In this document: in pieces, positions 1 through 31,391 of the stretch | Layout: each line of letters starts with the position of its first letter | Numbering within the stretch: position 1 is the first letter of the stretch | Source: a virus | Length of the DNA stretch: 31,391 bases | Virus record (IMG/VR): IMGVR_UViG_3300021379_001448 | Coordinates: 1 to 31,391 of that record | Direction: 5' to 3' (one strand) | The notes under the pieces: model-generated | Told to the model about the DNA's origin: nothing | The model's database searches: none | The model's input: the letters and a program-made list of their open reading frames with translations, nothing else | Program-made: the position numbers and the translations under genes

Positions 1-138
1 ATCTTGAACGTTAAACAATAGATCGTATTTTAAAGGGGTCGAATTCGACTGGTTTATATTAGATTCAGTTTTAGTCGTGACTATTTTGGAATTCGTTAAG
101 TTTTGGTCATTTACCGTTTTTTTTTTAGTTTATCGATC
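1..138. repeat. Terminal direct repeat, left copy (10-T version)
   Basis: These 138 bases recur at the right end, identical except for the T-run at 117-126, which has 10 bases here and 11 in the other copy. The repeat lies inside coding sequence on the minus strand, so it is more likely the overlap of a circular assembly than a functional phage terminus. A genuine short T7-like terminal repeat cannot be excluded. Confidence 0.95.
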
Positions 139-563
139 GAACCACCAAGGAATATGCGTAAAACATCTTTTAGTCCTAGCGTTGATACAAGTATCCCTAC
201 AATACCAAACTCAAACCACCATGCAGTGTCGTTCAATGCTTTCCACCCTTGCGCCATTGTTGCCTGTGTAGCAGGAATAAAGGTTAGTATCATAATAATA
301 AAAAAACCTACAATAATAAACTCGTCGATTAATGATTCACGTCTATTTTTAAGAACTTGCATATCATACGTCATATCATTAGCAGCTTGTGTTTGTTGCT
401 GTTTAATCTGTGCCTTTAATTTTGCCACATCTAAATCTATTTTAGCTTGCTCAATAGATAGTTTGCCTTTTTCTTTTATCTCTTTAATTGCTTGATCTTT
501 CTTAACAACATCGCCAACGGTGCCAACGACGGAGCCTACAAGTTTACCAATGATATTAAGCAT
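111..563 (-). CDS. Holin-like membrane protein (GTA-holin/DUF3154-like)
   Basis: 150 residues as read from this copy. Residues 25-75 form a charged helical region (lysine/glutamine-rich). A short RRESLIDE motif comes before two membrane segments at about 82-98 and 115-131, and the end is KLKKKR. Two clustered hydrophobic helices with an SW/L-I-DE-like motif just before them recall the gene-transfer-agent-type holins, so a lysis-timing hole former is the best guess. A GGA ribosome site lies about ten bases before the ATG, which overlaps the end of the SNase gene by eight bases. The stop TAA at 111-113 directly follows the poly-A tract. With 11 A's, as in the right repeat copy, the frame does not stop here but continues for 157 residues into the L,D-transpeptidase-like domain (30896-31391), giving a 306-residue protein. 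Function is inferred. Confidence 0.7.
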   Translation of the reverse strand: MLNIIGKLVGSVVGTVGDVVKKDQAIKEIKEKGKLSIEQAKIDLDVAKLKAQIKQQQTQAANDMTYDMQVLKNRRESLIDEFIIVGFFIIMILTFIPATQATMAQGWKALNDTAWWFEFGIVGILVSTLGLKDVLRIFLGGSIDKLKKKR

Positions 564-921
564 TTTTTAGAAATCCTTTTTCTTTAAGCATGTCAGCAAT
601 AGACACCCCATCGATATACACCTTAGCTAAATAACGGCCAAATTTACCCTTCTTGTCTTGTATAGTTTCGACAATAACAAATGCTTTGTTTGCATGTGCT
701 TTTTTAAAAGTTTCTTCGCAAAAATCTTTGGCTTGTAATCCCTTAATCTTTTCTTCCGGAGTTGTATTTCCACGAAGACTTCTTTCGTATGCATCCACAC
801 CAAATAGCCTAATTCTATGCTTCACGCTAATGTCAAAACCCAAATCAATTATTACATCATACGTATCGCCATCAACGACATTGTAGACTTGTGCCCTATA
901 TTTATATTGTGCTTTTTGCAT
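556..921 (-). CDS. SNase-like (thermonuclease) endonuclease
   Basis: 121-residue staphylococcal-nuclease fold protein. The VVDGDT motif (D17, D19), RIRLFGVDAYE (R38, D43, E46) and FGRYLA (R96) match the calcium-binding and catalytic positions of the family. It should cut DNA or RNA to nucleotides. The ATG at 921 is chosen over a longer open frame from 993 because an AAGG site precedes it and the longer version would overlap the gene upstream. There is no signal peptide, so it acts in the cytoplasm unless released at lysis. It is overlapped by the holin-like start downstream, which suggests co-expression with lysis. A role in host-DNA breakdown is possible but not shown. Confidence 0.85.
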   Translation of the reverse strand: MQKAQYKYRAQVYNVVDGDTYDVIIDLGFDISVKHRIRLFGVDAYERSLRGNTTPEEKIKGLQAKDFCEETFKKAHANKAFVIVETIQDKKGKFGRYLAKVYIDGVSIADMLKEKGFLKNA

Positions 922-937
922 ATCGTTTTCCTTTTTT

Positions 938-1099
938 TTAATTAATATTAATCCAGAAAGTATCAAATTCATTATCTGCCTGTAACCAATCATTTACATT
1001 ATCTTCATCAAAATTTTTATTTGCATAAATGTAAACGTTATAATCTTCAATGGTATAAAAGCAAAAGTCAAATTTAACAAATTCTAAATTTTTAATCAT
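938..1099 (-). CDS. Small acidic hypothetical protein (53 aa)
   Basis: A 53-codon frame from ATG (1097-1099) to TAA (938-940), fitting exactly between the zinc-ribbon gene and the nuclease gene. It is acidic and rich in Asp, Asn, Phe and Tyr, with a C-terminal stretch containing DTFWININ. I recognise no family. Support comes from the tight tiling of the operon (2-base and 16-base gaps) rather than from homology. Confidence 0.5.
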   Translation of the reverse strand: MIKNLEFVKFDFCFYTIEDYNVYIYANKNFDEDNVNDWLQADNEFDTFWININ

Positions 1100-1101
1100 T
1101 T

Positions 1102-1470
1102 TTAGCTATTATATTTTTGATGTAGTTTTTTGACGCTGTTATCAATAATCCCTTCAAGTTTTTGTTTTGTTTTCGTGTCGTTATACTTGCGATTTTTATC
1201 TGCTTCTTTTTTAAGTTCGTCATGACCTCCGTATACAAGATTTTGTTTTTTCTCTATTTCTTTTATCTGTTTCATTGTAAGGGTTCCGCCTGTGCCTCGT
1301 GGGTCATCAAATTCTGTAAACCCATGTATTGATACGTTATGACCACCAAAATATTGCTTCACGTTAGTACTTCTACAAGATTCACAATTGACTAACTTTT
1401 TGTCGTTGAGTGAAAAATAGTTATCTTGTATGTGGCCACATGACTGACACTTAAAGCTATATAGTGGCAT
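1102..1470 (-). CDS. FmdB-like zinc-ribbon protein
   Basis: 122 residues. The N-terminus MPLYSFKCQSCGH, followed by a second CxxC pair (CESC) about 18 residues on, is the FmdB-type zinc ribbon: four cysteines for one zinc, and the P-x-Y-x-F start is characteristic. The rest is lysine- and glutamate-rich and probably helical. Such proteins occur near terminase genes in many phages without a proven role. It overlaps the upstream gene by 14 bases and so is probably co-translated. Zinc binding is well supported; function is unknown. Confidence 0.7.
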   Translation of the reverse strand: MPLYSFKCQSCGHIQDNYFSLNDKKLVNCESCRSTNVKQYFGGHNVSIHGFTEFDDPRGTGGTLTMKQIKEIEKKQNLVYGGHDELKKEADKNRKYNDTKTKQKLEGIIDNSVKKLHQKYNS

Positions 1471-2041
1471 TTGCTTTCTCTCTTTGTTTTTGCAGTTTCT
1501 TTTCTAAATACAACTTCAATTCATTTCGTTGCTTAAGATCTTTACGTTTACAGTTCATTATATTATACGCCTCTGGTATTGATACCTTTAGAAACCTTGA
1601 TAATTCATCAGCGGTTGAACCGGTTTGATCATACAATGCTTTTAATTGTTCTTTTGTTATTTCTGCTTCAATGTACTTATTTTGAATTAATTTTTCAACA
1701 TTGTTGGACACGCCTTGAAGCTCTGACCTTGTAGATTGAAACGCATTGTTAAGCTGTTGCATCTGCTCATATAGCCCGTATCCATTAGTATTTAGCTTTA
1801 AATCTTGTAGTGCTTGATATACATCTTGATACAATCGCGTTAATTGATCGACTGTTAACGCCTTATCTACTGAAATATTTTGAATTGCTTTTAGATGGTT
1901 GTTTACCTGAAACTCTATACTGTTAGCAATCTCTGTTTTTACTGTTGTCGCAATGCGTGAATCAATGGAGTCACTAATTGTTTTAAGTGACTTTGCCATT
2001 TTAGCCTCCAGCGTTCCCATTGCCTGCTCTATATTATTCAT
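1457..2041 (-). CDS. Coiled-coil hypothetical protein
   Basis: 194 residues, predicted almost wholly helical. Glutamine-, asparagine- and leucine-rich heptad-like segments run from the N-terminus to about residue 130, followed by a Lys/Arg-rich tail. There is no membrane segment and no cysteine motif beyond one NCKR. It lies between the large terminase region and the zinc-ribbon gene, overlapping both neighbours by 8-14 bases. A structural or packaging accessory role is possible. I do not recognise the family. Confidence 0.65.
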   Translation of the reverse strand: MNNIEQAMGTLEAKMAKSLKTISDSIDSRIATTVKTEIANSIEFQVNNHLKAIQNISVDKALTVDQLTRLYQDVYQALQDLKLNTNGYGLYEQMQQLNNAFQSTRSELQGVSNNVEKLIQNKYIEAEITKEQLKALYDQTGSTADELSRFLKVSIPEAYNIMNCKRKDLKQRNELKLYLEKKLQKQREKANATI

Positions 2042-2534
2042 TTTTATACTCCTTATCTTTTAATATTTTTTTGGTTTCTTTTTTTTGTTCATTTTTATTA
2101 CTCCTTTTTTTGTCTTGTTTTTTATGGTTATCCCACCAGAGATTTATCCCTTTATGATTTTTGATTATTATATCTATCTGTTGCTTGCCAAGATTGTTTA
2201 ACAATTCACACAAGTAACTTGTCAATAAATCAGCATTTTTATGGATTGAATCGTATATTTGAGATGGGCTATTTTGTGCTTGCTCACATAAAGAATCTAT
2301 CATTTGATTTCTATAATTTTGATACGTATCTGATACTTCGTAAGTTTTTATTTTTATTGTAGATTGAATATAAATTATATAATTAAGCATATTTAAACAT
2401 TCAACTATTATTTTAGATCGTTTAATATGCTCATCCTTTATTTTGCGATAAAAATTTGATTTAATTTTATAAATTGTATTTTTAATATCATCTAAAGCAG
2501 TAGGGTTTCTATCATGTTCATAATGACAAGGCAT
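2034..2534 (-). CDS. Hypothetical helical protein next to terminase
   Basis: 166 residues, predominantly helical, very lysine-rich at the C-terminus. It begins at ATG 2532-2534 with a strong AGGGAGGG site about ten bases upstream, two bases after the large terminase stop. The hydrophilic composition and long amphipathic helices suggest a coiled-coil or nucleic-acid-associated protein. No motif was recognised, so no function is proposed. Confidence 0.65.
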   Translation of the reverse strand: MPCHYEHDRNPTALDDIKNTIYKIKSNFYRKIKDEHIKRSKIIVECLNMLNYIIYIQSTIKIKTYEVSDTYQNYRNQMIDSLCEQAQNSPSQIYDSIHKNADLLTSYLCELLNNLGKQQIDIIIKNHKGINLWWDNHKKQDKKRSNKNEQKKETKKILKDKEYKNE

Positions 2535-2536
2535 TT

Positions 2537-3823
2537 TTAAACCCTCCCTTTCACATAGTCATCCAGCGTTGGCTTGTCATCCATTAAACCCCACTTAGCA
2601 CTTGGATTTTTAACTTCAACATTTTTTAAATGCCTAACCGCATATTGAACCGCATCACATGAGTGATCGTTCTTTTTTACTACTTTGAATTGGTCATCGT
2701 TAGCGTGTAACTTATCCACATACATGTAGTTTTTATGTTGATCAATGACGTATGGAATGTTATCGAAAAAGAATAGTTTGTTTTGGAATAGTAGTTGATT
2801 CACCAATAAGATGTTTCCCGACTTCTCTTTCACGGCTTCAATAAGATTAAGACCATGCGATTTTAAGTCTCGCCACCAAGAACCATAGTCTCGATCTTGT
2901 ACTTTCATGCTGTAATCGGCAATGATTGGCTGTGGACCGTAACGGTTACACGCTTGGACAATTTCATTTATTGTCGGTTGTGGTTTATGCCATTCGTCAT
3001 AGATGTATATACGACCTGACTCATCCTTAGCCATAAACACAATGCTAGTATCAACACGTGTTCCATGATCTAGTCCGATACACTTATACCAGTGATTATG
3101 GATCTGTTGCCTGGGTATAACGTGATGACTCATTAATTGGTCATAGACCGCATTCTGTGTAGAATCCCAGTTGCCCTCAAGAAACTGTTGAATGTAGCTT
3201 GGTGGGAAGTTCTCTTCCATGTTTTTTATGTAGTCTTTAGGCAAGTTTTTTCGGTTGCTGTATGTTGTCGCCCGAATATATAAACAATCCTCTGGTGGGT
3301 CATTGTCATGGTAACGTTTCTTGCACCATCCATAGCGAGGGTTTCCCTCTGTGAATATTAACTTAACTGGTAAAGCTGTACCTCTCATACGACCTAGAGC
3401 ACCTAAAAAATGTTCTTCTTTGAGTTCCTCGGCCTGACACATAATCACAGCATCGTAGCTACTAGATAAAATCTTTCTTGGGTCATCAAACGATCTAAAA
3501 ATAATTTTACTCCCGTTCGCAAAATGAAACTCATGATCGGCTTTCATGTGCGTGTAGCCGTAAACATCAGGCGGAAATGCATCAAGAAACTGAACAATAC
3601 ACGTATCTTTAAGTTGTCTATAGCTGTATCGAGTCATTAACAACTGAACTTTAGGATTGTAATGGCATAAATAATAAGCCAACAATATACTGATCCAACT
3701 CTTACCTGAACCATAACCGCCCCAAAAAGCGATTTCTCTGGGGCAATCTTTTTTTATTTGCATTTGTTCAGTGAACACAGAATTAAATATTATTGACTGG
3801 TTATAGTTGAGATTGGCTTTCAT
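2537..3823 (-). CDS. terL: Large terminase subunit (packaging ATPase/nuclease)
   Basis: 428 residues, typical of compact TerL proteins. The Walker A motif GGYGSGKS ends at about residue 42, and the Walker B region DAVIMCQAEE spans 124-133 with the coupling glutamate. The C-terminal RNase H-like nuclease shows GLDHG (D252), IADYS (D303) and DHSCDAVQ (D386/D390), the usual acidic triad. It pumps DNA into the prohead and cuts the concatemer. It is in the same operon as the putative small subunit (4745-5146), but the portal is far away on the other strand, an uncommon arrangement. Both active sites look intact. Confidence 0.95.
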   Translation of the reverse strand: MKANLNYNQSIIFNSVFTEQMQIKKDCPREIAFWGGYGSGKSWISILLAYYLCHYNPKVQLLMTRYSYRQLKDTCIVQFLDAFPPDVYGYTHMKADHEFHFANGSKIIFRSFDDPRKILSSSYDAVIMCQAEELKEEHFLGALGRMRGTALPVKLIFTEGNPRYGWCKKRYHDNDPPEDCLYIRATTYSNRKNLPKDYIKNMEENFPPSYIQQFLEGNWDSTQNAVYDQLMSHHVIPRQQIHNHWYKCIGLDHGTRVDTSIVFMAKDESGRIYIYDEWHKPQPTINEIVQACNRYGPQPIIADYSMKVQDRDYGSWWRDLKSHGLNLIEAVKEKSGNILLVNQLLFQNKLFFFDNIPYVIDQHKNYMYVDKLHANDDQFKVVKKNDHSCDAVQYAVRHLKNVEVKNPSAKWGLMDDKPTLDDYVKGRV

Positions 3824-3825
3824 GT

Positions 3826-4053
3826 TTAAAGATTGTTTGTTTCGTCGTATCTTTTTTGATTGTTAATAACATCATGCAAAGCAATGGTGTCTTCATCCTT
3901 TTTAAATGCTTTGATTGGGTCTTTGTAATTTTTGGTCATGTACATAACTCTGAAAGCGAAAAAAACATTAATGATTACTGTGGCACTAATAATTATGCAT
4001 GTGAGCAACAAATGAAAGCTGGTCCACAAGTCAGTAAGAATTACATTAAGCAT
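3826..4053 (-). CDS. Small single-pass membrane protein
   Basis: 75 residues with one strong membrane segment at about residues 9-33, followed by a charged tail containing KNYKDPIKAFKKDED. The gene starts at 4053, overlapping the coiled-coil gene upstream by eight bases, and ends three bases before the terminase start. It is too small and generic for family assignment. A holin accessory, a membrane tether or an exclusion protein are all possible. Confidence 0.6.
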   Translation of the reverse strand: MLNVILTDLWTSFHLLLTCIIISATVIINVFFAFRVMYMTKNYKDPIKAFKKDEDTIALHDVINNQKRYDETNNL

Positions 4054-4267
4054 TTAGTTTATCCAATTCGTTTTCTACATTTTGCTTTTCTTGTTGCAAT
4101 AAATCGATTTGCATACGCTTCTTAGTTGCTTCTAAGCCATCAATTGCAGTGTTAAAGCGGTCTTTTTCGCTTTGAAGTAATGCCCCATTCAATTGTGCTT
4201 TATCTTTAATCGCTCTGTTTTTTAATTCCTCTATAATATTTATGTGCCTTTGTGTTGTTATTGACAT
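4046..4267 (-). CDS. Small coiled-coil protein
   Basis: 73 residues, almost entirely one predicted helix rich in Lys, Gln, Leu and Glu with heptad spacing from about residue 8 to the end (ELDKLNA). An AAGGAG ribosome site lies upstream of the ATG at 4265-4267. It overlaps the following membrane-protein gene by eight bases, so the pair may form a translationally coupled unit. Unknown function. Confidence 0.6.
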   Translation of the reverse strand: MSITTQRHINIIEELKNRAIKDKAQLNGALLQSEKDRFNTAIDGLEATKKRMQIDLLQQEKQNVENELDKLNA

Positions 4268-4284
4268 TTTTTTACTCCTTTTTT

Positions 4285-4761
4285 TTACAGTTTATTAAAC
4301 TCTATATCACTATCGACTTCCCATGTAACGTCAACGTTTTCGGTTACGAGCTCACATAGCGCATAACTCACTTCCTTTTCTACGTCTAAACCAAACAGTT
4401 TTAATTGATCTATTATATTTTTATTATCTTCATTAAATATACTCATTTGGCTTTTTATGATTTTAGTTGCATGCTGAAATATAAGTCTATTTTGGGTTAC
4501 GATACGCCTATATTCTGGCCGTTGCTTTACATCAGGATTAACCATCATGGCCCCAGGGGTGCTGTGGTGAGCCACGTAAATATCAAGCCCTAAATCTTTT
4601 TCAACTTCATCTTTTAATGCATTACGTTTTTCTACTATTTCCAGCAACTCATTATCCCCATATTTAAACCAATGCTCAAGAAATGAAGTCTTTAATAATT
4701 GCTTATACCCTAGCCAGCCCTGAAAGACAGCTATTTTATTGTCTCTAATTATCTTGTTCAT
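4285..4761 (-). CDS. Hypothetical protein downstream of putative small terminase
   Basis: 158 residues. The ATG at 4761 is preferred over one 15 bases upstream because it has a GAGG site at good spacing, while the earlier ATG abuts its only purine run. The sequence is mixed helical, with NNIIDQLKLFGLDVEKE-like segments near the C-terminus and a His-His-Ser-Thr-Pro patch in the middle. It overlaps the small-terminase candidate by 17 bases. No family recognised. Its position between TerS and TerL suggests a packaging or virion role, as inference only. Confidence 0.65.
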   Translation of the reverse strand: MNKIIRDNKIAVFQGWLGYKQLLKTSFLEHWFKYGDNELLEIVEKRNALKDEVEKDLGLDIYVAHHSTPGAMMVNPDVKQRPEYRRIVTQNRLIFQHATKIIKSQMSIFNEDNKNIIDQLKLFGLDVEKEVSYALCELVTENVDVTWEVDSDIEFNKL

Positions 4762-5146
4762 TTTGTTCTTCCTCATCCTTAACTAAATTCAAAGTTATTT
4801 CATGTTTTGGAGCTTCAACCTGCGCCCTAATACTTGTATCGTATATCGCCTCCTTTTCTTCTTTGTTTGCTAGTAACTTATAATAGAATATGCGTTCTGC
4901 TGGTGATGCATGTGGTGATTTCCAGACTTTACGCAATAATTGTTTTGTTTTTACTTTTCTTTTATTTATTGCCCTTTTAATAATGTCGAATTCCTCTGAA
5001 TCTGTGGGGAAATAAGTATAAAACGTATCTCTGCCTATAGGTAGAAAAGTAACTAAATCTTCAATTGTTGTTACATCTTCTTTTTCTAATGTCTCAAGAC
5101 ATATTTGATACACTTTTCTTCTGTTTTCTTCTTTATCGTACGGCAT
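4745..5146 (-). CDS. Putative small terminase subunit (helix-turn-helix)
   Basis: 133 residues. The N-terminal third contains a helix-turn-helix-like segment around FLPIGRDTFYTYFP (about 29-47). A basic stretch (KRKVKTKQLLRKVW) follows, then a helical SPAERIFYYKLLANKEE segment, and the tail is acidic. The same order is seen in small terminase-like proteins of other small phages, which recognise packaging sites and load DNA onto TerL. It lies three genes upstream of TerL in the same operon. It starts at a TAATG overlap with the preceding gene. A plain DNA-binding regulator is the alternative. Confidence 0.55.
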   Translation of the reverse strand: MPYDKEENRRKVYQICLETLEKEDVTTIEDLVTFLPIGRDTFYTYFPTDSEEFDIIKRAINKRKVKTKQLLRKVWKSPHASPAERIFYYKLLANKEEKEAIYDTSIRAQVEAPKHEITLNLVKDEEEQNEQDN

Positions 5147-5541
5147 TAAACGACCACCTCTTTTGGTAATTTTTTAATTTTATTATAGTGTTTCTCAAAT
5201 TCATTTAAATCATGCTTCAAATCAAATATAAATTGAAACTCTTCAGTGAAGTCATCAGGAACCCGCAGTTTATTTATTCTGTTTTGCATGCTTATAAAGC
5301 ATCTCTCAAAACTATCAAAAGTATTACTATTAATTGCATCAAGATTTATGTTTTTAAACTTATTCAGTTTTTGAAGATGCTGTAGCAATTCATACTCTCT
5401 TTTTTCTAAATCACGAACAAAAAATTTATGTAAACACCGATACGGCCAGTATACAAATTTTAATATTTTTCTTTTATAAAGTTGTATATCGATTATTATA
5501 TTCCCTTTACATCGGTAGCAAGGGTCATCTGAAAATCGCAT
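5146..5541 (-). CDS. Hypothetical protein with N-terminal CxxC
   Basis: 131 residues. Residues 8-11 form a CYRC pair in an otherwise basic, aromatic N-terminal region (YWPYRCLHKFF near 32-42). The remainder is helical and charged. With further cysteines at about 36 and 81 a metal site is possible but not clear. It overlaps the membrane-protein gene before it by 17 bases and the following gene by one base. No family recognised. Confidence 0.6.
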   Translation of the reverse strand: MRFSDDPCYRCKGNIIIDIQLYKRKILKFVYWPYRCLHKFFVRDLEKREYELLQHLQKLNKFKNINLDAINSNTFDSFERCFISMQNRINKLRVPDDFTEEFQFIFDLKHDLNEFEKHYNKIKKLPKEVVV

Positions 5542-5740
5542 TATGACTTAACCTCCATATTTTATGTTCAATAAAGTCTCTATCCTCATATTCAGCAATC
5601 TGCTTACGGTAAAAATCAATTAATTCATCTCTTTCATCAATGTGTTTACATAACCCCCAAACTAATAATATTAAACCAATTAATAATATTAAAAATAAAC
5701 TTAATATTTCACCTAAATATACACTTAATAACTCAATCAT
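5525..5740 (-). CDS. Small single-pass membrane protein
   Basis: 71 residues. One long hydrophobic helix at about residues 7-30 (Leu/Ile-rich) is followed by a charged helical tail with the segment DERDELIDFYRKQIAEYED. The architecture, one membrane helix plus a cytoplasmic or periplasmic coiled tail, resembles small spanin- or holin-accessory proteins, but its location with packaging genes gives no further clue. It overlaps both neighbours. Confidence 0.6.
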   Translation of the reverse strand: MIELLSVYLGEILSLFLILLIGLILLVWGLCKHIDERDELIDFYRKQIAEYEDRDFIEHKIWRLSHNAIFR

Positions 5741-6152
5741 AACTATAAATCACTTTTTCTAATCTTGTTCTAATTTTCTTCTCTTTTTTTATAATTTCAG
5801 AGTAAATTTGTCGTAATATTTTTGCTTTATCCAGTCTTTTTATTTTAAATGTTGTTTCATCTCTTCGCTTCCAAGGTTCAATAGGAATAATAATTTCATC
5901 ATCCATTAATTTCTGTAGTAATTCAAATAGACGCATTTGGGAAAGCCCTGTACCTTCGTATTCCCATTTTGACATATGAAATGTGCCGGTAGAGAATTTA
6001 TCACTAAATTCTTTTATTTCAAGCTCGCTATATCTTTCTCGAAAATATTTAAAATTCATTTTTTCTGTAATTTTTAGTTTTATAAATCTATATATATGAG
6101 GAATAAACCACCCAAAAATAGCTACAAGCACATACAATAGAATTTCAATCAT
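5733..6152 (-). CDS. Membrane-anchored hypothetical protein
   Basis: 139 residues. An N-terminal membrane segment at about 3-22 precedes a basic helical region and a domain of about 80 residues with FELLQKLMDDEIIIPIEPW followed by a KIKRLDKAKIL strand-helix, resembling a winged-helix wing. If so it would be a membrane-tethered DNA-binding protein, but this is weak. It is separated from the next upstream small gene by 16 bases. Confidence 0.55.
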   Translation of the reverse strand: MIEILLYVLVAIFGWFIPHIYRFIKLKITEKMNFKYFRERYSELEIKEFSDKFSTGTFHMSKWEYEGTGLSQMRLFELLQKLMDDEIIIPIEPWKRRDETTFKIKRLDKAKILRQIYSEIIKKEKKIRTRLEKVIYSYD

Positions 6153-6168
6153 GACTTAACACTCACTT

Positions 6169-6303
6169 TTAATCCAATAAGACATAAAAGCTAAAGAACA
6201 ACACTAAATAAAATATAAAAAATAGCATTAAAATAATAAGATGTGGGGATATTATTTGCATCATTATTTTTATTTTTTTATATATTTTATTTACCTCAAT
6301 CAT
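6169..6303 (-). CDS. Very small membrane protein (44 aa)
   Basis: A 44-codon frame from ATG 6301-6303 to TAA 6169-6171. The start overlaps the stop of the ParB-like gene as ATGA, the pattern used elsewhere in this operon. The first 16 residues are basic and hydrophilic. Residues about 17-43 are one strongly hydrophobic helix rich in Leu, Phe and Ile. No family. The evidence is coding-space filling and translational coupling. Confidence 0.5.
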   Translation of the reverse strand: MIEVNKIYKKIKIMMQIISPHLIILMLFFIFYLVLFFSFYVLLD

Positions 6304-6854
6304 GATTTAACACTTACCTTCAATCCCTTAGCAGTCAATTCATCAACTAAAGACAACAACAACACTTGTTCCCCCTCAACCTTTAAATAAGTCTCTTTTT
6401 CTTCTTGATTATCCACATCCTCTGGCGTAATAGGCTCCCACTCTGGCAGATCATACCCCCACTCATGCAACTCACCAGCATCCCACTCATTCGCCAATAG
6501 ATCGTCGTCATGTTCACCATAGTTAGTGTTGGCCTGTAACACAATTTGTCTATAAGTCTCTGGCTCCAGATCATCCTTTAAGATATTACAAGGAACCTCT
6601 TTAACTTTTAACTCTTTCAATGCTCTAAGCCTTTGATTACCAGATAATACAATATACTTGCCCTCATGCTCTATAACATCCAATGGCCGTATCTGTGTCA
6701 AATTGCTCTTATCCAATGACTGTAACAATAAGTTATACTTTTCTTTAGTAATCTTTCTTGGGTTAGTAGGGATTCCACGATCAACTAATTGCCCCTTATT
6801 TGCCCTTAAATCTGTGGTTTTAATCTGCTTTTGTTCCTTCAAAACATCAATCAT
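6300..6854 (-). CDS. ParB-like nuclease-domain protein
   Basis: 184 residues from the ATG at 6854. The segment at residues 14-110 carries the ParB/Spo0J N-terminal fold. SGNQRLRAL (71-79) corresponds to the GxxRxxA phosphate-binding box, and a hydrophobic VPCNIL strand follows. Residues 112-140 (acidic, then WDAGELHEWGYDLPEW) match the segment that links ParB and methyltransferase domains in other phage proteins, but here no methylase follows. A longer start at 6884 is rejected because an extended -10 box (TGTATAAT) lies at 6862-6869, inside that extension. The functional role, DNA binding, CTPase or nuclease, cannot be read from sequence alone. It is the first gene of the leftward operon. 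Confidence 0.8.
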   Translation of the reverse strand: MIDVLKEQKQIKTTDLRANKGQLVDRGIPTNPRKITKEKYNLLLQSLDKSNLTQIRPLDVIEHEGKYIVLSGNQRLRALKELKVKEVPCNILKDDLEPETYRQIVLQANTNYGEHDDDLLANEWDAGELHEWGYDLPEWEPITPEDVDNQEEKETYLKVEGEQVLLLSLVDELTAKGLKVSVKS

Positions 6855-6861
6855 TGTCAGA

Positions 6862-6869
6862 ATTATACA
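6862..6869 (-). promoter_or_regulatory. Leftward extended -10 promoter, possibly leaderless
   Basis: On the minus strand TGTATAAT is a perfect extended -10, with its TATAAT at 6862-6867. The expected start of transcription falls at or within two bases of the ATG at 6854, and there is no Shine-Dalgarno sequence before that ATG. A second TGTATAAT lies upstream with its hexamer at 6883-6888. No good -35 box pairs with the proximal one. Confidence 0.45.
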
Positions 6870-6906
6870 ATAAACACAAATCATTATACAAACTATTTAA
6901 TTATTA

Positions 6907-6922
6907 TTGACACGTCAACACA
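6907..6922. promoter_or_regulatory. Operator 1, TTGAC-AC-GTCAA palindrome
   Basis: A palindrome with arms TTGAC and GTCAA around AC, followed by one variable base and ACA. The same 16-base pattern occurs at 8146-8161 over the second promoter. Two identical sites flanking a small ribbon-helix-helix gene make these the natural operators of that protein. The site lies 53 bases upstream of the leftward ParB-like ATG and 35 bases before the rightward start codon. Confidence 0.6.
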
Positions 6923-6935
6923 ATTGTGATACCTT
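6907..6935 (+). promoter_or_regulatory. Early rightward promoter 1
   Basis: A consensus -35 box TTGACA at 6907-6912 is followed after 17 bases by TACCTT at 6930-6935, preceded by TG one base earlier (extended -10). It drives the four-gene unit 6957-8141. The -35 box is embedded in the palindrome described as operator 1, so repressor binding would block RNA polymerase. Confidence 0.55.
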
Positions 6936-6956
6936 TAAATAAAAAGGAGGTTAAAA

Positions 6957-7253
6957 ATAGAAGATCTTAAATTTTATTACATAGACAACATTTTTAGTGT
7001 ACTGATTGGCAGTTACAAGCAATATAGAAGTAGTAGCTTAACTTATGTTTTTATTCAGTATCCAAAAATAAAAGACCTTGAAGAATATAAGCAATACAAA
7101 AAAAGCCAGGAGCTACAAAAAAACATCGATAAAAATAAAACAGTTGGGATGAAGCGTCTACGGATTACAAAAGAAGAGCTTGAATCAACGAAGGAGGTAA
7201 TAAGCATACATAATGATACAAAGCGCCGAAGTTGGTATACCAAATATAAATAA
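6957..7253 (+). CDS. Hypothetical protein with apparent ATA start
   Basis: A 98-codon open frame begins at ATA (6957-6959), six bases after a perfect AAGGAGG site (6944-6950), and ends at TAA 7251-7253. No ATG, GTG or TTG lies near the ribosome site in this frame. The first in-frame ATG is codon 65, too late to be credible. Either ATA is used as a rare initiation codon or ATG mutated to ATA. The protein is basic and helical, with a Tyr-rich first third. It is the first gene after early promoter 1, and an AAGGAGG site for the next gene follows its stop. Unknown function. Confidence 0.5.
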   Translation: MEDLKFYYIDNIFSVLIGSYKQYRSSSLTYVFIQYPKIKDLEEYKQYKKSQELQKNIDKNKTVGMKRLRITKEELESTKEVISIHNDTKRRSWYTKYK

Positions 7254-7267
7254 AAGGAGGTAAATAA

Positions 7268-7630
7268 ATGATAGATAAATACAGCACAAAAAAAGAAGTG
7301 TTGCAAGCGGTAAAACACTATGGGGGTTATTTGGCAGATGCCAGTAAGGAATTGCGTGGTGATCGTGAGGTGGTGTTAGAAGCAGTGAAATCAAATGGGT
7401 TTGCGTTGGAGGATGCCAGTGAGGAATTAAAGAATGAACGTGAGATCGTATTGGAAGCCGTACAACAGTATACTTATGCGTTGGAATATGCTAGTGAGGA
7501 ATTAAAAAATGATCGTGAGGTTGTGATGCAAGCATTGAGGCAGAATAGATGTGCGTGGGAATTTGTAAGCGATGAATTGCAACTTGAAATTATAAACTTA
7601 TGGATTCAGCATATGGAGAATAGTCAATGA
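7268..7630 (+). CDS. DUF4116-repeat protein
   Basis: 120 residues made of four tandem repeats of about 25 residues (6-31, 32-56, 57-81, 82-105). The consensus is D-R-E-V-V-L-E-A-V, variable residues, A-L-E-x-A-S-E-E-L-K-N, the DUF4116 pattern. These repeats fold as paired helices and are found in amoeba-associated bacteria, protists and giant viruses. Their function is unknown; a protein-interaction scaffold is likely. AAGGAGG precedes the ATG. The gene is second in the unit driven by early promoter 1 and overlaps the next gene by four bases. Such repeats are unusual in a phage of this size. Confidence 0.85.
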   Translation: MIDKYSTKKEVLQAVKHYGGYLADASKELRGDREVVLEAVKSNGFALEDASEELKNEREIVLEAVQQYTYALEYASEELKNDREVVMQALRQNRCAWEFVSDELQLEIINLWIQHMENSQ

Positions 7631-7992
7631 AAACTATATTATTAACTGTTGGGAGTATGACATTTTTGAGCTTATTACTCCATCGTTTTTGGACACATAA
7701 AAATAAGGATTTAGGCGAATACATAACAATTAATGGCATCGCCGTTATGGGCAACAGCAAAAAGAAATATAAAATTTATAAAAACAAATGGACAATGTAT
7801 TGCGATGGGCGCATGTACAAACTGGATGTCGATAACGTAATAATTAATACGTTCGGCGTCCCCCACAAATACAATACCAACAACGGTTTGCAAATAGATG
7901 ACGCTCAAGTCAACAAAGATCATGATTCTGGCTTTGATAGATTCGCAAGTACTACTGCATTAATTTTAGCGAAAGGTAAAAAAATAAAATGA
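7627..7992 (+). CDS. Signal-anchored hypothetical protein
   Basis: 121 residues. A hydrophobic segment at about 3-20 with a preceding lysine looks like a signal anchor or uncleaved signal peptide, followed by HRFWTHKNKD. The remaining 95 residues are hydrophilic with a beta-rich pattern (YKIYKNKWTMYCDGRMYKLD). The start overlaps the DUF4116 gene by four bases (ATGA) and the end overlaps the repressor ATG in the same way. An early membrane-exposed protein could be an exclusion factor, as inference only. Confidence 0.65.
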   Translation: MKTILLTVGSMTFLSLLLHRFWTHKNKDLGEYITINGIAVMGNSKKKYKIYKNKWTMYCDGRMYKLDVDNVIINTFGVPHKYNTNNGLQIDDAQVNKDHDSGFDRFASTTALILAKGKKIK

Positions 7993-8141
7993 AGAAAAAA
8001 AAACATTACAACTTCCGAATGGACGAAGACTTGCATGAAACTCTAGATACATTATGCAAACAACACCCAGAAATAACTAAAAGCCGACTCGTTAATACTG
8101 CCATTAGACAATACTTAGACAACTATAAAATAAATAAATAA
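7989..8141 (+). CDS. Ribbon-helix-helix (Arc/CopG-type) repressor, 50 aa
   Basis: 50 residues, the size of P22 Arc. A basic N-terminus leads to the beta strand HYNFRMDEDL (6-15). Helix A is about 15-25, a turn with P-E-I-T follows at 27-30, and helix B is KSRLVNTAIRQYLDNY (31-46). This order is the ribbon-helix-helix fold: dimers insert the strand into the major groove. The ATG overlaps the preceding stop (ATGA). Immediately downstream lies early promoter 2 with a palindrome also found at early promoter 1, so autoregulation plus control of the replication genes is a direct inference. The last gene of unit 1 is thus likely to control units 1 and 2. Confidence 0.8.
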   Translation: MKKKKHYNFRMDEDLHETLDTLCKQHPEITKSRLVNTAIRQYLDNYKINK

Positions 8142-8161
8142 TGTGTTGACACGTCAATACA
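8142..8161. promoter_or_regulatory. Operator 2, same palindrome as operator 1
   Basis: The TTGAC-AC-GTCAA core is extended on each side by TGT and ACA with one asymmetric base between, giving an almost perfect 20-base dyad. It covers the -35 box of early promoter 2. The shared 16 bases with 6907-6922 differ only at the single variable position. Confidence 0.6.
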
Positions 8162-8174
8162 TCTAGGGTATTAT
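8146..8174 (+). promoter_or_regulatory. Early rightward promoter 2
   Basis: TTGACA at 8146-8151, a 17-base spacer, and TATTAT at 8169-8174 (a TATAAT overlaps three bases later). It lies in the 63-base gap between the repressor gene and the Cys-rich small gene and should drive the replication operon. Confidence 0.65.
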
Positions 8175-8204
8175 AATAATATCAAAAAAACAAAGGAGTT
8201 GAAG

Positions 8205-8336
8205 ATGGATAGATTTGAAAAACCAACATATTACGAGGAGGTATGCCAAATGTGTCACGGTGCAGATTGCGAGCCAGTAGAATTAGAGGATTGTGAGTGG
8301 GATACAATTATGTCATGCGAGGTCAAACATGTTTAA
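8205..8336 (+). CDS. Small Cys-rich acidic protein (43 aa)
   Basis: 43 codons from ATG 8205-8207 to TAA 8334-8336, with an AAAGGAG site upstream. It contains CQMCHGADC plus two further cysteines, so a single zinc or iron site is plausible. It is strongly acidic. The first gene after early promoter 2, it overlaps the start of the next gene. No family recognised. Confidence 0.55.
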   Translation: MDRFEKPTYYEEVCQMCHGADCEPVELEDCEWDTIMSCEVKHV

Positions 8337-8505
8337 ACAATTATTAAATGCTTTAGATATCGAACTTAATGATGAGAGCTTCGCCGAATGCAATGGATAC
8401 GGCAGTGTATACATATTTCATCAAGGAAAAGAGACTATAAGTAATATTAATTTAGGGCAATCAATTATTAAGTCATTACCATATAACAACGAGGTACCAT
8501 TCTGA
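8329..8505 (+). CDS. Small hypothetical protein (58 aa)
   Basis: 58 residues from ATG 8329-8331, preceded by GAGG at suitable spacing. A longer version with a TTG start at 8293 lacks this and would overlap the Cys-rich gene extensively. Mixed alpha/beta with GYGSVYIFHQG in the middle. It ends in the TGATG overlap with the next start. Unknown function. Confidence 0.55.
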   Translation: MFKQLLNALDIELNDESFAECNGYGSVYIFHQGKETISNINLGQSIIKSLPYNNEVPF

Positions 8506-8654
8506 TGTCCGAAATAGAAATACAAGCCCCATACGATGAGCTTATCGCACGAATTATCAATAAAGAAGATGTTTATCTTTACACTAAAGTTCTTACTAAA
8601 ACCGATGCAATTGCATTTGCTAGAAAAATCTTGGAGGTAATGGACAATGACTAA
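8505..8654 (+). CDS. Small hypothetical protein (49 aa)
   Basis: 49 residues, helical and acidic, from ATG 8505-8507 (sharing a base with the previous stop) to TAA 8652-8654, overlapping the Rad52-like start by eight bases. Nothing in it is diagnostic. Its position suggests a small partner of the recombination gene, as inference. Confidence 0.5.
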   Translation: MSEIEIQAPYDELIARIINKEDVYLYTKVLTKTDAIAFARKILEVMDND

Positions 8655-9411
8655 TTACAATAGACTTAAAAAGCCATTTGATGATTCTGAACTTGAGTGG
8701 AAACCACAAAGTGTAGGAATTAAAAACGGCAACCCTTGGGCGATGATACTATGTTACGTTCAAGCAAGGGCAATTCAAAACCGATTAGATGAGGTCTTCG
8801 GGCCAATGAACTGGAAAGATGAATACCGATTCGAAAAAAACGGTGTGATATGCCGATTAAGTGTGTACTGCACTGAAAAAAAAGAATGGATTTCCAAAGA
8901 GAATGGGTCGCCTGAAACAGATATCGAATCGTTCAAGGGTGGCATATCTGGGGCATTTAAGCGTGTTGCGAGTTCTGGTTATGGGATTGGACGTTATCTG
9001 TATGAGCTTGATACAACCTTTGCGGAGTGTTCTATGACTAAGCAAAAGGGATATAAACAGGCTAAGACTAAAGATCACCAATATTTCTATTGGAAAGTCC
9101 CTACAAGTATTGATAGCGCATCTAAAAAGTCACAACCTACACAACAAAAGCCACAATACAAGGCGGAATTGCCAGTCAATGACGTTGAAACTAACGCAAT
9201 TAAAATTGCCATGAATCAAATTCATGACTTCTGTAAAAACATGACCGCAGAGCAAAAAAGCCAAGCACTACAAAAATCATCAACTTACACTCACCCAGAA
9301 ACACAAAAGACTACTTATATTGATGATATAAATAACCTAACTATTAACGGCATGATACCATCTCTGGGAAGACTAGGTGTTACCTATAAGAATTTAAGGA
9401 AGTTAAGATGA
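8647..9411 (+). CDS. Rad52/Rad22-type single-strand annealing protein
   Basis: 254 residues. Residues 17-125 show the Rad52 family signature: a WKPQS start, AMILCYVQARAIQNRLDEVFGP (32-53), a middle strand, then the basic-glycine stretch KGGISGAFKRVASSGYGIGRYLY (97-119). The last half is a Gln/Lys-rich tail with a small alpha domain. Phage Rad52-like proteins (Sak type) form rings on single-stranded DNA and anneal complementary strands during replication-linked recombination. It is cotranscribed with SSB and RusA, its expected partners. GGAGG lies upstream of the ATG. Confidence 0.85.
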   Translation: MTNYNRLKKPFDDSELEWKPQSVGIKNGNPWAMILCYVQARAIQNRLDEVFGPMNWKDEYRFEKNGVICRLSVYCTEKKEWISKENGSPETDIESFKGGISGAFKRVASSGYGIGRYLYELDTTFAECSMTKQKGYKQAKTKDHQYFYWKVPTSIDSASKKSQPTQQKPQYKAELPVNDVETNAIKIAMNQIHDFCKNMTAEQKSQALQKSSTYTHPETQKTTYIDDINNLTINGMIPSLGRLGVTYKNLRKLR

Positions 9412-9644
9412 AAGTAATATTTATACTAGTTTTATTTATAATTGGATGTGGGCGTTTAGATACAACCGCCCCAGAAAAAACGGAAACAACTTATTCAATA
9501 AATAAATATAGTAATGGTGTTAAGGTTGGGGGCTGGGTAAGCAAAACCAAGGTTTACTTAAAATTTGAGGACAAGTTTATTGAAGTTCTAGGCGATTTTA
9601 CCATTAAAGAAAATACAGACACCATACGATTGGACCATAAATGA
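9408..9644 (+). CDS. Small early lipoprotein
   Basis: 78 residues with a type II signal peptide: MKVIFILVLFIIGC ends in an L/I-I-G-C lipobox at residues 11-14, with the acylated cysteine at 14. The mature part of about 64 residues starts GRLDTT, so the +2 Gly does not signal inner-membrane retention and outer-membrane sorting is possible. Small early lipoproteins of this size act in superinfection exclusion in T5 (Llp). That role is suggested here, not proven. It starts at an ATGA overlap with the Rad52-like gene. Confidence 0.75.
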   Translation: MKVIFILVLFIIGCGRLDTTAPEKTETTYSINKYSNGVKVGGWVSKTKVYLKFEDKFIEVLGDFTIKENTDTIRLDHK

Positions 9645-10006
9645 AAATAATAACAGTCGATCTCCCAAATAGCATTGTAAAAAAAAATACAAATCCACAG
9701 CAACACAGAGAATTAGAAAAAATACAATCTATACCAGAGTTGTTGCAAATGTCACAGCCTGTAGAATTTATACAACGATCTTTGCCTATGTCACAGCCAT
9801 TACATAACATACGACCCCCATTCATACTGACACAGCCTGTACAACCCAGAATACAACCATTAATGATTATTTCGAACGAGACAGATTATAATGCAGAGGA
9901 ACTTGAAATTACGCAGTTTCTCGAAGGCTCACCGTTGGTCGTATGCTGTAAATCATTGTGGAAATTAATTAATGATTACGCATTACTTTTTAAAGCATTA
10001 ATATAA
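9641..10006 (+). CDS. Gln/Pro-rich hypothetical protein
   Basis: 121 residues. The centre (35-75) repeats short SQP/TQP units (MSQPVEF, MSQPLHN, LTQPVQP, RIQP), a likely disordered stretch. The C-terminus is a compact helical domain with FLEGSPLVVCCKSLWKLI. The ATG overlaps the lipoprotein stop. It lies between recombination genes and SSB, so a flexible partner of either is conceivable. No family recognised. Confidence 0.6.
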   Translation: MKIITVDLPNSIVKKNTNPQQHRELEKIQSIPELLQMSQPVEFIQRSLPMSQPLHNIRPPFILTQPVQPRIQPLMIISNETDYNAEELEITQFLEGSPLVVCCKSLWKLINDYALLFKALI

Positions 10007-10024
10007 AATTAAAGGAGAATAAAA

Positions 10025-10357
10025 ATGCAAAACTTTACACTAATAGGAATTATTTCAAAAGATTTGGAGTACCGGATGACCGAAAAAGGGGATGGCATGG
10101 TACGCTTAACAGTACGAGTACCTAGCAATCGAAAAGATGAACAGGGACGACGTGTTAGTGATTTCTTCGATATGACTGCATGGGGCAAGACAGCAACATT
10201 TATACAAGAATATTTCAAAAAAGATATGCCTATATGCATACAGGCTACATTGCAAAATCACAAATATGATAAGCAAGGCGTTACCGTATACACTAATAAC
10301 TTTTTGATTAATAAAGTAGATTTTATACCTCAAGTTAAAAATGAAAATATTAATTAA
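10025..10357 (+). CDS. ssb: Single-stranded DNA-binding protein
   Basis: 110 residues, an OB-fold SSB. N-terminal MQNFTLIGIISKDLEYR, the strand VRLTVRVP, DFFDMTAWGKTATFIQEYFKK (47-67), then ICIQATL, are the usual conserved elements. It lacks the long disordered linker and the acidic DDxPF-type tail, ending VKNENIN instead, so it may not recruit host partners through the standard tail. AAAGGAG precedes the ATG. It coats single-stranded intermediates in replication and recombination. Confidence 0.9.
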   Translation: MQNFTLIGIISKDLEYRMTEKGDGMVRLTVRVPSNRKDEQGRRVSDFFDMTAWGKTATFIQEYFKKDMPICIQATLQNHKYDKQGVTVYTNNFLINKVDFIPQVKNENIN

Positions 10358-10379
10358 TGAATTAAAAAAACAAATATAG

Positions 10380-10385
10380 TATAAT
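10380..10385 (+). promoter_or_regulatory. Possible promoter for small RNA (-10 TATAAT)
   Basis: A perfect TATAAT directly after the SSB stop, with an A-rich upstream stretch but no convincing -35 box. Transcription would start near 10391 and run to the terminator at 10502-10535. Confidence 0.3.
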
Positions 10386-10453
10386 ATAACTCGAACACCA
10401 AGGCCGTGCGCATAATGATAGACATGAGATTGCAAGTCGCATGGCCCTGTATA

Positions 10454-10483
10454 TTGCTTTTAAAGATTGTAATGATGTATAAT
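10454..10483 (+). promoter_or_regulatory. Possible promoter (TTGCTT-18-TATAAT)
   Basis: TTGCTT at 10454-10459 and an extended TGTATAAT with its hexamer at 10478-10483. It is followed six bases later by TGATAAGTTAT, the mirror of a sequence that follows the next promoter. The transcript would end after about 45 bases at the terminator. Confidence 0.3.
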
Positions 10484-10501
10484 TATATTGATAAGTTATA
10501 T

Positions 10502-10535
10502 AGGCTACATATATTTTTATGTGGCCTTTTTTTTT
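10502..10535 (+). terminator. Rho-independent terminator
   Basis: Stem arms AGGCTACATA and TATGTGGCCT, ten pairs with one G-U, around a TATTTT loop, followed by eight or more T's. It closes the SSB-side transcription unit. Confidence 0.85.
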
Positions 10536-10536
10536 G

Positions 10537-10565
10537 TTGATATGAGTATAAAAAACATTTATAAT
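10537..10565 (+). promoter_or_regulatory. Promoter of the replication initiator gene
   Basis: TTGATA at 10537-10542, a 17-base spacer and a perfect TATAAT at 10560-10565, directly downstream of the terminator. The start falls near 10572, where an ATAACTTATCA dyad begins. The initiator ATG is at 10624. Confidence 0.7.
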
Positions 10566-10623
10566 AGACACATAACTTATCACTACCAAAAAATAGTGAA
10601 ATTCTAAAACAAAGGAGTTTTGC

Positions 10624-11397
10624 ATGGAACAAAAGCCAGGCTACTACAGCATATTGACCGCTGACGTTCGCTATCACGATAAATTATCAGCATTTGATAA
10701 ATTATTGTATAGCGACATAACAGCACTAACAAACAAAAAAGGATACTGCAACGCGTCAAATAAGTACTTCTCTAAAGTATTTAATAAATCAATAAGAGCT
10801 ATTAGTAGATCAATATCAACGCTAAGTGATAATAACTTAATCACAACCACTCTAATACGAGACGAGAACAATGAAATCGTTGAAAGAAAAATATATCTTA
10901 ACCAAACCGTGTCTATAGGTATGGAAGAAAATGTCTATACCCCTATAGCCAAAAATGACGATACCCCTATAGCCAAAAATGTCCAGTATAATAATACAAG
11001 TAATATTAATACTAGAAGTAAGAATATAAAAAGTAATAGTATAAATACTATTACCAAAAAGAAGTCTAATCATTATGAATTAGTTCTTGAATCTTGGAAT
11101 GCGTTTGCCAAAAGTAATGGGTTATCTGAAATACGACAGCTAACAACCAAGCGCATTAATGGAATCAAGACTCGCCAAAAAGAAAATGGGTTTAACTTAC
11201 AAGAAATATTTGATTGCATAGAGGCTTCCCCGTTCCTTTTAGGCACTAATGGGAATGATTGGAAGGCGGACTTCGACTGGGTGTTTTGTAGTCCGAATAA
11301 CTGGTTAAAAATTGTCGAAGGTAAATACAAAGGCGAAAAAAAACAAGAGCCACAAGATAAACTGCAAAGCATTTTTAATGAATTAACAGGAGGTTAA
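10624..11397 (+). CDS. Phage replication initiator (HTH N-terminal domain)
   Basis: 257 residues. Residues 11-75 match the helix-turn-helix domain of phage replication organisers: LTADVRYHDKLSAFDKLLY, ITALTNKKGYC, NKYFSKVFNKS, then a recognition-like helix. A low-complexity linker (97-147) separates it from a C-terminal domain with FFLLGTNGNDWKADFDWV-like sequence and a final N-W-L-K-I-V-E-G-K-Y, a common end of this class. The linker DNA carries a 21-base direct repeat and a 22-base palindrome, as in lambda O where the origin lies within the initiator gene. It has its own promoter and an AAAGGAG site. It probably binds the origin and helps load host DnaB, as no phage helicase or polymerase is visible. 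Confidence 0.75.
   Translation: MEQKPGYYSILTADVRYHDKLSAFDKLLYSDITALTNKKGYCNASNKYFSKVFNKSIRAISRSISTLSDNNLITTTLIRDENNEIVERKIYLNQTVSIGMEENVYTPIAKNDDTPIAKNVQYNNTSNINTRSKNIKSNSINTITKKKSNHYELVLESWNAFAKSNGLSEIRQLTTKRINGIKTRQKENGFNLQEIFDCIEASPFLLGTNGNDWKADFDWVFCSPNNWLKIVEGKYKGEKKQEPQDKLQSIFNELTGG
10911..11054. other. Candidate replication origin inside the initiator gene
   Basis: Two identical 21-base copies beginning ATACCCCTATAGCC lie at 10937-10957 and 10961-10981 (24-base period). A third, reversed CTATAGG-TAT half lies near 10914-10924. About 70 bases of almost pure A/T follow, ending in a perfect palindrome GTAATAGTAT-AA-ATACTATTAC (11033-11054). Iterons next to an unwinding-type AT stretch within the linker of an initiator gene is the lambda ori arrangement. 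Inferred from architecture alone. Confidence 0.5.
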
Positions 11398-11401
11398 ATA
11401 A

Positions 11402-11761
11402 ATGAAGTTAATATTTAAGATCTATAAAAAGGTAAGGGAATTGAAGAAAAAAGTAAGGGAATTGAAGGAAGAGGAAAGAAAAATAAAGGAAAATATAGAA
11501 AAAGCCAAATTACGAGAACAAAGTCTATTAGAAAGTCGTAATCAAATCCTAAGATCAATTGCTGTTGATATTCCTGCAGATATTAAGAAAAAACAACAAT
11601 TGATCGAAGAGGACGAAGCTGAGCTAAAAGAAAGTTGGAATAATTTGAGATGTGAAGAAAGACGTTTAAATGAACGAGAAAAAGAGTTAAACAGCTTACA
11701 TCTAAGACTAAACGATCAAATACTAAAACTAGGGATTGTCAAAGGAGTAAATAATGAATAA
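11402..11761 (+). CDS. Coiled-coil hypothetical protein
   Basis: 119 residues, nearly all one long charged coiled coil (Lys/Glu heptads from about 8 to 105). A 17-base DNA direct repeat near the start encodes VREL-KKK twice. It starts five bases after the initiator stop and overlaps the following membrane-protein gene by eight bases. The architecture suggests a structural linker or partner of the membrane protein. No family assigned. Confidence 0.6.
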   Translation: MKLIFKIYKKVRELKKKVRELKEEERKIKENIEKAKLREQSLLESRNQILRSIAVDIPADIKKKQQLIEEDEAELKESWNNLRCEERRLNEREKELNSLHLRLNDQILKLGIVKGVNNE

Positions 11762-12113
11762 AGAACTATTAACACAAAATTTAAACGAAATATTAGAGGG
11801 ATTGAAAACGGTTATTCATACCGCAAATGCTGAACTGCCAGCTATTTTAGAGGAGATTGTTAGATGGGGGATCATCAAATATAGCGCATTTTCACTTATC
11901 AGCCTTGTGTGTATGTTATTATTTGTCAGCTTGACAATATATTTGTTTAAAAAATTTATAAAACACGATATTGAATCTGACGCCGTTGTTTTAGCTGCAT
12001 TTGCATCATTAATATTTCTAATAGTTTTTATTTATAATCTTATTAGGTTACTTTTTGTCTACACAGCTCCAAAACTATACATCATCGACTATTTAAAGGA
12101 TTTAATCCAATGA
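11754..12113 (+). CDS. Two-pass membrane protein
   Basis: 119 residues. An N-terminal helical hydrophilic region (1-40) is followed by membrane segments at about 43-65 and 79-101, with a short charged loop between them (FKKFIKHDIESD). AAAGGAG lies upstream of the ATG. It stands among replication genes with a coiled-coil partner before and a 48-residue membrane protein after, hinting at a small membrane complex. No holin family is obvious. Confidence 0.65.
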   Translation: MNKELLTQNLNEILEGLKTVIHTANAELPAILEEIVRWGIIKYSAFSLISLVCMLLFVSLTIYLFKKFIKHDIESDAVVLAAFASLIFLIVFIYNLIRLLFVYTAPKLYIIDYLKDLIQ

Positions 12114-12256
12114 TAACACCTAGACAAGTATTTAACGGAATTGCAATAAGCGTTGGATTATACCTATTAACTTTTATTGGGTTATGGGAGTGGGGCCCTT
12201 ATGCATATTTTGTTTGGTATTTATTTTTAAAAGATTGGAGGAAAATAAATGAATAA
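12110..12256 (+). CDS. Very small membrane protein (48 aa)
   Basis: 48 codons from ATG 12110-12112, overlapping the previous stop as ATGA, to TAA 12254-12256. Most of it is one or two short hydrophobic helices (about 9-25 and 29-41), aromatic-rich with WEWGPYAYFVWYLF. Its stop overlaps the next gene's start by eight bases. Coupling on both sides supports a real gene. Confidence 0.55.
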   Translation: MITPRQVFNGIAISVGLYLLTFIGLWEWGPYAYFVWYLFLKDWRKINE

Positions 12257-12800
12257 TTATGAAAAAACAGTAACGGCAATGGTATTAAAAGCCTATGCCC
12301 TTGTAGGCCAAGAAGACAAACAAATACAAATAAAAGCATTGGCAGAAGCGATTATAGAAAGGCAGATTGATCTGAAATTACTTAATGAAGCATTAAATAA
12401 ACATTCTGAGACATCGGAATTTGCGCCAAGATTAAAAAATATTATGGATTATGTGAACAATATACCACATAACCAAGTTAATGAGTTCCTAGAGCGTTTT
12501 CGTAAGCAGTCTAGGAACCATTATGACTGGAACCCTATTGATGATGACGTATACACCATTAAACAGATCATTGGCAGACAACGTTGTGAGGATTGTTTAT
12601 CTGAGCATTGGGTATTTATCGAAAAAGAAGCCAAAGAGCTATACAAAGATTTAAGAAATAAAAAAATTGAGCTTATCGAAAATCCAAATAAACATAATAT
12701 TAAACAGATTGAAGGCTCTAATACGGTTTATATTGAGGCTAAAGAAAACATGGAAAAAGGAATAAATCCGCTCAAAAAGTTATTAAAGGAATACAAATGA
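12249..12800 (+). CDS. Hypothetical replication-operon protein
   Basis: 183 residues. The N-terminal 75 residues are helical, with a segment ending FAPRLKNIMDYV similar in form to helicase-loader-like proteins such as G39P, a weak resemblance. The middle has CEDC (about 112-115) in RQRCEDCLSEHW, a possible metal site. A GGAGG site precedes the ATG. It ends in an ATGA overlap with dapF, so the two are translationally coupled. A DnaB loader would fit the operon, but this is not established. Confidence 0.6.
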   Translation: MNNYEKTVTAMVLKAYALVGQEDKQIQIKALAEAIIERQIDLKLLNEALNKHSETSEFAPRLKNIMDYVNNIPHNQVNEFLERFRKQSRNHYDWNPIDDDVYTIKQIIGRQRCEDCLSEHWVFIEKEAKELYKDLRNKKIELIENPNKHNIKQIEGSNTVYIEAKENMEKGINPLKKLLKEYK

Positions 12801-13519
12801 TATACAGCGCAGACGGCAACACATTTGCTATACATGACTATGCTAAAAACAATAAAGCCCCTTTGCAAAGGTTTGAAGAAGGCGTTGACGGCTATATTGA
12901 ACTTTATGCGTCGCATCAAGCTGACTACAAAATGATAATAGTTAATAAAGACATGACCACTGCCGAGATGTGTGGCAATGCCATACGGTGCATTATTAAA
13001 TATTTACGTGAAAATAATATAAATAAAAATAGAAAGATTAACATTGAAACGGACGCAGGAATCATAAGAACTAAACTTGTTTACCACCCATTAGGTGATA
13101 AATTACATATTAGTATGGCTCCCGCTACGCTATATACACATGGGCTTATTAATGGCTACTTGATTAACCCTGTTGATGTTGGGAATCCGCACGCCGTTGT
13201 ATATGTTGAAAATTTGGAACTTGTAACAGAAGATATTGCAAAAGAAATCCAAGAATATAAAAATGAATTTGAGGAACTGGTTTTTCCTAATGGCGTTAAT
13301 GTTGAATTTGCGTGTTTTAGAGACGATGGAATATACGTAAGAGTTTTTGAGCGTGGTGTGGGAGAAACGCAATCATGTGGAACAGGTGCATGTGCAGTCG
13401 CATTGGTTTCTAACTTTAACGAACTATGTGGCGATAACGTAACAATCAAAATGAAAGGCGGTGATATTGATGTCAAGGTAGAAGGCAAGGTTGCGACGAT
13501 GGTTACTAATTTAATTTAA
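12797..13519 (+). CDS. dapF: Diaminopimelate epimerase (DapF)
   Basis: 240 residues, shorter than the usual 270-280, but with the full catalytic set. The first catalytic cysteine is C59 in TTAEMCGNAIRC and the second is C194 in ERGVGETQSCGTGACA. GNPHAVV (129-135), FPNGVNVEF (163-171) and an N-terminal DGNTF (6-10) replace or match the substrate-binding blocks. The family converts LL- to meso-diaminopimelate without a cofactor, a precursor of lysine and of peptidoglycan stems. The missing residues come from short loops, mainly in the N-terminal lobe. It is coupled to the gene before it in the middle of a replication operon. A relaxed or different amino-acid racemase specificity (such as histidine racemase) is the alternative. 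Confidence 0.92.
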   Translation: MIYSADGNTFAIHDYAKNNKAPLQRFEEGVDGYIELYASHQADYKMIIVNKDMTTAEMCGNAIRCIIKYLRENNINKNRKINIETDAGIIRTKLVYHPLGDKLHISMAPATLYTHGLINGYLINPVDVGNPHAVVYVENLELVTEDIAKEIQEYKNEFEELVFPNGVNVEFACFRDDGIYVRVFERGVGETQSCGTGACAVALVSNFNELCGDNVTIKMKGGDIDVKVEGKVATMVTNLI

Positions 13520-13530
13520 AGGAAAACAAA

Positions 13531-13893
13531 ATGAATATAAAAACAATCACAAATGAATATTTTCAAAAAAAATTAATATGTCAAGTTGGATTACTAAATA
13601 GCAATACATATACACAGTCACGTCAAGCAATGCAGGCTAAACGTGAAGCCAAACAAGTTGCACTGAATAATTTGGTTGACCTAAATTATAGCCTTAAAGA
13701 CTGTATGACAATATTAGACAATTATTGGCCAACCAAATATATACAATTAAAAGAAAAGTTCTGCATCGATAACCACTCAAAAAATCAATTAAGAGCATGT
13801 ACTGACAGCAGTACATACAAAGAGGTACTAATTAATAGGCAAATACTAGCTTGCGCTTATTTAGAGCAACAAATCCAAGAAAGCAATCATTAA
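13531..13893 (+). CDS. Hypothetical protein between dapF and rusA
   Basis: 120 residues with an AAAGGAA site upstream of the ATG. Mixed helical, with five cysteines spread over its length but no paired motif. A 16-base dyad GTACTG-ACAG-CAGTAC lies within its coding sequence. It is followed nine bases later by the resolvase gene. No family recognised. Confidence 0.6.
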   Translation: MNIKTITNEYFQKKLICQVGLLNSNTYTQSRQAMQAKREAKQVALNNLVDLNYSLKDCMTILDNYWPTKYIQLKEKFCIDNHSKNQLRACTDSSTYKEVLINRQILACAYLEQQIQESNH

Positions 13894-13901
13894 TATATTA
13901 A

Positions 13902-14285
13902 ATGCATAAAATAGAAAAAAAAATTAAACTATTATCTGTAAATGGAGCTTGGCAGGGTAGAAGATATAAAACGAAAAATTATGACGCATACCAAAAAACA
14001 CTGTTGTATACCCTGCCAAACGAAAAAATTAATACTACCAATTCTTATTATATAATTTTTATTTTTAATTTTTCAAATAAATTATCTGATTGGGACAATC
14101 CAATTAAACCATTGCAGGATATCTTACAAAAAAAATATGGGTTTAATGATCGAGATATCTTTATAGCATTAACCTTTAAAAAAATAGTTCCTAAAAAGGA
14201 TGAGGGATTTATTGTGTATATAGGGGACTCTAATAATTTTTATGCTGATCTTGAAATTATAAAAAAACAACAAAAAATAGAATAG
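13902..14285 (+). CDS. rusA: RusA-type Holliday junction resolvase
   Basis: 127 residues. SVNGAWQGRRY (12-22) is the N-terminal motif, and SDWDNPIKPLQDIL (62-75) with FNDRDI (81-86) carries the conserved acids D63, D65, D73, D83 and the lysine K69 of RusA. It cuts four-way junctions or branched concatemers before packaging, in keeping with the annealing protein and SSB upstream. Last gene of the rightward operon. Its end overlaps the convergent tail-anchored gene by 29 bases. There is no good ribosome site directly before the ATG. Confidence 0.85.
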   Translation: MHKIEKKIKLLSVNGAWQGRRYKTKNYDAYQKTLLYTLPNEKINTTNSYYIIFIFNFSNKLSDWDNPIKPLQDILQKKYGFNDRDIFIALTFKKIVPKKDEGFIVYIGDSNNFYADLEIIKKQQKIE

Positions 14286-14508
14286 CTAAATTTAAAAAAA
14301 TTAATAAAATAATTCCAGTTTTAAAAATGTCTATTACTTTGTCAATGCCATCCCATCTCGTTTTAGTTAGTTCTTGTATTCCTGTAATTTTTTCGTTTAG
14401 ATCATCGCATTGCTGCTTCAGATTAAACACGGCTTTTTTCTTTGTTGCTGTGCATGTATCGCAACATTTTTTGCATAATTTTTGTTTCGTACATCCTTCT
14501 AATGCCAT
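14257..14508 (-). CDS. Cys-rich tail-anchored membrane protein
   Basis: 83 residues from ATG 14508, with a GGA seven bases upstream. A TTG at 14520 is an alternative start. The N-terminus has six cysteines in 34 residues, including CKKCCDTC (12-19). A helical stretch follows, and residues 64-83 are a hydrophobic helix reaching the very C-terminus, a tail-anchor topology. It overlaps the preceding gene by 86 bases in another frame and the convergent resolvase gene by 29. Lysis or envelope function is possible because it ends the operon with the peptidase-like and holin-like genes. Confidence 0.55.
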   Translation of the reverse strand: MALEGCTKQKLCKKCCDTCTATKKKAVFNLKQQCDDLNEKITGIQELTKTRWDGIDKVIDIFKTGIILLIFLNLAILFFVVFL

Positions 14509-14677
14509 AAGTTTTTCCAAAATTATAAATCAGCATAACAAAAAATATTTCTGTAATAGCCTCTATTTTAACGTCATGCAAATAGTATGCCATCGGAATT
14601 GCAATAAATGCATTTCCTGCTACGTCTGTAAGGATTTGCGTTGTTGTTTCTGTTAAACTTTGCAATCTACTTTGCAT
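14423..14677 (-). CDS. DUF7220-like small membrane protein
   Basis: 84 residues. The beginning MQSRLQSLTET and the later GKTYGIRRMYE (54-64) fit a family of small phage proteins, seen elsewhere as MQSRxxSLIE ... RRxF, with two membrane helices between them (here about 18-33 and 40-54). The function of the family is unknown; holin-like use is possible. The protein runs on for about 20 residues beyond the family's usual end, over a stretch that also encodes the next gene. Confidence 0.65.
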   Translation of the reverse strand: MQSRLQSLTETTTQILTDVAGNAFIAIPMAYYLHDVKIEAITEIFFVMLIYNFGKTYGIRRMYETKIMQKMLRYMHSNKEKSRV

Positions 14678-15137
14678 TTTTTGCAGTAAGCCCTAAGCAA
14701 ATCATGCGTACATCCTTAGGGCTTAAGTTTGTTTGCAAGTCATTTTTAGTGATGCCATAAGCATGTTTTAAGATTGGCAAAAACAATTCTGAACAAAAAT
14801 ATTTATCTGATTCATGGACTTTATGACCAAAAAAACCAAAAATAACACCAAACAAGTCATATTTTTTGCCAAGCATTGACTCAAACTCCTTAACAATTTT
14901 TTGTGTTGTTTTTTTGTCGATGTTTAATTCTATTGTGTGCGCTATATCATCTCTAGGCTCAATCAAGCTTGATACCCCACTAAAAAATTCAGATTCATAA
15001 AAAATTTTATTTTCTTCAAAGCTGACATGGTAATAAGCATCATTTGAACGTGTTTTGATTATACTTGTTGTGTATTTAAGTGGATTCCACCATTTATAAT
15101 ATTTACGATGAAAGTGTACTTTTATGATTTTATTCAA
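14667..15137 (-). CDS. Permuted NlpC/P60 (YiiX-like) cysteine peptidase
   Basis: 156 residues from a TTG start at 15137, the only initiator near the ribosome site GGAAAG. No ATG lies in the first 80 codons. The YYHVSFEE segment (about residues 36-43) gives the histidine and KYFCSELF (about 113-120) the nucleophilic cysteine, in the reversed order typical of permuted papain-like NlpC/P60 proteins. YDLFGVIFGFFG lies between them. Members cut peptide or amide bonds in cell walls or lipids. It overlaps a holin-like gene at each end and so may be part of an envelope-degrading or lysis module. No signal peptide is visible. Confidence 0.65.
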   Translation of the reverse strand: MNKIIKVHFHRKYYKWWNPLKYTTSIIKTRSNDAYYHVSFEENKIFYESEFFSGVSSLIEPRDDIAHTIELNIDKKTTQKIVKEFESMLGKKYDLFGVIFGFFGHKVHESDKYFCSELFLPILKHAYGITKNDLQTNLSPKDVRMICLGLTAKNAK

Positions 15138-15384
15138 TTTCTAGCTTTCCCGCCATCTTATAAAGAACCTTGTTTATTTGTTTCAGCTCAAGTGCTATTT
15201 TAGCGAATTGTTCGTCAGTGTGTGAACGATACTCGTTCATAGTGCTCTTTAGAATATTAACTTGATTTGTCATTTTATAGATATAAAATCCCATCCCCCC
15301 ATACAGTATTACAAACACATATGCCTGCCCATTAGGGCCACGAAGTATATCAAGTAATGAAGGTATAATGCGTATTATTTCCAT
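15130..15384 (-). CDS. Small membrane protein with coiled-coil tail
   Basis: 84 residues with one membrane helix at about 19-37 and a coiled tail with KMTNQVNILKSTMNEYRSH and KIALELKQINKVLYKM. This N-terminal-TM/coiled-coil layout is shared by XhlA/BhlA-type holin-like proteins. It starts three bases after the tail-collar gene and its stop overlaps the start of the peptidase-like gene, TTG within the last codons. Confidence 0.6.
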   Translation of the reverse strand: MEIIRIIPSLLDILRGPNGQAYVFVILYGGMGFYIYKMTNQVNILKSTMNEYRSHTDEQFAKIALELKQINKVLYKMAGKLEIE

Positions 15385-15386
15385 TT

Positions 15387-16388
15387 TTATAGTTTGATAC
15401 AGTACATTACATTGATGTTTGTTGGGCGTGTTTCACTTGACGCTCTTGGTTGTCCATTGGTGCCATCACTTGATAATTCATTAACCGCAGCAGTAGAGAT
15501 GGCTGAATACCCAGTCTTCCAGCTGGTTGATGAAACGACTGGGTAATATGGGGAACCATTAGAATGCGTACCATTCGATGCCCTCCAAAAATGAAAATGC
15601 CCTTGTAATGCGTCTAACTGCTTAGTACCTACCGCATCGCCTGTGGTTCCATCGCCTCTATCAGTACGTGATGAAGCGTCCGGATCTGCTCCTGCTGTGT
15701 TGTCAAAGCCTCTTAAAAATCGGCCTCTGTAATCAGGCAAATTAAACGTGGTACTCCCATCACCATTGCCATAAATAACGCCTAACTCGCCAAATAAACG
15801 TGCGTGTGTTGTTCTACTAACCGCCGAACCGTCGCATTCAAGATAGCCTTTAGGGGCTGAGGTTAAAGCTGTACTAATAATAGTTCCAGTGGGCTTATCA
15901 TCTTCTCTAAAATTAAGGTTAATTCTAGTTGCACTGACTGCTCGGCCAATCTCTAAAGGGTATAAACTTGGCTTAGTTGATGTTATTGCGCCGCTTGTTC
16001 CTATGTAATATAGTGTTCCTGCGGTCAGTGAACTAAACGAATTATAAAACCCATAGTCAATCTTAACCGTTCCGCCACTGGATACAGTGGTATTACAAAC
16101 CCCAACAACTGATGTAACACCTGCGCTAGTAGCATTGCTTGCCTTATATGCCTGTCCGCCACTAATTCTTACAACATCACCTGCTGTTAGGTTTTCACCT
16201 GCGGTAATTGTCGAAAACTGATCAGATGGTATGCCAACGTAGCTTGTAGCTGTTAACTGTGCCACGTTAAGGTCATAATTTCCGTTTGCTAATATTTCGA
16301 CTGTCTTATCGACGTTTTGGTCCCAATCTGTATTGGTAAACTTGGTTCCACTAAATTTGTTAAAATCACTTGCACTTGGTACTGCCAT
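15387..16388 (-). CDS. Tail-collar-domain fibre protein
   Basis: 333 residues. Residues about 165-225 carry the phage tail collar domain: PTGTIIS, PKGYLECDGSAVSR, then FNLPDYRGRFLRG and a Gly/Asp-rich loop with GTTGDAVGTKQLDALQGHFHFW. The protein ends in a TNINVMYCIKL strand, the usual end of such fibre tips. The N-terminal 150 residues are beta-rich and likely bind the virion or receptor. It is coupled to the preceding gene by a TAATG overlap. Collar fibres give host recognition. Confidence 0.85.
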   Translation of the reverse strand: MAVPSASDFNKFSGTKFTNTDWDQNVDKTVEILANGNYDLNVAQLTATSYVGIPSDQFSTITAGENLTAGDVVRISGGQAYKASNATSAGVTSVVGVCNTTVSSGGTVKIDYGFYNSFSSLTAGTLYYIGTSGAITSTKPSLYPLEIGRAVSATRINLNFREDDKPTGTIISTALTSAPKGYLECDGSAVSRTTHARLFGELGVIYGNGDGSTTFNLPDYRGRFLRGFDNTAGADPDASSRTDRGDGTTGDAVGTKQLDALQGHFHFWRASNGTHSNGSPYYPVVSSTSWKTGYSAISTAAVNELSSDGTNGQPRASSETRPTNINVMYCIKL

Positions 16389-17854
16389 TATAGTCCACGC
16401 TCCTTTTTAATTTGTTGTAATGATCTTGGGGCTATGCCTCCGCTTTCTTGTCTTTCTATTGGTGTAATTGCCATTGCTGGCACTTTAGCTGCTAGTCTTG
16501 GTACTACTTGTGGCACCTTTACACCTTCTTGTGCAGCTCTTAACGCTGCTCTAGCAACTGGGCCACTCTGTATCGCCATTTGCCCAATCTTAGCACCTGC
16601 TAAAGGCAATGCAACTTCTGGTGCTACTAACGCCCCACCGGCTAATCCGTAAGGGAGAATTTTATCTATAAGCCCCGATTTTTTTCCTATAGATTGACTA
16701 ATTGAATCTTGCAAGGCGTTAGCTTCTATTTGATTAACTACACTACGCTTACCCTTGGCTTTTACTTCTTTGTCTAAGTCTTTAAGCAAATCCATAGTTC
16801 TGCTTTTAGTTTGTCGCTTTTCTTTTAACCTTTTTATTACGTCATTTGTTAGTGTATTTACTTTAGATTCGCTGATATCTTTTCCTAGATTTTTTTCTAT
16901 ATCTTTAACAAGGGTGGTTTGTTTTGCATACTTTTTATTTAATTCTTTAAATCCTGGATACACTTCCATAGACTTGTATAAGCCGTCTTTTAGCTTACCT
17001 ATTGCTATTTTATCTGCTGGTTCAACTGTAGTGCTTCGTAACACATCAGCTAACACAGAATTAACGCTTTTTGCATCATCAAAAGTTAGTTGTTTACCTG
17101 CAATAAACTGATCGATTGCATTTTGATTATACTTCTTTGTTTTAGCTCTAGTTACCGATAACAAGTCACGTACCCCTGCCTTATCAAGGTTTAAGTCTTT
17201 TATTATTTTACTGATGTTACTTGTGTCTGTTACTTGCTTTTTTGCAGCTTCCGATACTTTTGTTAATGCACTGTCATATTCACGTGATTTTTTTCTTTTG
17301 AGTATTGCAAGCGATGTTTTAATTTGATTAGAAGTATCTATATTTGTTTTAGGTTCAATCTTAGTTAATATAGGCTTTTTTATTGCTTCGTCAATAACAC
17401 CTTTTTCTGCACGTGTAGCAAATTTGGCTATCTGCTTTAGTGCTGGCTTTCCAAGCTTTAACCCTTTTCCTATTGCAGATTCGGTTCCAGCTGCTATCGC
17501 ACCTGATTTTAATGCTTGAGGTACGCCTTCACCTTCGGCTATCCCCCCAATGACTCGGCTGCCTCCAGTTATTGCAGCTTGCCCAGCTAAACCTATCCCA
17601 GCAAAAGGTAGCGCTGCATAAGGTGCTAATCTTGCAATATCACTAACTACTTGTTTTGGTGTTTCTTTTATAACTTCTAAAGGTGATATGCCACGTATCT
17701 TTTCCATTAATGTAGGTTCTTGTGTTACTTCTTGTGCAGTATCTAATGCAGGTAAATTTTTGTAATATTCTTCAACAATAGCTTGTGATGGTGGCGATTC
17801 ACCTTTTATTTTCATTATTCTGCCATCAGGAGCTTGTACTTTATAAATTGGCAT
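16388..17854 (-). CDS. Putative internal virion/ejection protein
   Basis: 488 residues. The start IYKVQAPDGRIMKIKGE followed by an SQAIVEEYYKN helix is a small PDG-type N-terminal motif seen in ejection proteins of short-tailed phages. The centre (100-420) is helical and Lys-rich. Two Gly/Ala-rich hydrophobic stretches (about 75-110 and 400-440) could insert in a membrane. Together with the next two genes it resembles the three-protein ejection set of P22 or T7. Function is inferred from context and composition. Confidence 0.6.
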   Translation of the reverse strand: MPIYKVQAPDGRIMKIKGESPPSQAIVEEYYKNLPALDTAQEVTQEPTLMEKIRGISPLEVIKETPKQVVSDIARLAPYAALPFAGIGLAGQAAITGGSRVIGGIAEGEGVPQALKSGAIAAGTESAIGKGLKLGKPALKQIAKFATRAEKGVIDEAIKKPILTKIEPKTNIDTSNQIKTSLAILKRKKSREYDSALTKVSEAAKKQVTDTSNISKIIKDLNLDKAGVRDLLSVTRAKTKKYNQNAIDQFIAGKQLTFDDAKSVNSVLADVLRSTTVEPADKIAIGKLKDGLYKSMEVYPGFKELNKKYAKQTTLVKDIEKNLGKDISESKVNTLTNDVIKRLKEKRQTKSRTMDLLKDLDKEVKAKGKRSVVNQIEANALQDSISQSIGKKSGLIDKILPYGLAGGALVAPEVALPLAGAKIGQMAIQSGPVARAALRAAQEGVKVPQVVPRLAAKVPAMAITPIERQESGGIAPRSLQQIKKERGL

Positions 17855-18753
17855 TACTCAACTCCAAGAAATGTAAACCCGCCTGTTAATTTTGGCTCTT
17901 GATTATTTAGCTTTTCAAATTGTTGCTGTCTGTTTATTTGCTTTTGCCTTACCACTTCAGCAGTATCGCCAGGCTGTGGAAAATATTGTTTTATTGCATT
18001 TTCAAATTCTGATTCTGCAATTGCTGCGCCAGACTCTTCACGCAAAACAGCATTAACAAAGTCACGCTGTGCTTGCTCTATCTGTTTATACTCATCTGAT
18101 TTAAACAAATAAGGAACCTTTTGGTCCTTTAAAAACTTTTTAGTATTTTCATAGTATGGGTTTTTTTTATTTTCAAACTTAGTTAATACTTCATGTGATG
18201 CTTGCTTTCGAGCTTTAAATCTAGCCTCTTTGGGATCTTGCTCTTTTTTCTTTAAATCTAGAAACAATGTGTCTTCAATTTTTTCCTGTCTTTTGCGTTG
18301 GTCATCTAGTAATTTTTGATCTCGATCTCTTTTAGCTTTCAATGCCTTAGCATCTTGTTGTAGGCCTAATTTTTCTAATTCGAACTCACGTTTACTTTCT
18401 TTTTCTTGTTTAGCCAATCCAAGTTTGAACTGCTCTTGTCCTTGCTGTACGATGTTAGCCCCAATGGCTGGGTCTGCACCTAAGGCAACTGTTACACCTG
18501 CAAGCATGTTGTTAAGTAATAGGCGGCCTTCTGGGGTAGCTTTCTGCGTATTTACAAAATCCCCAAACCCTTGCAGTAACCCTTTTGCACCTTGTCCTAA
18601 GCCACTAATAATATTATCAACTGGACTTGGTTGTTGTGGTTGCATTGGTTGTATTGGCTGACCGCTTGCAAGTAGTTCTGCTGTCATTTGTTCTTGCGTT
18701 GGCCTAGTTGGTAATGGAGCCATATTTAATTGATTACGTGGTTGACCTTTCAT
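17854..18753 (-). CDS. Putative ejection protein with ESGA motif
   Basis: 299 residues. A Gln/Pro-rich N-terminus is followed by a Gly/Ala-rich segment (45-60, 84-105), a long coiled coil (115-170), and a C-terminal domain with FVNAVLREESGAAIAESEF then KQYFPQPGDTAEVVRQK (about 232-271). This last block is a conserved signature in phage internal virion proteins. It starts at an ATG overlapping the following gene's last codons by four bases. Probably enters the cell with the DNA. Confidence 0.7.
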   Translation of the reverse strand: MKGQPRNQLNMAPLPTRPTQEQMTAELLASGQPIQPMQPQQPSPVDNIISGLGQGAKGLLQGFGDFVNTQKATPEGRLLLNNMLAGVTVALGADPAIGANIVQQGQEQFKLGLAKQEKESKREFELEKLGLQQDAKALKAKRDRDQKLLDDQRKRQEKIEDTLFLDLKKKEQDPKEARFKARKQASHEVLTKFENKKNPYYENTKKFLKDQKVPYLFKSDEYKQIEQAQRDFVNAVLREESGAAIAESEFENAIKQYFPQPGDTAEVVRQKQINRQQQFEKLNNQEPKLTGGFTFLGVE

Positions 18754-19319
18754 CGTTGCCCTCCATATCTTTGTATGGGCTGTAACTGCTGTGCTAATGA
18801 AACTAACCCACGCTGTCCGGCCATTTGTTCACGACTTCGTTGCCGTCTTAGCTCTTCCTCTAACGCTAGTTTCTCAACATCTAGCCCAAGTTCACGCCCT
18901 AGACGACCAGCTAACATTTGCGTTTGCTGCGCTGCTTCTGGTCCTCTTACGCCTGCTTCTTTTAATGCTAACTGCCCACGTTTTATGGCTTGTTGTTGTT
19001 CTGGCAATCTTCGTTGTCTAATAATTTCTTGTAGACGTGTAATTTGCTCTGGGCGACCTTCTGTAGCTGCCATGAACTGCTGTTGTGCTTGTTTGCCTAT
19101 TTCTGTTGCTCTTCTTTGTGCTTCTTCTTGTCCACGTTCACGCCCTAAGAGTTCGGCTCGTCGTTCAATTATCTGTTGTTCGGTTAATTCTCTTTGCAAA
19201 TCTGCCTGCTCTTGTGATAATTCTCTTTGTGCTGCTCTTGCTTTTCTTCTTTCGCTTTTTTGGTACTCCCCTGCAACTACGCCCCCAACCACTGCACCGC
19301 CTATCGCTGCAAAACTCAT
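18750..19319 (-). CDS. Gln/Arg-rich putative ejection protein
   Basis: 189 residues. A Gly/Ala-rich membrane-like N-terminus (2-18, AAIGGAVVGGVVAGEY) is followed by an almost unbroken coiled coil rich in Arg, Glu and Gln. This resembles T7 gp14 and P22 gp7-type small ejection proteins, which form the first part of the channel. It overlaps both neighbours by four bases, and three similar-style proteins in a row strengthen the call. Confidence 0.6.
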   Translation of the reverse strand: MSFAAIGGAVVGGVVAGEYQKSERRKARAAQRELSQEQADLQRELTEQQIIERRAELLGRERGQEEAQRRATEIGKQAQQQFMAATEGRPEQITRLQEIIRQRRLPEQQQAIKRGQLALKEAGVRGPEAAQQTQMLAGRLGRELGLDVEKLALEEELRRQRSREQMAGQRGLVSLAQQLQPIQRYGGQR

Positions 19320-19795
19320 TGTAACGCCTCCTTTTTATTTATAAATGTATTGTTTTGTGTGTTTATTTTGTTAAATTTATTAAATAGTTCTTTGTCTAAC
19401 ATTTCATTATTATGTTCTTGTATTATTTCTTTTTCAATTTCATCGACATCGGTTTTATCTGTAACATGAAACGTTGTCCATATCGTATCTTCTTCTATAT
19501 ACAATAAACGCCTCGTATTTGGCTCTGTTATTCCTGTGTGTGGTGCGGTTATAGTTTCTAGTTTATTACCATCATAAACTATACACTTCCCCTTACTTAC
19601 TACGAATGGATGATTAGTTTTGTGTATTTTACTTGTTAAAATTGACCCTGCCGGCATAAATATTTCACGAATGTACATACCATCCGTAAAACGATGCGTT
19701 AATGGCATCTCTACCGGTTCGCCAGTTGCTATAATACATTCTGCTTGGTCCATAAGCTCATTAAGAGATAAGTCTTTTTGTTTAACTTCCAACAA
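19316..19795 (-). CDS. Cupin-like virion-associated protein
   Basis: 159 residues from a TTG start at 19795 (AGAGGG upstream). An ATG at codon 15 is an alternative. Residues about 28-112 show HRFTDGMYIREIFMPAGSILTSKIHKTNHPFVVSKG, then APHTGITEPNTRRLLYI, the cupin-type barrel found next to tail genes in many phages. The histidines in HRFTDG, KIHKTNH and PHTG could bind metal. Function unknown. The C-terminal 45 residues are charged and Asn-rich. Confidence 0.7.
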   Translation of the reverse strand: MLEVKQKDLSLNELMDQAECIIATGEPVEMPLTHRFTDGMYIREIFMPAGSILTSKIHKTNHPFVVSKGKCIVYDGNKLETITAPHTGITEPNTRRLLYIEEDTIWTTFHVTDKTDVDEIEKEIIQEHNNEMLDKELFNKFNKINTQNNTFINKKEALQ

Positions 19796-21554
19796 TTCTA
19801 CCCTCTAACTTCCAGCCTTTAATAATGGCTTGTGTTTGTGTGCTTATCTTAAACCGCATCCAATTAGCGTATTTATTTATATATACAACTTTATAATCTT
19901 CTTCGTCCTCTGTCGTCTCAAAATAATCGTCATCGTAATAATCTAAATCATAATACGCCCCATCGTATGTAATGGTAGCAGATATTGTTTTAGTGCTGTC
20001 CACTGTCGCTAAAGCTGTTAACGTGTTAGCCCCTGACTTATCATAATAAATATATAAATTTTTATAAAATTTTTGTTCTGTTCCCACGGCTATTTCAGGC
20101 GTTTCAAAAAACGCTGTTAATTCTTCGCCTCGATAGGTCAAAGCATTATACATTTGCTCAACGATACCTGCATTTTTTTGTGTAATATAGAGTGTTTGTT
20201 CAATCTGAAAAAACCGCCAATAAGTAGGTGTGTAGCTTGTTGTTTTAATAAAGTACTTTGTCCATCCACTAATACGTATATCATAAACATACATAAACGT
20301 TTCAGCGATTAAATGATATTTATAATCAAAAAATGCTGCCTCTAGTGGGTTATCTTTTAATTGATTTTTTAAGCTATCTTTATTAAGTGCTGAACTAAAA
20401 TTATTAGTTGTTAAGTTGTCAAAACTTGTGGCGAGATTAGTCGCAATGTTACCGCTAAATATACGCACATCATACAAGTTAGAAACAAACATGATTCCAC
20501 CTTGCAATATGTCATTCTCTGGTATTCTAGCAATGCTAAATCCATCAATGCATCCAACGTTTGACGTTGTTTGTTTTACACTTGTTGTTAATCCTGACGT
20601 GTCCGCTAAATATATATGGTTTTCTGAAAAAACAACGATCTGGTTATAGTCTTCAATTAATCCTGTTAATGGTGAATTGTCGTTCCCTACACCTGACACA
20701 TCATAAACGCCTGACGTGTTAAAAAATACTTCTACCTCAAACTCTGTTACATACAAGTAGTTTGGTCTATTGGCATTGACCGCCCCTATAATCTTTTCAT
20801 CTTTAACAGTGATAAACTGTGGGGTTGGGCATGAGCTGTTTGTACTAGGTATATTTGCACCTAGTGAGCCGTCAGCCGTATTGTCTTGATACGTTGTTGT
20901 TGTATTATCATTTATGGTTGTTAGTAGCTTTAGTGTGCTACCACCTGCCTCTGTACGATATATTTTACGTGCTGTGCATGTTGCAATACCAACGGGCAAA
21001 TCAAGATCAATGCTTTTACTAGATACGGTAATTGTATTACTAATAGTGCCAAGTATAATTTCAACGCCATCAATGACATATGTCATGGCGTAGTAATACG
21101 CTCCTGTTAGCACCCCAGCTACAAGTAAATCCTTGGCTGTAGGTGCGCCCATTTGTTTTACATAAGTTCCATCATAAACCAATGGATAATCAAAGCCATT
21201 AGAAATAAATAATTTATCGTTAAGTATGCCAAACGTGCATTTCTTACCGGCTGTTAATCCTGTGTATATAGTACTTGGACTAGTTAAAAAGTCTTTGACA
21301 ATCGAGCCCCCTTGAACAATTATTTTTTCACTTTGAAATTGTCCTACTGAATCAATGTACCTAAAATCAAAACCACCATCAATTTGATTGCTTCCCACGT
21401 TGTATTCAACACTAGGGGCTTTTATTCTTTGACACCCTATAATGTTGTCATAGTTCATATTTTCAATATTGTAAAAATAATCAGGCGATACGAACTTGCG
21501 CCCTTTGTCGTCTCGTAGTCCTTTAGATTGATACGACTCTACTACAAAGCTCAA
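19782..21554 (-). CDS. Tail hub/needle-type structural protein
   Basis: 590 residues from a TTG start at 21554. The GGGAG site seven bases upstream supports it, and the first in-frame ATG is 30 codons downstream. It is beta-rich throughout. A fibronectin-like module spans 150-235 with YYYAMTYVIDGVE, TARKIYRTEAGGS and TTTYQDNTADGSLG. The C-terminal part repeats Tyr/Asp-rich strands (DDDYFETTEDEEDYK). It lies between the connector and the ejection-protein genes, the place of P22 gp10-like hub proteins, so a tail-hub role is likely. Start overlaps the connector stop. Confidence 0.65.
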   Translation of the reverse strand: MSFVVESYQSKGLRDDKGRKFVSPDYFYNIENMNYDNIIGCQRIKAPSVEYNVGSNQIDGGFDFRYIDSVGQFQSEKIIVQGGSIVKDFLTSPSTIYTGLTAGKKCTFGILNDKLFISNGFDYPLVYDGTYVKQMGAPTAKDLLVAGVLTGAYYYAMTYVIDGVEIILGTISNTITVSSKSIDLDLPVGIATCTARKIYRTEAGGSTLKLLTTINDNTTTTYQDNTADGSLGANIPSTNSSCPTPQFITVKDEKIIGAVNANRPNYLYVTEFEVEVFFNTSGVYDVSGVGNDNSPLTGLIEDYNQIVVFSENHIYLADTSGLTTSVKQTTSNVGCIDGFSIARIPENDILQGGIMFVSNLYDVRIFSGNIATNLATSFDNLTTNNFSSALNKDSLKNQLKDNPLEAAFFDYKYHLIAETFMYVYDIRISGWTKYFIKTTSYTPTYWRFFQIEQTLYITQKNAGIVEQMYNALTYRGEELTAFFETPEIAVGTEQKFYKNLYIYYDKSGANTLTALATVDSTKTISATITYDGAYYDLDYYDDDYFETTEDEEDYKVVYINKYANWMRFKISTQTQAIIKGWKLEGRIVGS

Positions 21555-22477
21555 ATTGTACTCCCAATATTGTCAACTTCCCAATCATAAGGCTGCCCAA
21601 TCATTCCTGCTTTCATTACATCGCCATAACCAGCTTCAATGTCATTCTTCGCTTGTCGATAAAAGGCTGCTGCATCAATTTTGTATCTATCAGCTCTATT
21701 GTAGTCATCAATTAATATTAGTAATCGATAAGCCACTAGATCAATTATAGGCTCTATATGCTCGTCTGGTATTTCCATTTCTTTGGCTAAATCAGTGGCT
21801 GATATGGTGTCATTAGCATCTACACTAATAACAAAATGCTTTTTTCGGTAATGTAAAACAAAGTTATTATGAGTTACTGTATCCGTGTCACTATGACCGG
21901 CAGCTGTTGTTCCTTCAATACCTCTAGTGCATCCGGTAAATGTTGTTGTCGTCTTAGCTGTATAGCGTATCTTTTCGTTATTTATTGTTATACGACCGTT
22001 TAAATCGGGAAAGCTATTTGTTGAAGCAACTGTAATTGTTGTAGCACTGTCACTAATTGCACCGTTAAGCGTTGTTGTCTGTGCTGAATTGTTATTGTCT
22101 GGGTAAATGGTTATTTCGTTATTCCAAACATTAAAAAATCGTGGGATTCCTGCGTAAGTGTTATACGGAAATTCTGTTGTTACGTAATTCAAATCTTTAA
22201 AGCTCATTGCATTTTTACGTCCGTCACGCCATATGTAGGCTAATCTATAAGCCTCTGATCGTATGGCATCTGTTGGGCCTGTAACTACTCGGCTTGACGT
22301 ATTAACAGGTGTGCTAAATATATCCTCTATGCCTTTTGTGGTACTTGCGTATACATCCAATGCATTTTTTAGTTGGCTAACTTTTCTTTTATTACTGAAT
22401 AAGCTGCTAGTCGCTTTTGTGCTGTCTTCGTCGCTTATTGCGGTGTTGATTCTGTCTATAACGTCACTAACTAACAT
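21551..22477 (-). CDS. Head-tail connector/adaptor protein
   Basis: 308 residues. Helical N-terminus with FSNKRKVSQLKNALDVY, then PTDAIRSEAYRLAYIWRDGRKN and NEITIYPDNN. A small immunoglobulin-like or beta insert lies at about 133-205 (NGAISDSATTITVAS, NGRITINNEKIRYTAKT, FTGCTRGIEGTTAAGH), then a helical C-terminus. The order matches the connector proteins that sit below the portal in short-tailed phages. AGGAGG lies before the ATG. Overlaps the hub gene by four bases. Confidence 0.65.
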   Translation of the reverse strand: MLVSDVIDRINTAISDEDSTKATSSLFSNKRKVSQLKNALDVYASTTKGIEDIFSTPVNTSSRVVTGPTDAIRSEAYRLAYIWRDGRKNAMSFKDLNYVTTEFPYNTYAGIPRFFNVWNNEITIYPDNNNSAQTTTLNGAISDSATTITVASTNSFPDLNGRITINNEKIRYTAKTTTTFTGCTRGIEGTTAAGHSDTDTVTHNNFVLHYRKKHFVISVDANDTISATDLAKEMEIPDEHIEPIIDLVAYRLLILIDDYNRADRYKIDAAAFYRQAKNDIEAGYGDVMKAGMIGQPYDWEVDNIGSTI

Positions 22478-22486
22478 ATTTCCTCC

Positions 22487-22756
22487 TTAGCTTAACAAAT
22501 GCTGAATAACAATTCCGATTAGAGCAGTTGATACAATAGCTATACCACTTATTATGCCCTTCAATATTAATTTATGTCTATTTACATCTTTTTCAATTTT
22601 CTGTGAAAAGTCATGAATCCCATATCCCATGGCATCCAAACCCATATCAATAACGATTTTTCTATCTGCTCGCTGTTTAGCAGTCATGTCATCATGAATG
22701 TATTTATCCTCAAGTCGTCGTCTATATTTATGTAATTGATCTGTGATACTTGTCAT
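22487..22756 (-). CDS. Small protein with C-terminal membrane helix
   Basis: 89 residues. The basic, helical N-terminus (RRRLEDKYIHDDMTAKQRADRK) and a middle acid-basic mix are followed by one strong membrane helix at about 66-86. This topology resembles small holins or antiholins placed within tail operons, but there is no family match. It starts three bases from the fibre gene and is preceded by no strong ribosome site. Confidence 0.5.
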   Translation of the reverse strand: MTSITDQLHKYRRRLEDKYIHDDMTAKQRADRKIVIDMGLDAMGYGIHDFSQKIEKDVNRHKLILKGIISGIAIVSTALIGIVIQHLLS

Positions 22757-22759
22757 AAT

Positions 22760-24337
22760 TTACCCAAAATACTGCGTAGCATTATCCAATGCATACTGCA
22801 CCCTCGCATCTACATAATCCTTTATTGCTTTAGCACTTGCAAGTGTATCATGACTTGCACTAACACTACTTAAATCTGTATCAAGTACCCCAGATTTTAG
22901 ATTTGTGACTGTTAAATTACTTATTGTCGTATTATCCGCATCGATACTTGGAAGTCTAGCTTCTGCTAACGTTCCGCTAGTTATATTACTAGCATTTGTT
23001 GTATCTACATTTGCTACATTCCCAAGCCCGACATCGCCCTTAACTAGACTTAATGCTGTTTTCAAAGTGGTTGATATTGTTAAATCTTCTACGTCACCAG
23101 TTCCGGCTGTCGTTCTGCCCTTAACCGTTCCAGTTGCAACGTGTGCCATTTTGGCATTCGTTACGGCTTCATCCGCAATCGTTAAGGCGGTAGCCCCTGT
23201 AACATCACCTGTATGCGTTGCATTGCTCACTTTTGCGTTGTTAGTCGTTATATCAGATTCCATGGTATCTAGGTCCACTGCCTGCGTAACTGATATATAC
23301 CCTAGCTTAGTTTGCTCTGCACTTGTTATCGTTGTAGGCTTATTAAGTATCTGCGCATCACCACTAACAGCGTTCCAGTCGGCATTAACATTGACCTCTG
23401 CCCCGGTTTCTATGCCGTCTAATTTAGTATTGTCGCTAGCTGTGAAGTGCTTATTTGTAGCTGTTTCTGAGATATCATCAAGTGTTAAGGCTCTAGCCTC
23501 CCATGTATTACTAGAATTACCTATAAATACATTCCCATCGTTTAGGTTAGGCACGTCATTAGTACGACCTGCACCACCAACTTTTATTGAGCCTGCACTA
23601 GCATGTACTCGTTGAACTTTCCCAATGTTTTGTACTTTTGATGACTCACCATAAGGTTTTGTTGCTGTCAGTGTTCCTGTATCAGAAATATATAAAATAT
23701 CACCTGTAGAAAATGAGCTTGTATCTATTCCTGATAATGTCCCAAAGGTCACTACGTTAACTGAGGCATTTAAAGAAACTGTGCTTCCAGCCAAACCAAA
23801 GGCAGGCATTTTATTAGCATCATTTGCATCAGCAATGCCAACGACCGGAGTATTTCCATTTACGTCAAACCCTGAAATATATAATGGGTCACCTTTTGTT
23901 ATTGCTTCACCGGCTTTAGCCTTAAATTGTACTTCGCCACGTAATCCACCAATATAGTTATTGGCTTCAACGTTTCCATTGACAGTGAGCGCCTCTGCTA
24001 GTGTCGTTGTGCCAATGCCTACTTTGTTGTTAGTAGAATCGACATAAAGCGTATTAGTGTCTACTGTTAAGTCGCCTGATAGTGTGCCTGAACCTGTAAT
24101 ATTTATATTTCCTGTACCTGTAATATCACTACTATTTAAGTCTAAATTACCGCCTAACTGTGGCGTTGTGTCTTCTACTATGTTTTCAATATAGCGTCCG
24201 TCTAAATCTACCGTTCTTGTTGCACTATCGTTCATCGTAGCTGTAAGAACACCTGTTCCAGTGTTGAATCCTAAAGATGATAAAAACTTGTCTGTACCGC
24301 TACCGCCACCTTCAGTAGGGTTGTAGATGTAAGTCAT
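22760..24337 (-). CDS. Tail fibre protein with tandem beta/coiled modules
   Basis: 525 residues rich in Thr, Asn, Gly and Ser. N-terminal short strands (SDITGTGNINITGSG, GDLTVDTNTLYVDSTNNKVGIGTTTL), then a globular GEVQFKAKAGEAITKGDPLYISGFD domain (about 132-210), helical LDGIETGAEVNVNADWN and KTALSLVKGDVGLGNVANVD repeats, and a final SAKAIKDYVDARVQYALD coiled end. This is the usual composition of trimeric fibres. Together with the collar fibre (15387-16388) the phage has two candidate host-recognition proteins. Confidence 0.75.
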   Translation of the reverse strand: MTYIYNPTEGGGSGTDKFLSSLGFNTGTGVLTATMNDSATRTVDLDGRYIENIVEDTTPQLGGNLDLNSSDITGTGNINITGSGTLSGDLTVDTNTLYVDSTNNKVGIGTTTLAEALTVNGNVEANNYIGGLRGEVQFKAKAGEAITKGDPLYISGFDVNGNTPVVGIADANDANKMPAFGLAGSTVSLNASVNVVTFGTLSGIDTSSFSTGDILYISDTGTLTATKPYGESSKVQNIGKVQRVHASAGSIKVGGAGRTNDVPNLNDGNVFIGNSSNTWEARALTLDDISETATNKHFTASDNTKLDGIETGAEVNVNADWNAVSGDAQILNKPTTITSAEQTKLGYISVTQAVDLDTMESDITTNNAKVSNATHTGDVTGATALTIADEAVTNAKMAHVATGTVKGRTTAGTGDVEDLTISTTLKTALSLVKGDVGLGNVANVDTTNASNITSGTLAEARLPSIDADNTTISNLTVTNLKSGVLDTDLSSVSASHDTLASAKAIKDYVDARVQYALDNATQYFG

Positions 24338-24720
24338 CCTTCAGCTCCAACTAGCGTTTTACTTCCGTTAGCTGATATGGCATTAACAACACCCTTATAT
24401 ATTGGGTTATCTAATGCCAAAGCTCCACCGCTTGCATTTAGTCGTATGCCGTTATTAAGTGTCGCTGTTGCACCTAAAGATACATAAATAGGCTCATCGC
24501 TGTCATTTACTAATATTAGTAATTTTCTGTTACTGTTTGCAGCTAAAACTTGAGTGCTGCTTGTGCCTATAGAAACATTAAAATTAGTAATACTAGATAC
24601 TTCATCGGCACTTATAGCCGTTGACGTTGAGGGAATGTAGGGGTCAGCATCAGTCCCGGTCCCAGTAGACTTGAAGAACTTAACGCCATCATTTGCAATT
24701 ATATCTTTGTAATTTGCCAT
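24334..24720 (-). CDS. Small virion structural protein
   Basis: 128 residues, beta-rich. The segment AANSNRKLLILVNDSDEPIYVSLGATAT (about 59-86) with GIRLNASGGALALDNPIYKG is recurrent in phage virion accessory proteins with an immunoglobulin-like or beta-sandwich fold. It lies between the decoration-like protein and the fibre, with a stable hairpin upstream. Probably a decoration or fibre-base component. Confidence 0.6.
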   Translation of the reverse strand: MANYKDIIANDGVKFFKSTGTGTDADPYIPSTSTAISADEVSSITNFNVSIGTSSTQVLAANSNRKLLILVNDSDEPIYVSLGATATLNNGIRLNASGGALALDNPIYKGVVNAISANGSKTLVGAEG

Positions 24721-24732
24721 TATCTTAGTTGT

Positions 24733-24756
24733 GGGGGTGGCACGTGGCCACCACCC
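24733..24756 (-). other. GC-rich intergenic hairpin
   Basis: In the 45-base gap between two structural genes, GGTGGC (24736-24741) pairs with GCCACC (24747-24752) around ACGTG, extended by GGG/CCC past a one-base bulge. It is very GC-rich for this genome. No T-run follows on the minus strand, so it is not a classical terminator. It may stabilise the capsid messenger end or partly attenuate transcription into the tail genes. Confidence 0.55.
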
Positions 24757-24765
24757 TAAAAACTA

Positions 24766-25272
24766 TTAAGAAGCTGCTACAGCTACTACGTTTCCTGACA
24801 ATACAAATGATGCTGAACCACCACTAGTTGCAGTAGTTGCGATTCCAACAGAACCTGCACCTTCGGCAGTTGAACCAGAAACACCACCGTCTAATTTAAG
24901 CCCTGTTCCAGCGTTCAATACTTCAGCGTAGTCACCGGCTGCAAATGTATCAGTAGTTAATACAGTTACAATACCTTTGTAGGCTACCCATGCATAATAA
25001 CCAGAAGTAATAGCAACTTGAGGAGCAACAACAGTAGCACCACTTGCAGTAGTTGCAGGGGCTTTTGTTGAAACTTCAGCTCCGGCAGTGTTAACCGCTG
25101 ATAGCTGGTATGGCTGATACTGAGTCAATGCACCGTGTGCTTTTATATATACATATTCTTTTTTAATTGCGTTAGTGTCTGAATTATCAACATATCGTGC
25201 GCCTAGCTCATATTTACGTGTGCTAGAGGGATTTGTTAAGTCATCAGTGTCAATTGAATTTACGTAAGACAT
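24766..25272 (-). CDS. Putative capsid decoration protein
   Basis: 168 residues, very rich in Ala, Ser, Thr, Gly and Val, beta-rich throughout, with AGDYAEVLNAGTGLKLDGG near 120. It stands immediately after the major capsid gene and before the hairpin, the common place for a decoration or head-stabilising protein. The fold resembles decoration proteins of the lambda gpD type only in composition. The call rests on position and composition. Confidence 0.55.
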   Translation of the reverse strand: MSYVNSIDTDDLTNPSSTRKYELGARYVDNSDTNAIKKEYVYIKAHGALTQYQPYQLSAVNTAGAEVSTKAPATTASGATVVAPQVAITSGYYAWVAYKGIVTVLTTDTFAAGDYAEVLNAGTGLKLDGGVSGSTAEGAGSVGIATTATSGGSASFVLSGNVVAVAAS

Positions 25273-25297
25273 TTAGTTTTCTCCTTTCAAAAAATAA

Positions 25298-26314
25298 TTA
25301 AGACTGTAGAGCCTTGAAAACTCCGTTATAGCGACGTGCTCTACATACTAAGTTGTAAGCCATGAAGTGCTGAGAAGTGATGATTGCTTGGTTAGGAATA
25401 CGTCCGTTGAAATCAACTGGAGCTTTCTTTCCTTCAAAACCATACTTATATTTCAAAGCAAATGTTGGGCTAGACAATACATACAAGAAATTGTCAGCTG
25501 TTGAACCATCGGCAGAACCTGGGCTGTAGTCATCTACGTACCAGTCAATGTTTCTAAACTTGCACCCAGCAAATCCCGCTTTCAAATCGTCTTCACGAGC
25601 AAAACGTTGCTGAGACTGTTGAGAAGCTAAGAACTTGTCTTGCACGAATGAGTTAGAGATCATGACATCAGGGGCATATGACCCAACTGCATCCCCTGCA
25701 CCTTGGCCACGAGCAATTAAGGTACCAACAAGAGTATTCAAGTTAGCAAAATTAATTGTGTTGGTGCTTGAATCAATTTCAGTCAACCAAGTTGTAGAAT
25801 CGTTCAAGTCAGTATTAGTAATTCCACCGTATGCAGTACCAGAAGCAGCAGTCACGTCACCAAGTCCGTTAATTGCTTTTCCGTTAGAGTCTGAACCGTT
25901 ACCGTGCAATGCTTGTGCATAAGTGCGTTTAGCAGTTCCGGCAGCTAAGTTTACTTTCTCAACTAAAAGTGACTTAATTGCGTTAGGGGTATCACCAGTT
26001 CTAGTAATATCATCAAGAGTAATAGATACGTTGTAGTTTTGGTATTTGAAATCAAATTCTGCAAAACTTAACTGTTGGGAAGCTGATAAATCCAATACAT
26101 CAAACTTACCGTCGATAAATCCATCGGCTTGGTTTTCTGCAATTTGTACTGGCTGTTGGATTTTAGATCCTCCAGATACATACTCCAAATTTGGTTTTTT
26201 ACTCATCATGCTACCAAAGGCAGAAGATGTTAAAAATTGATCGGGCATAATCTTATCAAAAGCATTATGTGCGACCGCTTGTACTTCGTCTAGCTGTGCT
26301 GAACTTAAAGCCAT
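25298..26314 (-). CDS. Major capsid protein (HK97 fold)
   Basis: 338 residues. N-terminal arm ALSSAQLDEVQAVAHNAFDK, then TSSAFGSMMSKKPNLEYVSGG, FDFKYQNYNVSITLDDITRTGD (about 89-110), a long spine helix KSLLVEKVNLAAGTAKRTYAQAL, and a variable A-domain stretch with RFAREDDLKAGFAGCKF and DWYVDD. This sequence pattern fits HK97-fold major capsid proteins. No N-terminal protease-processed delta domain is obvious, agreeing with a separate scaffold gene upstream. GGAG precedes the ATG. Confidence 0.9.
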   Translation of the reverse strand: MALSSAQLDEVQAVAHNAFDKIMPDQFLTSSAFGSMMSKKPNLEYVSGGSKIQQPVQIAENQADGFIDGKFDVLDLSASQQLSFAEFDFKYQNYNVSITLDDITRTGDTPNAIKSLLVEKVNLAAGTAKRTYAQALHGNGSDSNGKAINGLGDVTAASGTAYGGITNTDLNDSTTWLTEIDSSTNTINFANLNTLVGTLIARGQGAGDAVGSYAPDVMISNSFVQDKFLASQQSQQRFAREDDLKAGFAGCKFRNIDWYVDDYSPGSADGSTADNFLYVLSSPTFALKYKYGFEGKKAPVDFNGRIPNQAIITSQHFMAYNLVCRARRYNGVFKALQS

Positions 26315-26329
26315 TTTTTATTCTCCTTT

Positions 26330-27127
26330 TTAATCTGGTAAAACAGAATCAAGCTGTGCCTTAAAATCATCGATGCTTTTAGGTGCAGTTGCAGTTACAG
26401 GAACTTTATTGTTGCCAGTAACAACACTAGGCGTCGCTTGCGCCTTGCTTAGTGCTTGCTCTGCAGCTTTTGTTCCATGCTTAGCCATTACTTGCTCAAA
26501 TGCTTGGGCTTTAAATGCATCAAACCATAAATGCTTAGGGATTTGCGCTTCATTCATATAATTAACAAATTGATCTTTGTCATAATTAATAACGTATTGA
26601 TCAGCTAGTTTATTAATCTTTTCAAAAGCCTCATTTTGCTGTTGAGTTTCATAATGTGACAATGCTTGCTTTTCGATGTTTTCCTTCCAAGACAAGATTT
26701 CATTTAATCTGTCATCTTGAATATTAGTTTGTGGCTGTGCTTGTTCTTGTTCACCGTTACTATATTTGTTTATAACGCCTAACAGTTCGTTTCCGATTTG
26801 TTCATTATTAAACAATTCTTCCATTGCTGTGTAGTCGTCTTTATATCTTTGGAGTTCCTCAACTTGCGATTTATAATCATTAATCTGCTTGTCAAAGTCA
26901 CCTTGTCGTTTTTCATGATAACGCAATGATTCGTACATTTTGTTTGGGTCTTTAGCCCAATGAGACTCAAAACGCTTATCCCCTTCCCATGAATTTATAG
27001 ACTCGCTTTCAACTTGTCCATTGTCGTTGCTTGAAGTGTCCGTATTTTCGCCTTGCCCAAATGTAACTTGGGTGGCTTCTGGTTGGACTTGCTCCGCTGC
27101 AACATCAGCTTGGATGTCTTCTGCCAT
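26330..27127 (-). CDS. Capsid scaffolding protein
   Basis: 265 residues, acidic, Gln/Glu-rich, with long helical stretches (about 70-165), an N-terminal unstructured acidic arm and a basic-helical C-terminus with KSIDDFKAQLDSVLPD. Located immediately before the major capsid gene, as scaffold proteins are. They guide procapsid assembly and leave before or during packaging. No protease gene is seen nearby, so it is probably released rather than cleaved. Confidence 0.8.
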   Translation of the reverse strand: MAEDIQADVAAEQVQPEATQVTFGQGENTDTSSNDNGQVESESINSWEGDKRFESHWAKDPNKMYESLRYHEKRQGDFDKQINDYKSQVEELQRYKDDYTAMEELFNNEQIGNELLGVINKYSNGEQEQAQPQTNIQDDRLNEILSWKENIEKQALSHYETQQQNEAFEKINKLADQYVINYDKDQFVNYMNEAQIPKHLWFDAFKAQAFEQVMAKHGTKAAEQALSKAQATPSVVTGNNKVPVTATAPKSIDDFKAQLDSVLPD

Positions 27128-27148
27128 CGGTTTCCTCCTAAAATATTT

Positions 27149-27472
27149 TTAAGATAGTATTTTATCAAGTTCAAAAAATGGGTCTGTTTTCATAGCACTG
27201 TCCGGGTCATTTTCTGGTAACTGCTTACCTGTTATCCGAACTATACAAGAATCAAGAGCCATAATCGCCTCTTTAGTACTACCTTTAGCTATAGCGTCTT
27301 TGGCTTCCTCTAATTTTGAAACCAATGACATGGGCGTGTAACCGCCAAAATCTTCTAGAGTATACTGTAACTTAGACTCTTTTTCAGTCTTTTCGTTTTT
27401 ATTTTCTTTATACTTTTTTTTATCTTCTTTATATTCGTCTTTTTCTGGTTTGGAATTACCAAAAACAATCAT
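27149..27472 (-). CDS. Lys/Glu-rich hypothetical head-region protein
   Basis: 107 residues. ATG at 27472 is chosen because GAGGG lies seven bases before it. A longer frame from 27514 starts inside the preceding gene's last codons. The first 40 residues are mostly Lys and Glu (disordered). The rest has YTLEDFGGYTPMSLVSKLEE and AIMALDSCIVRITGKQLPE, a compact helical domain. It is cotranscribed with scaffold and capsid. Function unknown. Confidence 0.6.
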   Translation of the reverse strand: MIVFGNSKPEKDEYKEDKKKYKENKNEKTEKESKLQYTLEDFGGYTPMSLVSKLEEAKDAIAKGSTKEAIMALDSCIVRITGKQLPENDPDSAMKTDPFFELDKILS

Positions 27473-27491
27473 GATGCCCTCTTTTTTATCT

Positions 27492-27905
27492 TTATGCATC
27501 TGTCGGGCCTTCAAGAATCTGAATTAATTCATCTTTTTTTAGTCCGCTGTAATCACGATCAGGGAACGCAGTCTTAACCAATTCAATTAAGTCATCTTTT
27601 TTTAACTTGGTTAAATCAGCAATCGTATCACTTTCGTTATTTACCGATTCAACGTCTTCTACAAATTCTTTTACTTCTTCTATCAGCTCTTCAACCTGCT
27701 CAACGACTTCCTGTCCGTCGTTTTTATACTCTTCAAAAAGTTCAGAAACTAGACTTGCAGGCATTATAAGCGTTGCTTGATCGAATTTAATCTTATAATG
27801 AGTTTCTTGATATCCCATTTGTCCAGCCGGCAATATGCCGTCACAATAAAAACTTAAATCAATATCTTTTTTAAGCTGGATTGCTTGTCCATATCTTAAT
27901 TCCAT
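27492..27905 (-). CDS. Head-region protein with C-terminal HeH/SAP-like domain
   Basis: 137 residues. The N-terminal half is beta-rich (IQLKKDIDLSFYCDGILPAGQMGY). A Glu/Val coiled linker (70-100) follows, then a C-terminal LTKLKKDDLIELVKTAFPDRDYSGLKKDELIQIL segment of about 35 residues, a helix-extended-loop-helix fold that binds nucleic acid. First gene of the long leftward structural operon and divergent from the portal. The AAGG before its ATG is spaced unusually close (one base). Confidence 0.65.
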   Translation of the reverse strand: MELRYGQAIQLKKDIDLSFYCDGILPAGQMGYQETHYKIKFDQATLIMPASLVSELFEEYKNDGQEVVEQVEELIEEVKEFVEDVESVNNESDTIADLTKLKKDDLIELVKTAFPDRDYSGLKKDELIQILEGPTDA

Positions 27906-27942
27906 GCCTTAATAATATATATATCATTTAGTAATTGCATTT

Positions 27943-27987
27943 ATTTTATTTTAATAAAATGTTTAATAAAATTAACAAAATGTTTAA
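27943..27987. promoter_or_regulatory. Divergent control region between structural operon and portal
   Basis: A palindrome ATTTTATT-TT-AATAAAAT at 27943-27960 overlaps the first of two direct copies of AAAATGTTTAA (27956-27966 and 27977-27987, 21 bases apart, two helical turns). The 126-base region is nearly all A/T and separates leftward and rightward late genes. A TATAAA at 28004-28009 is the best portal -10 box. No good -35 was found, as expected if an activator is needed. Confidence 0.4.
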
Positions 27988-28031
27988 AAAAAAGAAATGA
28001 ACATATAAAATTCTAAAGGTATTATAAATGC

Positions 28032-30026
28032 ATGGATAATCCTTTTATCAATTACCTGAATAATTTACTAAGTCAGGCTAAAGTGGGACACAACACAAAA
28101 CAACTAAAAAAATATAAGCGTTATTACGATGGTTCGTTTGAGCCTATTACTGGTACTGATCGAAATGGAAACACCACGCTTGGAAGTGCTGGGCAAGGTA
28201 ACGCATACTATAACGTTATAAAGCCAATCGTTGAAACTAAAGCTACAACCGCTTTGGATGCAATGATAACGACGAACGTTAAGCCGGCTAATCTATCTCA
28301 TCAAACATTTGACAACTTAAAGCAGTTAGAATCTATCGCAGATATTTTAAATGATTGCTGGGAAAACATAAAAAGAAGTTCTGAATTACCGAACATTTCA
28401 CAAAAAGTTATGCGTGATGGGTCAATCTATGGCGTAGGTATTGCCAAAGTTATATGGAATCAGTCAATTAATAATGGGTTAGGTGATATAAGAATAGAGC
28501 GTGTTAGTCCATTGGATTTCTACCCTGAGCCAACTGCAACAAACATTGAAAACTGTAACTATATATTTGTTAAACGTGTTATTAGTCGTTTTGATTTAAT
28601 TAATCAATACAAAAATAAACCTGAGATTCTTAAAAAAATTGATAAATTAAGCTCACCATCGGCAACTATCGACATGGGAGAACCCACAAACAAAGTCGTT
28701 GCTGGCAAGGTAAGCGCTAACGGTGTCACTACTGGCAGTGAAATGTATTTAAACAAAGGCAGTTTAAAGCCAAGTGGGACTGAACATAATATCGAACTAT
28801 GGGAATGCTACTTAAAAGATGATACCGTTTTAGTTCCTTTGGATGATGAATCAGAGCAAGATCAAGAAATGAAAACCGAGGAAAGGTTTAAATATCCTAA
28901 TGGACGCTTAATTATTTTTAGTGGTGAGGAAATATTGGAAGATCGGCCAATCGATTACCCTTTTGGTTTTCCGTTCTCAACTTACTCACCAACACAATCA
29001 GATACTCTTATGGGGCAAGGAGACGTTGAGGATTTAATGCAGATACAAACACGCTTAACCAATGCTTACGCAAAACTTCAAGAGTTAATCATAAAATACA
29101 AATCAATGTTGGTGGTTCCTGAAAACTACCGGAGACAGTTTCAAGGGAATTTCGATATTATTGGAAGCCAACCGGGTGATCCAATGACACAACCAATGTT
29201 AGTTACCAACAAACTAACACAAGATATCCAAATTATTAGACAACACATACAAGACTTAAAACAAGACGCTTATAAGATCGCTCGTATTAATGAGATTATG
29301 CTATCAGGTGAGCGCCCTGTAGGTGTTAATAGTGGCCAAATGGTTAGAGACTTAGTTGAATCTCCAATGTCATCTATAAGAGAAATGCAACGTAATTTTA
29401 AAAACTTCTTAACTGACATTAGCAATAAAGCTATTGTTTTAATTCAGTTATACTATAACCAGCCACGAATCATACGTATGGCTAGTGGAACACGATTTGC
29501 GTCAATGGAACCTAACGAAATGGGTGAAATGCAAATCAACATATATGATCGTGACATGCAAACTAAAGAGCTAAAAGCTATAGATGAAATAAAGTCTGAC
29601 CTAACACTTGGGGAGTATGAAGTAGAAATAACCGCTGGTAGCTCACTACCACAATCGCAATCAGCAATCGCTGCAACCACACTACAACTAGCTCAACAAG
29701 GCATTTTTGGGGATATCAATAACCCGGATGTTAAAGAGCTTATACTTCGCACCCTAGATTATCCTAACTACCGAGCAATCATCAATAAAATAAAAGAAGA
29801 ACAAGATGAACAAGCTCAAGTGCCATTACCTGAACCAGACTTCAACGCTTACATTAAAAACGTAAACATGAGCCTAAAAGATATTATTGAATTGATTGCA
29901 GTGTTGCCAGTAGAGCAACAAGTATCAGCAATTAGTACCATAACGGATAGCTTAGGGCTAACAATGCCACAAACGCCAATGCCTGAAATGCAACAAATGC
30001 CGAATTTTATTAATAGTATAGGATGA
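28032..30026 (+). CDS. Portal protein
   Basis: 664 residues, the size of P22-type portals. Recognised parts are the N-terminal KRYYDGSFEPITGTDRNGNTTLG, VIKPIVETKATTALDAMITTN, and YGVGIAKVIWNQSINNGLGDIRIERVSPLDFYPEP (about 139-173). Further on are PFGFPFSTYSPTQSDTLMGQGDVEDLMQIQTRLTNAYAKLQEL and the long helical MVRDLVESPMSSIREMQRNF. The C-terminal Gln/Met-rich tail may form the barrel. It is the dodecameric DNA gate of the capsid. AAAGG lies upstream of the ATG. It is on the strand opposite to terminase and capsid. Confidence 0.9.
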   Translation: MDNPFINYLNNLLSQAKVGHNTKQLKKYKRYYDGSFEPITGTDRNGNTTLGSAGQGNAYYNVIKPIVETKATTALDAMITTNVKPANLSHQTFDNLKQLESIADILNDCWENIKRSSELPNISQKVMRDGSIYGVGIAKVIWNQSINNGLGDIRIERVSPLDFYPEPTATNIENCNYIFVKRVISRFDLINQYKNKPEILKKIDKLSSPSATIDMGEPTNKVVAGKVSANGVTTGSEMYLNKGSLKPSGTEHNIELWECYLKDDTVLVPLDDESEQDQEMKTEERFKYPNGRLIIFSGEEILEDRPIDYPFGFPFSTYSPTQSDTLMGQGDVEDLMQIQTRLTNAYAKLQELIIKYKSMLVVPENYRRQFQGNFDIIGSQPGDPMTQPMLVTNKLTQDIQIIRQHIQDLKQDAYKIARINEIMLSGERPVGVNSGQMVRDLVESPMSSIREMQRNFKNFLTDISNKAIVLIQLYYNQPRIIRMASGTRFASMEPNEMGEMQINIYDRDMQTKELKAIDEIKSDLTLGEYEVEITAGSSLPQSQSAIAATTLQLAQQGIFGDINNPDVKELILRTLDYPNYRAIINKIKEEQDEQAQVPLPEPDFNAYIKNVNMSLKDIIELIAVLPVEQQVSAISTITDSLGLTMPQTPMPEMQQMPNFINSIG

Positions 30027-30358
30027 TGTTAAGTGCGGAAGAAAAATATAAACGCTATGACAAGCGTACTAATAAGAAAATGGCTGACTATAATCGTTCC
30101 GGTGGTAGTGTTGCTAAGCCTGTTAGGGATGTTAGTAAAGCTAGTCCGTCACGTAAGCTAACACGTGGTAAATTTCTATTACGCAAAGCAACGCAAATTT
30201 TAAAACAAAGCCAACCATTAAAAGATAAGCAAGGTAGGCCAACACCGGCAGCAATGCAATTTAAGCGATGGGATGCACCAATCCCACAGAACTATGACAG
30301 CGTTAGACGATTAAAACAAATCGGCAAAAACATAGTTGAGCGTTACAAAAAAAAATAA
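30023..30358 (+). CDS. Basic hypothetical protein behind portal
   Basis: 111 residues, very basic (Lys/Arg about a quarter). The initiation ATG overlaps the portal stop, and two ATGs occur in tandem. Contains RSGGSVAKPVRDVSKASPSRKLTRGKF and AMQFKRWDAPIPQNYDS. The coupling to portal and charge suggest a DNA-contacting virion component or assembly helper. Family not recognised. Confidence 0.65.
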   Translation: MMLSAEEKYKRYDKRTNKKMADYNRSGGSVAKPVRDVSKASPSRKLTRGKFLLRKATQILKQSQPLKDKQGRPTPAAMQFKRWDAPIPQNYDSVRRLKQIGKNIVERYKKK

Positions 30359-30362
30359 GTGT

Positions 30363-30391
30363 ATAATATAAATACTGTAATTAAATACAGT
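30363..30391 (+). promoter_or_regulatory. Promoter with LexA-type SOS box
   Basis: TATAAT at 30363-30368 is followed at 30373-30392 by TACTGTAATTAAATACAGTT, which contains CTGT-N8-ACAG with an AT-rich spacer and matching flanking bases, the consensus of LexA boxes in gammaproteobacteria. The arms ACTGTA (30374-30379) and TACAGT (30386-30391) are perfect inverted repeats. The box lies over the likely transcription start, where LexA would block initiation. Confidence 0.6.
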
Positions 30392-30418
30392 TCAATAAAC
30401 CTTATTGATAACAAAATA

Positions 30419-30697
30419 ATGCGCCATGCGAATGATGGCTTTGTCACAGAAGACATAAAAGCGCATAAAAAAACTGTTTATGAAAAAACAAATAATGAGT
30501 TAAAAAGTTTAGGATTTGCTAGTAATGAAATTGAACTAATCCAAAAAAAAATAATTCCTAAACACATACGTCAACATGAAGAAATATTTCATTGTGACTT
30601 TCAAACAAGAGCAAAAGTAAAAAGTGAATGTAAAGAGCTGTATAGGCGAATAATGATTACACGATATCGTAGATTGCGTGACTTTTTAGAAAATTAG
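30419..30697 (+). CDS. Small basic protein under LexA-type control
   Basis: 92 residues from ATG 30419. A GTG at 30359 would extend it by 20 codons, but that stretch contains the promoter and the SOS-type box, so it is rejected. The ribosome site is weak. The protein is highly helical and basic, with KAHKKTVYEKTNNELKSLGF, KHIRQHEEIFH and RRIMITRYRRLRDFL. Small LexA-controlled phage genes of this kind often encode antirepressors (as in coliphage 186 Tum). Here that is only an analogy. The alternative is a small DNA-binding virion protein. Confidence 0.6.
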   Translation: MRHANDGFVTEDIKAHKKTVYEKTNNELKSLGFASNEIELIQKKIIPKHIRQHEEIFHCDFQTRAKVKSECKELYRRIMITRYRRLRDFLEN

Positions 30698-30700
30698 TCT

Positions 30701-30759
30701 CTGGCCCAAAACTATGCAAAATGAAGATTACAAAAAAACTAAAGGGAGTTGTGGGCCAG
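30701..30759. terminator. Long hairpin after the small SOS-box gene
   Basis: CTGGCCCAAAAC (30701-30712) pairs with GTTGTGGGCCAG (30748-30759) with a single mismatch around a 35-base loop. It begins four bases after the stop of the SOS-box gene. There is no T-run, so it would be a rho-dependent or processing structure rather than a classical terminator. Confidence 0.45.
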
Positions 30760-30837
30760 ATGTGTGTGATGAGATATAGATTATTATACTATTTTTGGCC
30801 ATAGAATAACAAATGTTTTTTATGATGTGGATGTTTG

Positions 30838-30857
30838 TGGGGCAAATGAATGCCCCA
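30838..30857. terminator. Convergent hairpin between the two operons
   Basis: TGGGGCA (30838-30844) pairs with TGCCCCA (30851-30857) around AATGAA, flanked by a T-rich left and A-rich right side that add about four more pairs with one mismatch. It lies between converging genes. Neither strand ends in a T-run after the stem, so termination is uncertain. Confidence 0.45.
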
Positions 30858-30895
30858 AAAAAACGTTAGCGATCTCTTTTCCTAAATTTATTTTA

Positions 30896-31391
30896 CTATT
30901 TATTAACAAATAATATCAATTCTTTTTTACTCTTTAATAATGTGCTTATTTCATGGTACGCTTGCACGTCTTTATTCTTAATACCTATACATCCCCTAGT
31001 GCCTTCCACGCCACCGTCAGGATGTATTAACAGTTTTGATCTATTAGTTTGAAATTGTGGAATAAGTTTAGCTACCCATGGGTATTGGGTACCGGTATAA
31101 CGCTCTGTTTTACCTTTAATCGGCTTTAATTTATAGCACTTATTTATTTTGTATTTACCTTTAGGCAATGCCCCCAATCCATATTTGCCACTTACACAAG
31201 AATATTTATTTTGTCCTATACATAAGAACCCAAGTTTAGCATTTGCAAAGGTATCTTGAACGTTAAACAATAGATCGTATTTTAAAGGGGTCGAATTCGA
31301 CTGGTTTATATTAGATTCAGTTTTAGTCGTGACTATTTTGGAATTCGTTAAGTTTTGGTCATTTACCGTTTTTTTTTTTAGTTTATCGATC
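30896..31391 (-). CDS. L,D-transpeptidase-like lysis domain, fused in frame to holin-like protein
   Basis: Open frame running off the right end into the start of the window. Using the 11-A tract it joins the holin-like N-terminus after residue 149, giving 306 residues. The linker (about 150-195) is Asn/Thr/Ser-rich. The domain carries KLLIHPDGGVEGTRGCIGI, with H265 and nucleophile-like C276 of the fused protein, the YkuD/DUF5675-like H-x(n)-G-C layout. It should act on peptidoglycan or peptide crosslinks. The domain has no methionine codon at all and no ribosome site before the only near TTG (31270), so independent translation is improbable. TAG stop at 30896-30898. This entry is partial at its 5' end; the rest is at 111-563. 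Confidence 0.75.
   Translation of the reverse strand, partial: IDKLKKKTVNDQNLTNSKIVTTKTESNINQSNSTPLKYDLLFNVQDTFANAKLGFLCIGQNKYSCVSGKYGLGALPKGKYKINKCYKLKPIKGKTERYTGTQYPWVAKLIPQFQTNRSKLLIHPDGGVEGTRGCIGIKNKDVQAYHEISTLLKSKKELILFVNK
31253..31391. repeat. Terminal direct repeat, right copy (11-T version)
   Basis: This is the second copy of the terminal repeat, 139 bases long because the T-run at 31369-31379 has 11 bases. Collapsing the copies gives a circle of 31,252 or 31,253 bases. The extra base keeps the minus-strand frame open from the holin-like gene into the lysis domain. Confidence 0.95.

Follow-up and report, generated by a model that had tools for sequence, protein, structure and literature searches.

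One gene of the virus analysed here probably has two protein products owing to recoding on a tract of 9 to 11 A's, most likely through slippage of RNA polymerase and perhaps aided by -1 slippage of the ribosome. Read straight through, the gene would yield a holin-like membrane protein ending in a lysine patch, KKK(R/Q/E)-stop, which is conserved in sequence. If the message carries an extra A, or if the ribosome moves back by one base, the protein would continue via a linker into an L,D-transpeptidase domain. The most likely event would be the addition of an A by RNA polymerase in a share of the transcripts.

The window (the whole 31,391-nucleotide stretch that was analysed) is a virus record of 31.25 kb, taken to be circular from the overlap of its ends by 138/139 nt (left copy, 1-138; right copy, 31253-31391, 139 nt). 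Sequence comparison shows that the two end copies match for the first 126 nt and diverge exactly at a difference of one T, the run being read as A10 at the left end (117-126, minus strand; T10 on the plus strand) and as A11 at the right end (31369-31379, minus strand; T11 on the plus strand). The original prediction described these as two repeat copies. The two tract lengths stand, but the separate copies do not, as this is a single locus read twice at the ends of one circular contig, and A10/A11 therefore represents read or population heterogeneity at a homopolymer rather than two genes. Divergence at exactly that point is what an assembly with k=127 would be expected to give if the tract were present in two lengths. 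Translation of both readings agreed with what had been predicted: with A10, the ORF ends in KLKKKR-stop after 150 aa, and with A11, a 306-aa read-through protein continues through a Ser/Thr/Asn linker into an L,D-transpeptidase-like domain with H265 and C276, without any Met beyond residue 150.

Scans of a viral contig collection with junction, enzyme, and holin queries returned about 30 distinct relatives, and the resulting tree contains 29 distinct holin-enzyme junctions, two of which are the window's own two readings. Comparison of the A-tract and both frames in these related phages, which had been suggested as a check, showed conservation of the 0-frame stop as well as of the -1 frame. An uninterrupted run of 9-11 A's is present at all 29 junctions, as well as in the deep relative L101, and at 26 of the 29 the holin-like ORF ends in KKK(R/Q/E)-stop on an uninterrupted A9-A11 with the enzyme open at -1. 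In the common pattern, the 0 frame reads AAA AAA AAA, one further codon (CGG, CGA, CAG, CAA, GAA, or AGG), and TAA, while the enzyme ORF is open in the -1 frame. Since these 26 junctions keep the same -1 offset in their DNA whether the run has 9, 10, or 11 A's, both products are normally encoded by one and the same genome. Run length changes mostly by substitution of a flanking base and not by an indel (for instance, CTT versus CTA); in L014 the run is A11, and yet the enzyme is still at -1 owing to a change of CGG to AGG. Even L101/L135, in which the holin is 67% and the enzyme 47% identical, retain A10 and the -1 offset, without the CGGTAAATGAC context, the usual holin stop, or most of the linker; their own stop lies a few codons past the run.

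The exceptions to this offset are all at the tips of the tree. Two of the 29 junctions are in-frame with A11 (the window's right end and L039/L043), and in one clade (L001, L003, L004, and L005) an A9 after CT puts the enzyme at +1. The members of this clade have the A9 in a CTA context together with a new in-frame ATG in the linker, and their enzyme frame is identical over 480 nt. This clade may have escaped slippage, or it may make the products at a different ratio.

The run itself is also kept among the relatives. A homopolymer of at least 9 A's or T's, as sought for productive transcriptional slippage, is conserved at the frame transition. AAG accounts for none of the 86 Lys codons inside the run versus 59 of 371 elsewhere in the holin, an argument that is weakened by the shared ancestry of the sequences. 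In 31 of 31 sequences, the first Val or Ile codon past the run ends in TA (GTA or ATA), compared with 153 of 534 Val codons (GTA, 29%) and 309 of 776 Ile codons (ATA, 40%) elsewhere in the same genes, and the 0-frame holin stop is thereby kept. When the junction pattern was searched with any 4-16 nt allowed between the flanks, every match in a holin context, among those listed and inspected, had an uninterrupted A9-A10. Most of the window's other runs of at least 8 are not conserved when three near-complete relatives are compared. Apart from the run at the junction, just one run of at least 9 stays at 8-9 in each of them, an intergenic T9 (10527-10535) after a hairpin; judged by its sequence, the combined element (10500-10535) is likely an intrinsic terminator.

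Bacterial RNA polymerase slips at high efficiency on 9 A's or T's, and at the Thermus dnaX run of 9 slippage adds one or more A's (PMC5009743); at A7-A11, the efficiency of insertion is at least double that of deletion (PMC6260861). RNA polymerase slippage is favoured here because the run has at least 9 A's throughout and no AAG interrupts it, because RNAalifold found no conserved downstream structure, and because the required addition of one A goes in the direction favoured on A-runs. It would also explain the tolerance of A9, A10, and A11 at the tips of the tree, as each length would yield both products, although at different ratios.

Programmed -1 ribosomal frameshifting on A_AAA_AAA alone, without polymerase slippage, is a possible but somewhat doubtful source of the fusion. 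The heptamer is found in every lineage and is followed by a second ORF at -1 at 26 of the 29 junctions, this near-constant offset is the one that such a shift requires, and the 0-frame stop lies one codon past the run in most relatives and a few codons later in L101. However, 7 A's would suffice for the ribosome, and yet the run always has at least 9; nor is its third codon ever AAG, although A_AAA_AAG shifts better than A_AAA_AAA on E. coli ribosomes (PMC5009743). Additionally, RNAalifold found no conserved stimulator on the junctions, its sole pairing being a 4-bp hairpin at the palindrome GTCGAATTCGAC (31290-31301, minus strand; on the transcript, about 70 nt beyond the run) without compensatory changes, and the clade with A9 and the enzyme at +1 could not be served by a -1 shift.

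It is unlikely that the two lengths reflect genomic phase variation, with A10 and A11 genomes in one population and the length in the DNA picking either the holin alone or the fusion. Both lengths do occur within one contig, and L041 (A10) and L043 (A11) show no other difference across 941 nt (437 nt in the holin, 504 nt in the enzyme). However, all sequences compared are metagenome assemblies, in which homopolymers are the weakest calls, and A10/A11 mixtures would equally result from sequencing or PCR error. Furthermore, a -1 offset that persists at 26 of the 29 junctions over a deep tree, with length changes that are mostly offset-preserving flanking substitutions, counts against such switching. 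The original idea that poly-A length in the DNA decides the product was thus not supported by the relatives, while its proposal of slippage or frameshifting survives in part: constant DNA with slippage during expression fits the data, whereas a genomic length switch fits them less well.

The Ser/Thr/Asn linker of the enzyme frame (31283-31368, minus strand) has no start codon, and comparison with its homologues suggests that it is maintained as a reading frame. Stops are absent from the enzyme frame of 24 unique linkers, versus 66 and 82 in the other two frames, and linker lengths of 11, 12, 22, 23, and 26 codons differ only by whole codons. The amino acids themselves are not conserved (101 synonymous versus 305 nonsynonymous one-step codon differences when pairs, which are not independent, are pooled), as is expected of a flexible tether. 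Within this otherwise variable linker, the palindrome is retained nearly everywhere, and it encodes the most constant linker residues. A start-like codon is absent from 19 of the 24 unique linkers, and in L038, L042, and L045 the enzyme frame has no ATG, GTG, or TTG through its first 80 codons; the enzyme therefore appears to need the start of the holin. TTG codons do occur in the window's enzyme frame, but the first of them (31268-31270) falls within the folded domain and is not a conserved one. With a domain that has no start of its own and a conserved -1 frame, the enzyme is apparently made only by fusion, as the original prediction held.

These observations make it highly improbable that the enzyme is a separate product, arising by re-initiation or by internal initiation past the holin stop. 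In most relatives the run is followed by TAAATG, some linkers contain TTG, and the L001 clade has its in-frame ATG. However, the ATG after the stop is in the holin frame and is soon stopped (after MTKT in the window), and it is missing from L024, L038, and L101; three lineages are start-free for 80 codons, and internal starts would remove the first strands of the fold. There is an even slighter chance that all genomes carry a plain in-frame fusion whose homopolymer was under-called by one base during assembly. Homopolymers are error-prone and the L039 and L043 contigs are in frame, but an error of exactly one base would be needed at 26 of 29 junctions with lengths of 9, 10, and 11, and neither the xTA stop context in 31 of 31 sequences nor L014, with A11 and the enzyme at -1, would be expected. 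Finally, it is scarcely credible that the enzyme frame, for all its lack of a start codon, is a decaying pseudogene behind the holin, as its catalytic residues and fold are conserved among relatives of 45-88% identity without any stops.

The domain that follows the linker (30896-31282 with its stop codon, minus strand) had been called L,D-transpeptidase-like, and this is borne out by a profile match above cut-off, a predicted fold, and the His/Cys pair. The window's protein scores 24.8-25.7 bits against PF03734 (YkuD; cut-off, 23.4), which 10 of 16 relatives match at E<=0.01. For PF10908 (Tlde1), 15 of 16 relatives match at E<=0.01, but the window's 27.4-28.3 bits fall below the cut-off of 30.1, and the domain is therefore named Tlde1-like only. 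Although plain Foldseek of the predicted enzyme fold against the PDB gave no significant match, the top VIA-align rows are L,D-transpeptidase-fold structures, the best match for residues 37-164 being Tlde1a (7uma; Z 10.7, rmsd 2.6, 112 residues aligned). The H...(S/T)xGC motif is present as H265 (codon at 31022-31024, minus strand) and C276 (30989-30991, minus strand) in TRGCIG, and it is conserved in relatives. The downstream domain is thus predicted to have an L,D-transpeptidase fold, and its activity on peptidoglycan is putative.

The holin-like membrane protein of 150 aa is encoded at 111-563 on the minus strand, with its ATG at 563 and, in the A10 reading, its stop codon at 111-113. The 3' end of an SNase-like nuclease gene (556-993, minus strand; PF00565 above cut-off, phrog_452) overlaps the holin start codon. 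Gp23 of Pseudoalteromonas phage ACA1, which is annotated as a holin through an HHpred match to PF11351, is 51% identical to the window's protein over 80 aa, and a homologue in phage HMO-2011 sits two genes from a lysozyme. The window's protein itself reaches 15.3 bits against PF11351 (GTA-type 3TM holin; cut-off, 24.8), for which reason it is named holin-like only. Hydropathy peaks are at residues 78-96 and 121-139, with a weaker N-terminal peak at 2-20, and the predicted structure is of too low quality for interpretation. The holin call is therefore putative, being based on distant homology.

Beyond the relatives described above, no match was found in annotated phage genomes searched with the portal protein and with the enzyme, or in plasmids searched with the fusion. 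Bacterial genomes gave two weak matches in all, one of which (L190) is a stand-alone lipoprotein-like protein that has its own start, and the other (L191) apparently a chance motif match. Distant holins of P2-like prophages, among those inspected, have neither an A-run nor an enzyme in the next frame, and the proposed device thus looks limited to this clade. The P22-like portal gene (28032-30026, plus strand) is on the opposite strand to the terminase and most structural genes, and a protein of DUF4116 repeats is encoded at 7268-7630 (plus strand; 2.7e-39).

With regard to function, it is quite possible, if short of probable, that slippage of RNA polymerase at a conserved site in a membrane gene of a DNA phage determines the ratio in which plain hole-forming subunits and those with a tethered peptidoglycan L,D-transpeptidase are made, such that one gene supplies both a hole former and a wall-enzyme carrier. 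This ratio may be a fixed one, as had been proposed. A minority fusion would place a wall-modifying enzyme on a subset of the hole-forming subunits, and this enzyme would gain access to the wall at the time and site of membrane opening. The charges predict a cytoplasmic C-terminus after the second membrane segment; opening of the membrane, or a flip of the C-terminus, would thus be needed before the tethered enzyme could reach the wall. Such delivery of an enzyme across the membrane has been proposed for an in-frame holin-endolysin fusion of Clostridium sporogenes (PMC9527704). Tlde1a cleaves tetrapeptide stems and exchanges D-Ala, and cells swell and die (PMC9638812), which makes a wall-weakening role of the fusion plausible; the fusion may act in lysis. 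The region 14257-15384 (minus strand) encodes a hydrolase that weakly matches the YiiX/C92 papain-like amidase family, along with two or three small membrane proteins, and is possibly a second lysis cassette. Given this possible hydrolase cluster, the fusion need not be the lysis enzyme and may be accessory. The window also encodes a phage diaminopimelate epimerase (12797-13519, plus strand; PF01678, 1.8e-33), which was sought in three near-complete relatives and not found there. The product of this enzyme, meso-diaminopimelate, is a wall peptide residue acted on by L,D-transpeptidases in many Gram-negative bacteria. Fusions of this kind are easily missed, as standard gene callers would report the holin and either lose the enzyme or leave it headless. 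If the proposal is true, recoding lets a DNA phage couple membrane opening and wall modification at a built-in ratio.

A-run recoding and holin-enzyme fusions are each known, and their combination in a DNA phage, conserved here over about 30 junctions, was not found in the open papers searched. The open-licence literature searched yielded no holin-enzyme fusion made by slippage or frameshifting; the nearest cases, besides the plain fusion of C. sporogenes, are putative frameshifts near holins in Streptomyces phages. The lambda tail-assembly chaperone G/GT arises from slippage of the ribosome in tail genes rather than in a gene for a membrane protein, and is not known to require an A9. It resembles the present gene in that its -1 recoding is conserved, lies close to the end of a phage gene, and gives a minority fusion (PMC5009743). 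Thermus thermophilus dnaX is alike in that RNA polymerase slips on a homopolymer of 9 to give two C-termini per gene, but there the long product is in frame and slippage gives the short one, whereas in the window the short product is in frame and slippage would give the long one (PMC5009743). In Shigella spa13 and mxiE, transcriptional slippage likewise gives a share of the product a functionally needed C-terminal extension, although these are bacterial secretion-system genes and not a phage membrane protein with an enzyme (PMC5009743). The enzyme domain shares its fold and His...Cys pair with Tlde1a and YkuD L,D-transpeptidases, with TRGC in place of their (S/T)HGC; Tlde1a is a secreted type VI effector, in contrast to the window's domain, which has no export signal of its own and would be tethered to a membrane protein (PMC9638812). 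The C. sporogenes fusion (TpeE/BhlA family) also carries a wall enzyme on the holin C-terminus, and the holin is proposed to carry that enzyme across the membrane (PMC9527704). It is, however, a plain in-frame fusion of a different holin family in which all of the endolysin is fused, whereas the window encodes both a free holin-like protein and a fusion whose enzyme is an L,D-transpeptidase. If the two-product reading is true, the window's gene would be a natural, two-product counterpart of those fusions between holins and enzymes from which it has been argued how holins carry enzymes through the membrane.
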